The position numbers were made by a program, and so were the translations under genes. Under the pieces are notes generated by a model that worked only from the letters and a program-made list of their open reading frames with translations, had not been told where the DNA came from and made no database searches. Shown in pieces: positions 1-51,754 of a stretch of DNA of 51,754 bases. This stretch comes from Bacteroidales bacterium. GTDB lineage: Bacteria > Bacteroidota > Bacteroidia > Bacteroidales > UBA932. Location: NCBI GenBank assembly GCA_016290835.1, contig JAEEVG010000009.1, positions 1-51,754 of the forward strand, given 5' to 3'. Position 1 is the stretch's first letter. Each line of letters starts with the position of its first letter.

Positions 1-66
1 AAAGAATAAAAGAATCGAGTTACCCCCATATCCTCCGGAACGTGTCCCGGTCGGCAAATGCTCGCT

Positions 67-378
67 TTATATGGTTACCTTAAAGCAGTAAATCTTGCCG
101 TTTTCGAGCGGGAGCTTGCTCGTGATTTTTTTCCGCTTGTCACCGACAGGGAACACTTCGATATACTCCACCTTATCTGGATTGTAGTTATAATAGTGGC
201 CGCCAAACTGGAAGCACAGCTCATACCCCGGCTCGAGGCCCTCGTCGAAGCGGACAGGCACATAGAAGGTCTTCGTGACCGGTTTATCCCACATATAGAA
301 ATCACTTTGCAGCGGAATTTCCAGCTCCTGAGACAAACAAATACGGCAAACAAATAGCCTAAAAAGACAGCGAGACAA
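67..378 (-). CDS. small hypothetical protein, start uncertain or gene remnant
   Basis: I do not recognise this 103-codon frame. The part from about residue 18 onward looks like real protein: rich in aromatic and charged residues, beta-strand-like, no membrane segment and no signal peptide. The first 17 codons are doubtful because they run through short direct repeats (CAAACAAATA at 334, 347 and 376) and into the hairpin that appears to terminate the upstream DUF2795 gene. A start at the internal ATG at 292-294 would give 75 residues. It could also be the 3' remnant of a longer gene. No promoter is obvious. Confidence 0.35.
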   Translation of the reverse strand: MSRCLFRLFVCRICLSQELEIPLQSDFYMWDKPVTKTFYVPVRFDEGLEPGYELCFQFGGHYYNYNPDKVEYIEVFPVGDKRKKITSKLPLENGKIYCFKVTI

Positions 379-405
379 ACAAATAATTTTTGCTTATCTC
401 GCTGT
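361..405 (-). terminator. rho-independent terminator after the DUF2795 gene
   Basis: ACAGCGAGA (367-375) pairs perfectly with TCTCGCTGT (397-405) around a 21-nt AT-rich loop. Read leftward the stem is followed by CTTTTT. It lies 31 bases after the stop of the DUF2795 gene and overlaps the supposed start of the next frame. Confidence 0.65.
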
Positions 406-435
406 AAATCAGTATGTTAAGAGTAAGATTCCCTC

Positions 436-657
436 TTAATACTCTTCCTCGTTAAAGAAGAAGTCCTCTTTGGTGGGGTAGTCGGGCCAGATGTCTTCGA
501 TGGTCTCGTAGATCTCTCCTTCTTCTTCGAGTTCTTCCAGGTTCTCAATAACCTCTTCGGGCGCGCCGGAGCGGTTCGCGTAATCAATGAGTTCTTCTTT
601 GGTTGCCGGCCACGGAGCATCGTCCAGGGCGCTGGCTAGTTCGAGTGTCCAATACAT
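436..657 (-). CDS. DUF2795 family small acidic protein
   Basis: This 73-residue protein is strongly acidic, with runs of Glu and Asp and the C-terminal segment FFFNEEEY. The pattern WPATKEELIDYANRSGAP followed by a helix of Glu/Leu residues is what I know from DUF2795 proteins, which are widespread in Bacteroidetes at just this length. Function is unknown; the fold is a small helical bundle. It stands alone, with its own TAnnTTTG box at 680-687 and a terminator at 361-405. The ATG at 655-657 gives the usual family N-terminus MYWTLELAS. Confidence 0.85.
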   Translation of the reverse strand: MYWTLELASALDDAPWPATKEELIDYANRSGAPEEVIENLEELEEEGEIYETIEDIWPDYPTKEDFFFNEEEY

Positions 658-679
658 AGTCGTACCTTTTAATTTGGCG

Positions 680-687
680 CAAAAATA
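680..687 (-). promoter_or_regulatory. Bacteroidetes -7 box TATTTTTG for the DUF2795 gene
   Basis: The reverse strand reads TATTTTTG, matching the Bacteroidetes consensus TAnnTTTG, 22 bases before the start codon at 657. No clear TTTG -33 box is seen at the right distance. Confidence 0.5.
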
Positions 688-778
688 GAAATAATTTTCT
701 AATCTGATCCGCTTTCTGTAAAAAAGTTTTCAACAAGGCGCGGAGAGACCCGGCGCACTTATTTCAACTCATTGTGTA

Positions 779-1711
779 TCAGGTGTTTTTCCAGCTCTGA
801 CGGAACGCGTCTCCGAGGATTTCCCGCACCTGGGCGAGCAGTTCCGGGTCGGGTCGGGAGGCGGCATAGCCCAGGTTGGCGCGCACGTTTTCGGCCCGGG
901 TGGTGGAGAAAAGCGTGGAGGCGATCCGCGGCTCCTGCACGGCATATTCGACGGCGAGGCGCTCGATGGGATAGCCCGCGGCGGCGCAGTGTGCGGCCGC
1001 GCGGCGGCAGGCCTCCTTCAGGGTCTCGGGCGCCGGATGCCAGGCGGGGGCGCCGCGACCGGAGAGTAGCCCCATCGACAGCGGGCTGGCGTTGATGACG
1101 CCGATGCCCCGCTGCTCGAAGAAGTCCAGGAAATCCAGCAACTTGTCGTCGCAGAGGCAGTAATGGCAGAAGTTGAGCACGGACTCGACGGTGCCCGCCG
1201 GGGTATGCTCGACCACATATTGCAGATTCTCGAGCTGCAAGTCGGTGATACCCACGTGCCCGACGACTCCTTCTTCCCGCAGGGCCACGAGGGCGGGGAG
1301 GGTCTCCGCGCAGACCTGGTCCAGGTCGGCGAACTCGATGTCGTGGACATTGATTAGGTCGATGTGGTCCACGCCCAGGCGCTCCATGCTCTCGAATACG
1401 CTCTCACGGGCCCGCTTCGCTGAATAATCCCAGCTGTTGACCCCGTCCTGCCCGTAGCGGCCGACCTTGGTGGAGAGGATATATTTCTCCCGCGGAATCT
1501 GGCGCAGGGCCTTGCCCAGGACCTGCTCGGCCTTGTAGTAGCCGTAGTAGGGAGACACGTCGATGAAGTTGATGCCGCCCTCGATGGCAGCGAAAACAGC
1601 CTGGATGCCGTCTTCCTCCCGCAGGGGGTGAAAGACGCCGCCGAGGCTGGATGCGCCGAATCCGAGTGCGGACAGGCGCAGGCCGGTACGGCCTAATTCT
1701 CTGTATTCCAT
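779..1711 (-). CDS. aldo/keto reductase, L-galactose/L-fucose dehydrogenase-like
   Basis: A 310-residue cytosolic NAD(P)-dependent oxidoreductase of the aldo/keto reductase family. The N-terminus MEYRELGRTGLRLSALGFG is typical, and the catalytic tetrad is visible: Asp and Tyr in FIDVSPYYG (about residues 49-57), Lys in LSTKVG and His in INVHDIEF. The closest family I recognise is the L-galactose/L-fucose dehydrogenase group, which oxidises the sugar C1 to a lactone. It is the last gene of a three-gene operon; its start overlaps the end of the dehydrogenase gene by 19 bp. With the lactonase-like amidohydrolase next door, a sugar-to-lactone-to-acid route is plausible. The substrate is inferred, not shown. 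Confidence 0.85.
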   Translation of the reverse strand: MEYRELGRTGLRLSALGFGASSLGGVFHPLREEDGIQAVFAAIEGGINFIDVSPYYGYYKAEQVLGKALRQIPREKYILSTKVGRYGQDGVNSWDYSAKRARESVFESMERLGVDHIDLINVHDIEFADLDQVCAETLPALVALREEGVVGHVGITDLQLENLQYVVEHTPAGTVESVLNFCHYCLCDDKLLDFLDFFEQRGIGVINASPLSMGLLSGRGAPAWHPAPETLKEACRRAAAHCAAAGYPIERLAVEYAVQEPRIASTLFSTTRAENVRANLGYAASRPDPELLAQVREILGDAFRQSWKNT

Positions 1712-2697
1712 TGGGTCAGGATTCTGAAGACTTGACCGGGGGCGGCATCCCAGCGCTCGAGCGCCTGCTGGGCATCCTCGGGCCGGATGATGTCGGAGAC
1801 GAAGCGGTCGAGCGGCGCCTCGCCCCGGCGTATGGTGCGGATCACGGCATCGAAATCGGTGGGGGTGGCGTTGCGCGAGCCCATCATGGCCAGTTCTTTC
1901 TTGACGATGACGCCGGGCGGGAGGAGTACTTCGGATTTGGGATAACCGATGCAGACCACGCGCCCGCAGAAATCTGCACGTTCGATGGCCAGCTGGTAGG
2001 TGGCGGGGGAGCCCACGGCTTCGATCACGACGCTGGGGGCGGGGAGGCCCTCCCAGGGGCTCCGGGTGTTGTAGGTGAAGGCTGCGCCGAGATCGTGTGC
2101 CATTGCCAGTTTGTCCGCTTCGATGTCGGCGGCGATCACCGTAGCGCCCCGCCGCAGGGAGCGGATCACGGCACCCAGGCCCACCATGCCGCAGCCGATG
2201 ACCAGCACGGTGTCGGTGTCACTGACCTGGCCGCGTGCCACGGCGTGGAAGCCCACGCTCATCGGCTCGATGAGGGCCGCATCCCGCACCGAAAGTCCGT
2301 CGGCGGGGATGATCTTCTGCCACGGGAGGGTGAGGTATTCGCGCATCGCGCCGTCGCGCTGCACGCCGAGGGTCTCATTGTGCTCGCAGGCGTTGTAGCG
2401 GCCCTCGCGGCAGGAGGCGCAGTGGCCGCAGTGGGTGTAGGGATTGGCGGTGACGACCATCCCGGGACGGAAATTCTCCGGGACACCGGGGCCCGTGGCG
2501 GCGATCACGGCGCCGATCTCGTGGCCGGGGATGACATCCGGCTTGGCCATCGCGTTGCGGCCGCGCCAGGTGTTGAGGTCGCTGCCGCAGAAGCCGATAT
2601 AGTGCATCCGGAGCAGGATTTCCCCGGGCCCGGGGGTGCATTCCGGGAGTTCGACCGTACGGATCAGGCGGGGTTGGGGGATCTGCAGGGCTTTCAT
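1693..2697 (-). CDS. zinc-dependent medium-chain alcohol dehydrogenase
   Basis: 334 residues. The catalytic zinc site is seen in GFCGSDLNTW and PGHEIG, the structural zinc Cys cluster in CGHCASCREGRYNAC (about residues 85-99), and the nucleotide-binding motif in VLVIGCGMVGLGA. This is the sorbitol/threonine/idonate dehydrogenase branch, acting on a secondary alcohol of a sugar, polyol or sugar acid with NAD(P). A longer open frame runs upstream to 3585, but that part is the shadow of the amidohydrolase gene. The ATG at 2695-2697 gives the proper N-terminus MKALQIPQP and overlaps the upstream stop as ATGA. Middle gene of the operon. Confidence 0.88.
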   Translation of the reverse strand: MKALQIPQPRLIRTVELPECTPGPGEILLRMHYIGFCGSDLNTWRGRNAMAKPDVIPGHEIGAVIAATGPGVPENFRPGMVVTANPYTHCGHCASCREGRYNACEHNETLGVQRDGAMREYLTLPWQKIIPADGLSVRDAALIEPMSVGFHAVARGQVSDTDTVLVIGCGMVGLGAVIRSLRRGATVIAADIEADKLAMAHDLGAAFTYNTRSPWEGLPAPSVVIEAVGSPATYQLAIERADFCGRVVCIGYPKSEVLLPPGVIVKKELAMMGSRNATPTDFDAVIRTIRRGEAPLDRFVSDIIRPEDAQQALERWDAAPGQVFRILTQWNTEN

Positions 2698-3578
2698 TCT
2701 GACATATTTTTGATGTAGGGGAGTTCGGGCAGGTCGTGGAAGCCGTAGAAGGCGCAGGCGTTGCCGCCGAGGAAGGCGGCCTTGTCCTCCGCCGAGAGTT
2801 CCGGCGTCTTGAGGACGAAGTCGTAGGACATCCGGTAGGTGATGGCCGTGATGGTGCGGGGGTAGTCGCTGCCCCACATCAGTTTGTCCATCCCCACCTC
2901 GTCGGCCGCCTGCCGGATGGCGCGCACGGCCCCGGGGAAGGGGTAGAACTCGTCGTTGTAGAGCCAGGTGATGCCGCCGCTCTCGATGCGCACGTTCTCC
3001 GCGCGGGCCAGCCGGATCTGCTCGATCCAGTGCTCCGAGCGGGCCAGGCCGAAATGCCCGATGGCGACTTTCAGCCGGGGACATTCCTGCACGACAGTAG
3101 CGAACTGGGCGATCTGGCGGGCATCGTCGGCCAGGCACATCGACAGGATGATCCCGCGCCGCTCGAGTTCTCGGAAGGCGGCCATCATCTCCGGCGAGTC
3201 GAGGTCCCGCTTCATCCGGTGTCCCGGGATGGTCGCGGCGCGGAAGCCTTCGGGAACGGACAGCCCGCCCCGGTCGATATCCAGCATCGCGCAGCAAAGG
3301 AAGCGCTCCGGCCAGCGCTGCTGCACTTCGAGAAGATAAGCGTCCTGGTTGCCGTCGATGATCTCCTGGACCACTACGGCTGCGCCCACCTGGGCGTAAT
3401 TCATGTTCGAGAGGAAGACCTCGGCGCTGTTGCGCCCGTCGATCAGGAAGGGGGGCAGCATCTGCCGCTCTTCGCCGAAAAAGAGGGCCCTCCCGTCCGG
3501 GAGCGCCCGGATCGGCTGCCCGTCCACCACGGCTTCCTGCCGGAGCCATAGATGGGAGTGTGCATCTATGATGGTCAT
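2694..3578 (-). CDS. amidohydrolase family protein, lactonase-like
   Basis: 294 residues from the ATG at 3576-3578, with N-terminus MTIIDAHSHLW. The HSH zinc motif opens the TIM barrel. Further metal-site residues are likely His in VAIGHFGLA and Asp in MWGSDYPRT near the C-terminus. This is the COG2159/COG3618 type that includes L-fuconolactonase, L-rhamnonolactonase and decarboxylases. Its position with a sugar-oxidising AKR and a zinc dehydrogenase favours lactone hydrolysis. A longer frame to 3689 exists, but the promoter box at 3583-3590 sits inside it, so the shorter start is right. First gene of the operon; the mRNA may be leaderless. Confidence 0.85.
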   Translation of the reverse strand: MTIIDAHSHLWLRQEAVVDGQPIRALPDGRALFFGEERQMLPPFLIDGRNSAEVFLSNMNYAQVGAAVVVQEIIDGNQDAYLLEVQQRWPERFLCCAMLDIDRGGLSVPEGFRAATIPGHRMKRDLDSPEMMAAFRELERRGIILSMCLADDARQIAQFATVVQECPRLKVAIGHFGLARSEHWIEQIRLARAENVRIESGGITWLYNDEFYPFPGAVRAIRQAADEVGMDKLMWGSDYPRTITAITYRMSYDFVLKTPELSAEDKAAFLGGNACAFYGFHDLPELPYIKNMSE

Positions 3579-3582
3579 AGGA

Positions 3583-3590
3583 CAAATATA
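3583..3590 (-). promoter_or_regulatory. -7 box TATATTTG of the amidohydrolase operon
   Basis: The reverse strand reads TATATTTG, a perfect TAnnTTTG match, and only four bases (TCCT) separate it from the ATG. Transcription would begin at or next to the start codon. Confidence 0.65.
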
Positions 3591-3593
3591 CAG

Positions 3594-3654
3594 TTTTTTC
3601 GTCCCGAAAGCAAGTGGGACGAAGCGTGAAAAACAGGATTTTCGTCCCCGAAAA
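3594..3654. promoter_or_regulatory. tandem operator-like dyads upstream of the amidohydrolase operon
   Basis: TTCGTCCC occurs at 3598-3605 and 3641-3648, and inverted (GGGACGAA) at 3616-3623. Two of these are the centre of small dyads: TTTTCG-TCC-CGAAA at 3596-3609 and TTTTCG-TCCC-CGAAAA at 3639-3654. The sites lie just upstream of the -7 box, where a repressor or activator would act. The regulator is not in the window as far as I can tell. Confidence 0.45.
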
Positions 3655-3715
3655 CGGGCGGGTTTTCCGCTAAATGGGCTCCCGGTCACATTTCGGGCAC
3701 TATCGGTGGAGACTC

Positions 3716-3747
3716 TTTGCCGGCCGCGTACAGAGTGCCTACCTTTG
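3716..3747 (+). promoter_or_regulatory. promoter of the acyltransferase gene
   Basis: TTTG at 3716-3719 and TACCTTTG at 3740-3747 are separated by 20 bases, matching the -33/-7 arrangement of Bacteroidetes promoters. The start codon follows 23 bases later at 3771. Confidence 0.6.
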
Positions 3748-3770
3748 TGTCAGACCAAACGCGAAAGCAT

Positions 3771-5033
3771 ATGATCAGACAACAACTCTTGCGGCTTGAC
3801 AATGCCTCTTTCATATATCCCGCCAGCCAGTCGAAGAAGTACTCTTCGCTGTACCGGATGAGCGTCACCCTGACCGAAGCGGTGGACACCGAGATCCTCC
3901 AGCAGGCGCTGGAAGCGACGGTGGACCGCATTCCCACGTTCCATTATACTCTGACCGGCGGGGCCCTGTGGTGGTATCTCCGCTACCTGGACCGGACGCC
4001 GCGCGTGCTGCCCCTGCAGCCGCTCCACCAGTTCAATATCGAGAGGAACGGCGGCTTCCTTTTCCGTGTGTCTGCGGATGGCTGCCGCATCGTGCAGGAC
4101 ATTTTCCACGTCCTGACGGACGGGAACGGGGGGATGACCTTTCTGCTCACCCTGACGGCGGAGTATCTGCGCCTGCGCTACGGCGTACAGCCGGTGTACG
4201 GCGGCCGCATCCTGGATCCTTCCGCGCGGCCCTGTGCCTCGGAACTCGCCGATTCCTTCGATGATTTCGGAGGCAAGCGGGGCTCGCTCGAGCAGAACGA
4301 TCCCGCCTGGCACATCCGCGGCCGTGAGCTGGGCCACAAGGTGCTGCGCAACCTGCGCGTCCGCATCCCGATGGGACGTATCGCGGAAGTGTCCCGCGCC
4401 CGGGGCTGCACCGTGACCGAACTGTTGGTAGCGGCACAGGTGGCGGCGCTCCAGGAACTGCGCGGTGCGGGCCGGAACCGTTCCCGTTCGGCGCTCAAGG
4501 TCAACGTGCCCGTGGACCTGAGGCGCATCTTCGGCGGCAGCACCCTGCGGAATTTCTCTTCTTATGTGATGCTGGGCGTGGACGTGCGCAACGGCGAGTA
4601 CGACTTCGACCAGATCCTCGAGATCGTCTCCGCGCAGAAGCGGCTCTATTCGATGCCCAGCCAGCTCGAGCCCAAGGTGGCGAAGAACGTGGAACTGGAA
4701 AATAATTTCGCCATCAACTGCATCCCGCGCGTGCTCAAGAAGCCCATCATCGACATCATCAACAAACTGAAGGGCGACCGCTATTGCACCCATACCCTGT
4801 CCAACCTGGGCCGTATCGCGCTCCCGGAGTCGCTGCGCGGCTATGTGCGCGATATCGACTTCGTGCTGGGCCGCCAGCGGGGCAATTCGGGCGCATCCGC
4901 CTGCGTGGGTTTCGGAGGCCATCTGGTGCTCAATATGTCCCGCCGCATCGCCGAGCGTTCTTTCGAAGACGGGTTCCTGCGCCAGCTGGAATGCCTCGGC
5001 ATCCCCACGGAGGCGGAAGAATCTGATATTTAG
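3771..5033 (+). CDS. condensation-domain-like acyltransferase
   Basis: 420 residues from the ATG at 3771 (MIRQQLLRLDNASF). The frame opens earlier, but the promoter at 3716-3747 rules that out. The central FHVLTDGNGG (about residue 110) carries the H-x3-D-G active-site motif of the chloramphenicol-acetyltransferase-fold superfamily, which includes NRPS condensation domains, PapA5 and alcohol acetyltransferases. The later segment DFVLGRQRGNSG resembles the second-half motif of that fold. Such enzymes join an acyl thioester to an alcohol or amine. There is no carrier protein or NRPS module nearby, so it acts as a single enzyme on an unknown substrate. No signal peptide. Confidence 0.7.
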   Translation: MIRQQLLRLDNASFIYPASQSKKYSSLYRMSVTLTEAVDTEILQQALEATVDRIPTFHYTLTGGALWWYLRYLDRTPRVLPLQPLHQFNIERNGGFLFRVSADGCRIVQDIFHVLTDGNGGMTFLLTLTAEYLRLRYGVQPVYGGRILDPSARPCASELADSFDDFGGKRGSLEQNDPAWHIRGRELGHKVLRNLRVRIPMGRIAEVSRARGCTVTELLVAAQVAALQELRGAGRNRSRSALKVNVPVDLRRIFGGSTLRNFSSYVMLGVDVRNGEYDFDQILEIVSAQKRLYSMPSQLEPKVAKNVELENNFAINCIPRVLKKPIIDIINKLKGDRYCTHTLSNLGRIALPESLRGYVRDIDFVLGRQRGNSGASACVGFGGHLVLNMSRRIAERSFEDGFLRQLECLGIPTEAEESDI

Positions 5034-5115
5034 TATTTCAGCAGACTTCGGATTTTGATTTTAGAAAAACTATTCGCATCTTGTGGTACAGAAAAACCAC
5101 AAGCTCAAATAGGAT

Positions 5116-6681
5116 ATGAAAAAGTCTCTGATTCTCGCCGCGGCAGCGGCTTTGCTTCTCTGTTCCTGTGCGAATAACTCCCAACCTGTCCGGAAAGGCC
5201 CCATCACCACCGGGGACGATTGTATCGTGACGACCACCTCCGGTAAGATCATGGGCTACAACGACGCCGGTATCTACACCTTCAAGGGTGTCCCGTACGC
5301 CCATGCGGAGCGTTTCATGCCGCCCCGTGATCCCGATCCGTGGGAGGGTGTCAAGAAGACCCAGGTCTATGGCCCCCAGGCCATGCAGGGCCAGAATATG
5401 CGCTGGGGCGGCAATCCGAGCGACTATGATTTCGGCTTTGAATTCAAGAAAGAATTGCAGTCCGAGGACTGCCAGGTCCTCAATATCTGGACCCCGGCGC
5501 CGGACGGCAAGAAGCGGCCGGTATTCCTCTGGATCCACGGCGGCGGCTATGCCTCCGGTTCCGCCATCTTCCTGCCTGCGCAGGAGGGTAGGGCGCTGGC
5601 CGAGAAGGGCGACATCGTGGTCGTGACCGTCAACCACCGCCTCAATATCCTGGGCTATCTCGATCTGACCGGCCTGGGCGGTAAGTATGCGGAGTCCGTC
5701 AACCTCGGTATGCAGGACTTGGTCAAGGCCCTCGAGTGGGTGCACAACAACATCGCCTCCTTCGGCGGCGATCCGGGCTGCGTGACGATCGGCGGGCAGA
5801 GCGGCGGTGGCGGCAAGACCTCCACCCTGATGGCGATGCCTTCGGCGAAGGGTCTTTTCCACCGGGCGATCGTGCAGAGCGGCTCCACCCTGCGCCAGCA
5901 GGAGCCGGCCCAAAGCCAGGCCCTCGGTCTGGCCGTGGTGAAGGAACTGGGCCTCAAACCCGGGCCGGACGTGGATCTGAGCAAGTTCAGCTATGAGGAA
6001 TTGGTGGCGGCCGGGAACCGGGCGTCACGCGGGATGGGCCGCGGCGGCTTCTCTCCCGTGGTGGACGGCAAATATCTGGTCCAGCATCCCTTCGATCCCA
6101 CCGGAGCGGAATGCAGCAAGGATGTGCCGATGCTGATCGGGTCCAATCTCAATGAGTTCTGCTATACCAACAATGTCCCCTTCACGATGGAACAGGCCAA
6201 AGAGCGGCTGGCCCCGCGCATGGGCGAAGAGAAGTTCGCCGCATTCGTCGAGGAGTTCGAGCGCGTGTATCCGGGCGGGGAACCCAAGGAGTTGGTCAAT
6301 ACCGATTTCCGCACGCGCGGCAACGTGATCCGGCAGGCGGCTGCGAAGCAGGCGCAGGGCGGTGCGAACGCCTACGTGTATCTGTTCGCCTGGAAGTCCG
6401 AGGTAAACGACGGGGCGTTGGCCGCCTGCCACGGGATGGAACTCCCGTTTATGTTCAACAACGTCGCCAACCAGCGGGAGATGACGGGCGGTACGCCGGA
6501 GGCCTACCAGATGGCGGACGTGGTGAGCAGCGCGTGGATCGCATTCATCAAGACGGGCGATCCGAATTGTAAGGAAGTCCCCGCGTGGGAGCCGTTCAAG
6601 CCCGGGGAGAACCCTACGATGGTCTTCGACAACGTCACCGTCCTGAAGAAAAACCACGACGCCGCCCTGCTGCAATACTAA
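5116..6681 (+). CDS. lipoprotein type B carboxylesterase
   Basis: 521 residues. The N-terminus is a lipoprotein signal (LLLCSCANN, lipid-modified Cys at about residue 17). The body is an alpha/beta hydrolase of the carboxylesterase/para-nitrobenzyl esterase family: oxyanion hole WIHGGGYASG, nucleophile elbow IGGQSGGGG where the usual motif is GESAGG, a likely acid residue near SNLNEF, and the catalytic His in ACHGMELPF. It probably removes ester groups from sugars or aromatic esters at the cell surface or periplasm. It follows the acyltransferase on the same strand after 82 bp; joint function is possible but not shown. No clear promoter box. Confidence 0.87.
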   Translation: MKKSLILAAAAALLLCSCANNSQPVRKGPITTGDDCIVTTTSGKIMGYNDAGIYTFKGVPYAHAERFMPPRDPDPWEGVKKTQVYGPQAMQGQNMRWGGNPSDYDFGFEFKKELQSEDCQVLNIWTPAPDGKKRPVFLWIHGGGYASGSAIFLPAQEGRALAEKGDIVVVTVNHRLNILGYLDLTGLGGKYAESVNLGMQDLVKALEWVHNNIASFGGDPGCVTIGGQSGGGGKTSTLMAMPSAKGLFHRAIVQSGSTLRQQEPAQSQALGLAVVKELGLKPGPDVDLSKFSYEELVAAGNRASRGMGRGGFSPVVDGKYLVQHPFDPTGAECSKDVPMLIGSNLNEFCYTNNVPFTMEQAKERLAPRMGEEKFAAFVEEFERVYPGGEPKELVNTDFRTRGNVIRQAAAKQAQGGANAYVYLFAWKSEVNDGALAACHGMELPFMFNNVANQREMTGGTPEAYQMADVVSSAWIAFIKTGDPNCKEVPAWEPFKPGENPTMVFDNVTVLKKNHDAALLQY

Positions 6682-6715
6682 ACGCTTGGTCCGGTCACGG
6701 CTGTGCCCGGTTTCA

Positions 6716-7372
6716 TCAATCCTGCAGATACCCGTGCCTCACCAGATCTTCCCGGCAGCGGACGGGACTGGTATAGCCGTCGGCGATCACGAATAGATTG
6801 TCGGCGATGGAAGAGATCGCATCATAGTTGTGGTCGGTGACGATGATACCGTGGTCCTGGCTGCGTTCGCGGATCAGCGCCTGGACTTCCTCGATACTCA
6901 CGGGATCCACCTGCGTGAAGGGTTCATCCAGAATGTAGAAAGGAGCCTCGCTCATCAAGACCAAGTACAATTCGGCAAGCCTGGCTTCGCCGCCGGAAAG
7001 CTCGTAGAGAGGTGAATTGCAATAGCGGGAATACTTGGGAATGCGGTTGACGAAGGTCCAGTAATTCACGCCAAACAGTTCGAAGGCGCGGCGCAGCCGC
7101 ATCCCTTCCGGAATCAGGCGCCCCTGCGGCAGATACTTGATATATCGGCCGATACCCCGTCTGTCGATGGGCTTTTCGTCGATGCTCACCATCACGTTGT
7201 CCACCCGGAGGCCGCCCATCAGGGCGCGGAACATACAGGATTTCCCGGCACCGTTGCGGCCCAGGAGGCCCGTGACCATCCCGGTCTCGGAGGTGATATA
7301 ACCGCCGCTCAGCACCGTTTTCTGGCCGAAACGGACCACCACGCTGTCTACGATGAGTCTGTGCTTATCCAT
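6716..7372 (-). CDS. ABC transporter ATP-binding protein
   Basis: 218 residues with a full nucleotide-binding domain: Walker A GRNGAGKS (about residues 37-44), signature LSGGE, Walker B FYILDEPF and a switch His in VTDHNYD. It looks like the LptB/LivF-like single-domain ATPases. Its start overlaps the preceding gene for a small three-helix membrane protein by 8 bp, so the two very likely form one transporter or membrane-remodelling complex. Substrate unknown. Confidence 0.85.
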   Translation of the reverse strand: MDKHRLIVDSVVVRFGQKTVLSGGYITSETGMVTGLLGRNGAGKSCMFRALMGGLRVDNVMVSIDEKPIDRRGIGRYIKYLPQGRLIPEGMRLRRAFELFGVNYWTFVNRIPKYSRYCNSPLYELSGGEARLAELYLVLMSEAPFYILDEPFTQVDPVSIEEVQALIRERSQDHGIIVTDHNYDAISSIADNLFVIADGYTSPVRCREDLVRHGYLQD

Positions 7373-7682
7373 GGATGAAAAACATGATGGTCATCAGGAT
7401 GGCGAGGGCCAGGAAGTCGATCAGGATGGCGCTGGACAGCAACTTCCTGCGGGTCAGACCCAGGTTGATGTAGAAGAAGATGGCGTCCCGGTCGCGGACT
7501 TGTATGACCAGATATACGGTAATGGCAATGATCGCAGCTTTGATGATGAAGGAATCCACCAGGAAAGTGTAGGAAAACCCGCCCGCCTGGAAAGCCGCGC
7601 ATACCAGATTATACACCGCACCGATCAGGAAAATGACTTTCCCGTAGCGCCAGGTGAGTGATATGCGGTCCCGCAGGGTCAT
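7365..7682 (-). CDS. small membrane protein, likely ABC partner
   Basis: 105 residues with three predicted membrane helices (about residues 15-36, 47-63 and 83-102) and a charged stretch RDRDAIFFYINLGLTRRK between the last two. It is translationally coupled to the ABC ATPase gene. At this size it must form oligomers to make a transmembrane pathway, or it serves as a membrane anchor for the ATPase. No known family name comes to mind. The phrase FFYINLGLTRRKLL is reminiscent of the coupling region of ABC-2 permeases. Confidence 0.7.
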   Translation of the reverse strand: MTLRDRISLTWRYGKVIFLIGAVYNLVCAAFQAGGFSYTFLVDSFIIKAAIIAITVYLVIQVRDRDAIFFYINLGLTRRKLLSSAILIDFLALAILMTIMFFIHG

Positions 7683-7850
7683 GTTTCGTCAGTCGTGAAA
7701 CCGGACGGAGATTCAAGCAAAAATCAAGCCTTTCAAGGGTGAAAAATAGCATCCTCGATATGAAGTATTCAACGCAAACCTCTCTATTTCAGCATCGGCA
7801 TCGGCGTGAGGGGCCTGGAGAATCAGTAGCAGTCCCTTGTGCATTGAATA
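7683..7850. other. intergenic stretch without recognisable gene
   Basis: These 168 bases separate the small membrane protein gene from the tRNA terminator. A weak box GATTTTTG on the reverse strand around 7723-7730 could serve the membrane protein gene. The 61-codon frame across this area runs through the terminator and tRNA and is not credible. Confidence 0.4.
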
Positions 7851-7889
7851 AGAAAAACCCCGTCTGAACACATCAGACGGGGTTTTCAG
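7851..7889 (-). terminator. strong terminator after tRNA-Arg
   Basis: A 14-bp perfect stem (7854-7867 with 7873-7886, including the flanking A/T pairs) around the loop ACACA. Read leftward it ends in GGGGTTTTTC. It lies directly after the tRNA and ends the rplS/tRNA transcript. Confidence 0.85.
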
Positions 7890-7963
7890 TGACTCCAACA
7901 GGACTCAAACCTGTAACCTTTTGATCCGTAGTCAAATGCTCTATTCAATTGAGCTATGGAGCC
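7890..7963 (-). tRNA. tRNA-Arg (anticodon ACG)
   Basis: The reverse strand folds into a cloverleaf of 74 nt: acceptor GGCTCCA with TGGAGTC (one G-T pair), D stem GCTC/GAGC, anticodon loop CTACGGA with anticodon ACG, and T arm ACAGG-TTTGAGT-CCTGT. Discriminator base A; CCA is not encoded. It reads CGU/CGC Arg codons. It lies 26 bases after rplS on the same strand, so co-transcription is likely. Confidence 0.93.
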
Positions 7964-7989
7964 AGGTCAACCGGTGCGGGACCGGTGTA

Positions 7990-8367
7990 TTACTCGGCCG
8001 GGTTCTTCACCACGCGCTTCGCTTCCTTGATGCGGGCCTTCTTACCAGCGAGGTTGCGGAGGTAGAAGATGCGTGCGCGACGGACTTTACCGACTTTGTT
8101 GAGTTCAATCTTGTCAATGGCGGGGGACTCGTACGGGAAAATCCTCTCGACTCCGATACCGTTGGAAATCTTCCGGATGGTAAAGGTCCTCGTGTACGGG
8201 GTGGCTCCGCAAATCTGGATCACCACGCCGCGGAAGCTCTGGAGTCTGTACTTGTCGCCTTCCTTGATCCGGTAGGTCACCGTGATGGTGTCGCCGGCCT
8301 TGAACTGCGGGTAGGAGGCAGATTTGTTCTCGGAGAACGACTGCTCCACTAAATTAATCAAATCCAT
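7990..8367 (-). CDS. rplS: 50S ribosomal protein L19
   Basis: 125 residues from the ATG at 8365-8367 (MDLINLVEQ). The sequence is a clear L19: FKAGDTITVTYRIKEGDK, QSFRGVVI, FTIRKISNGIGVERIFPYESP and KVGKVRRARIFYLR. The protein sits at the subunit interface of the ribosome. The frame continues upstream to 8631 but that part is non-coding leader and the divergent gene's region. Its promoter box is at 8438-8445, leaving a leader of about 65 nt. tRNA-Arg follows. Confidence 0.95.
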   Translation of the reverse strand: MDLINLVEQSFSENKSASYPQFKAGDTITVTYRIKEGDKYRLQSFRGVVIQICGATPYTRTFTIRKISNGIGVERIFPYESPAIDKIELNKVGKVRRARIFYLRNLAGKKARIKEAKRVVKNPAE

Positions 8368-8437
8368 AATGTCAATTATGTTAACAAACGCAGCGTCATC
8401 AAACCGTTCGAAGAGAGGCTGCTTTCTTTTGGGACTG

Positions 8438-8445
8438 CAAAGATA
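8438..8445 (-). promoter_or_regulatory. -7 box TATCTTTG for rplS
   Basis: Perfect TAnnTTTG on the reverse strand. The leader of about 65 nt contains GCAGC/GCTGC arms (8390-8394 with 8418-8422) that could form a weak hairpin. Confidence 0.55.
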
Positions 8446-8487
8446 GGAACTTTTCCTAATTGTGCAAAATTTTTTCGGGTTTTTGTC

Positions 8488-8495
8488 TATATTTG
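8488..8495 (+). promoter_or_regulatory. -7 box TATATTTG for the small lipoprotein gene
   Basis: Perfect TAnnTTTG on the forward strand, divergent from the rplS promoter 43 bases away; the start codon is 32 bases downstream at 8528. Confidence 0.6.
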
Positions 8496-8527
8496 TCATT
8501 CGGAAATCATTTGAATCATCGATAGCC

Positions 8528-8998
8528 ATGAGAAACATCTTTACCCTGCTTTGCGCCATTGCCCTGCTGGTCTCGTGCCAGCCGAAAGATCCTGTCCGCA
8601 TTGCTCTGGAGCAATATGCCAAAGAGCACATGGAGAACCCCTCTACCTACGAGTTCGCGAGTATGTCCATGCCGCACAAATTCACCTACCTGGAGGACCT
8701 GGTCACGTACAAGGTCGGTCTCGAAGGCTTGGCCGCGAAGGCGGCCGACAAGACTCCCTACGAGAAGGAGATCGAGAAAGTCGAGGATCTGATGTTCGAG
8801 CTGGGCAACGAGGTAGCCTGCTATGACCAGACGCTCTACTACTGGTTCAAGGGCGGTTCTTCCGGCCAGATGAAATTGCAGAGTTTCGTGATCGGGCGTT
8901 TTACCCCCGAAGGGGAGGTGATCGCCATCACGACGGACTCCGGGACCCTGCCGGCCTATCCGGCGCTCCAGATCCTCAAGGATCGCGGCCAGTTGTAG
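8528..8998 (+). CDS. hypothetical lipoprotein
   Basis: 156 residues from the ATG at 8528. The N-terminus MRNIFTLLCAIALLVSCQPK is a lipoprotein signal with Cys at residue 17. The rest is a small mixed alpha/beta protein with a Lys/Glu-rich middle (KAADKTPYEKEIEKVEDL). I do not recognise a named domain; the frequent Bacteroides pattern of a small lipoprotein with EYAKEHMENPSTYEF-like sequence suggests a conserved hypothetical. It should face the periplasm or cell surface. It precedes the nicotinamidase-like gene by 27 bp and may share its transcript. Confidence 0.75.
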   Translation: MRNIFTLLCAIALLVSCQPKDPVRIALEQYAKEHMENPSTYEFASMSMPHKFTYLEDLVTYKVGLEGLAAKAADKTPYEKEIEKVEDLMFELGNEVACYDQTLYYWFKGGSSGQMKLQSFVIGRFTPEGEVIAITTDSGTLPAYPALQILKDRGQL

Positions 8999-9025
8999 TG
9001 TCTTCCCTGACAGAAATCAAAGATT

Positions 9026-9571
9026 ATGCGCAATATATTATTAATCATAGATTTACAGAAGGATTTCATCTACGGGGCCCTCACCGTTCCCGGCGCCACC
9101 GCCGTCCTTCCGGCCATCAATGCGGTCAAGGACCGTTTCGACTACGTCTATTTCACCCTCGACTGGCACCCGGTCGATCATTGCTCTTTCCGGGAGCAGG
9201 GCGGCCCCTGGCCGGTGCATTGCGTCCATCATACCGAGGGTGCCGCACTGGATCCGGGCGTGCTTTCCAGCCTGCCCGAACAGAAGACGCGATTCATCCT
9301 CAAAGGCTGTGTCCAGGCCCCCGAGGAGTATGGTGCTTTCGTCGGTTTCGATCCGGATGACCAGGATCTTTTCGAGCCCGGCGACGAGGTGGTGATCTGC
9401 GGCATCGCCGCCGAATACTGTGTGCTTGAGTCCCTCAAGAACCTGTATGCGATCAGCCGCCGGATCGGGTTCACGGTCAAGGTCTATCTCGCCGGCACGG
9501 CCCGTTTCGAGAGCTATGACACCGTCCTCTCTTTCATGACAGAGAACGGCATCTCCGAGTATCGCCCCTAG
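9026..9571 (+). CDS. isochorismatase-family cysteine hydrolase, nicotinamidase-like
   Basis: 181 residues, cytosolic. The catalytic triad is seen: Asp9 in IIDLQKDF, Lys93 in FILKGC and Cys132 in GIAAEYCV, whose preceding residues form the expected cis-peptide. Metal-binding residues of nicotinamidases are likely in DWHPVDH (46-52), followed by WPVHC. Nicotinamidase converts nicotinamide to nicotinate for NAD salvage; the motifs fit PncA well, although this family has other amide substrates. It starts 27 bp after the lipoprotein gene. Confidence 0.8.
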   Translation: MRNILLIIDLQKDFIYGALTVPGATAVLPAINAVKDRFDYVYFTLDWHPVDHCSFREQGGPWPVHCVHHTEGAALDPGVLSSLPEQKTRFILKGCVQAPEEYGAFVGFDPDDQDLFEPGDEVVICGIAAEYCVLESLKNLYAISRRIGFTVKVYLAGTARFESYDTVLSFMTENGISEYRP

Positions 9572-9578
9572 GCCGTCG

Positions 9579-9591
9579 TGACATTCTGTCA
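9579..9591. promoter_or_regulatory. palindrome TGACA-TTC-TGTCA before grpE
   Basis: A perfect 5-bp inverted repeat with a 3-bp spacer lies immediately upstream of the sigma-54-like promoter of grpE. It is a candidate regulator site; HrcA/CIRCE-type sequence is absent here. Confidence 0.4.
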
Positions 9592-9592
9592 A

Positions 9593-9608
9593 TGGCAAGT
9601 GATTTGCT
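9593..9608 (+). promoter_or_regulatory. sigma-54-type promoter candidate for grpE-dnaJ
   Basis: TGGCAAGTGATTTGCT matches the -24/-12 consensus TGGCACGNNNNTTGCW except for one base (A for C). GG and GC have the right spacing. The predicted start is about 9619, some 17 nt before the grpE ATG at 9636. No TAnnTTTG box is seen between 9572 and 9635. Confidence 0.5.
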
Positions 9609-9635
9609 TCCACAAGAGGCAAATACGTTCAGATT

Positions 9636-10226
9636 ATGTCAGAAAACAAAGATATCGAGCAGGAGGTGCACGCAGAAGCACCTGAGCAGCAGACCGCACC
9701 GGTCGAGGAACCCAAGAAAAAACAGAGGAAAGAAGAGCGCAAGGAAGAAGCGCTTCGCAAACAGATCGCCGGGTTGACTGACAATTTGGCGAAGGCGGAA
9801 GAGCAGATCGCGGCTGAGAAAGACCGCTACCTGCGCCTGATGGCGGAGTTCGAGACCTTCCGCCGCCGCTCTTCCGAGGACCGGCTGAACCTGATTTCCA
9901 CCGCCTCGGCCAAGACCATCGAGGGACTCCTCCCGGTCCTGGACGATTGCGAACGCGCCCTGGAAATGCTTTCCAAGTCCTCCGACGAGGCGGCCAAGGA
10001 AGGGACGCTGCTGATTTATAACAAACTGATGGATTACCTCAAGACCCAGGGGCTCGAGCGGATCGAGGCCAAAGGGGAGGTCTTCGATACGGATTTCCAC
10101 GAGGCCGTCACCCAGTTCCCCGCGCCCTCCGAAGAACTCAAGGGCAAGGTCATCGATGTGGTCCAGACCGGCTATACCCTGGGCGGCAAGGTCCTGCGGT
10201 ATGCCAAGGTAGTCGTGGGAGCATAA
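9636..10226 (+). CDS. grpE: nucleotide exchange factor GrpE
   Basis: 196 residues. A charged, Glu/Lys-rich N-terminal region (1-50) leads to a long coiled-coil helix (AEKDRYLRLMAEFETFRRR) and the C-terminal beta domain with VFDTDFHEAV and VVQTGYTLGGKVLRYAKVVV, which are the family hallmarks. GrpE releases ADP from DnaK. dnaJ follows after 4 bp, so the two are co-expressed; dnaK is not in the window. Confidence 0.95.
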   Translation: MSENKDIEQEVHAEAPEQQTAPVEEPKKKQRKEERKEEALRKQIAGLTDNLAKAEEQIAAEKDRYLRLMAEFETFRRRSSEDRLNLISTASAKTIEGLLPVLDDCERALEMLSKSSDEAAKEGTLLIYNKLMDYLKTQGLERIEAKGEVFDTDFHEAVTQFPAPSEELKGKVIDVVQTGYTLGGKVLRYAKVVVGA

Positions 10227-10230
10227 GCCT

Positions 10231-11412
10231 ATGGCAGGAAAGAGAGATTACTACGAGGTGCTGGGGCTCCAGAAAGGGGCCTCGACCGATGATATCAAGG
10301 GCGCCTACCGCAAGGCCGCCCTCAAGTGGCATCCGGACCGCTGGGTCAGCGGTACGGACGCAGAGAAGAAGACCGCCGAGGAGAAGTTCAAGGAGGCCTC
10401 CGAGGCCTACTCGGTGCTGAGCGACCCGGATAAGCGGGCGAAATATGACCAGTTCGGATTCGCCGGCGTCGATGGTGCCGCGGGCCAGGACTGGAGCCAG
10501 GGCTTCGGCAACCTCAACGACATCCTCAACAACCTCTTCGGAGGTGCGTTCGGCGGCTTTGGCGGCTTCGGCGGCTTCGAGGGCTTCGGTGGCTTCGGCG
10601 GCCAGCAAGGGCCCCGCACCCAACGCGGCCGGGACATCCGTACCCGGGTGCGGCTGACCCTCGAGGAGATCGCCACCGGATGCGAGAAGGAGGTCACCAT
10701 CGAGCGCAACCGCCCCTGCCCGGATTGCGACGGCCGCGGTGCACGCAATGCTTCCGATATCAAGACCTGCCCGACCTGCAAGGGTTCCGGCCAGGTCCAG
10801 AATGTGACCAACACTCTCTTCGGGCGCACCCTGACCTATTCGACCTGTCCGCATTGCAACGGCACCGGGAAGGTCGTGACCAATCCCTGCAGCCGCTGCA
10901 AGGGTACGGGGCTGATCCGCCAGAAGGCAACCGTCAAGGTCCGCATTCCTGCGGGCGTGGAGGACGGTACGCAGCTTACCCTGCGCGGAGAAGGTCACGC
11001 CGCCCCGCAGGGCGGAATCAGCGGCGACCTGCTCGTGATCGTGGAGGAACAGCCGCACGCCCAGCTCAAGCGCGACGGCAACAACCTCTTTTACACGCAG
11101 GTGATCAGCGTGGCCGACGCGATGCTCGGCGGTGAGATCCAGATCCCCGCGCTGGACGGTCCGACGCGGCTCAAACTCGAGCCCGGCACGCAGTCCGGCA
11201 CGGTTCAGCGCCTCCGCGGCAAGGGCCTCCCGTCGGTGAGCAACTACGGCCTGGGCGGCCGCGGCGATCTCTACGTCAAGATCCTGGTCTGGATCCCGCG
11301 CAAACTGAGCCGCAGTGAGCGTGAGGCCGTGGAGAAGATGCGCGACTCCCTCCGCCCCGATCCCAGCCGGGATGACAGGGCGCTCTTCGAGAAAGAGAGT
11401 AAATACTTCTAA
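10231..11412 (+). CDS. dnaJ: chaperone DnaJ
   Basis: 393 residues with the full type I layout: J domain (1-75) with the HPD motif in KWHPDRW; Gly/Phe-rich region (about 100-130) built of GGFGGF repeats; four zinc-binding repeats CPDCDGRG, CPTCKGSG, CPHCNGTG and CSRCKGTG (about 160-230); and the two C-terminal substrate domains. It stimulates DnaK ATPase and delivers substrates. The stop codon overlaps that of the convergent trkA by 3 bases of a 4-bp overlap, with no terminator between them. Confidence 0.96.
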   Translation: MAGKRDYYEVLGLQKGASTDDIKGAYRKAALKWHPDRWVSGTDAEKKTAEEKFKEASEAYSVLSDPDKRAKYDQFGFAGVDGAAGQDWSQGFGNLNDILNNLFGGAFGGFGGFGGFEGFGGFGGQQGPRTQRGRDIRTRVRLTLEEIATGCEKEVTIERNRPCPDCDGRGARNASDIKTCPTCKGSGQVQNVTNTLFGRTLTYSTCPHCNGTGKVVTNPCSRCKGTGLIRQKATVKVRIPAGVEDGTQLTLRGEGHAAPQGGISGDLLVIVEEQPHAQLKRDGNNLFYTQVISVADAMLGGEIQIPALDGPTRLKLEPGTQSGTVQRLRGKGLPSVSNYGLGGRGDLYVKILVWIPRKLSRSEREAVEKMRDSLRPDPSRDDRALFEKESKYF

Positions 11413-12770
11413 CGGAAGAACTTGTCGATCTCCTTGATGGTCTCAGGGAGCGCGAAAATGGCGACGCGGTCATAGGGCTCTATGACGGTGTCGCCAACTG
11501 CGATCATGGCCTCGCTGCCGCGGATCACGCCGCCGATGATGGCGTTGCGCGGGAAGTCGATGTCCTTGATCGGGCCGGTGGTGATAGCGGCGCCGGGGGC
11601 CACGGTGTACTCGATGACCTCCGCGTTGGTGCCGGTCATATAGCGCACGAAACGGGCCTTGCCGGAGAGGGTGAACTTGAAGATGCGGCCGGCGGTGATG
11701 AGTTTCTTGTTGATGACATTGTCCACGCCCATCTCCTCGGCGATGTGGATGTACTCGATGTTCTCGACTTCGGCGATCGTGCGGGAGACGCCGAACTTCT
11801 TCGCGACCACGCAGGAGAGGACATTGCTCTCGTCATTGCCCGTCAGGGCCACGAAGGCGTCATAGTCCTGGATGCCCTCCTCGAACAGGAAATCTGAATT
11901 GCGGCCGTCGCCGTTGATGATGCGGATGGTCTCCGGGAGTTTCTCGGACAGTTCGATGCAGCGGTTTTTGTCGCTCTCGACGAGCTTGACCTTGACCCCG
12001 GCGTGGTCCAGGCTCTTGGCGAGCATCTCGCCGATCGGGCCGCCGCCCAGGATGAATACCTTGCCGATGTTGATATTGGTCTTGCCGAAGTGGCGGTAGA
12101 GCGCCGGTACACCGTCGCGGGTGGTGATGGTGAAGACAAGGTCGCCGTAGAGGAACTTGGTGTCCAGGCGCGGGATGATGGTCTGCTCGTCGCGGGAGAT
12201 GGCGATCACGCGGAACTGCCGCAGCTCCTCCGCGGTGGTGTCCTTGATGAACTCGAGCAGTTTGAGGTCGAGGATGGGGGAGTCCTCGGTGAGTTTGAAG
12301 ACGGCGATCTGCAGGCGTCCACGGGCGAAATCCATCGTCTCGGCCGTGGAGTTGTGCTTGAGGAAGGCCACGATTTCGTCGGCCGCACTCTTCTCGGGAT
12401 AGAACATCAGCTCGATACCCAATTCCTTGAACAACAGACGGTTCTCGGCGTTGAGATAGTCCTCGTCGTTGATGCGCGCGATGACTTTGGCGGCGCCGAC
12501 CTGCTTCGCGAGCAGGGCGCCCACGATGTTGACCTCCTGCGTGGCGAAGGGATACACGGCGATGAACAGATCCGCCTTGCCCACGCCGGCGTCCCGCAGG
12601 ACCTGGATGGACGAGGGGTTGCCCAGGACCGTCTCCACGTCGGCGTAGGACGACAGGGAGTTGATGCGCGCGCTGTCGTCATCGATCACCGTGACTTCGT
12701 TCGCCTCGGCGCGAAGCATCTTGGCCAGGTGGGAACCGACCTCTCCGGCCCCCTCAATAACGATCTTCAT
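11409..12770 (-). CDS. trkA: Trk potassium uptake regulator TrkA
   Basis: 453 residues made of two RCK units, each with a Rossmann nucleotide-binding fold: IEGAGEVGSHLA at the N-terminus and ILGGGPIGEMLA near residue 235, each followed by a TrkA-C subdomain. It binds NAD(H) or ATP and gates a TrkH/KtrB potassium channel at the inner membrane. No trkH is present in the window. It is the last gene of the long leftward run; its start overlaps the end of the glycosyltransferase gene by 17 bp. Confidence 0.93.
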   Translation of the reverse strand: MKIVIEGAGEVGSHLAKMLRAEANEVTVIDDDSARINSLSSYADVETVLGNPSSIQVLRDAGVGKADLFIAVYPFATQEVNIVGALLAKQVGAAKVIARINDEDYLNAENRLLFKELGIELMFYPEKSAADEIVAFLKHNSTAETMDFARGRLQIAVFKLTEDSPILDLKLLEFIKDTTAEELRQFRVIAISRDEQTIIPRLDTKFLYGDLVFTITTRDGVPALYRHFGKTNINIGKVFILGGGPIGEMLAKSLDHAGVKVKLVESDKNRCIELSEKLPETIRIINGDGRNSDFLFEEGIQDYDAFVALTGNDESNVLSCVVAKKFGVSRTIAEVENIEYIHIAEEMGVDNVINKKLITAGRIFKFTLSGKARFVRYMTGTNAEVIEYTVAPGAAITTGPIKDIDFPRNAIIGGVIRGSEAMIAVGDTVIEPYDRVAIFALPETIKEIDKFFR

Positions 12771-13824
12771 AACGTCTCAAATAATTAAATATCTTATCGC
12801 CCTGCAGGACTGCCAGGAGCAGGATCCTGCGGGGGGAAAGGCCGGCGGGCGACGCTCCGGGGACGGGCGCGGGACGCGCAGGGGCTTGCTTCCGCAGCAC
12901 CCGGTATTCGCGGTGCGCATCCCGGACCGCCCGCGCGTACGCGGACTTTCCCGACAGCAAATATACGATAGCTGCGCCACAATCCAAAATCTTGCGCACG
13001 CAGATGCGCCGCCGGGCGCGGGCGGTACCCAGCGTAGCGCCCAGGTTATTCTCCAGCAGGAGCAGCCCGTTGCGGTAGTTGAACTTGAGTTTGAGCGGCG
13101 AGGAAGGGGCGAGTGTGCCGCCGCCCAGATGCCACACGCAGCTCTGCGGCACCACCCCCACGCGCCATCCGCCCAGCTGGGCCCGCCAGCACCAGTCGAT
13201 TTCCTCCATGTGCGCGAAGAAGCGTTCGTCCAGCCCGCCCAACTGCCGCCAGGAGGCGGCGCGCACCAACAGGCAGGCACCGGACACCCAGAGCACGTCC
13301 TTCGGAAGGTCATACTGTCCGCTATCGGGCTCGGTGCGGGAGAGCACGCGGCCACGGCAGAAGGGGAAACCGAAGCGGTCCAGCAGGCCGCCCGCCGCCC
13401 CGGCATATTCGAAGCGGTCGCTGCGGCGAGAGTCCGTCCCGTCAGGCAGGAGCGCGTGCAGTTTGGGCCCGCACGCGGCATAGTCGGGATGGGCATCCAT
13501 CCACGCGACCAGCGGGTCCAGCCAGCCTTCGGACACCTCGATATCCGAGTTCAGGAGCACGAGGTACTCCGGGGCGCCTTCTTCCCCGAGCAATTCCGCG
13601 AAAGCGCGGTTGTATCCGCCCGTGAAGCCGAAATTCTCCGGCAGCAGGATGGTGCGCAGCTGCGGGAAACGTTCGGCGAGCAGTTCCCGGGAGCCGTCGG
13701 TACTGGCGTTGTCCGCCACCACCACGTCCGCATCCCGCCCGCGCAGGCTTTCGAGCAGCGGGGGCAGGAAACGCGCCAGGTAGTCCCGGGTGTTCCAGTT
13801 GAGGATGACGACGGCGGTACGCAT
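12754..13824 (-). CDS. family 2 glycosyltransferase
   Basis: 356 residues. The GT-A fold begins at once with VVILNWNTRDYL. Acceptor and donor motifs include VVVADNASTDGS, the metal-binding LLNSDIEVS (a DxD variant NSD at about residue 93), VSGACLLVRA and the acidic motif FFAHMEEIDWCWR. This arrangement is typical of rhamnosyltransferase-like (WbbL/RfbF) enzymes for surface polysaccharides. A hydrophobic helix follows near residues 285-300. It lies 6 bp after the sugar-isomerase-like gene and overlaps trkA. Confidence 0.87.
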   Translation of the reverse strand: MRTAVVILNWNTRDYLARFLPPLLESLRGRDADVVVADNASTDGSRELLAERFPQLRTILLPENFGFTGGYNRAFAELLGEEGAPEYLVLLNSDIEVSEGWLDPLVAWMDAHPDYAACGPKLHALLPDGTDSRRSDRFEYAGAAGGLLDRFGFPFCRGRVLSRTEPDSGQYDLPKDVLWVSGACLLVRAASWRQLGGLDERFFAHMEEIDWCWRAQLGGWRVGVVPQSCVWHLGGGTLAPSSPLKLKFNYRNGLLLLENNLGATLGTARARRRICVRKILDCGAAIVYLLSGKSAYARAVRDAHREYRVLRKQAPARPAPVPGASPAGLSPRRILLLAVLQGDKIFNYLRRYEDRY

Positions 13825-13830
13825 AAAGGG

Positions 13831-15057
13831 CTAAAGATCTCCGGGAACGATAATGTGGTGGTTGCCGATGGGGCTCCGCAGGAAATAGCCGGCTGCGCCG
13901 GGTGCCCGGACGATCACCTGCGTGCGGCAGAGCGCCTCCTCGTAGGGGTTTCCGAGCAGCAGCGCCTCTTTCCGGTACATCCGCCGGCAGTCCGGCGAAA
14001 GTTTGAACAGGGTCACCGGCCCCTCGGGCAGTTCGCCGTGGATGGCGACCCCGATGCCGGACTCGAAATGGGTGTCGTAGCAATAGTCGCGCACGATGCT
14101 CAGCGGCACGGTGCAGTGCGCAAAGAGCAGTCGGTCGCCCTCGATGCGGGACAGGTTGACCTGGAAGGAGGCCCGGCCTGTTCTCGCCTGCGCCACGGCC
14201 ATCGAGAGCATCGCGGGGATGTCACCCTCGCAGGTGGCCGTGATGCCCTCGGCGTTAAGGATCGCGAGGGCGAGGCATCCGGTGTTGTGCAGGGCCGTCA
14301 GCAGGTCGAAGCAGCGCAGGGTCAGTCCGTCCAGGTCATAGCGTCGCACCAGGCGCCGCAGGGCACCGTAGATGCGGAGCGCATCCGTGAAGTCGCAAAG
14401 GGGGATTTCGTGCCCGTAGCGGGGAATGTTGAGCGCTTTCAATGAGAGGCCTTCCGGCTGCTCCGCTCCGCCCCGCCGGACTTCTTCGACCAGTTCCCCG
14501 ATGGGGATGTCGAGCAGTTGCGCGCCGAGCCGTTCCCGGACGGCGGCGTAGTCCACGCCGCTGGAAATCAGCCAGTCAGAGGGCTGCCCGATCACGCCGT
14601 AGCGCTTGCCCGCAAGCAGGGGCCCCCAGGGGAAGGGCTCCGTGGGGTCTGCATCCTGCGAGACGCCCGCTTGCCCGTCCGAAAGGCTGCGGATCCGGCC
14701 GGCGATGTCCGGCTCGCTGCCGTGGAGGATTTCCCCCTCGAAACCGCACATGCGCAGCCAGGAAAGGATTTCCATCGAGGCGGCCAGCGAGTTGCTCCGG
14801 CCGCTGGTGAGCAGGAGCACGGGTTTGCGGAAGCTCCGCCCGCCGAGTTGTTTCAGAAAGGCGCCTTCCGTCCCGCCGGTGCGGACGTAGATCAATTCCG
14901 TGCCGCCGGAACCATAGGCCTGCAGGTCCTCTCCCCGGCAGTCGAACGCGACGCCGAGGGCTGCCTCGATGCCTTGGATGAACGGCTCCTGACGGGGGTC
15001 GGGGGCCATTCCCGTGTGCAGGGAGGAGGTCAGGGTATAGAGGACCGGGGCTGTCAT
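13831..15057 (-). CDS. L-fucose isomerase-related protein (COG2407 type)
   Basis: 408 residues. The C-terminal half has the fucose/arabinose isomerase pattern: LTLRCFDLL, then the metal-site segment TATCEGDIPAMLSM (about residues 275-290), and a later FAHCTVP. The N-terminal half has the Rossmann-like pattern with LLTSGRSNSLAA. Members interconvert aldoses and ketoses or are uncharacterised. It is shorter than true FucI (about 590), so fucose isomerase activity should not be assumed. Placed between slyD (4 bp away) and a glycosyltransferase. Confidence 0.65.
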   Translation of the reverse strand: MTAPVLYTLTSSLHTGMAPDPRQEPFIQGIEAALGVAFDCRGEDLQAYGSGGTELIYVRTGGTEGAFLKQLGGRSFRKPVLLLTSGRSNSLAASMEILSWLRMCGFEGEILHGSEPDIAGRIRSLSDGQAGVSQDADPTEPFPWGPLLAGKRYGVIGQPSDWLISSGVDYAAVRERLGAQLLDIPIGELVEEVRRGGAEQPEGLSLKALNIPRYGHEIPLCDFTDALRIYGALRRLVRRYDLDGLTLRCFDLLTALHNTGCLALAILNAEGITATCEGDIPAMLSMAVAQARTGRASFQVNLSRIEGDRLLFAHCTVPLSIVRDYCYDTHFESGIGVAIHGELPEGPVTLFKLSPDCRRMYRKEALLLGNPYEEALCRTQVIVRAPGAAGYFLRSPIGNHHIIVPGDL

Positions 15058-15061
15058 CGTA

Positions 15062-15700
15062 CTAGTCTTGGTGGCAGCAGCCTTCGCCTTCGCAGTCGCA
15101 ATCGCCTTTGCCCTTGCCGCAGCATTCGCCCTCGCCTTTGCCGCAGCATTCGCCCTCTTCGTGCTCCTCGCGGTGGCAGCGGCCCTTGCCGTGGGGGCAC
15201 TCGTGCTCCTCGGGCGGGAGGTATTCGCCGTGCAGCCCTTCGCGCAGCTCCTTGTCGCTGGCCTCGCGGATGCTCTCCACCGTGCCGGTGAAATGCAGGG
15301 TCTTGCCGGCCATCGGGTGGTTGAAGTCCATCGTGACGACGACGTCGTTCACCGCGACCACGGTGCCCTGGACGACCTGTCCGGCTTGGTTGAGCATCGG
15401 AATCATGCGGCCCGGGACGAGCAGGTCTTCGCGGATCTGGCCGTTGATGGCAAAAGCCGTCTTGGGGAGGTCGATCTCCAGACGGGGGTCGAACGTGCCA
15501 TAGCCATCCTCGGGACTGAGGACGAAGTCGAAGCCTTCGCCGGGCTCTTTGCCTTCGAGGGCCGCCTCGAACTTGGGCAGCAGCATACCGCTGCCGTGGA
15601 TGTACTCCAGGGGCTGTCCGGGGGCGGAACGGTCCGCGATCTTGCCCTCTACTTCCAACGCGTAGCCCACGGCCACGACTTTGTTTTTCTCAACTTTCAT
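15062..15700 (-). CDS. slyD: FKBP-type peptidyl-prolyl isomerase SlyD with metal-binding tail
   Basis: 212 residues. The FKBP domain is interrupted by the insert-in-flap chaperone domain, as in SlyD: LEYIHGSGMLLPKFEAAL, EDGYGTFDP, VVVTMDFNHPMAGKTLHF. The C-terminus (about 165-212) is a Cys/His/Glu/Gly-rich tail with a tandem GECCGKGE-like unit, suited to nickel or zinc. It acts in the cytosol as a folding helper and metal carrier. The tail DNA has a 24-bp tandem repeat (15114-15133 and 15138-15157). Likely in the operon downstream of tldE. Confidence 0.92.
   Translation of the reverse strand: MKVEKNKVVAVGYALEVEGKIADRSAPGQPLEYIHGSGMLLPKFEAALEGKEPGEGFDFVLSPEDGYGTFDPRLEIDLPKTAFAINGQIREDLLVPGRMIPMLNQAGQVVQGTVVAVNDVVVTMDFNHPMAGKTLHFTGTVESIREASDKELREGLHGEYLPPEEHECPHGKGRCHREEHEEGECCGKGEGECCGKGKGDCDCEGEGCCHQD
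15114..15157. repeat. 24-bp tandem repeat in the slyD tail
   Basis: TTGCCGCAGCATTCGCCCTC occurs at 15114-15133 and again at 15138-15157, eight codons apart in frame, duplicating a Cys-Cys metal-binding unit. Confidence 0.8.
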
Positions 15701-15750
15701 AAATCTTCTATTGTTTCTAATTTATTTATTATCAATAATCTTGCCACGCT

Positions 15751-17247
15751 CTATCCGCTGAAATCCACCTCGGCGAAGGCGAGGGTCGGGATGAGTTTGG
15801 TCTGGCAGGGACGGGCGTCGTCGCCCGCGGCGAGCAGTCTCGACCACAGGCCGAGCAGGTTCCCGGTCATCAGCATCCCGCTGACGGGCCGGACGATGCG
15901 CCCCTCCTCGAAGAGGAAGCCTTCGATCCCGTAGGAGAAGTCTCCGGTGACGGGATTGCTGTTGCCTCCGTTGAAATCGGTCACGAGGATGCCGCTGCCG
16001 CAGCGCTGCAGGATGGCGGCGCGGTCCAGGCCGGCTTCGGGCCAAGGGAGGACCTTGGGGCGCGTGGCATCTTCGATGGTGGGGGCGATCTGCATCTTGT
16101 TCGCCATATAGGTATTGACGAAATACTCCTTCACGACGCCCCGTTCGATGATGGGTGCCTCCACGGTGGTGACGCCTTCGGAGTCGAAGTACTTGGAGCA
16201 AGTCTGTCCCGGGATGCGGGGCAGGTCCAGGATGGTGAGGCCTTCGGGGAAGACCTGCTGCCCGAGGCTGTCCATCAGGAAAGAGTTGTTCTGCTGGATG
16301 GAGTAGGCGCTCAGGGCCCGGAGCAGGGGAGAGACCAGTTTGGCGGCCATCTCGGCGTCGATGACGGCGGTGTAGCGGCCGCTCGGGGCGGGAGCGGAGC
16401 CGATCTGGGCGACGGCGCGCTCGAGGGCGCGGCGGCCGCAGGCGGGGGCGTCGAGGCCGGCGGCGTGCGAGCACGCATCCCACCAATAGCCGCTGTACTT
16501 ATCCCCGCCGCTCTCGACCGTGATCTCGACCCCATAATCGAACGAAGTCTCCCGATGCCGGCAACACACCCCGTTCGTATCCATCACCACTGTCTCATAA
16601 ATACTATCACTATACTCACCCTCCTCCGACACAATCTGAAAATCCTTACCTTCGTCCTCGTAATGATTGCTCCACGGTAGCCCGGGTCCACTGTTGTCCG
16701 TCTTCTCTGCAGCGGGAACTGCTTCCGGGAACCGTGCCACCCTCGGCATCGTAAGAGGGGGGACCGCAAAGCGGTGGGGTCCGAAGGACGTTCCAGGAGG
16801 CAGTTGCCCGCTGCGAGAAGAAAATAACACAGAGGCGTCGAGGGCGATTTGCTGGCGGTCGGCAGGGGAGCGCCGCTCGCGGACGGCATCCACCAACCCG
16901 AGCTCATCCCCCGTCAGCGCATCCCGGCAACAACGAGCCGGATCCGGCAAATCCCGGAAAACATCCTCCGACACCATCCGCGTCGTCGCCACAGCCCGCT
17001 CGATAAAACCCTCCAGCGACACCGCATCTAACTTATTCGTCGAATATGTCCCGAAACGCCCGTCCACGAACAACGCCAGATTGAGCGACCGGTCGGCACA
17101 ATGCGTCACCCGGTCCACTTCGCCGTCCAGGGTCGCCACCAGATCCTCCTCGCTCTTCGAAAGCGTCGCCCGCGCCTTCTGCGCGCCGAAACGCCGCGCC
17201 ATCTCGAGCGCCTCCCGGACAAAATCCAATTCCTTGTCAGTGATCAT
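15751..17247 (-). CDS. tldE: TldE/PmbA-type metalloprotease subunit with inserted palindromic element
   Basis: 498 residues from the ATG at 17245-17247 (MITDKELDF), preceded by GGAGGAG; a TTG five codons upstream is less likely. The N-terminal domain (ALEMARRFGAQKARATLS) and C-terminal barrel domain (YTAVIDAEMAAKLVSPLL, GNSNPVTGDFSYGIEGFLFE, ISGMLMTGN-like) are the PmbA/TldE pattern; it lacks HExxxH, as TldE subunits do. It forms a heterodimeric protease with TldD that degrades unfolded peptides and matures peptide antibiotics. Residues about 142-182 are an in-frame, Pro/Ser/Arg-rich insertion encoded by a 121-bp palindromic element, making it about 45-60 residues longer than usual. It follows tldD by 1 bp. 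Confidence 0.9.
   Translation of the reverse strand: MITDKELDFVREALEMARRFGAQKARATLSKSEEDLVATLDGEVDRVTHCADRSLNLALFVDGRFGTYSTNKLDAVSLEGFIERAVATTRMVSEDVFRDLPDPARCCRDALTGDELGLVDAVRERRSPADRQQIALDASVLFSSRSGQLPPGTSFGPHRFAVPPLTMPRVARFPEAVPAAEKTDNSGPGLPWSNHYEDEGKDFQIVSEEGEYSDSIYETVVMDTNGVCCRHRETSFDYGVEITVESGGDKYSGYWWDACSHAAGLDAPACGRRALERAVAQIGSAPAPSGRYTAVIDAEMAAKLVSPLLRALSAYSIQQNNSFLMDSLGQQVFPEGLTILDLPRIPGQTCSKYFDSEGVTTVEAPIIERGVVKEYFVNTYMANKMQIAPTIEDATRPKVLPWPEAGLDRAAILQRCGSGILVTDFNGGNSNPVTGDFSYGIEGFLFEEGRIVRPVSGMLMTGNLLGLWSRLLAAGDDARPCQTKLIPTLAFAEVDFSG
16701..16821. repeat. palindromic element inserted in tldE (copy E)
   Basis: Inverted arms 16701-16732 and 16790-16821 pair over about 30 bp with two one-base bulges and one mismatch; the ends are TCTTCTC/GAGAAGA. 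Between them lie three hairpins: CC-A-CCCTC (16737-16744) with GAGGG-G-GG (16755-16762) around the loop GGCATCGTAA; ACCGC-AAA-GCGGT (16763-16775); and GTCC-GAA-GGAC (16779-16789). This gives a four-way-junction fold. The core matches the element in tldD. The element is translated in frame. Confidence 0.8.
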
Positions 17248-17248
17248 C

Positions 17249-18769
17249 TTACTCTCCTCCAACCGTTAAACGACCGATCAACACCGACGGAATCCCGCAC
17301 GACACCGCCGCACTCTGCTCTTTGCCGCAAGTCCAGGTCCCCTCGTCAATCTTGAGATCCCCGGCCACGCCCTGGATATCGGCGAGCGCCTGCGGACCGT
17401 TGCCGATGATGTTGATATCCTTGATCGGCATCGTCAGGCGCCCCTTCTCGATGAGGAACCCGCTCTTGACGAAGAAGGTGAAATCCCCCTCGCCGATCTT
17501 GACCTGCCCGTTGGCGAACTGATCCACGTATATGCCTTTCCGCACCGATGCAATCAGATCCTCCCGCGTCCCGTCCGGACCGCTCTCCATATACGTGGCG
17601 CGCATCCGCGGAATGGGATTGTAGCGGAACGACTCCCGCCGCCCGTTGCCCGTCGGGGCCACGCCGTACCAGGCGGCGCTGATCCGGTCGTGCAGATAGG
17701 AGGTCAGGCGGCCGTCCGTGACCATATAGGTCTTTTGTCCCGGGACACCCTCGTCATCGACATTCAGGGCCCCGCGGCTGGCGGGCAAGGTGCCGTCGTC
17801 GAGGATGTTGATCCCCGGACGACAGATCTGCTTGCCCATCTTGTCGCTGAAAATGGACTGCCCCTTGCGGTTGAAATCCGCCTCGAAAGCGTGGCCCATC
17901 GCCTCGTGGAGCAGGATGCCGGAAGCCCCGGCCCCCATCACGACGCTCATCTGGCCGCCCTTCGGCCGCCGCGCCTCGAAACGGGCATCCATCCCCGCGA
18001 CGGCGCGGCTGACGAGATCCTCCAGGACAGCGTCGCTGATCATCTCGGCGCCCATGCGCAGACTGCGCGAGACGGTATTGTTCTCGGTGCGATTGCCCTG
18101 CCGGAAGATGACCTGCACCGACAGACTTCCGAGGGGACGATGGTCGGCGGTCAACTCACCGAGCGAATTGTACATCAGGATATCGCTGACCGAATACGAA
18201 AGCACCGCCACGACCTTCAGCACGCGGCTATCCCGCGCCCGGATCCCCCCCTCAATCCGCTGCAAAAACGGCACAAACCCCGCCACCTCCGCATCCTCCC
18301 AGGGAGTTAGCTCGCTATAGAAGGAAGCCATCGCGTGCGGAGTGGAGGCGGCAGTCGGGTCTGAAAACCGTAGCCGCCCTCGGCTTCGTAAGAGGGAGGG
18401 GCCCGCTGCCGAAGGCAGTGGGAGGGGTCCGACGCAGTCGGACGTTTTCAGACCCGGGCTGCCGCGTAACGGAGCAGCGATGGCTGCATTGGCAATGGAA
18501 CCCGCGGCGCGGGCAGCAGCCCGCAGCGAAGCGAAATCCGTCGACTCCGCATACGCATACCCCGTCTTCTCCCCCTTGAGCACCCGGACCCCGCACCCGA
18601 AATCCACATGATAACCCCCCGACCCCACCACGCCGTCGCGAAGCAACAAATCGTGATAGGACGTATCCTCGAAATACAGATCGCACCAATCGCCCCCGGC
18701 GGAGAGACCCTCCGCCACGAGCGCACGCAACTGCTCTTCGGTTATCCCGAAACGCTCACAATGACTCAT
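17249..18769 (-). CDS. tldD: TldD-type zinc metalloprotease subunit with inserted palindromic element
   Basis: 506 residues from the ATG at 18767-18769 (MSHCERFGI); a TTG at 18781 also opens the frame. The zinc motif is clear in LLHEAMGHAFEADF (HExxxH) near residue 275, followed by GTLPASRGALNVDDEG, YMVTDGRLTSYLHD and, near the C-terminus, IDEGTWTCGKEQSAAVSCG. It is the catalytic partner of TldE. Residues about 101-140 form an in-frame Pro/Ser/Arg-rich insertion encoded by a 118-bp palindromic element, at a different place from the one in tldE. The start overlaps the end of the zeta-like kinase gene by 14 bp; tldE follows after 1 bp. Confidence 0.92.
   Translation of the reverse strand: MSHCERFGITEEQLRALVAEGLSAGGDWCDLYFEDTSYHDLLLRDGVVGSGGYHVDFGCGVRVLKGEKTGYAYAESTDFASLRAAARAAGSIANAAIAAPLRGSPGLKTSDCVGPLPLPSAAGPSLLRSRGRLRFSDPTAASTPHAMASFYSELTPWEDAEVAGFVPFLQRIEGGIRARDSRVLKVVAVLSYSVSDILMYNSLGELTADHRPLGSLSVQVIFRQGNRTENNTVSRSLRMGAEMISDAVLEDLVSRAVAGMDARFEARRPKGGQMSVVMGAGASGILLHEAMGHAFEADFNRKGQSIFSDKMGKQICRPGINILDDGTLPASRGALNVDDEGVPGQKTYMVTDGRLTSYLHDRISAAWYGVAPTGNGRRESFRYNPIPRMRATYMESGPDGTREDLIASVRKGIYVDQFANGQVKIGEGDFTFFVKSGFLIEKGRLTMPIKDINIIGNGPQALADIQGVAGDLKIDEGTWTCGKEQSAAVSCGIPSVLIGRLTVGGE
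18348..18465. repeat. palindromic element inserted in tldD (copy D)
   Basis: Inverted arms 18348-18368 and 18444-18465 pair over 20 bp (GCGGCAG, small internal loop, then CGGGTCTGAAAAC). Three hairpins lie between: CC-G-CCCTC (18374-18381) with GAGGG-A-GG (18392-18399) around the loop GGCTTCGTAA; a 9-bp stem CCCGCTGCC-GAA-GGCAGTGGG (18402-18422); and a 7-bp stem GTCCGAC-GCA-GTCGGAC (18427-18443). Same order and fold as copy E, with different arm and stem sequences. Translated in frame, but with the core in another reading frame than in tldE. Confidence 0.8.
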
Positions 18770-19340
18770 CCGGATGTGCAATATTCCAAATTAATTGATA
18801 CTTCTCGCTGTCCTTGATATAAATGAGGTCCTTCGATCCCTCGGCGACGATCGTGAACGGCGGTTTGGAATTGTCCGCCAGGATCCAGTTGTCGATCACC
18901 GGAATATAGCTCTCGAAAAAATACTGCAGCCCCATCACATAACGCCGCCGCACCACCGGATCGGGGATGTTGTGCCCCCCGGTCAGCACCCGGTCGTGCA
19001 CCCGCTGGATCGCCATCTCGGGCGAGGCGAGCCAGAAATACAGCACCGTCACCTCATAACCCGCCCCCTGCGCCTCCCGCACAATCTTGATCAGCGAGCG
19101 CGTGGCCAGGGTCGTCTCCACGGCGAAATCCTCCCGGCGCTCCAGTAAATAGTTGATTTTCATCAACATATACCGGCTGGCCGTGACCGATGCGGAGGCG
19201 GGGTTGAACGGGGAGAGGCTCTTCGCGAATTCATCGGAATTCACGAACTCCCGGCAATTCAAAAAATCCGGCAAGAGGGTATATGACGCCGTAGTCTTGC
19301 CGGATCCGTTGCAGCCCGATATGATGTAGAGCTTGGGCAA
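18756..19340 (-). CDS. zeta-toxin-like P-loop kinase
   Basis: 194 residues. Walker A is ISGCNGSGKTTAS (about 7-19), followed by the substrate region REFVNSDEFAKSLSPFNP and TTLATRSL, and the lid-like VHDRVLTGGHNIPDPVVRRRY, which together match COG4185/zeta toxin-family ATPases. True zeta toxins phosphorylate UDP-GlcNAc; chromosomal relatives of this size are uncharacterised. No epsilon-type antitoxin gene is adjacent, and it sits inside an operon of housekeeping genes (after pepD, overlapping tldD by 14 bp), so a toxin role is doubtful. Confidence 0.75.
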   Translation of the reverse strand: MPKLYIISGCNGSGKTTASYTLLPDFLNCREFVNSDEFAKSLSPFNPASASVTASRYMLMKINYLLERREDFAVETTLATRSLIKIVREAQGAGYEVTVLYFWLASPEMAIQRVHDRVLTGGHNIPDPVVRRRYVMGLQYFFESYIPVIDNWILADNSKPPFTIVAEGSKDLIYIKDSEKYQLIWNIAHPDESL

Positions 19341-19344
19341 AAGT

Positions 19345-20799
19345 CTATTTCTCGGGAATATTCTCCAGGACGGCCTTCAGCAGGTCCCAGGTCCGCTGGA
19401 CGGACGGGATGTGAACGCGCTCATCCGGAGAGTGCGGATAGAGGATGGTCGGGCCGATGGACACCATCTCCCAGTTGGGATACTTGGCCCCGAGCAGGGC
19501 GCACTCCAGGCCGCCGTGCGTCGCCATCACGTTCATCGGATCACCGAACATCTGCACGTGCAGATCGTTGATCAGTTTGTTGATCGGCGTGTCCGGCTTG
19601 GGCGTCCATCCCGGATAGCCGCCGAAGAACTTGATCTTGGCCCCGGCGAACTCGAAAATGTAGCGCACGCGCAGCGCCAGGTCGTGCTTGGAGGTGTTGA
19701 TGGCGCTGCGGAGCAGGGATGCCACGCGGATGTGGCCGCGGGAGGTACGCACCACGGCGAGGTTGATGGAGGTCTCGGTCAGGCCGGCCATGGCCTGGCT
19801 CATCCGGATCACGTTGGACGGGCAGACGGCGATGGCCTTGCAGGCGTTGAGGATGACCTTGTCCTGGATCACGCGGGCGGGCTTGCGGACCTTGGTCACG
19901 GTGCACTGCATGCCCGGGTCGCTCTCCTGGTAGCGCGCCTTGGCCACCTTGAAGATCTGGTTCATGTAGCGCACGGCCTTCTCGGCATTCTCTTTCGGAA
20001 TGGCCACGATAGCATTGGCCTCGAACGGGATGGCGTTGCGCAGGCTGCCGCCGTTGAAGGAAGCCACCTTGCCTCCATAGCGCTCCAGCAGCGGGATCAG
20101 CGCGCGGACCATTACTTTGTTGGCATTGGCCCGGTACAGGGAGATGTCCATGCCGGAGTGGCCGCCGGACAGGCCCTTGACGTCGATGGCATAGCCCACG
20201 AAGCCGCGCGGAGTGGGGAAGGACTTGTATTTGAAGTCGGCCACGGCGTCCAGGCCGCCGGCGCAGCCGATGCAGAGTTCCTTCTCGTCCTCGGAATCGA
20301 GGTTGAGGAGGATGTCGCCCTTGAAGATGCCGGGCTTAAGGGCGTCGGCGCCCGTCATGCCGGTCTCCTCGTCGTAGGTCACGAGCACCTCGACGGGGCC
20401 GTGCTTGACGCTCTTGTCCTCGGCTACGGCCATCGCCAGGGCCACGCCCATGCCGTTGTCGGCGCCGAGCGTCGTGCCCTTGGCCTTGACCCATTCTCCG
20501 TCGATGACGGTCTCGATCGGGTCCTTGAGGAAGTCGTGTGCGGTGTCTGCGGTCTTCTGGGGCACCATATCCATATGTCCCTGGAGGATGACACCCTTGC
20601 GGTTCTCGTAACCCGGGGTGGCGGGGATGCGCATGATCACGTTGCCGGTCTCGTCGGCGAAGGCCTCGACATCGTGCTCCTTGGCCCAGTTGAGCAGGTG
20701 CTCCCGCACGATCTCCTCGTGCTTCGAGGGGCGCGGGCAGCGGGTCAGTCCGTAGAAATTGTTCCAGACAACAGCTGGCTGAAGATCTTTGATGGTCAT
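19345..20799 (-). CDS. pepD: aminoacyl-histidine dipeptidase (M20)
   Basis: 484 residues, cytosolic. M20 metal-site motifs are visible: ILQGHMDMVPQ (His and Asp, about residues 78-82), TTLGADNGMGVA (bridging Asp, about 115), and TYDEETGMTGA (Glu pair, about 148). The dimerisation lid domain lies in the middle and a final His is near ATHGGLECALLG. PepD hydrolyses Xaa-His and other dipeptides; it fits with the nearby di/tripeptide transporter gene at 22036. It is the second gene of the long leftward run. Confidence 0.94.
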   Translation of the reverse strand: MTIKDLQPAVVWNNFYGLTRCPRPSKHEEIVREHLLNWAKEHDVEAFADETGNVIMRIPATPGYENRKGVILQGHMDMVPQKTADTAHDFLKDPIETVIDGEWVKAKGTTLGADNGMGVALAMAVAEDKSVKHGPVEVLVTYDEETGMTGADALKPGIFKGDILLNLDSEDEKELCIGCAGGLDAVADFKYKSFPTPRGFVGYAIDVKGLSGGHSGMDISLYRANANKVMVRALIPLLERYGGKVASFNGGSLRNAIPFEANAIVAIPKENAEKAVRYMNQIFKVAKARYQESDPGMQCTVTKVRKPARVIQDKVILNACKAIAVCPSNVIRMSQAMAGLTETSINLAVVRTSRGHIRVASLLRSAINTSKHDLALRVRYIFEFAGAKIKFFGGYPGWTPKPDTPINKLINDLHVQMFGDPMNVMATHGGLECALLGAKYPNWEMVSIGPTILYPHSPDERVHIPSVQRTWDLLKAVLENIPEK

Positions 20800-20819
20800 A
20801 ATCTATGTTGTTTTTAGTG

Positions 20820-21737
20820 TTAAATCCTTGCAAAGCGCTGGTGGGTCCAGAGGTAGTTCTCCGGTTGCTCCCGGATGTCTTTCTCCAACAGCGTATAGTA
20901 TTGTTGCATAATGCCCTGCACGCTCATTTTGGAGGCATCTTCGCAGATGGGCGTATAGCGCATCAGGTAGTGCCCCCGGCGGTCGGGACGCATCGTCAGG
21001 TAGGCCACCGCGAAGCCCAGTTTGTGGGCCAGGGCGGCCGCGCCGGTCATGGTCTGGACCCGCTGGCCCATGAAGTCCACCTCGAGGTTGCCCGTCGAGG
21101 AGAAGTAAGGGCGCTGATCGGTGTTGATGTTGTAGACCTTCTTCTCGTCGCGGTGCGAAAAGGCGTAGCGGATGAGGTCCCGGGACTCGATGTAGCCCGG
21201 GAAGTGCTCACGGTCCTTGAGGGGGGCGAAGCGGTTGTCCCGCAGGATCCCGTCCCACATCTCGCTGGACTGCCGGAGGTACACCACGCAGAAGTTCTGC
21301 TCGTTGAACGGGAGGGGGGTATCGGTGTAGTTGTAGGACTCGATGCCGCCGTAGAGCTCCCAGTTGCCGCAGTGCGAATACATCACGACCAGGCTGGGCG
21401 AGTCCTCGAAGAGCCTGGCGGCGACCTCGGGATTCTCCACTTCGACGAGGCGCTGCCGGTGCAGGCGTTCGGCGTTCCGGCAGCCCCCGAACCAGACCGT
21501 CTCGGCGATCAGCTCGCCGAAATGCCGGTAGAAGGCCTTGCGGATGGGTTTGAGGTCCCAGACGTTCTTGTCGGGGAAGCACTTGGTCAGGTTGTGGATC
21601 ACGACGTCGCGCCGGTAGTGCAGCACGTCCTCCGCCAGCCAGGAGAGCGCCCGCCCCAGCGCGTAATGTACGCGCAAAGGAAGGAGCCCCAGCAGCCGGA
21701 GCAGCCCTTTTATCAACCAGGTACCGATTTTACGCAT
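20820..21737 (-). CDS. lysophospholipid/lipid A-type acyltransferase (LpxL/HtrB family)
   Basis: 305 residues from the ATG at 21735-21737 (MRKIGTWLIKGLLRLLGLLP, an N-terminal membrane-associating helix). The catalytic H-x4-E motif is YSHCGNWELYG near residue 120, and the later segment DQRPYFSSTGNLEVDFMGQR resembles the DQ...VPFFG block of LpxL. It should add a secondary acyl chain to lipid A, or act on aminolipids, at the inner membrane. A TATATTTG box ends four bases before the ATG, so the mRNA of this run of genes may begin at the start codon. Confidence 0.88.
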   Translation of the reverse strand: MRKIGTWLIKGLLRLLGLLPLRVHYALGRALSWLAEDVLHYRRDVVIHNLTKCFPDKNVWDLKPIRKAFYRHFGELIAETVWFGGCRNAERLHRQRLVEVENPEVAARLFEDSPSLVVMYSHCGNWELYGGIESYNYTDTPLPFNEQNFCVVYLRQSSEMWDGILRDNRFAPLKDREHFPGYIESRDLIRYAFSHRDEKKVYNINTDQRPYFSSTGNLEVDFMGQRVQTMTGAAALAHKLGFAVAYLTMRPDRRGHYLMRYTPICEDASKMSVQGIMQQYYTLLEKDIREQPENYLWTHQRFARI

Positions 21738-21741
21738 TATG

Positions 21742-21749
21742 CAAATATA
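21742..21749 (-). promoter_or_regulatory. -7 box TATATTTG of the nine-gene run
   Basis: Perfect TAnnTTTG on the reverse strand, separated from the ATG by only CATA. No other strong promoter box is evident down to trkA. Confidence 0.6.
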
Positions 21750-21768
21750 ACAAATTCCCGCGACTTCA

Positions 21769-22032
21769 TCAAGGCATCGACCCCTCGGCCAGGAGGCCGG
21801 CCAGGACGGCAAAGGAGAACATCAAGATGAGCAGGCCCACCCAGCCCTGCGTGGTCACGCGGGCGCGCGGCCAGCGGATCTGGCAGAGTCCCAGCATCAG
21901 CCAGGGGAACAGGGGAGCGCCCACCCGGGCGAACATCGGGAGTCCCTGCGCGCGGAAGATGCAAAAAAGAATCACCCCGATATCAAATACCAGGGTAATC
22001 CAGAACATGATGAGTCGTATGCGGCGGGTCAT
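21769..22032 (-). CDS. small membrane protein
   Basis: 87 residues with three hydrophobic segments (about residues 7-27, 35-49 and 62-82), a basic N-terminus MTRRIRL and little between. No named family recognised. It starts 3 bp after the peptide transporter stop codon and is therefore likely expressed with it, perhaps as an accessory subunit, though no evidence goes beyond position. Confidence 0.65.
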   Translation of the reverse strand: MTRRIRLIMFWITLVFDIGVILFCIFRAQGLPMFARVGAPLFPWLMLGLCQIRWPRARVTTQGWVGLLILMFSFAVLAGLLAEGSMP

Positions 22033-22035
22033 CGC

Positions 22036-23715
22036 TTACGCCGTGGCAGCCTCCAGCTTCTTGAGGAAGGAGAACATCACGACGCCGGAGATGACGCAGA
22101 GGGCCATCAGGACCACCCAGTTGACCCACAGCGGGACGTTGTCCCAGAGCATGGACGGAATGGAGCTGAGGTAGTTGCCGATGGCGGTGGCGGCGAACCA
22201 GCAGCCCATCATCAGGCCCTTGTACTTCGGCGGAGCGACCTTGGACACGAAGGAAATGCCCATCGGGCTGAGGAGCAGCTCGGCGAAGGTGAGCACCAGG
22301 TAGGTGCTGATCAGGTAGGTCGGGACTACCGGGTCGGGGGACACGCCGCCGACGGCCGTCAGATCGGACGGGGCCGGCTGGCCCTTGGAGGCGGCGAGCA
22401 TGATGAGGTAGCCGAGTGCGGCCACGAACATGCCCAGGCCGATTTTCTTCGGGGCGGAAGGCTCTTTATCCTTCTTGGCTAGGGCGGCGAAGATGGCCAT
22501 GGAGACCGGCGTCAGGGCCACGACGAAGAAAGGATTGAACTGCTGGAACTGCTGCGGCAGGATGTGCAGGACGGAATCCATTCCCGCATAGAGGGCATAG
22601 GCACCGCCCCACAGGGCGACGGTCACGGCGGCGCAGATGGCCTTGGCTTTGGAAGTCTCGGACTGGAAGGCCCCGAAGAGGGTATAGACCGACACGGCGA
22701 TCAGGAACAGCGGCCAAATATTGAAGCCGATGCGGAGCGGTCCGGACACAGTGTCCTGGGTGTAGTCGCGGGCGAAGTAGGTCAGCGAGGAGCCGTTCTG
22801 GTGGAAGGCCATCCAGAAGAAGATCACCACGGCGAACACGAAGATGAGGGCCACGATGCGGTCCTTGGTCTGCTTGGGCGTGAGTTCGACGACTTTCTCG
22901 TTGCTGGCGGCAGCCTGCTTGGCATTGACGTCGGTATGCTTGAACCAGGAACGGAAGCCGAAATAGATGGCCATCGAGAAGATCAGCGACACGCAGGCCA
23001 CGGCGAAACCGAGGTTGTAGGCGGTGGCGAGGTGGTTGATATAGTACTGGCTGAAATCGCTCAGGCTCATCGCCGTCACATCGGCCCCGGGCATCGCGGC
23101 CTGCAGCTCCTGCAGCAAGGAAGGATCCTGGAGGGTGCCGTTCAGGCACTGGTGTGCCAGGGCGGGGATGTCGGCTTTGTAGATGAGGCCGGACTTGGCC
23201 AGGTGGCTGTTGGTCAGCGCGGTAGCGGCGGTCGGGGCGAACATGGCGCCCACGTTGATGGCCATGTAGAAGAGGCTGAAGCCGGAGTCGCGCTTGGCGC
23301 TGTAGGCCGGGTCGTCATAGAGATTGCCCGTCATCACCTGCAGGTTGCCCTTGAACAGGCCCGTACCCACGGCGATGAGCAGCAGGGCGCCGATCATCAT
23401 CACGAGCGCAAGCCCGCGGTTGGCGAAGGCATTGGTGGGGATGGCCAGCAGGAGATATCCCACGAACATCACCGACACGCCGGTGACGACGCACTTGCCG
23501 AAGCCGATCTTGTCGGCGAGCCATCCGCCGAGGACCGGCATGAAATAGACGGCTGCCAGGAAAATGGCGTAGAACTGACCCGCCGCTGCGGCGGTGAAGC
23601 CGAACTTGGCCTGCAGGAATAGCAGGAAGATGGCCAACATAGTGTAGTAGCCGAAGCGTTCGCCGGTGTTGGCGAGTGCGAGGGCATAGAGACCTTTGGG
23701 TTGTCCTTTGAACAT
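22036..23715 (-). CDS. POT-family di/tripeptide:proton symporter
   Basis: 559 residues, 12 to 14 membrane helices. The family signature near the N-terminus, NTGERFGYYTMLAIF, contains ExxERFxYY-like residues for proton coupling; GGWLADKIGFGK and the GTGLFKGNLQVMTGNLY segment are further POT (PTR2) marks. A cytosolic loop with KQAAASNEKVVELTPKQTKDR lies in the middle. It imports small peptides at the inner membrane, consistent with pepD nearby. Own promoter box at 23747-23754. Confidence 0.92.
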   Translation of the reverse strand: MFKGQPKGLYALALANTGERFGYYTMLAIFLLFLQAKFGFTAAAAGQFYAIFLAAVYFMPVLGGWLADKIGFGKCVVTGVSVMFVGYLLLAIPTNAFANRGLALVMMIGALLLIAVGTGLFKGNLQVMTGNLYDDPAYSAKRDSGFSLFYMAINVGAMFAPTAATALTNSHLAKSGLIYKADIPALAHQCLNGTLQDPSLLQELQAAMPGADVTAMSLSDFSQYYINHLATAYNLGFAVACVSLIFSMAIYFGFRSWFKHTDVNAKQAAASNEKVVELTPKQTKDRIVALIFVFAVVIFFWMAFHQNGSSLTYFARDYTQDTVSGPLRIGFNIWPLFLIAVSVYTLFGAFQSETSKAKAICAAVTVALWGGAYALYAGMDSVLHILPQQFQQFNPFFVVALTPVSMAIFAALAKKDKEPSAPKKIGLGMFVAALGYLIMLAASKGQPAPSDLTAVGGVSPDPVVPTYLISTYLVLTFAELLLSPMGISFVSKVAPPKYKGLMMGCWFAATAIGNYLSSIPSMLWDNVPLWVNWVVLMALCVISGVVMFSFLKKLEAATA

Positions 23716-23746
23716 ATCTGAATAGGTTTGGTGTCGTTACGTCCTA

Positions 23747-23754
23747 CAAATATA
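23747..23754 (-). promoter_or_regulatory. -7 box TATATTTG for the peptide transporter
   Basis: Perfect TAnnTTTG on the reverse strand, 31 bases before the ATG, just downstream of the ribosomal operon terminator. Confidence 0.6.
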
Positions 23755-23769
23755 ATAAAATTGACAAAA

Positions 23770-23807
23770 TATAAAAAGGGACCGCCCCCCACGGGGACAG
23801 TCCCTTT
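23770..23807 (-). terminator. terminator of the rpsF-rpsR-rplI operon
   Basis: AAAGGGAC (23775-23782) pairs with GTCCCTTT (23800-23807), with further CCCC/GGGG pairing inside. Read leftward the stem is followed by TTTTTATATTTTG. Confidence 0.8.
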
Positions 23808-23829
23808 CCACAGTGTCTTGTGCGATGGA

Positions 23830-24285
23830 TTACTCGGCTGCGGGAGCCTCGTTCTCCACGACCACCTTGACGTTGGCGAAGACGCCCTTGTAGCACTTCA
23901 CCTTGGCCTCGAACTCACCGAGTTCCTTGATCTCGGGCACGGTGACGTTCTTCTTGTCCAGCTCGAAACCGGCGGCGTTGAGCGCGTCGGCCACCTGGGC
24001 GGCGGTCACGGCGCCGTAGAGCTTGCCGGTCTCGCCGACCTTGGCGGTGAGCTTGACCTCGGTGGCCTCGAGCTTGGCGGCCACGGCCTGTGCGTCAGCG
24101 ACCAGACGGGCCTCTTTGTGGGCGCGCTGGCGGAGGGTCTCGGCGTGCTGCTTGAGCGCGGACGGGGTGCCGACGGTGGCGAATCCCTGCGGGACGAGAT
24201 AATTGAGCGCGTAACCGGTCTTGACTTCTACCACATCTCCGGCCTCGCCGAGATTGGCAACTTCTTTCTTGAGGATGATCTTCAT
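23830..24285 (-). CDS. rplI: 50S ribosomal protein L9
   Basis: 151 residues. N-terminal signature MKIILKKEVANLGEAGDVVEVKTGYALNYLVPQG-type sequence, then the long connecting helix and the C-terminal domain with KLYGAVTAAQVADAL. It binds 23S rRNA. Third gene of the rpsF operon; 10 bp after rpsR. Confidence 0.96.
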   Translation of the reverse strand: MKIILKKEVANLGEAGDVVEVKTGYALNYLVPQGFATVGTPSALKQHAETLRQRAHKEARLVADAQAVAAKLEATEVKLTAKVGETGKLYGAVTAAQVADALNAAGFELDKKNVTVPEIKELGEFEAKVKCYKGVFANVKVVVENEAPAAE

Positions 24286-24295
24286 AACGCTTCAA

Positions 24296-24562
24296 TTATT
24301 TGAGGAGGTCGGTGACATACGGGAGAAGAGCGAGGGAGCGGGCGCGCTTGACGGCCTGCGCAACCTTGCGCTGGAACTTCAGGGAAGTACCGGTGATGCG
24401 GCGGGGAAGGATCTTGCCCTGCTCGTTGAGGAACTTCTTGAGGAACTCAGGGTCCTTGTAATCGACATACTTGATGCCCGCTTTCTTGAAGCGGCAGTAT
24501 TTCTTCTTGCGAACCTCTACGGTAGGAGGGTTCAGATAACGGATTTCGTTGTTGTTTGCCAT
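24296..24562 (-). CDS. rpsR: 30S ribosomal protein S18
   Basis: 88 residues with [21 protein letters not shown] and the family core [25 protein letters not shown]. It pairs with S6 on 16S rRNA. 15 bp after rpsF. Confidence 0.96.
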
Positions 24563-24577
24563 AATGATTCCTCCTGA

Positions 24578-24994
24578 TTATTCTTCGGTTTCGAGGGTCT
24601 CGGCTTCGGCCTGGGGCTCTTCGGCGACTTCCTCCTTGGGGGCAGTGGCGGCTGCAGCCTTGGCGGCGCGCGTGAGGCGGCGATGCTCGGCGTAAGCGAT
24701 GGCGTTCTTGTCCAGGGTTACGGTGATGTAACGGAGGATGCGCTCGTCGCGGTGGTACTGGGTCTCAAGGGTGGCCACGAACTGCGGGTCGGCCTTGAAC
24801 TCGATCAGGTAATAGAATCCTGATGTCTTGTGCTGGATGGGGTAGGCAAGTTGCTTCAGACCCCAGTCCTCTTCATACACGATCTCACCGCCGTTGTCGG
24901 TGATGAGCTTGGTGTACTTGGCAACCGCTTCCTTCATCTGGGTGTCAGACAAAACGGGAGTTGCAATGAAAACGGTTTCGTACTGTTTGATCAT
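24578..24994 (-). CDS. rpsF: 30S ribosomal protein S6
   Basis: 138 residues from the ATG at 24992-24994 (MIKQYETVFIATPVLS). The core KQLAYPIQHKTSGFYYLIEF is typical. The C-terminal tail (from about 110) is an Ala/Glu-rich extension ending in TEE, common in Bacteroidetes. The upstream ATG at 25045 is inside the promoter and leader and not used. First gene of the ribosomal operon. Confidence 0.95.
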   Translation of the reverse strand: MIKQYETVFIATPVLSDTQMKEAVAKYTKLITDNGGEIVYEEDWGLKQLAYPIQHKTSGFYYLIEFKADPQFVATLETQYHRDERILRYITVTLDKNAIAYAEHRRLTRAAKAAAATAPKEEVAEEPQAEAETLETEE

Positions 24995-25020
24995 TTTGTT
25001 GATATTAAGTAAGTAATAAT

Positions 25021-25041
25021 AGCCCCTTTCGGAAAGGGGCT
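25021..25041 (-). promoter_or_regulatory. leader hairpin of rpsF, possible S6/S18 control site
   Basis: On the transcribed strand AGCCCCTTT and AAAGGGGCT form a perfect 9-bp stem with the loop CCG, at about the very 5' end of the mRNA and 26 bases before the rpsF ATG. Other phyla have an S6:S18-binding leader with a conserved CCG; equivalence here is a guess. Confidence 0.4.
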
Positions 25042-25042
25042 G

Positions 25043-25050
25043 CAAAGATA
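25043..25050 (-). promoter_or_regulatory. -7 box TATCTTTG of the rpsF operon
   Basis: Perfect TAnnTTTG on the reverse strand, immediately upstream of the leader hairpin. Confidence 0.6.
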
Positions 25051-25086
25051 GGAATTATTTCTTGGAAAACAAATAGTTGGAGAAAG

Positions 25087-25554
25087 CTAATTCTCCGGCG
25101 CTTCGCTCCCGGGAGGCCGGGTGTTCATCGCGGCCCAGATGCGGGGCGTCTGCCCGGTAAGTTTCTTGAAAGCCGCGTTGAAGGCGGGGGCGTTGGGGAA
25201 GCCGCAGGCCGCGGCGATTTCCGCCTGGCGTGCACTCGGATGGGCGAGGATGTATTCCTCGGCGGCGGCGATCCGCATCGAGCAGAGAAAATCGGGGAAG
25301 CGCTGGCCATAGCTGCCGTTGACGAGGCGCGAGACGTAGGTCCGGTTGGTGTGCAGGCGGGTGGCGAGCGTCTCGAGCGTGAGGCCGGGCTGCAGGTAGA
25401 GCCTCTCCTCGAACATCAACTTCGCAAAACGCGCCTCGAGACCCGGGTCCGGCGGCCGGGGTGCGGCCGTTCCCGGGCCGGGCCCGGGAGAAGTCCCGCG
25501 CCCGCCGTCCTGCCGGGTTCCGAGCAGGTCCCTGAGGAAGTCCAGGATGCGCAT
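25087..25554 (-). CDS. short AraC-family transcriptional regulator
   Basis: 155 residues. The C-terminal half (about 50-145) has two helix-turn-helix motifs of the AraC type: LTLETLATRLHTNRTYVSRLVN and AEIAAACGFPNAPAFNAAFKKLTGQTP. The first 40 residues are a short helix and a Gly/Pro-rich linker, too small for a ligand domain, so the signal is probably supplied by a partner or by expression level. Divergent from the ABC exporter gene, with facing promoter boxes 21 bases apart, which makes the exporter a plausible target. Confidence 0.85.
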   Translation of the reverse strand: MRILDFLRDLLGTRQDGGRGTSPGPGPGTAAPRPPDPGLEARFAKLMFEERLYLQPGLTLETLATRLHTNRTYVSRLVNGSYGQRFPDFLCSMRIAAAEEYILAHPSARQAEIAAACGFPNAPAFNAAFKKLTGQTPRIWAAMNTRPPGSEAPEN

Positions 25555-25577
25555 CTGCGTTCAGTATCAGCTTTATG

Positions 25578-25585
25578 CAAATGTA
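25578..25585 (-). promoter_or_regulatory. -7 box TACATTTG for the AraC-type gene
   Basis: Perfect TAnnTTTG on the reverse strand, 23 bases before the ATG at 25554. Confidence 0.55.
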
Positions 25586-25598
25586 AAAAGAATTTTTG

Positions 25599-25606
25599 TA
25601 CATTTG
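25599..25606 (+). promoter_or_regulatory. -7 box TACATTTG for the ABC exporter
   Basis: Perfect TAnnTTTG; only six bases (TCCGTT) separate it from the ATG at 25613. The same octamer occurs on the other strand at 25578-25585. Confidence 0.6.
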
Positions 25607-25612
25607 TCCGTT

Positions 25613-27424
25613 ATGAATTTGATAAAACTCTTCCAGAACATCCGTCCTTTCGTACGGCCTTATCGCTGGCTGGTGATCATCACCCTCGTCCTGACCCTGA
25701 TCGGCTCCTTGATGGCGCAGGTCAACGCCATCGTGCTGGACCGCACCGTGGACGCGATCAACGCCCTGATCGGCACGGACTTCACCTGGGCCCAGGCGGC
25801 CCGCATCCTCACGATCATCAGCATCGTGCTGCTGGGCAAGGAATTGCTCTCGGTGTTGATCACCTTTGCGCAGAACTATTACGGCGAGCGGATGCGCATT
25901 TTCGTTTCCCGCGATCTCTCGCAGAGCGTCATCGAGAAGGTGCTGACCTTCCGGATGGCCTATTTCAATACGGACGAGAACGCGACGGGCAAGCTCCAGG
26001 CCCGCATCGACCAGGGCGTGAGCAGCCTCTCGCGCACGGTGCAGAACTTCTTCATCGACCTGCTGCCCCTGTTCACCAGCGCCCTGCTGGCCCTGATCCT
26101 GATGTTCGCGGCCAATGTGTACGTGGGCCTGGTGGCCCTCGGCATCGTGCCCTTCTATTTCTGGATCACTTACCGGCAGGCCAGGCGTCTGAAGGGCTGG
26201 CGGCGCGAGATGCGCTCGCACCTCGAGACCAAGAGCCAGGGCATCAAGAACATCATCGATTCGATCAACGTCATCAAGAGCTTCAACCGCGAGCAGATCG
26301 AGGCGAAAAAGCAGCTGGACATCCAGAACCAGGTCACGGACAACCAGGTGAAGACCCGCCGGGTCGCATTCTACTACAACGGCCTCAAGAGTTTCGTCAA
26401 GCAGGTCGGCACCGTACTGGTCATCATCCTGACGGCCTACCTGGTGCTCAGCGGCTATCCCGGGATGACCATCGGTAAGATCATGTACCACATCATGCTC
26501 TTCAGCAATGTCATCGCCCCGATCACCCAGCTCCAGCGCATCTTCGACGATGTCAACGACGCGCTCATCTATGCGGAAGGCTTCTTCGGTATCCTGAATT
26601 CCGACGAGCAGATCGAGCCCTCCGGTGAGTACCGTCCCGAGACGATTGCGGGCAAGTTCGAGCTCAAGGGCGTGGACTTCACCTATCCCAACGGCAATCA
26701 GGCTCTCTGGGATATCAATATGACCATCGAGCCGGGCAAGATCACGGCGCTGGTCGGCCTGTCGGGCGCGGGCAAGAGTACCATCGTGAACCTGCTGGAC
26801 AAGTTCTACGAGCCGCAGACGGGTGTAATCCTGCTGGACGGGGTGGATCTGCGCGAATACGATACGCGCTACCTGCGCGAACACATCGGCCTGGTGCTCC
26901 AGAAGAACCACATTTTCGACGGATCGATCGAGGAGAATATCCGCTACGGCAAGCCCGACGCCACGTTCGAGGAAGTGGTGGACGCGGCGCGCAAGGCCTA
27001 CATTTACGACCAGATCGTGGCGTTGCCCAAGGGCTTCCAGAACAAGGCTTCGGACCTGTCAGGCGGCCAGCAGCAGCGCATCGCCATCGCCCGGATGTTC
27101 CTCAAGAATCCGCCGATCATCTTCCTGGACGAGCCCACGGCCAGCCTCGACGCCATCGCGACCGAGCAGATCAAGGCCAGTATCGACGCCATCAAAAAAG
27201 ACCGTACCGTCATCATGATCTCGCACTCCATCTCCCAGATCATCGACAGCGACCTGATCTATGCCCTGCAGAAGGGCCGGGTGGAGCAGAGCGGCGATCC
27301 GGACGAAGTCTATCGCGCCGGAGGCATTTACAAACAGATCGTGGACGCTTCCGCCCGCAGTCTCAACATCGAAAAACTCGCCCAGACCCTCGACTCCGAC
27401 GGCGACGGCCGTCTCTTCGATTAG
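25613..27424 (+). CDS. ABC-type exporter, fused permease and ATPase
   Basis: 603 residues from the ATG at 25613 (MNLIKLFQNIRPFVRPYRW). Six membrane helices in residues 1-320, then a nucleotide-binding domain with Walker A LVGLSGAGKSTIV, signature DLSGGQQQRIAIA, Walker B IIFLDEPTASLD and switch ISHSIS. It is a type I half-exporter that acts as a dimer (MsbA/multidrug type). The tail LDSDGDGRLFD is unusually acidic. The frame opens at 25547, but the promoter lies inside that part. The stop overlaps that of the convergent phosphatase gene by 4 bp. Confidence 0.92.
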   Translation: MNLIKLFQNIRPFVRPYRWLVIITLVLTLIGSLMAQVNAIVLDRTVDAINALIGTDFTWAQAARILTIISIVLLGKELLSVLITFAQNYYGERMRIFVSRDLSQSVIEKVLTFRMAYFNTDENATGKLQARIDQGVSSLSRTVQNFFIDLLPLFTSALLALILMFAANVYVGLVALGIVPFYFWITYRQARRLKGWRREMRSHLETKSQGIKNIIDSINVIKSFNREQIEAKKQLDIQNQVTDNQVKTRRVAFYYNGLKSFVKQVGTVLVIILTAYLVLSGYPGMTIGKIMYHIMLFSNVIAPITQLQRIFDDVNDALIYAEGFFGILNSDEQIEPSGEYRPETIAGKFELKGVDFTYPNGNQALWDINMTIEPGKITALVGLSGAGKSTIVNLLDKFYEPQTGVILLDGVDLREYDTRYLREHIGLVLQKNHIFDGSIEENIRYGKPDATFEEVVDAARKAYIYDQIVALPKGFQNKASDLSGGQQQRIAIARMFLKNPPIIFLDEPTASLDAIATEQIKASIDAIKKDRTVIMISHSISQIIDSDLIYALQKGRVEQSGDPDEVYRAGGIYKQIVDASARSLNIEKLAQTLDSDGDGRLFD

Positions 27425-28713
27425 CGTGCGGGTGGCGTGACGGGCGGGTGAGCGGCGTAGAGTTCCGCGCACCAGGCCTTGAAATCAGACCACTTGTAAT
27501 AAGGACCGCTGACCGAGGTCAGCTGGGGGAGGGTGGATTCCGCGCCGTTGTGCAGGACCTTGAAAAGGATGTCTCCGCCCGCGCGGCGGGGCCGGTAGAG
27601 GATGAACTGGATGTTGGAGGCCATCGGGGTGCGATAGGTCTGGAACCAGTATTTCACATCGTCGGCCTTGTCCGGCATATAGCCGGCTCCGTCCAGGTTG
27701 AGCAGCGGGAAGAAGGCGTTGAGGACGTGGTCGTGGCCGAAACGCAGGTCTGCGCAGGGGCCGCCCCCGGCGATGGCCGCATCGGCGTGCTTCTCGATGT
27801 CCTGCAGCAGGACGATGTGGCGGAAGCGGTTGCCGCCATGCCCGAGATAATCCCGGTAGTTGACCACCTCCCAGAGCACAGCCTGCTGGTCGGGGGTGAA
27901 GAGGTCCTCGAGGAAATCGCTGTCGCTGTAGTTGTGGTAGCCGCCCCAGAGGTCGAACAGATCCACGCAGAAGCGCACTTTCCCGGCCTCGCCGCCGAGG
28001 AACGCGTCATCGGTGAAAAGCTTCCCCAGAATGCCCGGGAAATCGATTTTGCGCGCGGCGAAAGCCGCGTAGGACTCGCCGCCCGGAGGGCTCGGCCGCC
28101 CGGCGAACTCGGGCGCATATCCCCGCGGGGCGCTCTGGTTGGCCGTCACGCCGAGTTCGGTATGGTAGGAGTCGGCCGTGATGTCCAGGCCCGGATACAT
28201 TTTCTGCAGGGCGAGGGTAAAGGAGTTCATACTCACGATCGCACGGGTCGAGACGGACACGCGGGCGTGCACCTGCCCGCCTTTGCGGAAGACCTCGGGG
28301 AAGGCGTGCCCCATGTTCTGGGCGATGAGTTTGTGCTGCTCCCAGCCCAGCGGCACAAGGTCTCCGGTGTTGACCAGCGGAATCTCGTAGAATGCCTCGA
28401 AGTCGCTGAGCAGCCGGCGGCCGCGCTCCGTCAGGACGCCGGCCCCGGAGGCGGCGGTCAGCTGGGTCCGGATGCGGGTGTAGGTGCCGCTGTCCCAGGC
28501 GTAGCGGGATCCGTGGCGGCCGTAGTGGCTGATGTAGAAGGGTTTATACCCTTTGGGAGCGGGCGTGAGCGCGGGCGCGTCGAAGCGATAGGGACCCTCG
28601 CAGGCAGAGGCTTTGTCGCGGTCGTTGCGGACGATGTCCAGCACATTATAAGTCTGGGCGCTGCCAATGAATGCAACCGGCATCAGCAGCAAAGCAATCA
28701 ATATCCTTTTCAT
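27421..28713 (-). CDS. secreted histidine acid phosphatase (branch 2, MINPP/phytase-like)
   Basis: 430 residues with a signal peptide (MKRILIALLLMPVAFIGSAQ). The phosphohistidine motif RHGSR lies in YISHYGRHGSRYAW (about residue 65), and a distal catalytic HD is in LRFGHDHVLNAF (about 325). This matches branch-2 histidine phosphatases such as the multiple inositol polyphosphate phosphatases of Bacteroides; phytate or sugar phosphates are likely substrates in the periplasm. It lies 83 bp after parE on the same strand, with hairpins between. Confidence 0.83.
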   Translation of the reverse strand: MKRILIALLLMPVAFIGSAQTYNVLDIVRNDRDKASACEGPYRFDAPALTPAPKGYKPFYISHYGRHGSRYAWDSGTYTRIRTQLTAASGAGVLTERGRRLLSDFEAFYEIPLVNTGDLVPLGWEQHKLIAQNMGHAFPEVFRKGGQVHARVSVSTRAIVSMNSFTLALQKMYPGLDITADSYHTELGVTANQSAPRGYAPEFAGRPSPPGGESYAAFAARKIDFPGILGKLFTDDAFLGGEAGKVRFCVDLFDLWGGYHNYSDSDFLEDLFTPDQQAVLWEVVNYRDYLGHGGNRFRHIVLLQDIEKHADAAIAGGGPCADLRFGHDHVLNAFFPLLNLDGAGYMPDKADDVKYWFQTYRTPMASNIQFILYRPRRAGGDILFKVLHNGAESTLPQLTSVSGPYYKWSDFKAWCAELYAAHPPVTPPAR

Positions 28714-28738
28714 ATATATTGAAATAATCGGAGCTTGC

Positions 28739-28769
28739 GACCGAGGGGGTCAGGGGGAACCTTCCTCCT
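28739..28769. repeat. paired short hairpins between parE and the phosphatase gene
   Basis: GACC-GAGGG-GGTC (28739-28751) is directly followed by an imperfect stem AGGGGGAA-CC-TTCCTCCT (28752-28769). GC-rich, unlike the AT-rich intergenic DNA around it. It may be a degenerate interspersed repeat or an RNA-processing site. Confidence 0.35.
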
Positions 28770-28783
28770 GTCATAAAGCATTT

Positions 28784-28811
28784 GATATCAACATTGTCAA
28801 ATGTTGATATC
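28784..28811 (-). terminator. 12-bp hairpin across the parE stop codon
   Basis: GATATCAACATT (28784-28795) pairs perfectly with AATGTTGATATC (28800-28811) around a 4-base loop; the stop codon (28797-28799) is in the loop. There is no T-run afterwards, so it may stabilise the mRNA end rather than terminate. Confidence 0.4.
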
Positions 28812-30695
28812 TTCGAGTTCTTCCTCCGAGCGGAGGTTGGCGCGGATGAAGTTCTGGCGCTCGAGGGTGTTGTCGCCCATGTAGAAGGACATGATGTCGG
28901 CGATCGACTCTTCCTCGGCGAGTTTCACCAGGTCGAGGCGCATCTTGGGGCCGATGAAATGCACGAACTCCTCGGAAGAAATCTCGCCCAGGCCTTTGAA
29001 GCGGGTGATCTCCACGCCGGTCTTCAGGGCCGCGACGGCCTTGTTTTTCTCGTCGGGGGTGTAGCAATAGCGGTTCTCCTTCTTGTTGCGCACGCGGAAG
29101 AGCGGCGTCTGGAGGATGTGCACGTGCCCGCGCCGGATCAGGTCCGGATAGTACTTCATGAAGAAGGTCAGCACCAGCATGCGGATGTGCATGCCGTCAT
29201 CGTCGGCATCGGTGGCCACGATGATATTGTTGTAGCGGAGGTTTTCGAGATCGTCCTCGACCCCGAGGGCGGAGACGAGCAGGTTCAGCTCCTCGTTCTC
29301 GGCCACCTTCTTGCGGCTTTCCTTATAGCAGTTGATGGGTTTGCCGCGCAGCGAGAACACGGCCTGGAAATTAGCGTTGCGCGCCTTGGTGATCGTGCCG
29401 CTCGCGGAGTCGCCCTCGGTGATGAAGATGGAGGAGTTCTCGATGTTCTCCTGGGTCTTCTCCGTGACTTTGTCGTTGTAGTGGAACTTGCAGTCGCGCA
29501 GTTTACGGTTATAGACGTTGGTGCGCTTGTTGCGCTCGCGGGTCTTCTTCTGGATGCCGGAGATCTCCTCGCGCTCCTGCTGGGAGGCCTTGATCTTCTC
29601 CTCGATCACCGGGACGATCTCCTTGTGGATGCGCAGGTAGTTGTCCAGGTTCTTGGCCACGAAATCGTTGACATACGAGCGGATGGTGGGGCCGATATCG
29701 TTCTTGATGGCTCCGTGCTCGTCGTGGACCTGCTTCTCCCACATATAGTTGGACCCGAGTTTGGTCTTGGTCTGGCCCTCGAAGTTCGGCTCCTGGATCT
29801 GGATGCTGATGGCGCCCACCACGCCCTGGCGGCAGTCGGCGGGGTCGTAGTTCTTCTTGAAGAACTCCTTGAGGGTCTTGGCAATGGCCTCGCGATAGGC
29901 GGCCAGGTGCGTCCCGCCGTCGCGGGTGTTCTGCCCGTTGACGAAGGAGGAAATGTTCTCGCCGTAGGCATTGCAGTGGCTCAGGACGATCTCGATGTCC
30001 TCGCCCTCCAGGTGGATGGGCGGGTAGAGGGGCGCGTCGCTGAGGTTCTCGTTCACCAGGTCCAGCAGGCCGTTCTCCGATTTGTAGGGAGTGCCGTTGA
30101 AGACGAGGGTCAGTCCTTTCTTGAGATAGGAGTAGTTCTTGACCATCGTCTCCACGTAATCGAAGTTGTAGGCGTATTCGCCGAACATCAGCGAGTCCGG
30201 GATGAAGCTGACCAGTGTCCCGTTTTTCTCGGTGGTGGCGTCCTTGCCGCTGTCCTTGAGCTCGCCGCGCTCGAAGCGCGCCCAGGAGCGTTCGCCGTCG
30301 CGGAAAGAACTCACGAAGAAGACCTCCGAGAGGGCGTTGACGGCCTTGGTGCCTACGCCGTTGAGTCCGACGGACTTCTTGAAGACCTTGTCGTCGAACT
30401 TCGCGCCGGTATTGAGTTTACTGACGGCATTGACCACGGAACCCAGGGGGATTCCGCGGCCAAAGTCGCGCACGCTGACGGTGTTGTTCTCGATGGAAAT
30501 CTGGATCTGCTTACCGTATCCCGCCGCGAACTCGTCGACGGAGTTGTCGATAATCTCCTTCAGCAGGACATAGATGCCGTCGCCGGGGTTATTGCCGTTG
30601 CCGAGGCGCCCGATATACATACCCGGGCGCAACCGTACGTGCTGTACACCTTCGAGGGTGCGTATGTTGTCGTCTGTATAGCTGCTATTTGGCAT
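28797..30695 (-). CDS. parE: DNA topoisomerase IV subunit B
   Basis: 632 residues from the ATG at 30693-30695 (MPNSSYTDD). GHKL ATPase with EIIDNSVDEFAAG, DFGRGIPLG and VGLNGVGTKAVNALS; TOPRIM domain with ITEGDSASG (about 425) and the metal-binding VATDADDDGMHIR (about 520). The form IVATDADDDGMHIRMLVL and the overall length match the Bacteroidetes ParE rather than GyrB. It decatenates chromosomes with ParC, which is not in the window. Its start overlaps the DUF1573 gene end by 11 bp. Confidence 0.93.
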   Translation of the reverse strand: MPNSSYTDDNIRTLEGVQHVRLRPGMYIGRLGNGNNPGDGIYVLLKEIIDNSVDEFAAGYGKQIQISIENNTVSVRDFGRGIPLGSVVNAVSKLNTGAKFDDKVFKKSVGLNGVGTKAVNALSEVFFVSSFRDGERSWARFERGELKDSGKDATTEKNGTLVSFIPDSLMFGEYAYNFDYVETMVKNYSYLKKGLTLVFNGTPYKSENGLLDLVNENLSDAPLYPPIHLEGEDIEIVLSHCNAYGENISSFVNGQNTRDGGTHLAAYREAIAKTLKEFFKKNYDPADCRQGVVGAISIQIQEPNFEGQTKTKLGSNYMWEKQVHDEHGAIKNDIGPTIRSYVNDFVAKNLDNYLRIHKEIVPVIEEKIKASQQEREEISGIQKKTRERNKRTNVYNRKLRDCKFHYNDKVTEKTQENIENSSIFITEGDSASGTITKARNANFQAVFSLRGKPINCYKESRKKVAENEELNLLVSALGVEDDLENLRYNNIIVATDADDDGMHIRMLVLTFFMKYYPDLIRRGHVHILQTPLFRVRNKKENRYCYTPDEKNKAVAALKTGVEITRFKGLGEISSEEFVHFIGPKMRLDLVKLAEEESIADIMSFYMGDNTLERQNFIRANLRSEEELEDINI

Positions 30696-31047
30696 TCTTG
30701 ACGACAGCTCCCTTGAGGTGCAGGATGACCGGTTTCTTCTGGGCGGAAGTATACACGGTGAGGGTCTTGTCAAAAGCGCCCGCGCCTTCGTCGTTGGAAT
30801 AGGTGGCGGTGATCACGCCCTTGGCTCCGGGAGCGATCGACTCGCGCGGCCACACGACGTCGGTGCATCCGCAGGAAGGAACCACGGCGAAGATGGACAG
30901 GGCCTCGTCGCCGTCGTTGGTCACGGTAAAGGTGCAGGTCTGTTTGCCGGCCTTGGAGCTGATCTCGCCAAAGTCGTGCACGGTCTTGTCAAACTGGATG
31001 GGTGCTGCGAGTGCGACAGCAAGCAAGATTGTCAAAATTGTCTTCAT
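30685..31047 (-). CDS. DUF1573 domain exported protein
   Basis: 120 residues. Short signal sequence (MKTILTILLAVALAA), then an immunoglobulin-like DUF1573 fold: HDFGEISSKAGKQTCTFTVTNDGDEAL, the family mark VVPSCGCTDVVWP and a final strand ILHLKGAVV. Function unknown; common in Bacteroidetes. A TAAATTTG box ends five bases before the ATG. First gene in front of parE. Confidence 0.88.
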   Translation of the reverse strand: MKTILTILLAVALAAPIQFDKTVHDFGEISSKAGKQTCTFTVTNDGDEALSIFAVVPSCGCTDVVWPRESIAPGAKGVITATYSNDEGAGAFDKTLTVYTSAQKKPVILHLKGAVVKNAK

Positions 31048-31052
31048 AACTG

Positions 31053-31060
31053 CAAATTTA
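31053..31060 (-). promoter_or_regulatory. -7 box TAAATTTG for the DUF1573-parE transcript
   Basis: Perfect TAnnTTTG on the reverse strand; the ATG follows after only five bases (CAGTT). Confidence 0.6.
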
Positions 31061-31072
31061 CGAAAAAATGAT

Positions 31073-31080
31073 TACTTTTG
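31073..31080 (+). promoter_or_regulatory. -7 box TACTTTTG for the ferredoxin gene
   Basis: Perfect TAnnTTTG on the forward strand, 51 bases before the ferredoxin ATG and divergent from the DUF1573 promoter. Confidence 0.6.
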
Positions 31081-31131
31081 TCATAGCTTTTGCAAATAAC
31101 ACGCCGAAACTCACACTAACTTTTTATAATT

Positions 31132-31305
31132 ATGGCTTACAAGATTAATCCCGACACCTGCGTGGCTTGTGGAACTTGCCAGGGTGAATGCCCGACTGGC
31201 GCAATCCAGGAAGGCGATGTCTACACGATCGACCCGAACATCTGCATTGATTGCGGCACCTGCGCCGATGCCTGCCCGATGGGCGCTATCGCTCCGGGTG
31301 AATAA
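31132..31305 (+). CDS. 2[4Fe-4S] ferredoxin
   Basis: 57 residues (MAYKINPDTC...GAIAPGE). Two classic cluster motifs: CVACGTCQGECP and CIDCGTCADACP, each followed by a GAI turn. This is the clostridial-type low-potential electron carrier. It is the natural partner of the pyruvate:ferredoxin oxidoreductase encoded at 36701-40231. Own promoter box at 31073-31080; the esterase gene begins 3 bp after its stop. Confidence 0.95.
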   Translation: MAYKINPDTCVACGTCQGECPTGAIQEGDVYTIDPNICIDCGTCADACPMGAIAPGE

Positions 31306-31308
31306 TCG

Positions 31309-32262
31309 ATGACGATGAAAAGGTTTTTTATGGGGGCTCTAGCAGCCCTCTTCTTGTTTGTGGACGCCTTCGGCTACGAGTTCCCGAAGCCGACCCTGAC
31401 CGTGCGCCTCTATCCGGAGGGCCAGAGCGTGGACAAAGGCATCGTGGAGAATGGGCGCGCGCTGACACAGGGGCCGGGCGAGTCCAACGGCCTGACCGGC
31501 GAAGTCACGGACCGCGGCGGACACCGCTACGGCAACATCGGCGACGATGCCTGGATCGAGATCTTCCTCCCGGAGAAATGCAACGGGGAGATGATCGTGA
31601 TCTGCCCGGGCGGCGGCTATTCCTATTGCTCGTATGAAGGGGAGGGCGCGCTTGCGGCCGACTGGTGCCTGCAGCGCGGCATCGCCGCCTGCGTGCTGCT
31701 TTACCGCATGCCCAACGGCCACGCCAACGTGCCCCTGACGGATGTCCAGAATGCGTTCCGCTACTGCCGCGCACGCGCCGCGGAGTGGGGCGTAAAGAAG
31801 ATCGGCGTGATGGGATTCTCCGCCGGCGGCCACCTTGCCGCCTCTGCCTCCACGCTCTTCGTGGACGAGGTGACGCGTCCGGATTTCTCCGTGCTCGTCT
31901 ATCCCGTCATTACGCTCGAGGAGTTCACGACCCACGCCGGGACGCGCTCCAACCTGCTGGGAGACCGGGTTTTCCGTATGCAGGTCGAGAACTGGTCGCT
32001 GGACACGCGTGTGAACGCGAAGACCCCGCCGGCCATCCTGCTTCTCAGCGCGGACGACCGCGCCGTTCCGCCGGAGAACAGCATACGCTATTTCCGGGCG
32101 ATGCAGCGCTACAATGTGCCGGGCGAACTGCACATCTTCAGCAGCGGCGGTCACGGATGGGGTTTCGGTACGGTCGAGACCGTCGGACGTGATGCTCTCG
32201 GGGACCAGCGGGACAATTGCTCGCAGACCCTCGAGCGCTGGCTTGCCGCCCGCTTAAAGTAA
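31309..32262 (+). CDS. secreted alpha/beta hydrolase, carbohydrate esterase-like
   Basis: 317 residues; a second ATG at 31315 gives the plainer signal peptide MKRFFMGALAALFLFVDAFG. Oxyanion motif CPGGGYSYCSYEGEG, nucleophile GVMGFSAGGHLAASA (about residue 170), acid LSADDRAVPPENS and His in GGHGWGFGT. The pattern is that of BD-FAE/acetyl-xylan-esterase-like enzymes, which remove acetyl or feruloyl groups from plant polysaccharides in the periplasm. It follows the ferredoxin gene by 3 bp but functional linkage is unlikely. The stop overlaps the convergent LysR-deaminase gene by 9 bp. Confidence 0.83.
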   Translation: MTMKRFFMGALAALFLFVDAFGYEFPKPTLTVRLYPEGQSVDKGIVENGRALTQGPGESNGLTGEVTDRGGHRYGNIGDDAWIEIFLPEKCNGEMIVICPGGGYSYCSYEGEGALAADWCLQRGIAACVLLYRMPNGHANVPLTDVQNAFRYCRARAAEWGVKKIGVMGFSAGGHLAASASTLFVDEVTRPDFSVLVYPVITLEEFTTHAGTRSNLLGDRVFRMQVENWSLDTRVNAKTPPAILLLSADDRAVPPENSIRYFRAMQRYNVPGELHIFSSGGHGWGFGTVETVGRDALGDQRDNCSQTLERWLAARLK

Positions 32263-33678
32263 GATGCGGCCTGCGCAGAAGACGTGCCGGATGCAAGAAC
32301 TGTCCGCCGCGTAAACCCAATTAGAAATCAAATTGTGGCAGGGCTGCATCCGGGGCGATGACAGATCCACCAGCAGCGCATCGGCCTGCTTGCCCACGGC
32401 TATCTCACCGGCGTCGATTCCAAAGAAATCGGCGCCGTTTTTCGTCGCCCAGCGGAAGACTTCCGCGGCCGGCAGCAGGGATGCGTCCCCGCCCAGCTTG
32501 GCCAGCAGGGCGGCGAATTTCATCTCCTCGCGCATATCGAGGTTGTTGTTGGAGGAGACACCGTCCGTGCCCAGGGTGATGCGGCAGCCGGACTCCAAGG
32601 CCAGTTCGTAAGGGAAACGGCCGCTGCCGAGCTTCATGTTGGAGCAGGGGCAGTGGACCACGGTCACGCCCCGTTTGGCGAGGATCTTCCATTCTTCGGC
32701 ATCCACGTGGACGCAGTGCGCGGCGAGCACGTCGGGGCCCAGGACCCCGAGTTTCTCGAGGAAGCGCACCGGGGTGGTGCCGTGCGCCCGGATGCAATTC
32801 TGCACCTCGGTCTGAGTCTCGGCGAGGTGGGTGTGGATCAGCAGCCCGTGGTGCCGGGCGAAGTTGACGCAGCGCTTGAAGCGCTCGGCGGACACGGTAT
32901 AGATGGCGTGCGGGGCCATCACCAGTTGGATGCGGCCGCCGGTGGGGTCCTGCCAGTTCTTGATGTAGTCCCGGATGGCCTCGGACTGGGATTTGGGGTG
33001 GTCGTCCAGGAGGGTGATGCCGATGGCGGCGCGCATCCCGGAGGCTTCGACGGCGGCGACGCACTCCTCGAAGTCGAAATACATATCCGAGAAGAAGGTG
33101 GTCCCGGAGGCGGTCATCTCCCGGATGGCCAGTTCGTTGCCGCGGCGGATGTCTTCGCTCTGCAGATTGTGCTCGAATGGCCAGACATATTGCTCCAGCC
33201 ACTCCTGCAGGGGGCGGTCGTCGGCATAGCCGCGCATCAGGGTCATCGCGGCGTGGTTGTGGGTGTTGAAGAAACTGGGGAGGATGGCGGTCCCGTCCGC
33301 CTCGATGATGCGGTCGGCGGGGGTCTGCTCGGGTGCGTCCAGGTCGGCGAAACGGTCGCCCCGGATCAGGATGCAGCATTTGCGGCCTTCATGCAGGACG
33401 TGCTTCAGCAGGATGCTCTCCGGCTCGCGGAAGGTGTTGTCCAGGACGCGGTAGCCCTCGAGGATATGGCAGCTCTGCTCCTGGAAGAGCCGGCCGCGGG
33501 CGGTGAGCGTGACGTGGCCGCGGCTGCGCTCGAAGAGCCGTCCGCCGGCGAATTTCTCCAGTTCGGCGATGTGCTGGCTGACAGCCGGCTGGCTGACGCC
33601 GAGAGCCTTGGCGGCGGCCGTGAAACTGCCGGTCTGCGCCACCTGCTCGAATACCCTCAGTCTGAAATCTTCAAACAT
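32254..33678 (-). CDS. LysR-type DNA-binding domain fused to an MTA/SAH-type amidohydrolase
   Basis: 474 residues. Residues 1-62 are a LysR winged helix-turn-helix (FEQVAQTGSFTAAAKALGVS, then QPAVSQHIAELE). After a linker of about 25 residues, 88-474 is a whole amidohydrolase of the SsnA/TrzA/MTA-SAH deaminase type: FFNTHNHAAM with H140 and H142, HTHLAETQTE, AAHCVHVD and ITLGTDGVSSNNNLDM give the metal and substrate residues. The effector domain of LysR is absent. It could be a regulator sensing its own substrate. There is no stop or frameshift between the parts. A 10-bp inverted repeat flanks its promoter. Confidence 0.85.
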   Translation of the reverse strand: MFEDFRLRVFEQVAQTGSFTAAAKALGVSQPAVSQHIAELEKFAGGRLFERSRGHVTLTARGRLFQEQSCHILEGYRVLDNTFREPESILLKHVLHEGRKCCILIRGDRFADLDAPEQTPADRIIEADGTAILPSFFNTHNHAAMTLMRGYADDRPLQEWLEQYVWPFEHNLQSEDIRRGNELAIREMTASGTTFFSDMYFDFEECVAAVEASGMRAAIGITLLDDHPKSQSEAIRDYIKNWQDPTGGRIQLVMAPHAIYTVSAERFKRCVNFARHHGLLIHTHLAETQTEVQNCIRAHGTTPVRFLEKLGVLGPDVLAAHCVHVDAEEWKILAKRGVTVVHCPCSNMKLGSGRFPYELALESGCRITLGTDGVSSNNNLDMREEMKFAALLAKLGGDASLLPAAEVFRWATKNGADFFGIDAGEIAVGKQADALLVDLSSPRMQPCHNLISNWVYAADSSCIRHVFCAGRILL

Positions 33679-33730
33679 CTGACAATAATCTTTTCTTATG
33701 ATGCAAATATAGTAAAAACTTTGTCAGATG
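33676..33730. promoter_or_regulatory. inverted repeat around the LysR-deaminase promoter
   Basis: CATCTGACAA (33676-33685) and TTGTCAGATG (33721-33730) are perfect inverted copies separated by 35 bp. One arm covers the start codon, the other lies just upstream of the -7 box at 33704-33711. It is a good candidate for the fusion protein's own operator. Confidence 0.5.
33704..33711 (-). promoter_or_regulatory. -7 box TATATTTG for the LysR-deaminase gene
   Basis: Perfect TAnnTTTG on the reverse strand, 25 bases before the ATG, lying between the two arms of the inverted repeat. Confidence 0.6.
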
Positions 33731-33764
33731 TCGCCCTTTTGGGTTGTATATATCAAAAAATTAT

Positions 33765-33803
33765 AAAATGCCCGGCAGGCGGCGTCATCGCTCCTGCCGG
33801 GCA
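33765..33803 (-). terminator. terminator of the M16 peptidase gene
   Basis: TGCCCGGCAGG (33769-33779) pairs perfectly with CCTGCCGGGCA (33793-33803). Read leftward the stem is followed by TTTTATAATTTTTT. Confidence 0.85.
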
Positions 33804-33820
33804 AATTCCATTCATCCACT

Positions 33821-36616
33821 TTATTCAGGACGCATGACGATTTCGACCAGGTTGCCTTGGAGCAATTCCCTGGCGGCGGCACGGACCTGCTCGGGGGTGA
33901 GGGCGTTCACGGCGGCCTCGTAGTCCCGGTCGTAGTCGATGTCGTGGAGGATGCCCTCGCTGAGCATTGTGGACCAGTAACTGTTGCGCAGGCGGCTCTC
34001 CGGGATGTTCTTCTGGAGGTTCTTGAGCGCCTTGTCGAAATGGTCCGCGGTGGGGCCGTTTTCGGCGAGGTCGGTCAGGCCCTGCTTCGCAAGTTCGCGG
34101 AGACGGTCTGCGGACTCGACATTGGTCTGGAAGGATACCTGCATCACCCGGCGCTCGTCGGGCTTGTTGCTCACCAGCGGAGAGGTGCTGGCGCCATAGG
34201 TGCCGCCTTCCTCTTCGCGGAGGGTTTCGGTGTAGATCATGTCGAGGATGTAGGAGAGGGCATCGAAGGCGGCGTCCGCTTCGATGCTGTAGGGCTTGAT
34301 CTGGTTGTAGACCTGCACGACCGTGACCATCGGCGTAGCCATCTGGGCCTTGAAGTCATAGATGCGGTTGGCGGTAGTGTAGCCGTCGCCGCGATAGACG
34401 GCCTTCTCGGCCTTCTTGCCCTTCGGCAGGGAACCGGCGTAGCGGGCGATGAGCGGGGCCACTACCTCCGGATCGAAGTCGCCGACCACCACGATGCTGG
34501 CTCCGGCGGCATCCTTGAACAGGCGCTTATAGACGCTTTCCAGGGTGCTGAGGCTGGCTTTCTTGTAGGTTTCAGGGCTGATCATGAAGCGGCGCGGGTT
34601 GTCATAGGCCACATCGTAGAGAGCCTTGCTGAGCTTGTAGCCGGATTGGGTGACCAGGTTCGGCAGCACGGCGTCGATCTGGCTGACGCCCTGCTGGTAC
34701 TCGGCTTCGTCGAAACGGGGATCGGTGAAGTAGAGGAAGGCCATTTGCAGGGCGGTCTCGAAGTCCTTGGTCGTGGAGGCGCCGCTCACCCCGTGGGCAT
34801 AGTCATTGATGTACGGAGTGGCGGAGGCCTGTTTGCCGGCGAGCATCTTGCGGACGGTCGTGGCCGGGAAACCGGCGATGCCGGTGCTCTGCAGGTAGAG
34901 CGACCAGATGTTGGGATCGAAGGAGTAGATCTCCTCGTCGGAAATGAGGCTGCGGCCGCCGTTCTTGATGATGTTGAAACTGACGAGGTCCTTCTCGTAT
35001 TCGGTCGGGAGGAGATAGACGTTCACCCCGTTGCGCAGTTTGTAGGTCCGGGCACCGCAGAAGTAGGGCTTGGCCTTGGAGGCCTTGCTGCCCTTGAGGG
35101 TGGCGGGATCGAGGAAGGCCTCGGGGATCTCCTCGCCGGCGTTCTGCGCCAGGTCGGCATTCTCCACCTCGTCGATGATGGCCTGGAACGCCTCCGGGGC
35201 CGGGTGCGTCAGGCCTTCCTTCTCCGGGGCCTGGTAGATGACGACCATATTCTCGCGCGTGATCAGCTGCGGAGCGAGCTGGTTGATCACATCGGCGCTC
35301 AGCTGCTGGAGGAGCACCTGTACGTACTGGTACTCCGTCTGCGGATCCAGGAAACTCTTGTTGTCGAAGAAGTGGTTGATCATCGGCATCACGAATTCGG
35401 CGTTCTTGCGGCTCTCAGCCTGCTTGGCGGCGGATTCGTACTGGGAGAGGATCTCGACCTTGGCGCGTTCGATTTCGGCGTCGGTGAGCCCGAAACGGCG
35501 GAGTTTCTCCGCCTCGAGCAGGCCGGCCTTGAAGGCGGTCAACGCCTCGCCGTCTTTGCAGGCCACCGAATTCTGGACCACGTCGGCGGTCTCGCAAAGG
35601 CTGCCGATATTGAAGCCGGCTGCGATGAAAGGCGGGTTGCTCTGGGCGGCGATGTCGTTGAGGCGCTCGTTCATCACCTGGACGATGATATTCTCGACCA
35701 GGTCGGTCATCAGGCCCACGGCGGTGCTGTTGAGGGCCTCGGGACGGGCCTCGCTGCGCCAGTAGGTGGCCACGACGCTGTTGCTCAGTTCGGGGTCGGT
35801 GAGCACGGCGATGGCCGGCTTCTCATTGACCGGGATGGAGATGAGCTCTTTCTGTCTGGGATTCTCCGGCGCGGGAATGTCCGCGAAGGTGCGCTTGATA
35901 CAAGCCTCCACGTAATCCGGGTCGATGTCGCCGACCACGATCAAGGCCTGCATATCCGGGCGGTACCAGGTATGGTAGAAGCTGGTCAGGCTCTCGGGCT
36001 TGAAGGTCTTGAGATTCTCCTCCGAGCCGATAATGGTCGTGGTGGCGTATTTGGTGTCGCCGTAGAGGTAGGGGTTGCTCGCCTCGCGCAGGCGCCACTG
36101 GGCGTTGTTGCGGGAGCGTTTCTCCTCGAGGATGACGCCGCGCTCCTTGTCGATTTCCTCCGGATCACAGGTCACGAAGTGGGAGTAGTCGTGCATGATG
36201 AGGATACAGGTATCGACCACGGTGGGTCGCACGAGCGGTATGTTGTTGAGCAGGTAGATGGTCTGCTCCACGCCGGTGGAGGCGTTGACATTGCCGCCGA
36301 AGGAGGCGCCGATGCTCTCGAGCCAGTTCAGGATCCCCTTGCCGGGGAAATTCTTCGTGCCGTTGAAGCACATGTGCTCGAGGAAGTGGGCGAGGCCATC
36401 CTGGTCGGGCAGCTCCTGCAGGGCGCCGACATCGGTGGCGAGGTAGAACTCCGCCCGCTGGGCGGGCTTGTCGTTGTGGCGGATATAATAGGTGAGCCCG
36501 TTGTCGAGCTTGCCCACCCGGGCGGCCGGGTCGTTGGGAAGGTCCTGCATCTGCTGGGCCATTCCCAAAGCAGCAGCGCCCAAGAGCGCTGCTGCGATGA
36601 TCAGGAATCTTTTCAT
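33821..36616 (-). CDS. M16 family zinc metallopeptidase (pitrilysin type), exported
   Basis: 931 residues from the ATG at 36614-36616 (MKRFLIIAAALLGAAALGMAQ, signal peptide); the ATG at 36625 would add three residues. The inverted zinc motif HFLEHMCFNGT (HxxEH) is near residue 80, with the distal Glu in EIDKERGVILEE. Four M16 domains follow; the second half lacks the motif, as usual. It degrades peptides in the periplasm. Monocistronic: promoter box at 36643-36650 and terminator at 33765-33803. Confidence 0.93.
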   Translation of the reverse strand: MKRFLIIAAALLGAAALGMAQQMQDLPNDPAARVGKLDNGLTYYIRHNDKPAQRAEFYLATDVGALQELPDQDGLAHFLEHMCFNGTKNFPGKGILNWLESIGASFGGNVNASTGVEQTIYLLNNIPLVRPTVVDTCILIMHDYSHFVTCDPEEIDKERGVILEEKRSRNNAQWRLREASNPYLYGDTKYATTTIIGSEENLKTFKPESLTSFYHTWYRPDMQALIVVGDIDPDYVEACIKRTFADIPAPENPRQKELISIPVNEKPAIAVLTDPELSNSVVATYWRSEARPEALNSTAVGLMTDLVENIIVQVMNERLNDIAAQSNPPFIAAGFNIGSLCETADVVQNSVACKDGEALTAFKAGLLEAEKLRRFGLTDAEIERAKVEILSQYESAAKQAESRKNAEFVMPMINHFFDNKSFLDPQTEYQYVQVLLQQLSADVINQLAPQLITRENMVVIYQAPEKEGLTHPAPEAFQAIIDEVENADLAQNAGEEIPEAFLDPATLKGSKASKAKPYFCGARTYKLRNGVNVYLLPTEYEKDLVSFNIIKNGGRSLISDEEIYSFDPNIWSLYLQSTGIAGFPATTVRKMLAGKQASATPYINDYAHGVSGASTTKDFETALQMAFLYFTDPRFDEAEYQQGVSQIDAVLPNLVTQSGYKLSKALYDVAYDNPRRFMISPETYKKASLSTLESVYKRLFKDAAGASIVVVGDFDPEVVAPLIARYAGSLPKGKKAEKAVYRGDGYTTANRIYDFKAQMATPMVTVVQVYNQIKPYSIEADAAFDALSYILDMIYTETLREEEGGTYGASTSPLVSNKPDERRVMQVSFQTNVESADRLRELAKQGLTDLAENGPTADHFDKALKNLQKNIPESRLRNSYWSTMLSEGILHDIDYDRDYEAAVNALTPEQVRAAARELLQGNLVEIVMRPE

Positions 36617-36642
36617 AGACTGCATTGATTGCTCTTTGCTGG

Positions 36643-36650
36643 CAAAGATA
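36643..36650 (-). promoter_or_regulatory. -7 box TATCTTTG for the M16 peptidase gene
   Basis: Perfect TAnnTTTG on the reverse strand, 18 to 27 bases before the two candidate ATGs. Confidence 0.55.
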
Positions 36651-36700
36651 ATCAATATTTATTGAAAAACAATAATTAAATATTGTAATTCTGGAAAAAT

Positions 36701-39700
36701 TTATTCTTTTCCTGCCAGTCGCTTGTAGGTGCCGAGGCGGACCTTGGCAAACTCCTCGGTCTTGGAGAGCAGCTCGGCTGCGCTGTCCGGGAAGAGTTTA
36801 TACAGGGACGCGAAGCGGACCTCGCCCTTGAGGAAGTCCTGGAACTTGCTCCAGTCGGGCTCCTTGGAGTCGAGCGTGAACGGGTTCTTGCCCTGCTCCT
36901 CGAGCGCCGGGTTGTAGCGGTAGAGGTGCCAGTAACCGCACTCGACGGCGAGCTTCTCCTCCTTCTGGCTCAGACCCATACCCGCCTTCAGGCCGTGGTT
37001 GATACACGGGGCGTAGGCGATGATCAGGGACGGGCCGTCGTAGGCTTCGGCTTCCTTGATGGCGTTCATGTACTGGACCGGGCTGGCGCCCATGGCGACC
37101 TGGGCCACATAGACGTAGCCGTAGCTCATCGCCATCATGCCGAGATCCTTCTTGCGGATCTTCTTGCCGGAGGCGGCGAACTTGGCGATGGCGCCGACCG
37201 GGGTGGCCTTGGAGGACTGTCCGCCGGTGTTGGAGTACACCTCGGTGTCGAGCACCAGGATGTTGACATTCTCGCCACTGGCGAGCACGTGGTCGAGTCC
37301 GCCGTAACCGATGTCGTAGGAGGCACCGTCACCGCCGAAGATCCACTGGCTGCGGGCCGGGATGTACTGCTTGAGCTGCAGGAGGGACTTGCAGGTCTCG
37401 CAGTTGCAGGCTTCCATCAGCGGGACGAGCTTGTCGGCCACCTCGCGGGTGTTGGCGTAGTCCTTCGGCTTGTCGAGCCACTGCTGCATCAGGGCCTTGA
37501 TCTCATCGGAGCAGCATTCGCACTGGAGCCCCTTCGCCATCAGGGCGGCGACGGTCTCGCGGACGCGGTCGGAGCCGAGGTGCATACCGAGACCGAACTC
37601 GCAGAAGTCCTCGAACAGGGAGTTCTGCCAGGCCGGGCCGTGGCCCTGGGCGTCGGTGCAGTACGGGGAGGCAGGGAAGGAAGCGCCGTAGATGGAGGAG
37701 CAGCCCGTAGCGTTCGCGATCATCATATGGTCGCCGAACAGCTGGGTGATGTTCTTGATGTACGGGGTCTCGCCGCAACCTGCGCAGGCGCCGGAGAACT
37801 CGAACAGCGGCTGGGCGAACTGGGCGGCCTTCATGTTGGACTTGGGATCGAACGGGGTCTTGTAACCCACCTTGGCGTTGAGGTAGTCGAACGCGGCCTG
37901 ATCGGCCTCGTGGCCCATGTACGGGACCATGGCGAGGGCCTTGTCCTTGGCGAGGCAGACGTCCACGCAGTTGCCGCAACCGGTACAGTCGGCCACGGAC
38001 ACGGCGATCGTGTACTTGTACTGCTTGAGGTTGGCCTTGCCGTCGGTGACCTTGGCACCCTGGGCGGCGGCAGCGGCGGCCTCCTCCTCGGTCATCAGGA
38101 ACGGGCGGATGGCGGCGTGCGGGCAGACGAAGGCGCAGGTGTTGCACTGGATACACTTGTCGGCATCCCAGACGGGCACGTTCACGGCCACGCCGCGCTT
38201 CTCATAAGCGGCGGTGCCGGCGGGCATCGTACCGTCCTGATAGGGCAGGAAGGCGCTCACCGGGAGGGTGTCGCCGGCCTGGGCGTTGACCACGTCGGCG
38301 ATCTCCTTGACGAACGGCGTCGCGAGACGGCCGGCGTTGGGGTTGGTGAACTTGGCGTTGATCTCGGCCCACTCGGCGGGGACGTGCACCTGGGTGTACT
38401 CGCCGCCGCGGTCGATGGCCGCGTAGTTCATGTTGACCACGTTCTCACCCTTCTTGCCGTAAGACTTGAGGGCGGCATCCTTCATGTACTTGATCGCGTC
38501 GTCCACCGGGATGATGCCGGTGATGCGGAAGAAGGCGCTCTGCAGGATGGTGTTGGTCCTGCCGCCGAGGCCGATCTCCTGGGCGATCTTGGTGGCGTTG
38601 ATGATGTAGAGCTTGATGTGCTTGCGCCCGATCACGGCCTTGACGGCGTCCGGGATGCGCTTGATGGTCTCCTCTTCGTTCCACAGGGAGTTGAGCAGGA
38701 AGCTGCCGCCCTCCTTGATGCCCTTCAGCACGTCATACTTTTCGAGGTAGGACGGGACGTGGCAGGCCACGAAATCCGGGGTGCCCACCAGGTACGGGGC
38801 CTTGATCGGCTTCTTGCCGAAACGCAGGTGCGAGCAGGTGTAGCCGCCGGACTTCTTGGAGTCGTAGTCGAAGTAGGCCTGGCTGTAGAGGTCGGTGTGC
38901 GTACCGATGATCTTGATCGTGTTCTTGTTGGCGCCGACGGTACCGTCGGAACCGAGGCCGTAGAACTTGCACTCGGTGGTGCCCTTCTTCACGATGGAGA
39001 CCTCGCCTTTGGTCGGGAGGCTCTTGAAGGTCACGTCGTCCACGATGCCGATGGTGAAGTCGGCCTTCGGGGCCTTGCGCTCGAGGTTGTCGAAGACGGC
39101 GATGATCTGCGCCGGGGTGGTGTCCTTGGAGGAGAGACCATAGCGGCCGCCGATCACCAGCGGGGCGTTCTCCTTGCCCTGGAAGAGGGCCTTGACATCC
39201 AGGAAGAGCGGCTCGCCGAGGGCGCCGGGCTCCTTGGTGCGGTCGAGGACCGCAATCTTGGTGACGGTCTTCGGGAGGACCTTGAGGAAGTACTTCTCGG
39301 AGAACGGACGATAGAGGTGCACGGTCACGACGCCGAACTTGCGTCCCTGCTCGGCGAGGTAGTCGATCGTCTCCTTGATGGTCTCGGTGACGGAGCCCAT
39401 GGCCACGATGATGCACTCGGCATCCTTGGCGCCATAGTACTCGAACGGACGGTAGGTGCGGCCGGTCAGTTCGCCGATCTCGCCCATGTAGCGGGCCACG
39501 ATGTCCGGGACGGCCTCATAGGCCTGGTTGCGGGACTCGACGGCCTGGAAGTACACGTCGCCGTTCTGGGCGGTGCCGCGGGTGACGGGGGACTCCGGGT
39601 TCAATGCGCGGGCGCGGAAATTCTCCAGACCCTTCTCGCTGACCATCTTCTTGAGTTCGGCCTCGTCGATGGCCTCGATCTTCTGGACCTCGTGGGAGGT

Positions 39701-40231
39701 GCGGAAGCCGTCGAAGAAATGCAGGAAAGGCAGGGAGGACTTGATGGAGCTCAGGTGCGCCACGGCGGCGATGTCCTGGGCCTCCTGCACGGAGCTGGAG
39801 GCAAGCATCGCGAAGCCGGTCTGGCGGCAGGCCATCACGTCCTGGTGGTCGCCGAAGATGGAGAGTGCGTGCGACGCCAGGGCACGTGCGGACACGTGGA
39901 AGACGGCAGGCAGCAACTCGCCGGCGATCTTGTACATATTCGGAATCATCAGGAGAAGACCCTGGGAAGCGGTGAAGGTGGTCGTCAGTGCGCCGGCCTG
40001 CAGGGAACCGTGCACGGCACCCGCGGCGCCGGCCTCGCTCTGCATTTCGGTGACCTTGACGGTCTCTCCCCAAAGGTTCTTCTTGCCGTGGGCAGCCCAT
40101 TCGTCAACGTTTTCCGCCATGGTGGAGGAAGGCGTAATGGGGTAGATGGCAGCGTGCTCGCTGAACAGGTAAGCGATGTTCGACGCTGCCTGGTTACCAT
40201 CACAGGTGATGAATTTCTTTTCTTTTGCCAT
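36701..40231 (-). CDS. nifJ: pyruvate:ferredoxin (flavodoxin) oxidoreductase
   Basis: 1176 residues from the ATG at 40229-40231 (MAKEKKFITCDGNQ). One-chain PFOR with all domains: pyrimidine-binding domain at the start (YPITPSSTMAE), the gamma/EKR domain in the middle, a 2[4Fe-4S] ferredoxin domain (CIQCNTCAFVCP and CTGCGNCVDVC, about 690-760), the proximal cluster Cys in SGACAGCGETPY, and the TPP motif GDGASYDIGYGGLDHV...NTGGQ near 970-1010. It converts pyruvate and CoA to acetyl-CoA, CO2 and reduced ferredoxin in anaerobic metabolism. Single gene with its own promoter box at 40296-40303. Confidence 0.96.
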   Translation of the reverse strand: MAKEKKFITCDGNQAASNIAYLFSEHAAIYPITPSSTMAENVDEWAAHGKKNLWGETVKVTEMQSEAGAAGAVHGSLQAGALTTTFTASQGLLLMIPNMYKIAGELLPAVFHVSARALASHALSIFGDHQDVMACRQTGFAMLASSSVQEAQDIAAVAHLSSIKSSLPFLHFFDGFRTSHEVQKIEAIDEAELKKMVSEKGLENFRARALNPESPVTRGTAQNGDVYFQAVESRNQAYEAVPDIVARYMGEIGELTGRTYRPFEYYGAKDAECIIVAMGSVTETIKETIDYLAEQGRKFGVVTVHLYRPFSEKYFLKVLPKTVTKIAVLDRTKEPGALGEPLFLDVKALFQGKENAPLVIGGRYGLSSKDTTPAQIIAVFDNLERKAPKADFTIGIVDDVTFKSLPTKGEVSIVKKGTTECKFYGLGSDGTVGANKNTIKIIGTHTDLYSQAYFDYDSKKSGGYTCSHLRFGKKPIKAPYLVGTPDFVACHVPSYLEKYDVLKGIKEGGSFLLNSLWNEEETIKRIPDAVKAVIGRKHIKLYIINATKIAQEIGLGGRTNTILQSAFFRITGIIPVDDAIKYMKDAALKSYGKKGENVVNMNYAAIDRGGEYTQVHVPAEWAEINAKFTNPNAGRLATPFVKEIADVVNAQAGDTLPVSAFLPYQDGTMPAGTAAYEKRGVAVNVPVWDADKCIQCNTCAFVCPHAAIRPFLMTEEEAAAAAAQGAKVTDGKANLKQYKYTIAVSVADCTGCGNCVDVCLAKDKALAMVPYMGHEADQAAFDYLNAKVGYKTPFDPKSNMKAAQFAQPLFEFSGACAGCGETPYIKNITQLFGDHMMIANATGCSSIYGASFPASPYCTDAQGHGPAWQNSLFEDFCEFGLGMHLGSDRVRETVAALMAKGLQCECCSDEIKALMQQWLDKPKDYANTREVADKLVPLMEACNCETCKSLLQLKQYIPARSQWIFGGDGASYDIGYGGLDHVLASGENVNILVLDTEVYSNTGGQSSKATPVGAIAKFAASGKKIRKKDLGMMAMSYGYVYVAQVAMGASPVQYMNAIKEAEAYDGPSLIIAYAPCINHGLKAGMGLSQKEEKLAVECGYWHLYRYNPALEEQGKNPFTLDSKEPDWSKFQDFLKGEVRFASLYKLFPDSAAELLSKTEEFAKVRLGTYKRLAGKE

Positions 40232-40295
40232 AGTGATTGTAGATAGAGTTTTAGTATGTTTTGTTTGATTTCTGTCCCTGGAGGGTATAATCACA

Positions 40296-40303
40296 CAAAT
40301 ATA
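40296..40303 (-). promoter_or_regulatory. -7 box TATATTTG for nifJ
   Basis: Perfect TAnnTTTG on the reverse strand, leaving a leader of roughly 60 nt. It directly follows the terminator hairpin of the upstream gene. Confidence 0.6.
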
Positions 40304-40335
40304 CAAAGAAATCCCGGATTTCCGTCCGGGATTTC
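40304..40335 (-). terminator. terminator after the GH106-GH105 gene
   Basis: GAAATCCCGGA (40308-40318) pairs with TCCGGGATTTC (40325-40335) around a 6-base loop; read leftward it ends in ATTTCTTTG. The T-run is short, so some read-through into nifJ is possible. Confidence 0.6.
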
Positions 40336-40352
40336 CAAAAGATGCAAAGAAA

Positions 40353-43300
40353 TTACAACCTGTCTGCGAGCTTGCTGACTTCGCTGGCGGCGAGCAGGTA
40401 GCATCCGGTGCCGAAGTCCTCGAAGTCGGGGATGCGGTCGTAGGTCACGGGCTGGGCCTCTTTCGGCTCCTTGCCGGAGCCCTGGGAGTAGCCGATGAAA
40501 CCGTTGGGATGGATGCAGACCCGGTTGAGGCCGTTCCAGCCGCGGGCGACGACGGGCAGGTAGGTCGCGGCGTCGAGCCGGCCGGTGTTGATGCCCCATG
40601 CCAGTCCGTAGAGGAAGAGGGAAGTACCCGTGGCCTCGGGGCCGCCGAAATCGTCGGGATCGGCGATGGAAGGATTCCAGGTGCCGTCGGCGCGCTGGTA
40701 CTTCACGATGGCCTTGCAGAAGTCCAGGAAGTCCTTCTCATATACGGCGCGGTGCGGGTCGTTCGCAGGAAGTTCGCTGAGAACGCGCGCGAAAGCGGCG
40801 ATCACCCAGCCGTTGCCGCGGCCCCAGTAGCAATTCTTGCCGTTGGGGGTGGTGTAGGGCGGGCAGAAGTCCTTGTCGCGCCACCACAGGCCCTCCTCCT
40901 TGTTGAGGAAGCGCTCGCGGGCCCAGTTGTACATCTGCCAGGCTTTCTCGAAGTACTCCGGCTTGTTCATCGTCACGCCGTACTTGATCAGCACGGGCAT
41001 GCCCATCTGGATGGCGTCGATCCAGGTCCAGTCGGCGACGGCCTCCTCGGACGCGAGGATGTTCTCCATGCACTTGGTCACGTTGGCGATCATCTTCTCC
41101 TGCCCGTAGATGCGGTACATATCGATGTAGGCCTGCGAGCAGCAGTAGTTGTCGGCGTTGCGGGTGAGGGTCTGGCCGTTGCGCATGTTCCAGTCGAACT
41201 TGTCGCCCCAGTCCATCGTATAGTCCAGGTAGCGCTGTTGCGGGTCCACCCCGTAGAGAGCCATCAGGCCTTCGTAATAGACGCCGCGCGTCCAGATGTT
41301 GCCTTCATAGACCCGGCGGCGGGACGGGAACGGGACCACGCGGAGTGGGTCGGGATACTTGTTCATGAAATAATCGTTGACCCGGCGCGCCTGGGCGAGG
41401 ACGGCCTCGGAGGAGGGGACGTCGTAGTGGACCGGGATGAGGTTCACCTCCGAGCAGAGGCCCGAAGGATCCGTCTCCCAGCCGTCGAAGGTCCGGGGAC
41501 CGAGGGTGTTGATGTTGGCGTCCTTGAAGATGCGCCAGTTGACCCCGCGGCGGTCGTAGTCGGCGATGCGGTTGGACTGCAGGTTGGTCACATAGACCTC
41601 CAGCAGGTTGATGCCGGGCTTGAGGTATTTCCCGACGGGAATGCGGAACGGCACGCACCAGACGGTGCCGACGCTCTCTCCGTTGATGAATACGCGGGCG
41701 CTCTCGCGCACGTCGCCCAGGTCGAGGATCCAGTCGTCGGCCTCCTCGGGATGGAGCAGGTCGATGGCGGAGGAATAGAGGGCGGTGCCGAAGTTGATCT
41801 TGGCGGCCTCGATGCGGAGCTTGGTCCAGTCCTGCGGCTTGTCGGTGAAGAAGTTGCCGGGGATGGCGGGATCGCTCTTCGGGAAGGAGATGTTCCAGGC
41901 GCGGTCGATGGCGACGGCCTCGCCATAAGCGGCGGCATAGGCCCAGTCGGGGGCCTCGATCTTGCCGGGGAAGGTCTTGATGAGGATGGACTGTCCGGGC
42001 TGCAGCTGCAGGCGGATCTCCGCGCAGCCGTCGGCGGCGGTGCGCACCTGGGCGCGTCCGCTCTTGCCGGACACGGCGTCGTAGAGCATCGCGGCGGCGG
42101 CCGGCGTGGCGAGTTTCACCCAGCCGTCCACGGGGTTGTCCTTGAGCATCGCGGCGAAATAGTTCCAGCCGCCGGCCTCGTTGCGCCGGCGGATCATCTG
42201 GCCGCCCAGTTCGCCTTTGAAGGTCTCGGGCTTGTAGGCGGCGAAGACCTTCTCGATGGTCGTGGGCTTGCCCAGGCCCTTGACGGCCTTCTTGAACTCC
42301 TTGCGGCGGGCGGCGAGGTCTTTCAGGCCGGGCACGTCCTTGGGCAGGTTGCCGATGATGTAGACGGGCACGCCCTTCGCGCGGAGCTCGGCGAGGCGCT
42401 TGACGGTCTCCACGGGCATCAGTTGCGTCGCGGGGACGATCACGGGCTTGTCGATCTCGTGCTCGAGGAGCTGCTTGTCGGAGATGTAGTCCGCATCGAA
42501 GCCGGCGGCCACGATGCCGTTCATCGCAGCTTTCACGTCGGGCATCGTCCGGCCCATCGAATGGATGTCGAACATCATGTAGGCGGTCTGCGTGCTGCTG
42601 CTCCACAGGTCATAGACCGGGAAGTAGAGGTAGAAGTCGCTGTCGGGGCTGCCGGCGGTCAGGAAGGCCTGGCAGCGCTCGATGTACTTGAACAGTTCCG
42701 GCGCATCCTTCCACATCCCGCCGGTGGGGGACATGTTGATGGAGGCGTAGAACATCCAGCCGGGGAACTCCGCTCCCTTCGGGGAGTAGGGCGCGCCGTG
42801 GAAATAGATGTGGTTGACGCCCGAGGCGAACATCTGGTCGATTTCCGGCTTGCACTGGCTCAGGGAGGTGCGGAAATGCTCGGTCATCCAGGTCAGGGTC
42901 TCGCTGGAGGTGTACTTCTTGCCGGCGACGTGGGCGGCCGAGGAAGCGAGCTTCAGCACGGCGGGATCGCCGTCGTTGGGCCGTCCGATCGGATCCTGGC
43001 GCAGGCCCGGGAACTCGAACACGCTGCGGCCGTAGGTCTCGCACTCGGGGATGTCCACGGCGGCATAGACGTCCAGCAGGTTGGCCGGGGAGCCGTGGGA
43101 CTGGTTGCGCACCAGGGCGCCGTGGCTGTGGCACCAGGCAATCCAGGGATCGATGAAGTTCTCGACCAGCAGGGTGCCCAGGCACTCGCGGTAGTCCGCG
43201 ATGGCCCGGTCGTAGTCGGTGATTTTGGCGGCATCCAGGCCCTGCGGCTGCGGGGGAGCCTGCGGCGCGGCGCCCTGGGGCCGTCCGCCGGCGGGCCGCC

Positions 43301-44048
43301 CTCCGGCTGCCATCTGGGCGCGCATCGCCTCCATCTGGCGCTGGCGCTCGGCCTGCTGGCGTTCCGCCTCGGCCTGCAACTGCTGCAGGTAGGGGGTGAT
43401 GTCATAGCCGTAGCGCTCCCGGAAGATCTGGGCGAACTTCGGGGTCCAGTCGGCTCCGTACACCTCGTAGGAGTCATTGAAGAAGGTGTGCGGCCAGCGG
43501 GCTCCGCTCTGGGCGAAAGCCTTGTCGAAGCGGTCCAGATAGACTTTCAGGGCCTCCGGGTTGTAGTGGTCCATCACGAAACCTTCGCCGCCGGGGGCGG
43601 CGCGTTTGACCATCTGGCGGGTCTGGACGGACTGGATGCCCTCGGGCGTGACCTGCATCTTCTGGGCTGCCAGTTCCGGGGTGATCTGCGGTCCGCCGAA
43701 AGGCCAGCCGGTGCCGTTGTTGAGGTCGCATTCGAGACCGAGGCGGTCGGACTCCGAGACAAGCCACTTGTACATCTCCATCCATTTCGGGGAGAGATAG
43801 TCGATGTCGTTGGCCTCGTTGCCCTGCACGCCGTAGATCGGGGTTACCTCATAACCGCCGATGCCGGCCTTGGCGAACTCCTCGAGGTTGTAGGTCAGGC
43901 CTTCTTTGTCCACGGCGCTGCCGAGCCACCACCAGCGGACGAACGGTTTGTTCTCGTTGGTGGGTTTGTACCAGTCCGTACCCTGGGCGAAGGCCGCCGG
44001 AGCGGCGAGCAGGGCGAGGGCTGCGAGGATGGTGGATTTGGTATTCAT
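40353..44048 (-). CDS. GH106-GH105 fusion: rhamnosidase and unsaturated rhamnogalacturonyl hydrolase
   Basis: 1231 residues with a signal peptide (ILAALALLAAPAAFA). Residues about 22-880 match GH106 alpha-L-rhamnosidases: PFVRWWWLGSAVDKEG, AGIGGYEVTPIYG, LNNGTGWPFGGP, DIPECETYG, then galactose-binding-like beta domains. Residues about 885-1231 match GH105: RGVYYEGLMALYG, TRNADNYCCSQAYIDMYR with the catalytic Asp, CYWGRGNGWVIAAFARVL. A Gln/Arg/Pro/Gly-rich insert (about 219-274) interrupts the GH106 part. GH105 removes the unsaturated uronic acid left by the PL11 lyase and GH106 removes rhamnose, so one chain could trim RG-I oligomers from the end. It starts 1 bp after the PL11 gene's stop. 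Confidence 0.82.
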   Translation of the reverse strand: MNTKSTILAALALLAAPAAFAQGTDWYKPTNENKPFVRWWWLGSAVDKEGLTYNLEEFAKAGIGGYEVTPIYGVQGNEANDIDYLSPKWMEMYKWLVSESDRLGLECDLNNGTGWPFGGPQITPELAAQKMQVTPEGIQSVQTRQMVKRAAPGGEGFVMDHYNPEALKVYLDRFDKAFAQSGARWPHTFFNDSYEVYGADWTPKFAQIFRERYGYDITPYLQQLQAEAERQQAERQRQMEAMRAQMAAGGRPAGGRPQGAAPQAPPQPQGLDAAKITDYDRAIADYRECLGTLLVENFIDPWIAWCHSHGALVRNQSHGSPANLLDVYAAVDIPECETYGRSVFEFPGLRQDPIGRPNDGDPAVLKLASSAAHVAGKKYTSSETLTWMTEHFRTSLSQCKPEIDQMFASGVNHIYFHGAPYSPKGAEFPGWMFYASINMSPTGGMWKDAPELFKYIERCQAFLTAGSPDSDFYLYFPVYDLWSSSTQTAYMMFDIHSMGRTMPDVKAAMNGIVAAGFDADYISDKQLLEHEIDKPVIVPATQLMPVETVKRLAELRAKGVPVYIIGNLPKDVPGLKDLAARRKEFKKAVKGLGKPTTIEKVFAAYKPETFKGELGGQMIRRRNEAGGWNYFAAMLKDNPVDGWVKLATPAAAAMLYDAVSGKSGRAQVRTAADGCAEIRLQLQPGQSILIKTFPGKIEAPDWAYAAAYGEAVAIDRAWNISFPKSDPAIPGNFFTDKPQDWTKLRIEAAKINFGTALYSSAIDLLHPEEADDWILDLGDVRESARVFINGESVGTVWCVPFRIPVGKYLKPGINLLEVYVTNLQSNRIADYDRRGVNWRIFKDANINTLGPRTFDGWETDPSGLCSEVNLIPVHYDVPSSEAVLAQARRVNDYFMNKYPDPLRVVPFPSRRRVYEGNIWTRGVYYEGLMALYGVDPQQRYLDYTMDWGDKFDWNMRNGQTLTRNADNYCCSQAYIDMYRIYGQEKMIANVTKCMENILASEEAVADWTWIDAIQMGMPVLIKYGVTMNKPEYFEKAWQMYNWARERFLNKEEGLWWRDKDFCPPYTTPNGKNCYWGRGNGWVIAAFARVLSELPANDPHRAVYEKDFLDFCKAIVKYQRADGTWNPSIADPDDFGGPEATGTSLFLYGLAWGINTGRLDAATYLPVVARGWNGLNRVCIHPNGFIGYSQGSGKEPKEAQPVTYDRIPDFEDFGTGCYLLAASEVSKLADRL

Positions 44049-44049
44049 G

Positions 44050-47000
44050 TTACTTCAAGTATTTGGCGAGGGGGTGATTGATCTTCCGCAGGCCTTCGGC
44101 GAAGGACGTGGCATTGCGCTCCGCGCCCTTGCGGGAGGTGTGCGTGTGGTCGTTCTTGTAGTACGACTTGGTGGCTTCCTGGCCGATGCTGTCGAAGAAG
44201 TCGGCGGAGATGTTGTGCATGTCGACATAGTCCACGCCGGTCTGCTTCACCACGTCGCGCAGCCAGATGCCGTAGAAGTCGTCGCGGCGCTCGATCTTGC
44301 CGTCCGGCCACTCGTTACGCGGGGTCACGCTCACGAGGATCGGGGTGCCGCCCTTCTCGCGCACGTCGTCGATGAACTTCCGGAGATACCAGCCGTAGGT
44401 GTAGATGACCTGGTATTTGCGCGTGTTGGGCATGAAGAAGTTCTCATTCTCGTCGGTATTGCCGGGGATTTCGGCGCGGAACGGAGACTGGTTGATGGGA
44501 CCGAAATCGTTGTGGCCGAACTGGATCACCACGAAGTCGCCGGGCCGGATGCTGTTGTAGACGCGGTCCCAGCGGCCTTCGTCGAGGAAGGTGCGGGCGC
44601 TGCGTCCGGCGAGGCCGGCGTTGACCAGGTTGATCCGGGCCGGATCGAAGATGGTCTCCAGCACGCTGCCCCAGCCCCACATCCCGTCGGGCGCATTGTC
44701 GGAATTCTTGATGGTGCTGTCGCCCGTGACGATGAGGGCGGGCTTGCCGCTCTCGCGCTCGATGCCGAGGTTCGGCAGCTCCAGGGACTTGAGATATTTC
44801 TTGAGGTCACTCTCCTGGCAGTCGGCGATGCCGCGGGCCATGCAGTAGGCGTTGTGGGCCGCGCCGAAGGCGCTGGAGTGGATGTTGTCGTTGTAGAACA
44901 TATAGTTGACCTTCTCCTTACTCCAGCTCTCGAAGTCGCGGGCGGAGATGTCCTCGAGGTCGATCACGGGGACCTTCTTCTCGGCGGCCACCTCGCGGAT
45001 CCAGATGTTGTAGGAGTCGTTCTTGCGACGGACCTTGCCGTCGTCCCACTGGTTGCGGGGCGTGAGGGTCGAGAGGATGGGCGTGGCGCCCTTCGCACGG
45101 GTCTCGTCGATGTAGCGGCGCAGGTATTCGCCGTAGCTCAGCACGGTCTCAGTCTTGCCGTCGCGGCCGGTCACCTGCACGGTCTCCTTGCCGGAGCCGG
45201 GGATGGAGGAGCGGCCGAACGGGGTGTCGTAGGGGCCGCTGTCGTTGTGGCCGATCTGGATGATCACGTAGTCGCCCTTCTCCACGCCCTTGATCACGTC
45301 GGGCCACCAGTCGCGGTAAAAGGTGCGGCAGGAGAGCCCGCCGAGGGCGTGGTTCTCCACGGTGAGGCGGTCGGCATCGAACCAATCCTGGGCGTAGTAG
45401 CCCCAGCCCCACTGGCCGTTGTCGCCGTTGCCGCGGGTGCCGGTGCGGGTGGTCGAGTCGCCGACCAGGAAGAGCACGGGGTTATTGCCCTTGCGGGAAC
45501 TGCCGGCCACGGGCCGCGCCGTCTTGGCAAGGTCCAGCGAGTCGGGGGTATTGTCGCGGTAGCTGTTGTCCTGGCGCATGGCCTGCGGCGGACGCTGTCC
45601 CTGCGGATTCTGACCCTGAGGAGGCCGCTGACCCTGCGGGTTCTGGCCCTGCTGCATCTGCTGCATCATCTGCATGAACTGCTGCATCTGCTCGGGGGTG
45701 AACTGGCCCTGCTGGGGCGGGCCCTGCGGGGGACGTTGGCCCTGCGGAGCGCCCTGCGGCGGGCGCTGCCCCTGCTGCATCTGCGGCGGGACCTGGCCCT
45801 GGCGGGGACGGTCGGGCGTTCCGTTGGGGTTGCCGACCGGGCCCTGCGGGACCGTCTGCATCCGCTGGCGGCCGATGATCACGGAGTCCAGCAGCACGTC
45901 CGTCAGCAGATACTGCGGCTCCTTGACCTTGATACCCTTGACGGTGGTGCCGCGGAACTTGCCGTTCAGCTCCTCGCCGAAATAAAAACCGGTCTCGGGC
46001 GGCTGGTTGTAGCAGACATTCTCCGTGGCGATGCTCGTGCGGTACACGGGATCCTCCAGGAAGGTGTGGAAACGGTACTTCGTCGGAATGGTGGAGACAT
46101 ACAAACGCAGCTCCTTGCCGTCCGCGGAGCGCAGCAGCACCTCCTCGCGCCAGTCGCCGTAGAGGTCGCCGGAGATGGCCGGGTTGGACTTGGTGCCGTT
46201 GTTGATCTGGGTGCCCTCGAACTCCTGGAGGACTTCCACCGCCTTGGTCTGCGGATTGAGTTTCTGCACGTGGGTGCGGTCCATGAGCTCGCGGCTCAGG
46301 TCACCGTCCCACCACACGGCGAAGTTGACGGAGTTCGGCTGCGGGCCGATGATATCGCCCTTGTAGTTGCGCATGCCGCCGGAAGCGCTGGTCCACATCT
46401 CCCAGCCGGGGTTGGTGGGATCGGCGTCGATGGCCATCGAGCGGCCCACGTCGGTGTTGGACGGGACCCGGTAGATGATCTTGCCGGTGGCGGCGTCCAC
46501 GAGGGCGGAGCCCACGCCCCGGGTCTCGTGGCCGATCCAGACCTGCAGTTTCGGGCTGCCGGGGATCATGGCGCCGAGGTGCATCGCGTCGCCGTGGCCC
46601 AGGCCGTTGCTGTACAGGCCCGTGCCGTCGTTGTCGATGCAGCAGGAGCCGTAGATGATCTCGTCACTGCCGTCGCCGTCCACGTCGGCGGCGCGCAAGT
46701 TGTGGTTGCCCTGGCCATCCCAGGCGGCCAGCGAAGGATCGCTGTGCGAATCGAAGAACCAGCGCAACTTGAGCTCCTTGCCGTCCCAGTCCCAGGCAGC
46801 CAGCGTGGCGCGGGTGTAATAGCCGCGGCACATCACCGCGCTCGGGCGGGAGCCGTCCAGGTAGGCGACAGTGGCCAGGTAGCGATCGGAGCGGTTGGCA
46901 TTGCGGTCGCCCCAGGAGCCGTTCTCACCGCGTCCCGGGACATAGTCGACCGTGGCCATCGCGGCACCGGTACGGCCGTTGAAGACGGTCAGGTACTCGT

Positions 47001-47781
47001 TGCCCTTCATGATGCGGCCCAGGGTGCCGCTCTTGTGCTCGCGGTAGTCGGCATCGGGGTCGCCGATCACCTTGCCGGTGCCGTCCTTGGTGGCGTCGGA
47101 GGTCTTGCAGACCATCTCCGCGCAGCCGTCGCCGTCGAGGTCGTAGACGATGAACTGGGTGTAGTGGGCGCCGGCCCGGATGTTGCGGCCCAGATCGACC
47201 CGCCACAGGCGTTCGCCCGTGAGCTTGATGCAGTCGATATAGACCTCGCCGGTGTAGCCGTTGTGGGCGTTGTCGTGGGAGTTGGAGGGGTCCCATTTGA
47301 TGAAGAACTCATACTCGCCGTCCCCGTCCACGTCGCCCACGGAGCAGTCGTTGGCCGTATAAACGGCCCGTTCGCCGTTGGGCATGATGCGCTCAAAAGG
47401 AGCTTGGATGGGGATGGGAATATAGCCTTCGGGAGCGCCTGCGGGCAGCACGAAGCGGCCCGACTTGCCCGCACCGGAGGCCGGCCGGACCTCATAGGCG
47501 GCCGCGGCCGCGGAGGCGTTGGCATCGACGAAGAAGGTCACGTCGGCGATGGGTTTGGGGTTGACCTTGACGCCGTCACGGAAGACGTTGAACTTGATGT
47601 TCGCGGGGTCCTGGCTCAGGTAGCGCCAGGTCACGAACACTTCGGTGGGGCTCTTGCGCACGGCGACGACGCCGCGCCCGAGGTCCTCCATCTTCAGCTT
47701 GCTGAAGTCATAGGCCGTCTGCGCCGTCGCTACGAGCGCGGCCAGGCAGAGAAACAGGATGGTCAGGAGTCTTTTTTTCAT
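44050..47781 (-). CDS. PL11-CE12-CE12 fusion: rhamnogalacturonan lyase with two acetylesterases
   Basis: 1243 residues with a signal peptide (MKKRLLTILFLCLAALVATAQ). Residues about 22-640 are a PL11 RG-I lyase: LGRGVVAVRKSPTEVFVTWR, VGDVDGDGEYEFFIKWDPSN, GEVYIDCIKLTGERLW, DLDGDGCAEMVCKTSD. A Gln/Pro/Gly/Met-rich linker covers about 640-760. Two SGNH esterases of the CE12 type follow: 757-1010 with VGDSTT, GHNDSGP and NIHSS; 1015-1243 with TGDSTI, GHNDFGP and DHTHTS. The lyase cuts the RG-I backbone and the esterases remove acetyl groups that block it. Middle gene of the cluster, 14 bp after GH2. Confidence 0.88.
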   Translation of the reverse strand: MKKRLLTILFLCLAALVATAQTAYDFSKLKMEDLGRGVVAVRKSPTEVFVTWRYLSQDPANIKFNVFRDGVKVNPKPIADVTFFVDANASAAAAAYEVRPASGAGKSGRFVLPAGAPEGYIPIPIQAPFERIMPNGERAVYTANDCSVGDVDGDGEYEFFIKWDPSNSHDNAHNGYTGEVYIDCIKLTGERLWRVDLGRNIRAGAHYTQFIVYDLDGDGCAEMVCKTSDATKDGTGKVIGDPDADYREHKSGTLGRIMKGNEYLTVFNGRTGAAMATVDYVPGRGENGSWGDRNANRSDRYLATVAYLDGSRPSAVMCRGYYTRATLAAWDWDGKELKLRWFFDSHSDPSLAAWDGQGNHNLRAADVDGDGSDEIIYGSCCIDNDGTGLYSNGLGHGDAMHLGAMIPGSPKLQVWIGHETRGVGSALVDAATGKIIYRVPSNTDVGRSMAIDADPTNPGWEMWTSASGGMRNYKGDIIGPQPNSVNFAVWWDGDLSRELMDRTHVQKLNPQTKAVEVLQEFEGTQINNGTKSNPAISGDLYGDWREEVLLRSADGKELRLYVSTIPTKYRFHTFLEDPVYRTSIATENVCYNQPPETGFYFGEELNGKFRGTTVKGIKVKEPQYLLTDVLLDSVIIGRQRMQTVPQGPVGNPNGTPDRPRQGQVPPQMQQGQRPPQGAPQGQRPPQGPPQQGQFTPEQMQQFMQMMQQMQQGQNPQGQRPPQGQNPQGQRPPQAMRQDNSYRDNTPDSLDLAKTARPVAGSSRKGNNPVLFLVGDSTTRTGTRGNGDNGQWGWGYYAQDWFDADRLTVENHALGGLSCRTFYRDWWPDVIKGVEKGDYVIIQIGHNDSGPYDTPFGRSSIPGSGKETVQVTGRDGKTETVLSYGEYLRRYIDETRAKGATPILSTLTPRNQWDDGKVRRKNDSYNIWIREVAAEKKVPVIDLEDISARDFESWSKEKVNYMFYNDNIHSSAFGAAHNAYCMARGIADCQESDLKKYLKSLELPNLGIERESGKPALIVTGDSTIKNSDNAPDGMWGWGSVLETIFDPARINLVNAGLAGRSARTFLDEGRWDRVYNSIRPGDFVVIQFGHNDFGPINQSPFRAEIPGNTDENENFFMPNTRKYQVIYTYGWYLRKFIDDVREKGGTPILVSVTPRNEWPDGKIERRDDFYGIWLRDVVKQTGVDYVDMHNISADFFDSIGQEATKSYYKNDHTHTSRKGAERNATSFAEGLRKINHPLAKYLK

Positions 47782-47795
47782 ATTATACTGAACGG

Positions 47796-50606
47796 TTATT
47801 GGAAATCGAACCAGACTTTCATCCGGAGACCTTCATCGCCGGACTTGATGCGGATGTTGCCGGGCTGGCTGTGCGGGCCCTGCTGGGGGATGGGCTTGAA
47901 GCTCTTGATGGCCTGGATGTCGAGCAGCAGGGAGATGTCGCCCTCGGGCAGGATAGGGAAGAATTTGGTGAACGAGCCGGGGACCTCATCCGGGTTATAG
48001 ACCTTCACGAAGAGGCCGTCGGTCTCGCTGTAGAGGGTGAGCGGAGCCGTGTCGGACTCGAGTTTCGCCCAATAGACGTTGCCGTGGTAGCCCTTGAACT
48101 CGGGATACTCGAGCTTGCCCTTGCCGGCGCGGCCGGTCACGGTCTCGTTGTAGCCCTTCTCCCAGAGGTCGATGTTGTGGCCCCGCTGGCGGTTTTTCCA
48201 GACGCGGTACGGCCCGCGGCCGAGCCACTGCATGCCCTTGACATTCTCTTTCGGATAGTCGAAGGTGAAGCCGAGGTCGAGGACGTCGGTGTCCATGAAG
48301 CCGTCATCGAAGCCGCCCCGCACCCCGCCGTTGTCGCGGTTGAGCAGGAGGGCGTCCATACCCAGCTTGCCGTCGGGCTTGAGCCGCCAGACGATGGAAT
48401 CCACGGCGCCGAGGTAGCGGGCCACGAAGACGGCCTCATTGCCCTCGATGCGGGATTTCGCATCGACGAGGCGGTATTTGATGCCGACGGGGCGCATCTT
48501 GCCGAAGGGAACGGCCTTGCCGCCCACGCGGATCTCGCCGAGATCGCCCGTGTTGGCGTTGAAGTCCACTTCCACCTTGCCGGCGCTCAAGGTATGGATG
48601 GAGTCGCGCACCGCCGTGCGGGCCGCGCTGCCCGTGCCGAATACGCGGTGTGCGGCGAGGTAGTCGCCCGCGTAGTGGATCGGCCAGGTCCAGGTGCAGA
48701 TGCTCTCGCCGTGTTCGTCGGTGGCTTCCAATTCCAGGAGGTCGCCGCCGAAGAAGCCGGCGGGCAGGTTCATATGCATGATGCCGGTGGTGCCGGGCAT
48801 CAGGGCGGGCACCGGGATGCTGCCGCTCGCGAGGATGGTGGACGCGGCGCCCTCGGCGGGCGTGCCGAGCCGCTTGACGCGGTACTGCATCGTGCAGCGG
48901 TCGAGCTGCGTGAAGAGGTATTTGTTGGTCACGTAGAAGTCACCCTTCCAGGAAGGGGTGATCAGGAGCTTGCGGAACTGGATGGGGGCCCAGATCTCGC
49001 GGATGGCCCAGAAACTGCCCTCCTTCTCGCGGTAGGGACCCACGATGCCGTCGTTGCCCTGGTCCATGTTGGTGTCCAGGATGCCGTCCTTGTCGGTGCG
49101 GACCACGGCCTCGTCTACGAAAGCCCAGATGAAGCCGCCGGCGAAGAGCGGATGGGCGCTCCAGCTCTCCCAGAAATCCTCCAGGCCGGCGCCGCCGCCC
49201 TGGTCGGAATTGGTGTGCATGAATTCCGTGGGCATGAAGACCCGGTAGCCGTTGGTGAAGCGGGCCACGCCGGTCAGGTAGGTCGGGTAGTGGTGGGTGT
49301 CGAGGTCATCGAAATCCGCCCAGGGGTGGATGAGGTGGCGCTTCTGCGGGTCGAACTTTGCGAAGAGGGGATCGAGGTTCGTGTTCCAGCCGCCCTCGTT
49401 GCCGTTGTCCCAGATGATGACGCTGGGGTGGTTGACATCGCGCTTGACCATCTCTTCGACCAGCTGCGCGCCAACCACGTCGTCATAGCGGCCGTGCCAG
49501 CCGGCCAGTTCGTCGAGGTAGAAGATACCCAGCGAGTCGCAGGCGTCCAGGAAGTGGTCGTCCGGGGGATAGTGCGAGCGGATGGCGTTCATGTTCATCT
49601 GCTTGACCAGTTTCGCGTCGGAACGGCTGATCGCAGGCGAGGAGCAGCGGCCGCCCTCCGGATGGAAGACGTGGCGGTTCACACCCTTGAGCACCACCTT
49701 GACGTCGTTGACATACAGGCCGTCACGGGGCCGGAGTTCCACGGTGCGGAAGCCCACGCGGGTATTCACCTCGTGCAGGACATTGCCCTTGGGGCAGATA
49801 AGTTCGATCTTGAGCACATAGAGATTGGGATGCTCGCATTCCCAGGGCGCGATCCCGTCCCAGCGGAGGCTGTGGCGCTCCTGCAGCGGGAAGGTGCGGC
49901 TCGCGAAACTGCCCTGCGGTGCGGTCAGCGGGCTGAGGGAATAGCGCACGCTCGAGCCCTCGGGCGCATTCTCGACCTCCAGGTCCACGGTCATCGATCC
50001 GTCGGCGCGGGCGTCGATGGCGTGGTGGGCGATGTGCTCGGGGGCCGTGGCCGTCAGGTAGACGGGGCGGTAGATACCGCCGAAGTTCCACCAGTCGGCG
50101 CGGCGCTCGGCGTTGTTGACCGAGGCGTTGGCGGACTCTTTGTGGACGGTCACCTCCAGTTTGTTGGTGCCGCCATATTTGAGGAGTTTGGAGATATCGT
50201 AGGAGAAACGATAGAAACTTCCCTGGTGCACGGGCCCCGCGCTCTTGCCGTTGATGAGGACTTCCGTGTCCGTCATCACGCCTTCGAAGACGATGCGCAC
50301 GTCGCGGCCGCGCCAGGAAGCGGGCACCTTGAAATTGTAGCGGTACTCGCCGTATTCGCTGAGGGGCCTGACCCCGAAGCCGGCGGAGAATCCGTAGGTG
50401 TACTGGCCGTAGCCCTGGAGCTCCCACTGCGAGGGGACCTCGATGGTGCTCCATTTGCCGCTGTTCTGCCCGTCGGAGCAGCGGAATTGCCAGGTGCGGG
50501 TGTCGTCCAGGCCCGTACCGGACAGGTAGAGGGTTTGCGTTTGCTGTGCCATCGCGCCCAGGCAGCCCAGGCTCAGCGCAAGCAGGCAAAAGAATCGGTT
50601 TAGCAT
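47796..50606 (-). CDS. GH2 glycoside hydrolase, beta-galactosidase-like
   Basis: 936 residues with a signal peptide (MLNRFFCLLALSLGCLGAMAQ). The three GH2 N-terminal domains are seen in sequence: sugar-binding (VPSQWELQGYGQYTYG), immunoglobulin-like and TIM barrel (VVLKGVNRHVFHPEGGR). Acid/base Glu in WDNGNEGGWN (about residue 402) and likely nucleophile Glu in FMPTEFMHTN (about 460), then a C-terminal beta-sandwich domain. It could remove galactose side chains from RG-I, as the neighbours suggest; beta-glucuronidase-type activity is possible too. First gene of the leftward pectin operon. Confidence 0.88.
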   Translation of the reverse strand: MLNRFFCLLALSLGCLGAMAQQTQTLYLSGTGLDDTRTWQFRCSDGQNSGKWSTIEVPSQWELQGYGQYTYGFSAGFGVRPLSEYGEYRYNFKVPASWRGRDVRIVFEGVMTDTEVLINGKSAGPVHQGSFYRFSYDISKLLKYGGTNKLEVTVHKESANASVNNAERRADWWNFGGIYRPVYLTATAPEHIAHHAIDARADGSMTVDLEVENAPEGSSVRYSLSPLTAPQGSFASRTFPLQERHSLRWDGIAPWECEHPNLYVLKIELICPKGNVLHEVNTRVGFRTVELRPRDGLYVNDVKVVLKGVNRHVFHPEGGRCSSPAISRSDAKLVKQMNMNAIRSHYPPDDHFLDACDSLGIFYLDELAGWHGRYDDVVGAQLVEEMVKRDVNHPSVIIWDNGNEGGWNTNLDPLFAKFDPQKRHLIHPWADFDDLDTHHYPTYLTGVARFTNGYRVFMPTEFMHTNSDQGGGAGLEDFWESWSAHPLFAGGFIWAFVDEAVVRTDKDGILDTNMDQGNDGIVGPYREKEGSFWAIREIWAPIQFRKLLITPSWKGDFYVTNKYLFTQLDRCTMQYRVKRLGTPAEGAASTILASGSIPVPALMPGTTGIMHMNLPAGFFGGDLLELEATDEHGESICTWTWPIHYAGDYLAAHRVFGTGSAARTAVRDSIHTLSAGKVEVDFNANTGDLGEIRVGGKAVPFGKMRPVGIKYRLVDAKSRIEGNEAVFVARYLGAVDSIVWRLKPDGKLGMDALLLNRDNGGVRGGFDDGFMDTDVLDLGFTFDYPKENVKGMQWLGRGPYRVWKNRQRGHNIDLWEKGYNETVTGRAGKGKLEYPEFKGYHGNVYWAKLESDTAPLTLYSETDGLFVKVYNPDEVPGSFTKFFPILPEGDISLLLDIQAIKSFKPIPQQGPHSQPGNIRIKSGDEGLRMKVWFDFQ

Positions 50607-50724
50607 AGATATGGATTGTTTGGTGTTACGGTGGTTGTCATATCAAATAGTAAATATACGAAAGTTTTACGGACTATCCACCTTTTTTTGCTAACTTGCG
50701 CTTCGAAACGACAAATCTAAAACC
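50607..50724. promoter_or_regulatory. divergent regulatory region between GH2 and GH28 genes
   Basis: 118 AT-rich bases between two diverging start codons. A near-match TATATTTA (reverse strand, about 50651-50658) may serve GH2; TAACTTG at 50692-50698 may serve GH28. Neither is a perfect TAnnTTTG, in contrast to most genes in this window, which would fit activator-dependent expression by pectin fragments. Confidence 0.35.
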
Positions 50725-51754
50725 ATGGCACGCTCTTTCAAGGCTCTTTTAGCCGCATTTTCCGCACTCCTGCTCATCTCCTGCAACGCTTCGAACCCCG
50801 ACGATCCCTGGGCCCGCGCGGACCGCATCCTCGCCACGATGACCCGGGTCAGTTTCCCCGACCGGAGCGTAGACATTACCGATTTCGGCGCCGTCCCCGG
50901 CGACTCCACGAAGCTCGCCACCGAGGCCATCGCCAACGCCATCCTGGCGATGAACCAGGCCGGCGGCGGGGTGGTCGTCGTGCCCGAGGGTACCTTCTGG
51001 ACCGGCCCCATCACGCTCAAGAGCAACGTCAACCTGCACCTCGCCGATGGTGCCGTGTTGAAGTTCAGCACCGATGTGAAGCAGTATTTCCCCGCCGTGC
51101 CGTCCCGCTGGGAAGGCATCGACTGCAACAATACCCACCCGCTGATCTACGCCTATGGCGAGACCAACATCGCCCTGACGGGCAACGGGACCATCGACGG
51201 CTGCGCCGCCTACACCAACTGGTGGGGCCGCGGGCAGTGGACCGAGCGCCGTCCCTGGCGGCTCGACCCCGCCGACCCGAATTCCCCGATGATGGAGGGC
51301 TCCCGCGTCCGCCTGCTGGCCTGGGGCGAGAGCGGCGCGCCGATGTATGAGCGCACCTACACCGAGGTGGACGGCCTGCGCCCGCAGACCATCCATTTCA
51401 ACCGCTGCACCACCGTCCTGATCGAGGGCGTGACCCTGCTCAATTCGCCCTTCTGGGTGATCCACCCGCTGATGTGCAACGACCTGACCATCCGCGGCAT
51501 CACGGCCAACAACAACGGTCCCAACGGCGACGGGTGCGACCCCGAGTCCTGCAAGAACGTCCTCATCGAGGACTGCGTCTTCAACACGGGTGACGACTGC
51601 ATCGCCATCAAGAGCGGCCGCAACGAGGACGGCCGCAAATGGGGCATCCCGTCTGAGAATATCATCGTCCGCAACTGCACGATGGCCAACGGCCACGGCG
51701 GCGTGGTGATCGGCTCCGAGATCTCCGGCGGCTTCCGCGGCCTGTTCGTGGAGA
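50725..51754 (+). CDS. GH28 polygalacturonase-family lipoprotein, cut off at window end
   Basis: 343 codons are present and the gene continues. The N-terminus MARSFKALLAAFSALLLISCN is a lipoprotein signal (Cys at residue 20). The right-handed beta-helix repeats lead to the catalytic GH28 motifs: NGDGCDPESCKN (about 267), NTGDDCIAIKSG (about 287) and NGHGGVVIGSE (about 322). It hydrolyses polygalacturonan or rhamnogalacturonan outside or in the periplasm. It faces away from the leftward pectin operon and shares its control region. Confidence 0.9.
   Translation, partial: MARSFKALLAAFSALLLISCNASNPDDPWARADRILATMTRVSFPDRSVDITDFGAVPGDSTKLATEAIANAILAMNQAGGGVVVVPEGTFWTGPITLKSNVNLHLADGAVLKFSTDVKQYFPAVPSRWEGIDCNNTHPLIYAYGETNIALTGNGTIDGCAAYTNWWGRGQWTERRPWRLDPADPNSPMMEGSRVRLLAWGESGAPMYERTYTEVDGLRPQTIHFNRCTTVLIEGVTLLNSPFWVIHPLMCNDLTIRGITANNNGPNGDGCDPESCKNVLIEDCVFNTGDDCIAIKSGRNEDGRKWGIPSENIIVRNCTMANGHGGVVIGSEISGGFRGLFVE

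What the first reader, a model, noticed from the sequence alone, without database searches (positions are those of the whole stretch)
16701..18465. Shared four-way-junction fold with compensating changes and open frames
Both copies share the first hairpin almost exactly (CCCTCGGCWTCGTAAGAGGG), including a purine-purine mismatch that is A/G in one copy and G/A in the other. The second and third hairpins and the arms differ in sequence yet still pair (5 versus 9 bp and 4 versus 7 bp). The core is free of stops in all three frames on the coding strand, and the two genes use different frames through it. This points to selection on a DNA or RNA fold and to an element compatible with life inside genes.
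Basis: seen in the sequence. Interest (0 to 1): 0.85.

Follow-up and report, generated by a model that had tools for sequence, protein, structure and literature searches.

The report
Folding mobile DNA inside bacterial genes
The two hairpin clusters belong to a previously unnoticed family of small mobile DNA pieces in gut and rumen Bacteroidales that sit in frame inside protein genes, keep one intricate fold, and in some copies carry mirror-image copies of host sequence around them, which makes it possible to ask how folded DNA moves and reshapes proteins.

Summary
Two copies of one folded element lie in frame, antisense, in linkers of the adjacent genes tldE and tldD. It is a dispersed repeat: 21 copies in the own genome, present in 50 of 61 same-genus genomes (probably Ca. 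Cryptobacteroides) and thinly elsewhere in the order. Arms differ widely between subfamilies yet pair. Apical loops are mostly C(GNA)G (117 of 231 hairpins; 15 of 1038 in host windows), a motif I recall as unusually stable in DNA, and G·T far exceeds A·C, so the plus strand folds, probably as single-stranded DNA. Some 40-47% of scorable copies are in frame in genes. Empty orthologous sites show in-frame gain or loss and, beside several coding copies, an inverted copy of host flank. Best reading: a new family of Rickettsia-palindrome-like mobile elements defined by fold, whose arms are re-templated from each other and from host DNA. The enzyme that moves it is unknown; a Y1 (RAYT) link is weak.

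The parts
16709..16814 (+). Element copy 1 (type A core), inside tldE/pmbA (ORF 15751-17262 minus), antisense to the gene
   Evidence: R1 hit 16722-16800, 81.1 bits; ORF spans it without stop
16709..16732 (+). 5' arm of copy 1
   Evidence: pairs with 16790-16814
16733..16738 (+). pseudoknot stem S1, 5' strand (CGTGCC)
   Evidence: pairs with 16745-16751; S1 covaries in A3 and A4
16740..16759 (+). H1: S2 5' strand 16740-16744, loop = S1 3' strand 16745-16751 + TAA 16752-16754, S2 3' strand 16755-16759
16763..16775 (+). H2, 5 bp, loop AAA
   Evidence: sequence; DNA fold
16779..16789 (+). H3, 4 bp, C(GAA)G triloop
   Evidence: sequence; DNA fold
16790..16814 (+). 3' arm of copy 1
18349..18464 (+). 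Element copy 2 (type B core), inside tldD (ORF 17249-18781 minus), antisense to the gene
   Evidence: R1 hit 18358-18454, 109 bits
18349..18368 (+). 5' arm of copy 2 (CGGCAG, 2-nt interruption, 12 bp)
   Evidence: pairs with 18444-18464
18369..18375 (+). pseudoknot S1 5' strand (CGTAGCC)
   Evidence: pairs with 18382-18388 (GGCTTCG)
18377..18396 (+). H1: S2 5' 18377-18381, S1 3' 18382-18388, TAA 18389-18391, S2 3' 18392-18396
18402..18422 (+). H2, 9 bp, C(GAA)G triloop
   Evidence: the DNA minimum-energy fold pairs this stretch otherwise, its centroid has H2
18427..18443 (+). H3, 7 bp, C(GCA)G triloop
18444..18464 (+). 3' arm of copy 2
18326..18334 (+). outer inverted repeat X (AGCCATCGC) in tldD coding sequence beside the element
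   Evidence: own-pair match; mirrored at 18477-18485
18477..18485 (+). outer inverted repeat X' on the other side of copy 2
17249..18781 (-). tldD host gene (TldD metalloprotease family); the insert falls in the linker that aligns between E. coli TldD 114 and 132
   Evidence: Pfam; PDB 5nj5 alignment
15751..17262 (-). tldE/pmbA host gene
   Evidence: Pfam; several relatives without insert have a short linker here

Best explanation
A family of small non-autonomous mobile DNA elements: a core of roughly 80-100 nt (H-type pseudoknot S1/S2, two more hairpins) closed by a long self-complementary stem, tolerated in loops of proteins and between genes. SHOWN: dispersed copies, covarying fold, strand asymmetry, in-frame occupancy with empty orthologous sites, arms that pair although unlike between subfamilies, and inverted copies of host flank outside some coding copies. 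INFERRED: the plus strand is read as folded single-stranded DNA, exposed for example on the lagging-strand template, by a structure-specific enzyme acting in trans. The stem is kept complementary, re-made and lengthened into host sequence by copying one arm off the other, either when the element inserts (fold-back synthesis) or afterwards by replication template switching. The same process could explain why elements are inverted in place between species. The element is selfish rather than regulatory; selection on the host keeps frame-preserving, loop-located copies.
For: Copies: 21 in the own genome, 50 of 61 same-genus genomes. Covariation: A3, 107 distinct rows, 97.0% of cells paired versus 77.5% shuffled, score 0.523 versus 0.163, slid controls at most 0.107; A4, 56 distinct rows, 97.6%, 0.588 versus 0.162. 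Outside the model: the next 20 nt of left and right arm match at local score >=10 in 106 of 159 own pairs versus 1 of 636 cross pairs. Strand asymmetry on the plus strand: G·T 77 versus A·C 18 over arms, outer arms and S1; A·G 38 versus C·T 3 in the arms. Loops: C(GNA)G 117 and C(GNNA)G 17 of 231 hairpins, host windows 15 and 8 of 1038. Empty sites: FAD-dependent protein gene occupied in 5 genomes, empty in G105 and G120; SAM methyltransferase gene occupied in 2, empty in 4 near relatives; SpoU-type and PG_1098-like genes likewise; L101 versus L102; tldE. Host-derived inverted repeats: outer window (14-40 nt) score >=10 in 21 of 159 own pairs versus 1 of 636 cross pairs. At one site orientation and subfamily differ between species. 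CDS orientation outside the tld loci is 32 antisense to 21 sense, near the 3:2 that open frames would roughly predict.
Against: No mobilising gene was identified. Ten of 11 near-identical intergenic copies in G105 share their left arm as far as the contigs reach, so at least one subfamily carries its arms when it spreads, and by eye its outer repeats are shared, not locus-specific. A pseudoknot with a 1-nt and a 3-nt loop and a G·U preference would also suit RNA. Whether inverted host copies arise at insertion or later could not be decided: in orthologous tldD copies both sides have changed to a similar extent, which favours later re-copying, whereas a near-fixed offset from the core favours insertion. 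Which flank is the original is not tied to element orientation. One covariation measure is weak in A3: pairs with a double change, 16 against 13.9 shuffled, reached by 9 of 500 shuffles. Copies are not phylogenetically independent, and the 165 studied are mostly the best-scoring ones of capped lists. 138 of 159 copies show no strong outer repeat.
Confidence: 0.66

Rival explanations
1. Structured RNA: the plus strand is a non-coding or cis-regulatory RNA (or ribozyme) that has become repetitive.
For: G·U far above A·C on the plus strand; H-type pseudoknot of RNA-like geometry; strong covariation.
Against: In coding copies 50 of 74 run antisense to the mRNA; convergent gaps 10, divergent 9, so no transcript-side preference in those; loops are mainly C(GNA)G, no UUCG, and only 3 fit GNRA, all of which are also C(GNNA)G; no Rfam match to the element.
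Confidence: 0.16
2. A member of the REP/RAYT system: a large REP-like palindrome mobilised by a Y1 (HUH) transposase of the genus.
For: Y1_Tnp in 46 of 61 genus genomes; co-occurrence with elements 43 both, 7 element only, 3 Y1 only, 8 neither, Fisher p 2.5e-4; ssDNA-type fold; PMC8266576 (abstract) describes TnpA-REP processing folded single-stranded REP.
Against: Of 32 loci fetched around Y1 matches (12 of them with only about 1.5 kb flank) 1 has an element (L167, about 4 kb off); at least 6 of 9 Y1 loci inspected carry their own different palindromes; 1 of 148 element loci has a RAYT-like gene, with 9 query proteins; the GTAG tag of REPs is not conserved, it lies in covarying S1.
Confidence: 0.12
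3. No mobility: old palindromes kept and spread only by replication template switching and recombination between copies.
For: Template switching is reported to homogenise inverted-repeat arms and invert spacers in coding DNA (PMC8604942, abstract) and to make compensatory stem changes (PMC8794818, abstract and opening text); L068 tldD has unlike half-arms; the same linkers hold different subfamilies in different species.
Against: The same core sits in unrelated genes and intergenic sites, with empty orthologous sites in relatives; 11 near-identical copies in G105. It can explain the arms, not the dispersal.
Confidence: 0.06

Closest known systems
Rickettsia palindromic elements (RPE)
   Same: Palindromic, about 150 bp, found in frame in many unrelated genes (PMC10969869, passages on RPEs seen).
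   Different: Different taxon; here a covarying pseudoknot fold, arms that stay complementary, host-derived inverted flanks. PMC6649704 (Discussion read) says Rickettsia elements lose repeat identity over time. No sequence comparison with RPEs was made.
REP / REPIN elements with RAYT transposase
   Same: High-copy palindromes, stem G·T pairs, some inside genes; CGTC-tagged ones reported in Bacteroidetes (PMC3733652, abstract and passages seen); acted on as folded single strands (PMC8266576, abstract).
   Different: REPs are 20-40 bp and tagged by GTAG or CGTC; this element is larger, its GTAG-like stretch covaries, and no Y1 gene examined is flanked by it.
Coding palindromes of Nematomorpha mitochondria
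   Same: Arms in coding sequence kept complementary, gained and lost (PMC6649704, abstract and Discussion read).
   Different: There the arms encode conserved protein; here a conserved core sits between the arms and occurs in many genes.
Integron attC sites (recalled, no search made)
   Same: Recognised by single-strand fold rather than sequence.
   Different: No integrase, cassette array or attC motif was looked for; not a proposed membership.

Membership tests
REP/RAYT | short (20-40 bp) palindrome with unpaired GTAG or CGTC tag | tested here: not met
   core about 80-100 nt; GTAG-like bases lie in S1 and vary with their partners; a CGTC tag was not scored
REP/RAYT | RAYT gene flanked by the repeat | tested here: not met
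   1 of 32 Y1 loci has an element, about 4 kb away; other palindromes flank at least 6 of 9 Y1 genes inspected
REP/RAYT | processed as ssDNA by Y1 transposase | not testable with these tools
   co-occurrence only
Rickettsia palindromic element type | in-frame insertion in unrelated protein genes | tested here: met
   74 of 157 scorable copies called in-frame CDS; 53 of 131 outside the tld loci; empty sites
Rickettsia palindromic element type | sequence relation to RPE families | not tested
   RPE sequences were not fetched
MITE | terminal inverted repeats shared among copies | tested here: inconclusive
   shared in the G105 intergenic burst and partly within the tld clade, unlike between most subfamilies
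MITE | direct target-site duplication | not tested
   not counted; inverted host copies seen instead
known RNA family (Rfam 15) | covariance-model match | tested here: not met
   no match at E<=1 over window 16000-19200; only two tRNAs in 6 loci at gathering score

The most novel reading that the evidence does not exclude
A mobile element recognised by a single-stranded DNA pseudoknot whose insertion copies host flank in inverted orientation (an inverted target duplication), so that each hop adds a host-derived arm and the nested arms record earlier insertion sites.
Probability: 0.27. Interest if true: 0.9.

Novelty: new variant of a known kind. Interest (0 to 1): 0.73.

Why it matters
It gives a natural data set (many copies, occupied and empty alleles at the same linker across species) for two open questions: how short palindromes spread inside genes without killing the protein, and how long hairpin arms stay complementary while their sequence turns over. 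If the fold is read as single-stranded DNA, a pseudoknot would be an unusual recognition signal for mobile DNA. It also supplies proteins of gut and rumen bacteria with extra loops that differ between species.

Tried and rejected
Terminator or regulatory RNA: rejected as the main reading; antisense copies dominate in genes, convergent gaps (10) are about as common as divergent ones (9), and no Rfam match. RAYT linkage: looked for and not found. A codon-usage call with 180-nt windows (51 in-frame, 57 one-sided, 6 edge, of 165) was too noisy and was replaced by an outward walk with a margin (74 in-frame of 157, 8 edge rows dropped). Papers: the phrase 'inverted target site duplication' gave 1 paper, on fungicide sensitivity of a fungus (listing only); 'Cryptobacteroides' with 'repeat element' gave 0; intragenic/palindromic/Bacteroidales/mobile gave 1 paper, on defence systems (listing). 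The library omits most subscription papers, so a prior description cannot be excluded. A fixed polarity of the inverted host copy was looked for by eye in five genes and not seen. Rows dropped: one search counted identical A3 rows once, and its outer-8-bp count took only the 97 rows with at least 6 of 8 Watson-Crick; searches used the 143 unique inner regions in which an anchor was found (142 H2 and 89 H3 hairpins); one search used 159 of 165 (6 too near a contig end). L011 was dropped from the first alignment as it lacks the fold; L002 and L012 were left out of model R1 because of an extra insert and a long H2. Of the 30 FAD-gene loci fetched, my patterns displayed the site in 17 (5 occupied, 12 without element); the other 13 were not read. 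In the 20-mer search with 3 mismatches the reversed control gave 1 match.
Full report
WHAT IS IN THE WINDOW. Two copies of one element lie at 16709-16814 and 18349-18464 on the plus strand, each inside a minus-strand gene: tldE/pmbA (15751-17262) and tldD (17249-18781), both Pfam TldD/PmbA metallopeptidases. One detail is too strong: copy 2 with its arms has one stop in one coding-strand frame. In tldD the insert falls in the linker that corresponds to E. coli TldD residues 115-131.

IT IS A DISPERSED FAMILY. The exact 20-mer occurs 9 times in the own genome, 0 for the reversed control. A covariance model, R1, built from 9 copies, finds 21 there. Among 101 genomes in a relatives search it matches 50 of 61 of the same genus and 1 of 40 others. 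Among 295 genomes drawn from the order it matches 5: the own genome, another genus of the family (G226, 5 copies) and three other families (G278 11, G308 3, G087 1); a second genome of the genus, G141, has none. Large searches use stricter filters, so these are lower bounds. The genus is probably Candidatus Cryptobacteroides: several relatives of the host gene at 70-80% identity bear that name, while the nearest (up to 93%) are records called only Bacteroidales or Bacteroidia bacterium, many from rumen.

THE FOLD. I fetched stretches around copies and obtained 165 matches in two alignments, A3 (108) and A4 (57); they are mostly high-scoring copies from capped lists. The loop of hairpin 1 (GGC-W-N-CG) pairs with the stretch just upstream (CG-T-A-GCC), so S1 and the hairpin stem S2 form an H-type pseudoknot. 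In A3 S1 is paired in 99.7% of cells with 3 of 6 pairs changed on both sides, S2 in 99.4%, and the arm helix in 94.5% with all 11 pairs changed on both sides; whole-structure covariation is 0.523 against 0.163 in shuffles and at most 0.107 when slid; the count of double-changed pairs alone (16 against 13.9) is reached by 9 of 500 shuffles. A4 repeats this: S1 99.7% with 5 of 6 pairs double-changed, S2 100.0%, arms 95.4%, 0.588 against 0.162. R1's structure holds the arms and S2, so those counts lean towards it; of S1 it holds only two bases, in other pairs, so S1's covariation is not of the model's making. Beyond the model, the next 20 nt of the two arms match at score >=10 in 106 of 159 copies and in 1 of 636 random pairings. 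Related sequences inflate such counts.

WHICH STRAND, AND DNA OR RNA. Deviations from Watson-Crick pairing on the plus strand are G·T rather than A·C: 41 to 9 in the arms, 29 to 7 in the next 8 bp (97 well-paired rows), 7 to 2 in S1; A·G mismatches in the arms are 38 against 3 C·T. So one strand is under structural selection. Apical loops of H2 and H3 are C(GNA)G in 117 of 231 hairpins, with all four N, and C(GNNA)G in 17 (3 of these also fit GNRA); equal-length host windows give 15 and 8 of 1038, shuffles 14 and 11 of 1007. From memory, cGNAg and cGNNAg are exceptionally stable DNA loops, while RNA prefers GNRA and UUCG; no UUCG was seen. I therefore favour a folded DNA strand, without excluding RNA.

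LIFE INSIDE GENES. A codon-usage walk outward from each copy of 157 scorable copies as in-frame within a coding sequence (8 more were too near contig ends), 53 of 131 outside the tld loci; of the latter 32 are antisense and 21 sense. The plus strand has two open frames in 110 of 165 copies, the minus strand two or three in 153, so a ratio near 3:2 is what one would roughly expect. Intergenic copies include 10 in convergent and 9 in divergent gaps.

EMPTY SITES. In an FAD-dependent protein gene (Pfam FAD-depend_C) G058, G008, G000, G015 and G137 carry an element in one loop, while G105 and G120, 93% and 92% identical in protein to G058, have only KVVSISDGFVVKTADG and KVTSIQDHVVKTADG there; ten less similar relatives also lack it. 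In a SAM-dependent methyltransferase G008 and G105 are occupied, G000, G120, G137 and G058 empty. In a SpoU-type methylase G105, G008, G058, G137, G000 and G047 are occupied, G120 and G036 empty; in a PG_1098-like gene G105, G058 and G120 are occupied, and G000, G137, G015 and G008 (70-73% identical) lack it. L101 is occupied and L102, about 90-93% identical alongside, empty. In the tld loci, of 80 fetched loci 11 have an element at the tldD site (12 hits) and 9 at the tldE site. At one site species differ in subfamily and in orientation. Direction (gain or loss) was not reconstructed on a tree.

ARMS AND HOST FLANKS. Arms are related within subfamilies and within a clade, but between subfamilies they differ widely and still pair over 20-30 bp. 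In many copies of G000, G008, G015, G027, G058 and the tld loci a further inverted repeat lies outside the arm at a near-fixed distance (about 19-23 nt left, 16-24 nt right of the model), different at each locus: 18 of 18 bp in L184, 17 of 17 in L180. Own left-right pairs score at least 10 in 21 of 159, random pairs in 1 of 636 (window 14-40 nt). Comparison with empty alleles suggests that one side is host sequence and the other its inverted copy. In the FAD gene the right flank of G058 and G008 carries GGAAAT, the complement of host-left ATTTCC, and the empty alleles do not. In tldE host-left TCGGTCTTCGCC (codons for SVFA) reappears inverted in L063 and L134, with a variant in L065, and is not seen in L067, L068, L073, L075. 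In the methyltransferase gene the right side looks like host and the left like the copy. So the polarity is not constant. L063 tldE looks like arms without a core, and L068 tldD has two unlike half-arms. Against a simple rule: in G105 eleven intergenic copies are near identical and ten share the left arm as far as contigs reach. Among orthologous tldD copies left and right sides have diverged to similar extents, which suggests re-copying after insertion.

MECHANISM. Best reading: a non-autonomous mobile element defined by fold. Steps shown: dispersal, fold, occupied and empty alleles, in-frame residence, inverted host copies. Steps inferred: recognition of the plus strand as single-stranded DNA by an enzyme in trans; copying of one arm from the other, at insertion or by template switching. 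Template switching that homogenises arms and inverts spacers in coding DNA is on record (PMC8604942, abstract; PMC8794818, abstract), and PMC6649704 (Discussion read) considers it for coding palindromes. The enzyme is unknown. Y1 transposases occur in 46 of 61 genus genomes and co-occur with elements (43 both, 7 element only, 3 Y1 only, 8 neither; p 2.5e-4), but at least 6 of 9 inspected have their own palindromes and they are not linked to elements; phylogeny and completeness confound the association.

NOVELTY. Intragenic palindromic mobile elements are known (Rickettsia elements, PMC10969869; REPs inside genes, PMC3733652). In the listings of my searches I saw none with a covarying pseudoknot core, DNA-type loops and host-derived inverted arms. 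I file it as a new variant of a known kind.

Noticed in passing
window 18756-19340 (minus): Small ORF next to tldD matches Pfam Zeta_toxin and AAA_33; likely an ordinary P-loop kinase-like gene.
   Followed up: no
L024 about 1098-1218 (G000 contig C15): Copy whose pseudoknot is split by another GC-rich palindrome flanked by a short repeat of the core.
   Followed up: no
L069 5560-5695, L070 5499-5652, L066 5508-5592: tldE copies with a second, different insert of about 60 nt (GCCAGCAAGCTGGC...) inside the pseudoknot: a nested element.
   Followed up: no
L318-L324, L326-L329 (G105), L022 (G000): Burst of near-identical intergenic copies with fixed long arms, several at contig ends; composite with another repeat CCGGAATGCTGCTCGCAGGC.
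   Followed up: partly
L155, L157, L158, L161, L167, L169: Y1/RAYT-like genes of the genus with unlike palindromes of their own beside them, one in a short tandem array.
   Followed up: partly
intergenic copies: One-sided coding calls lie more often upstream of a gene (16+10) than downstream (5+6).
   Followed up: no
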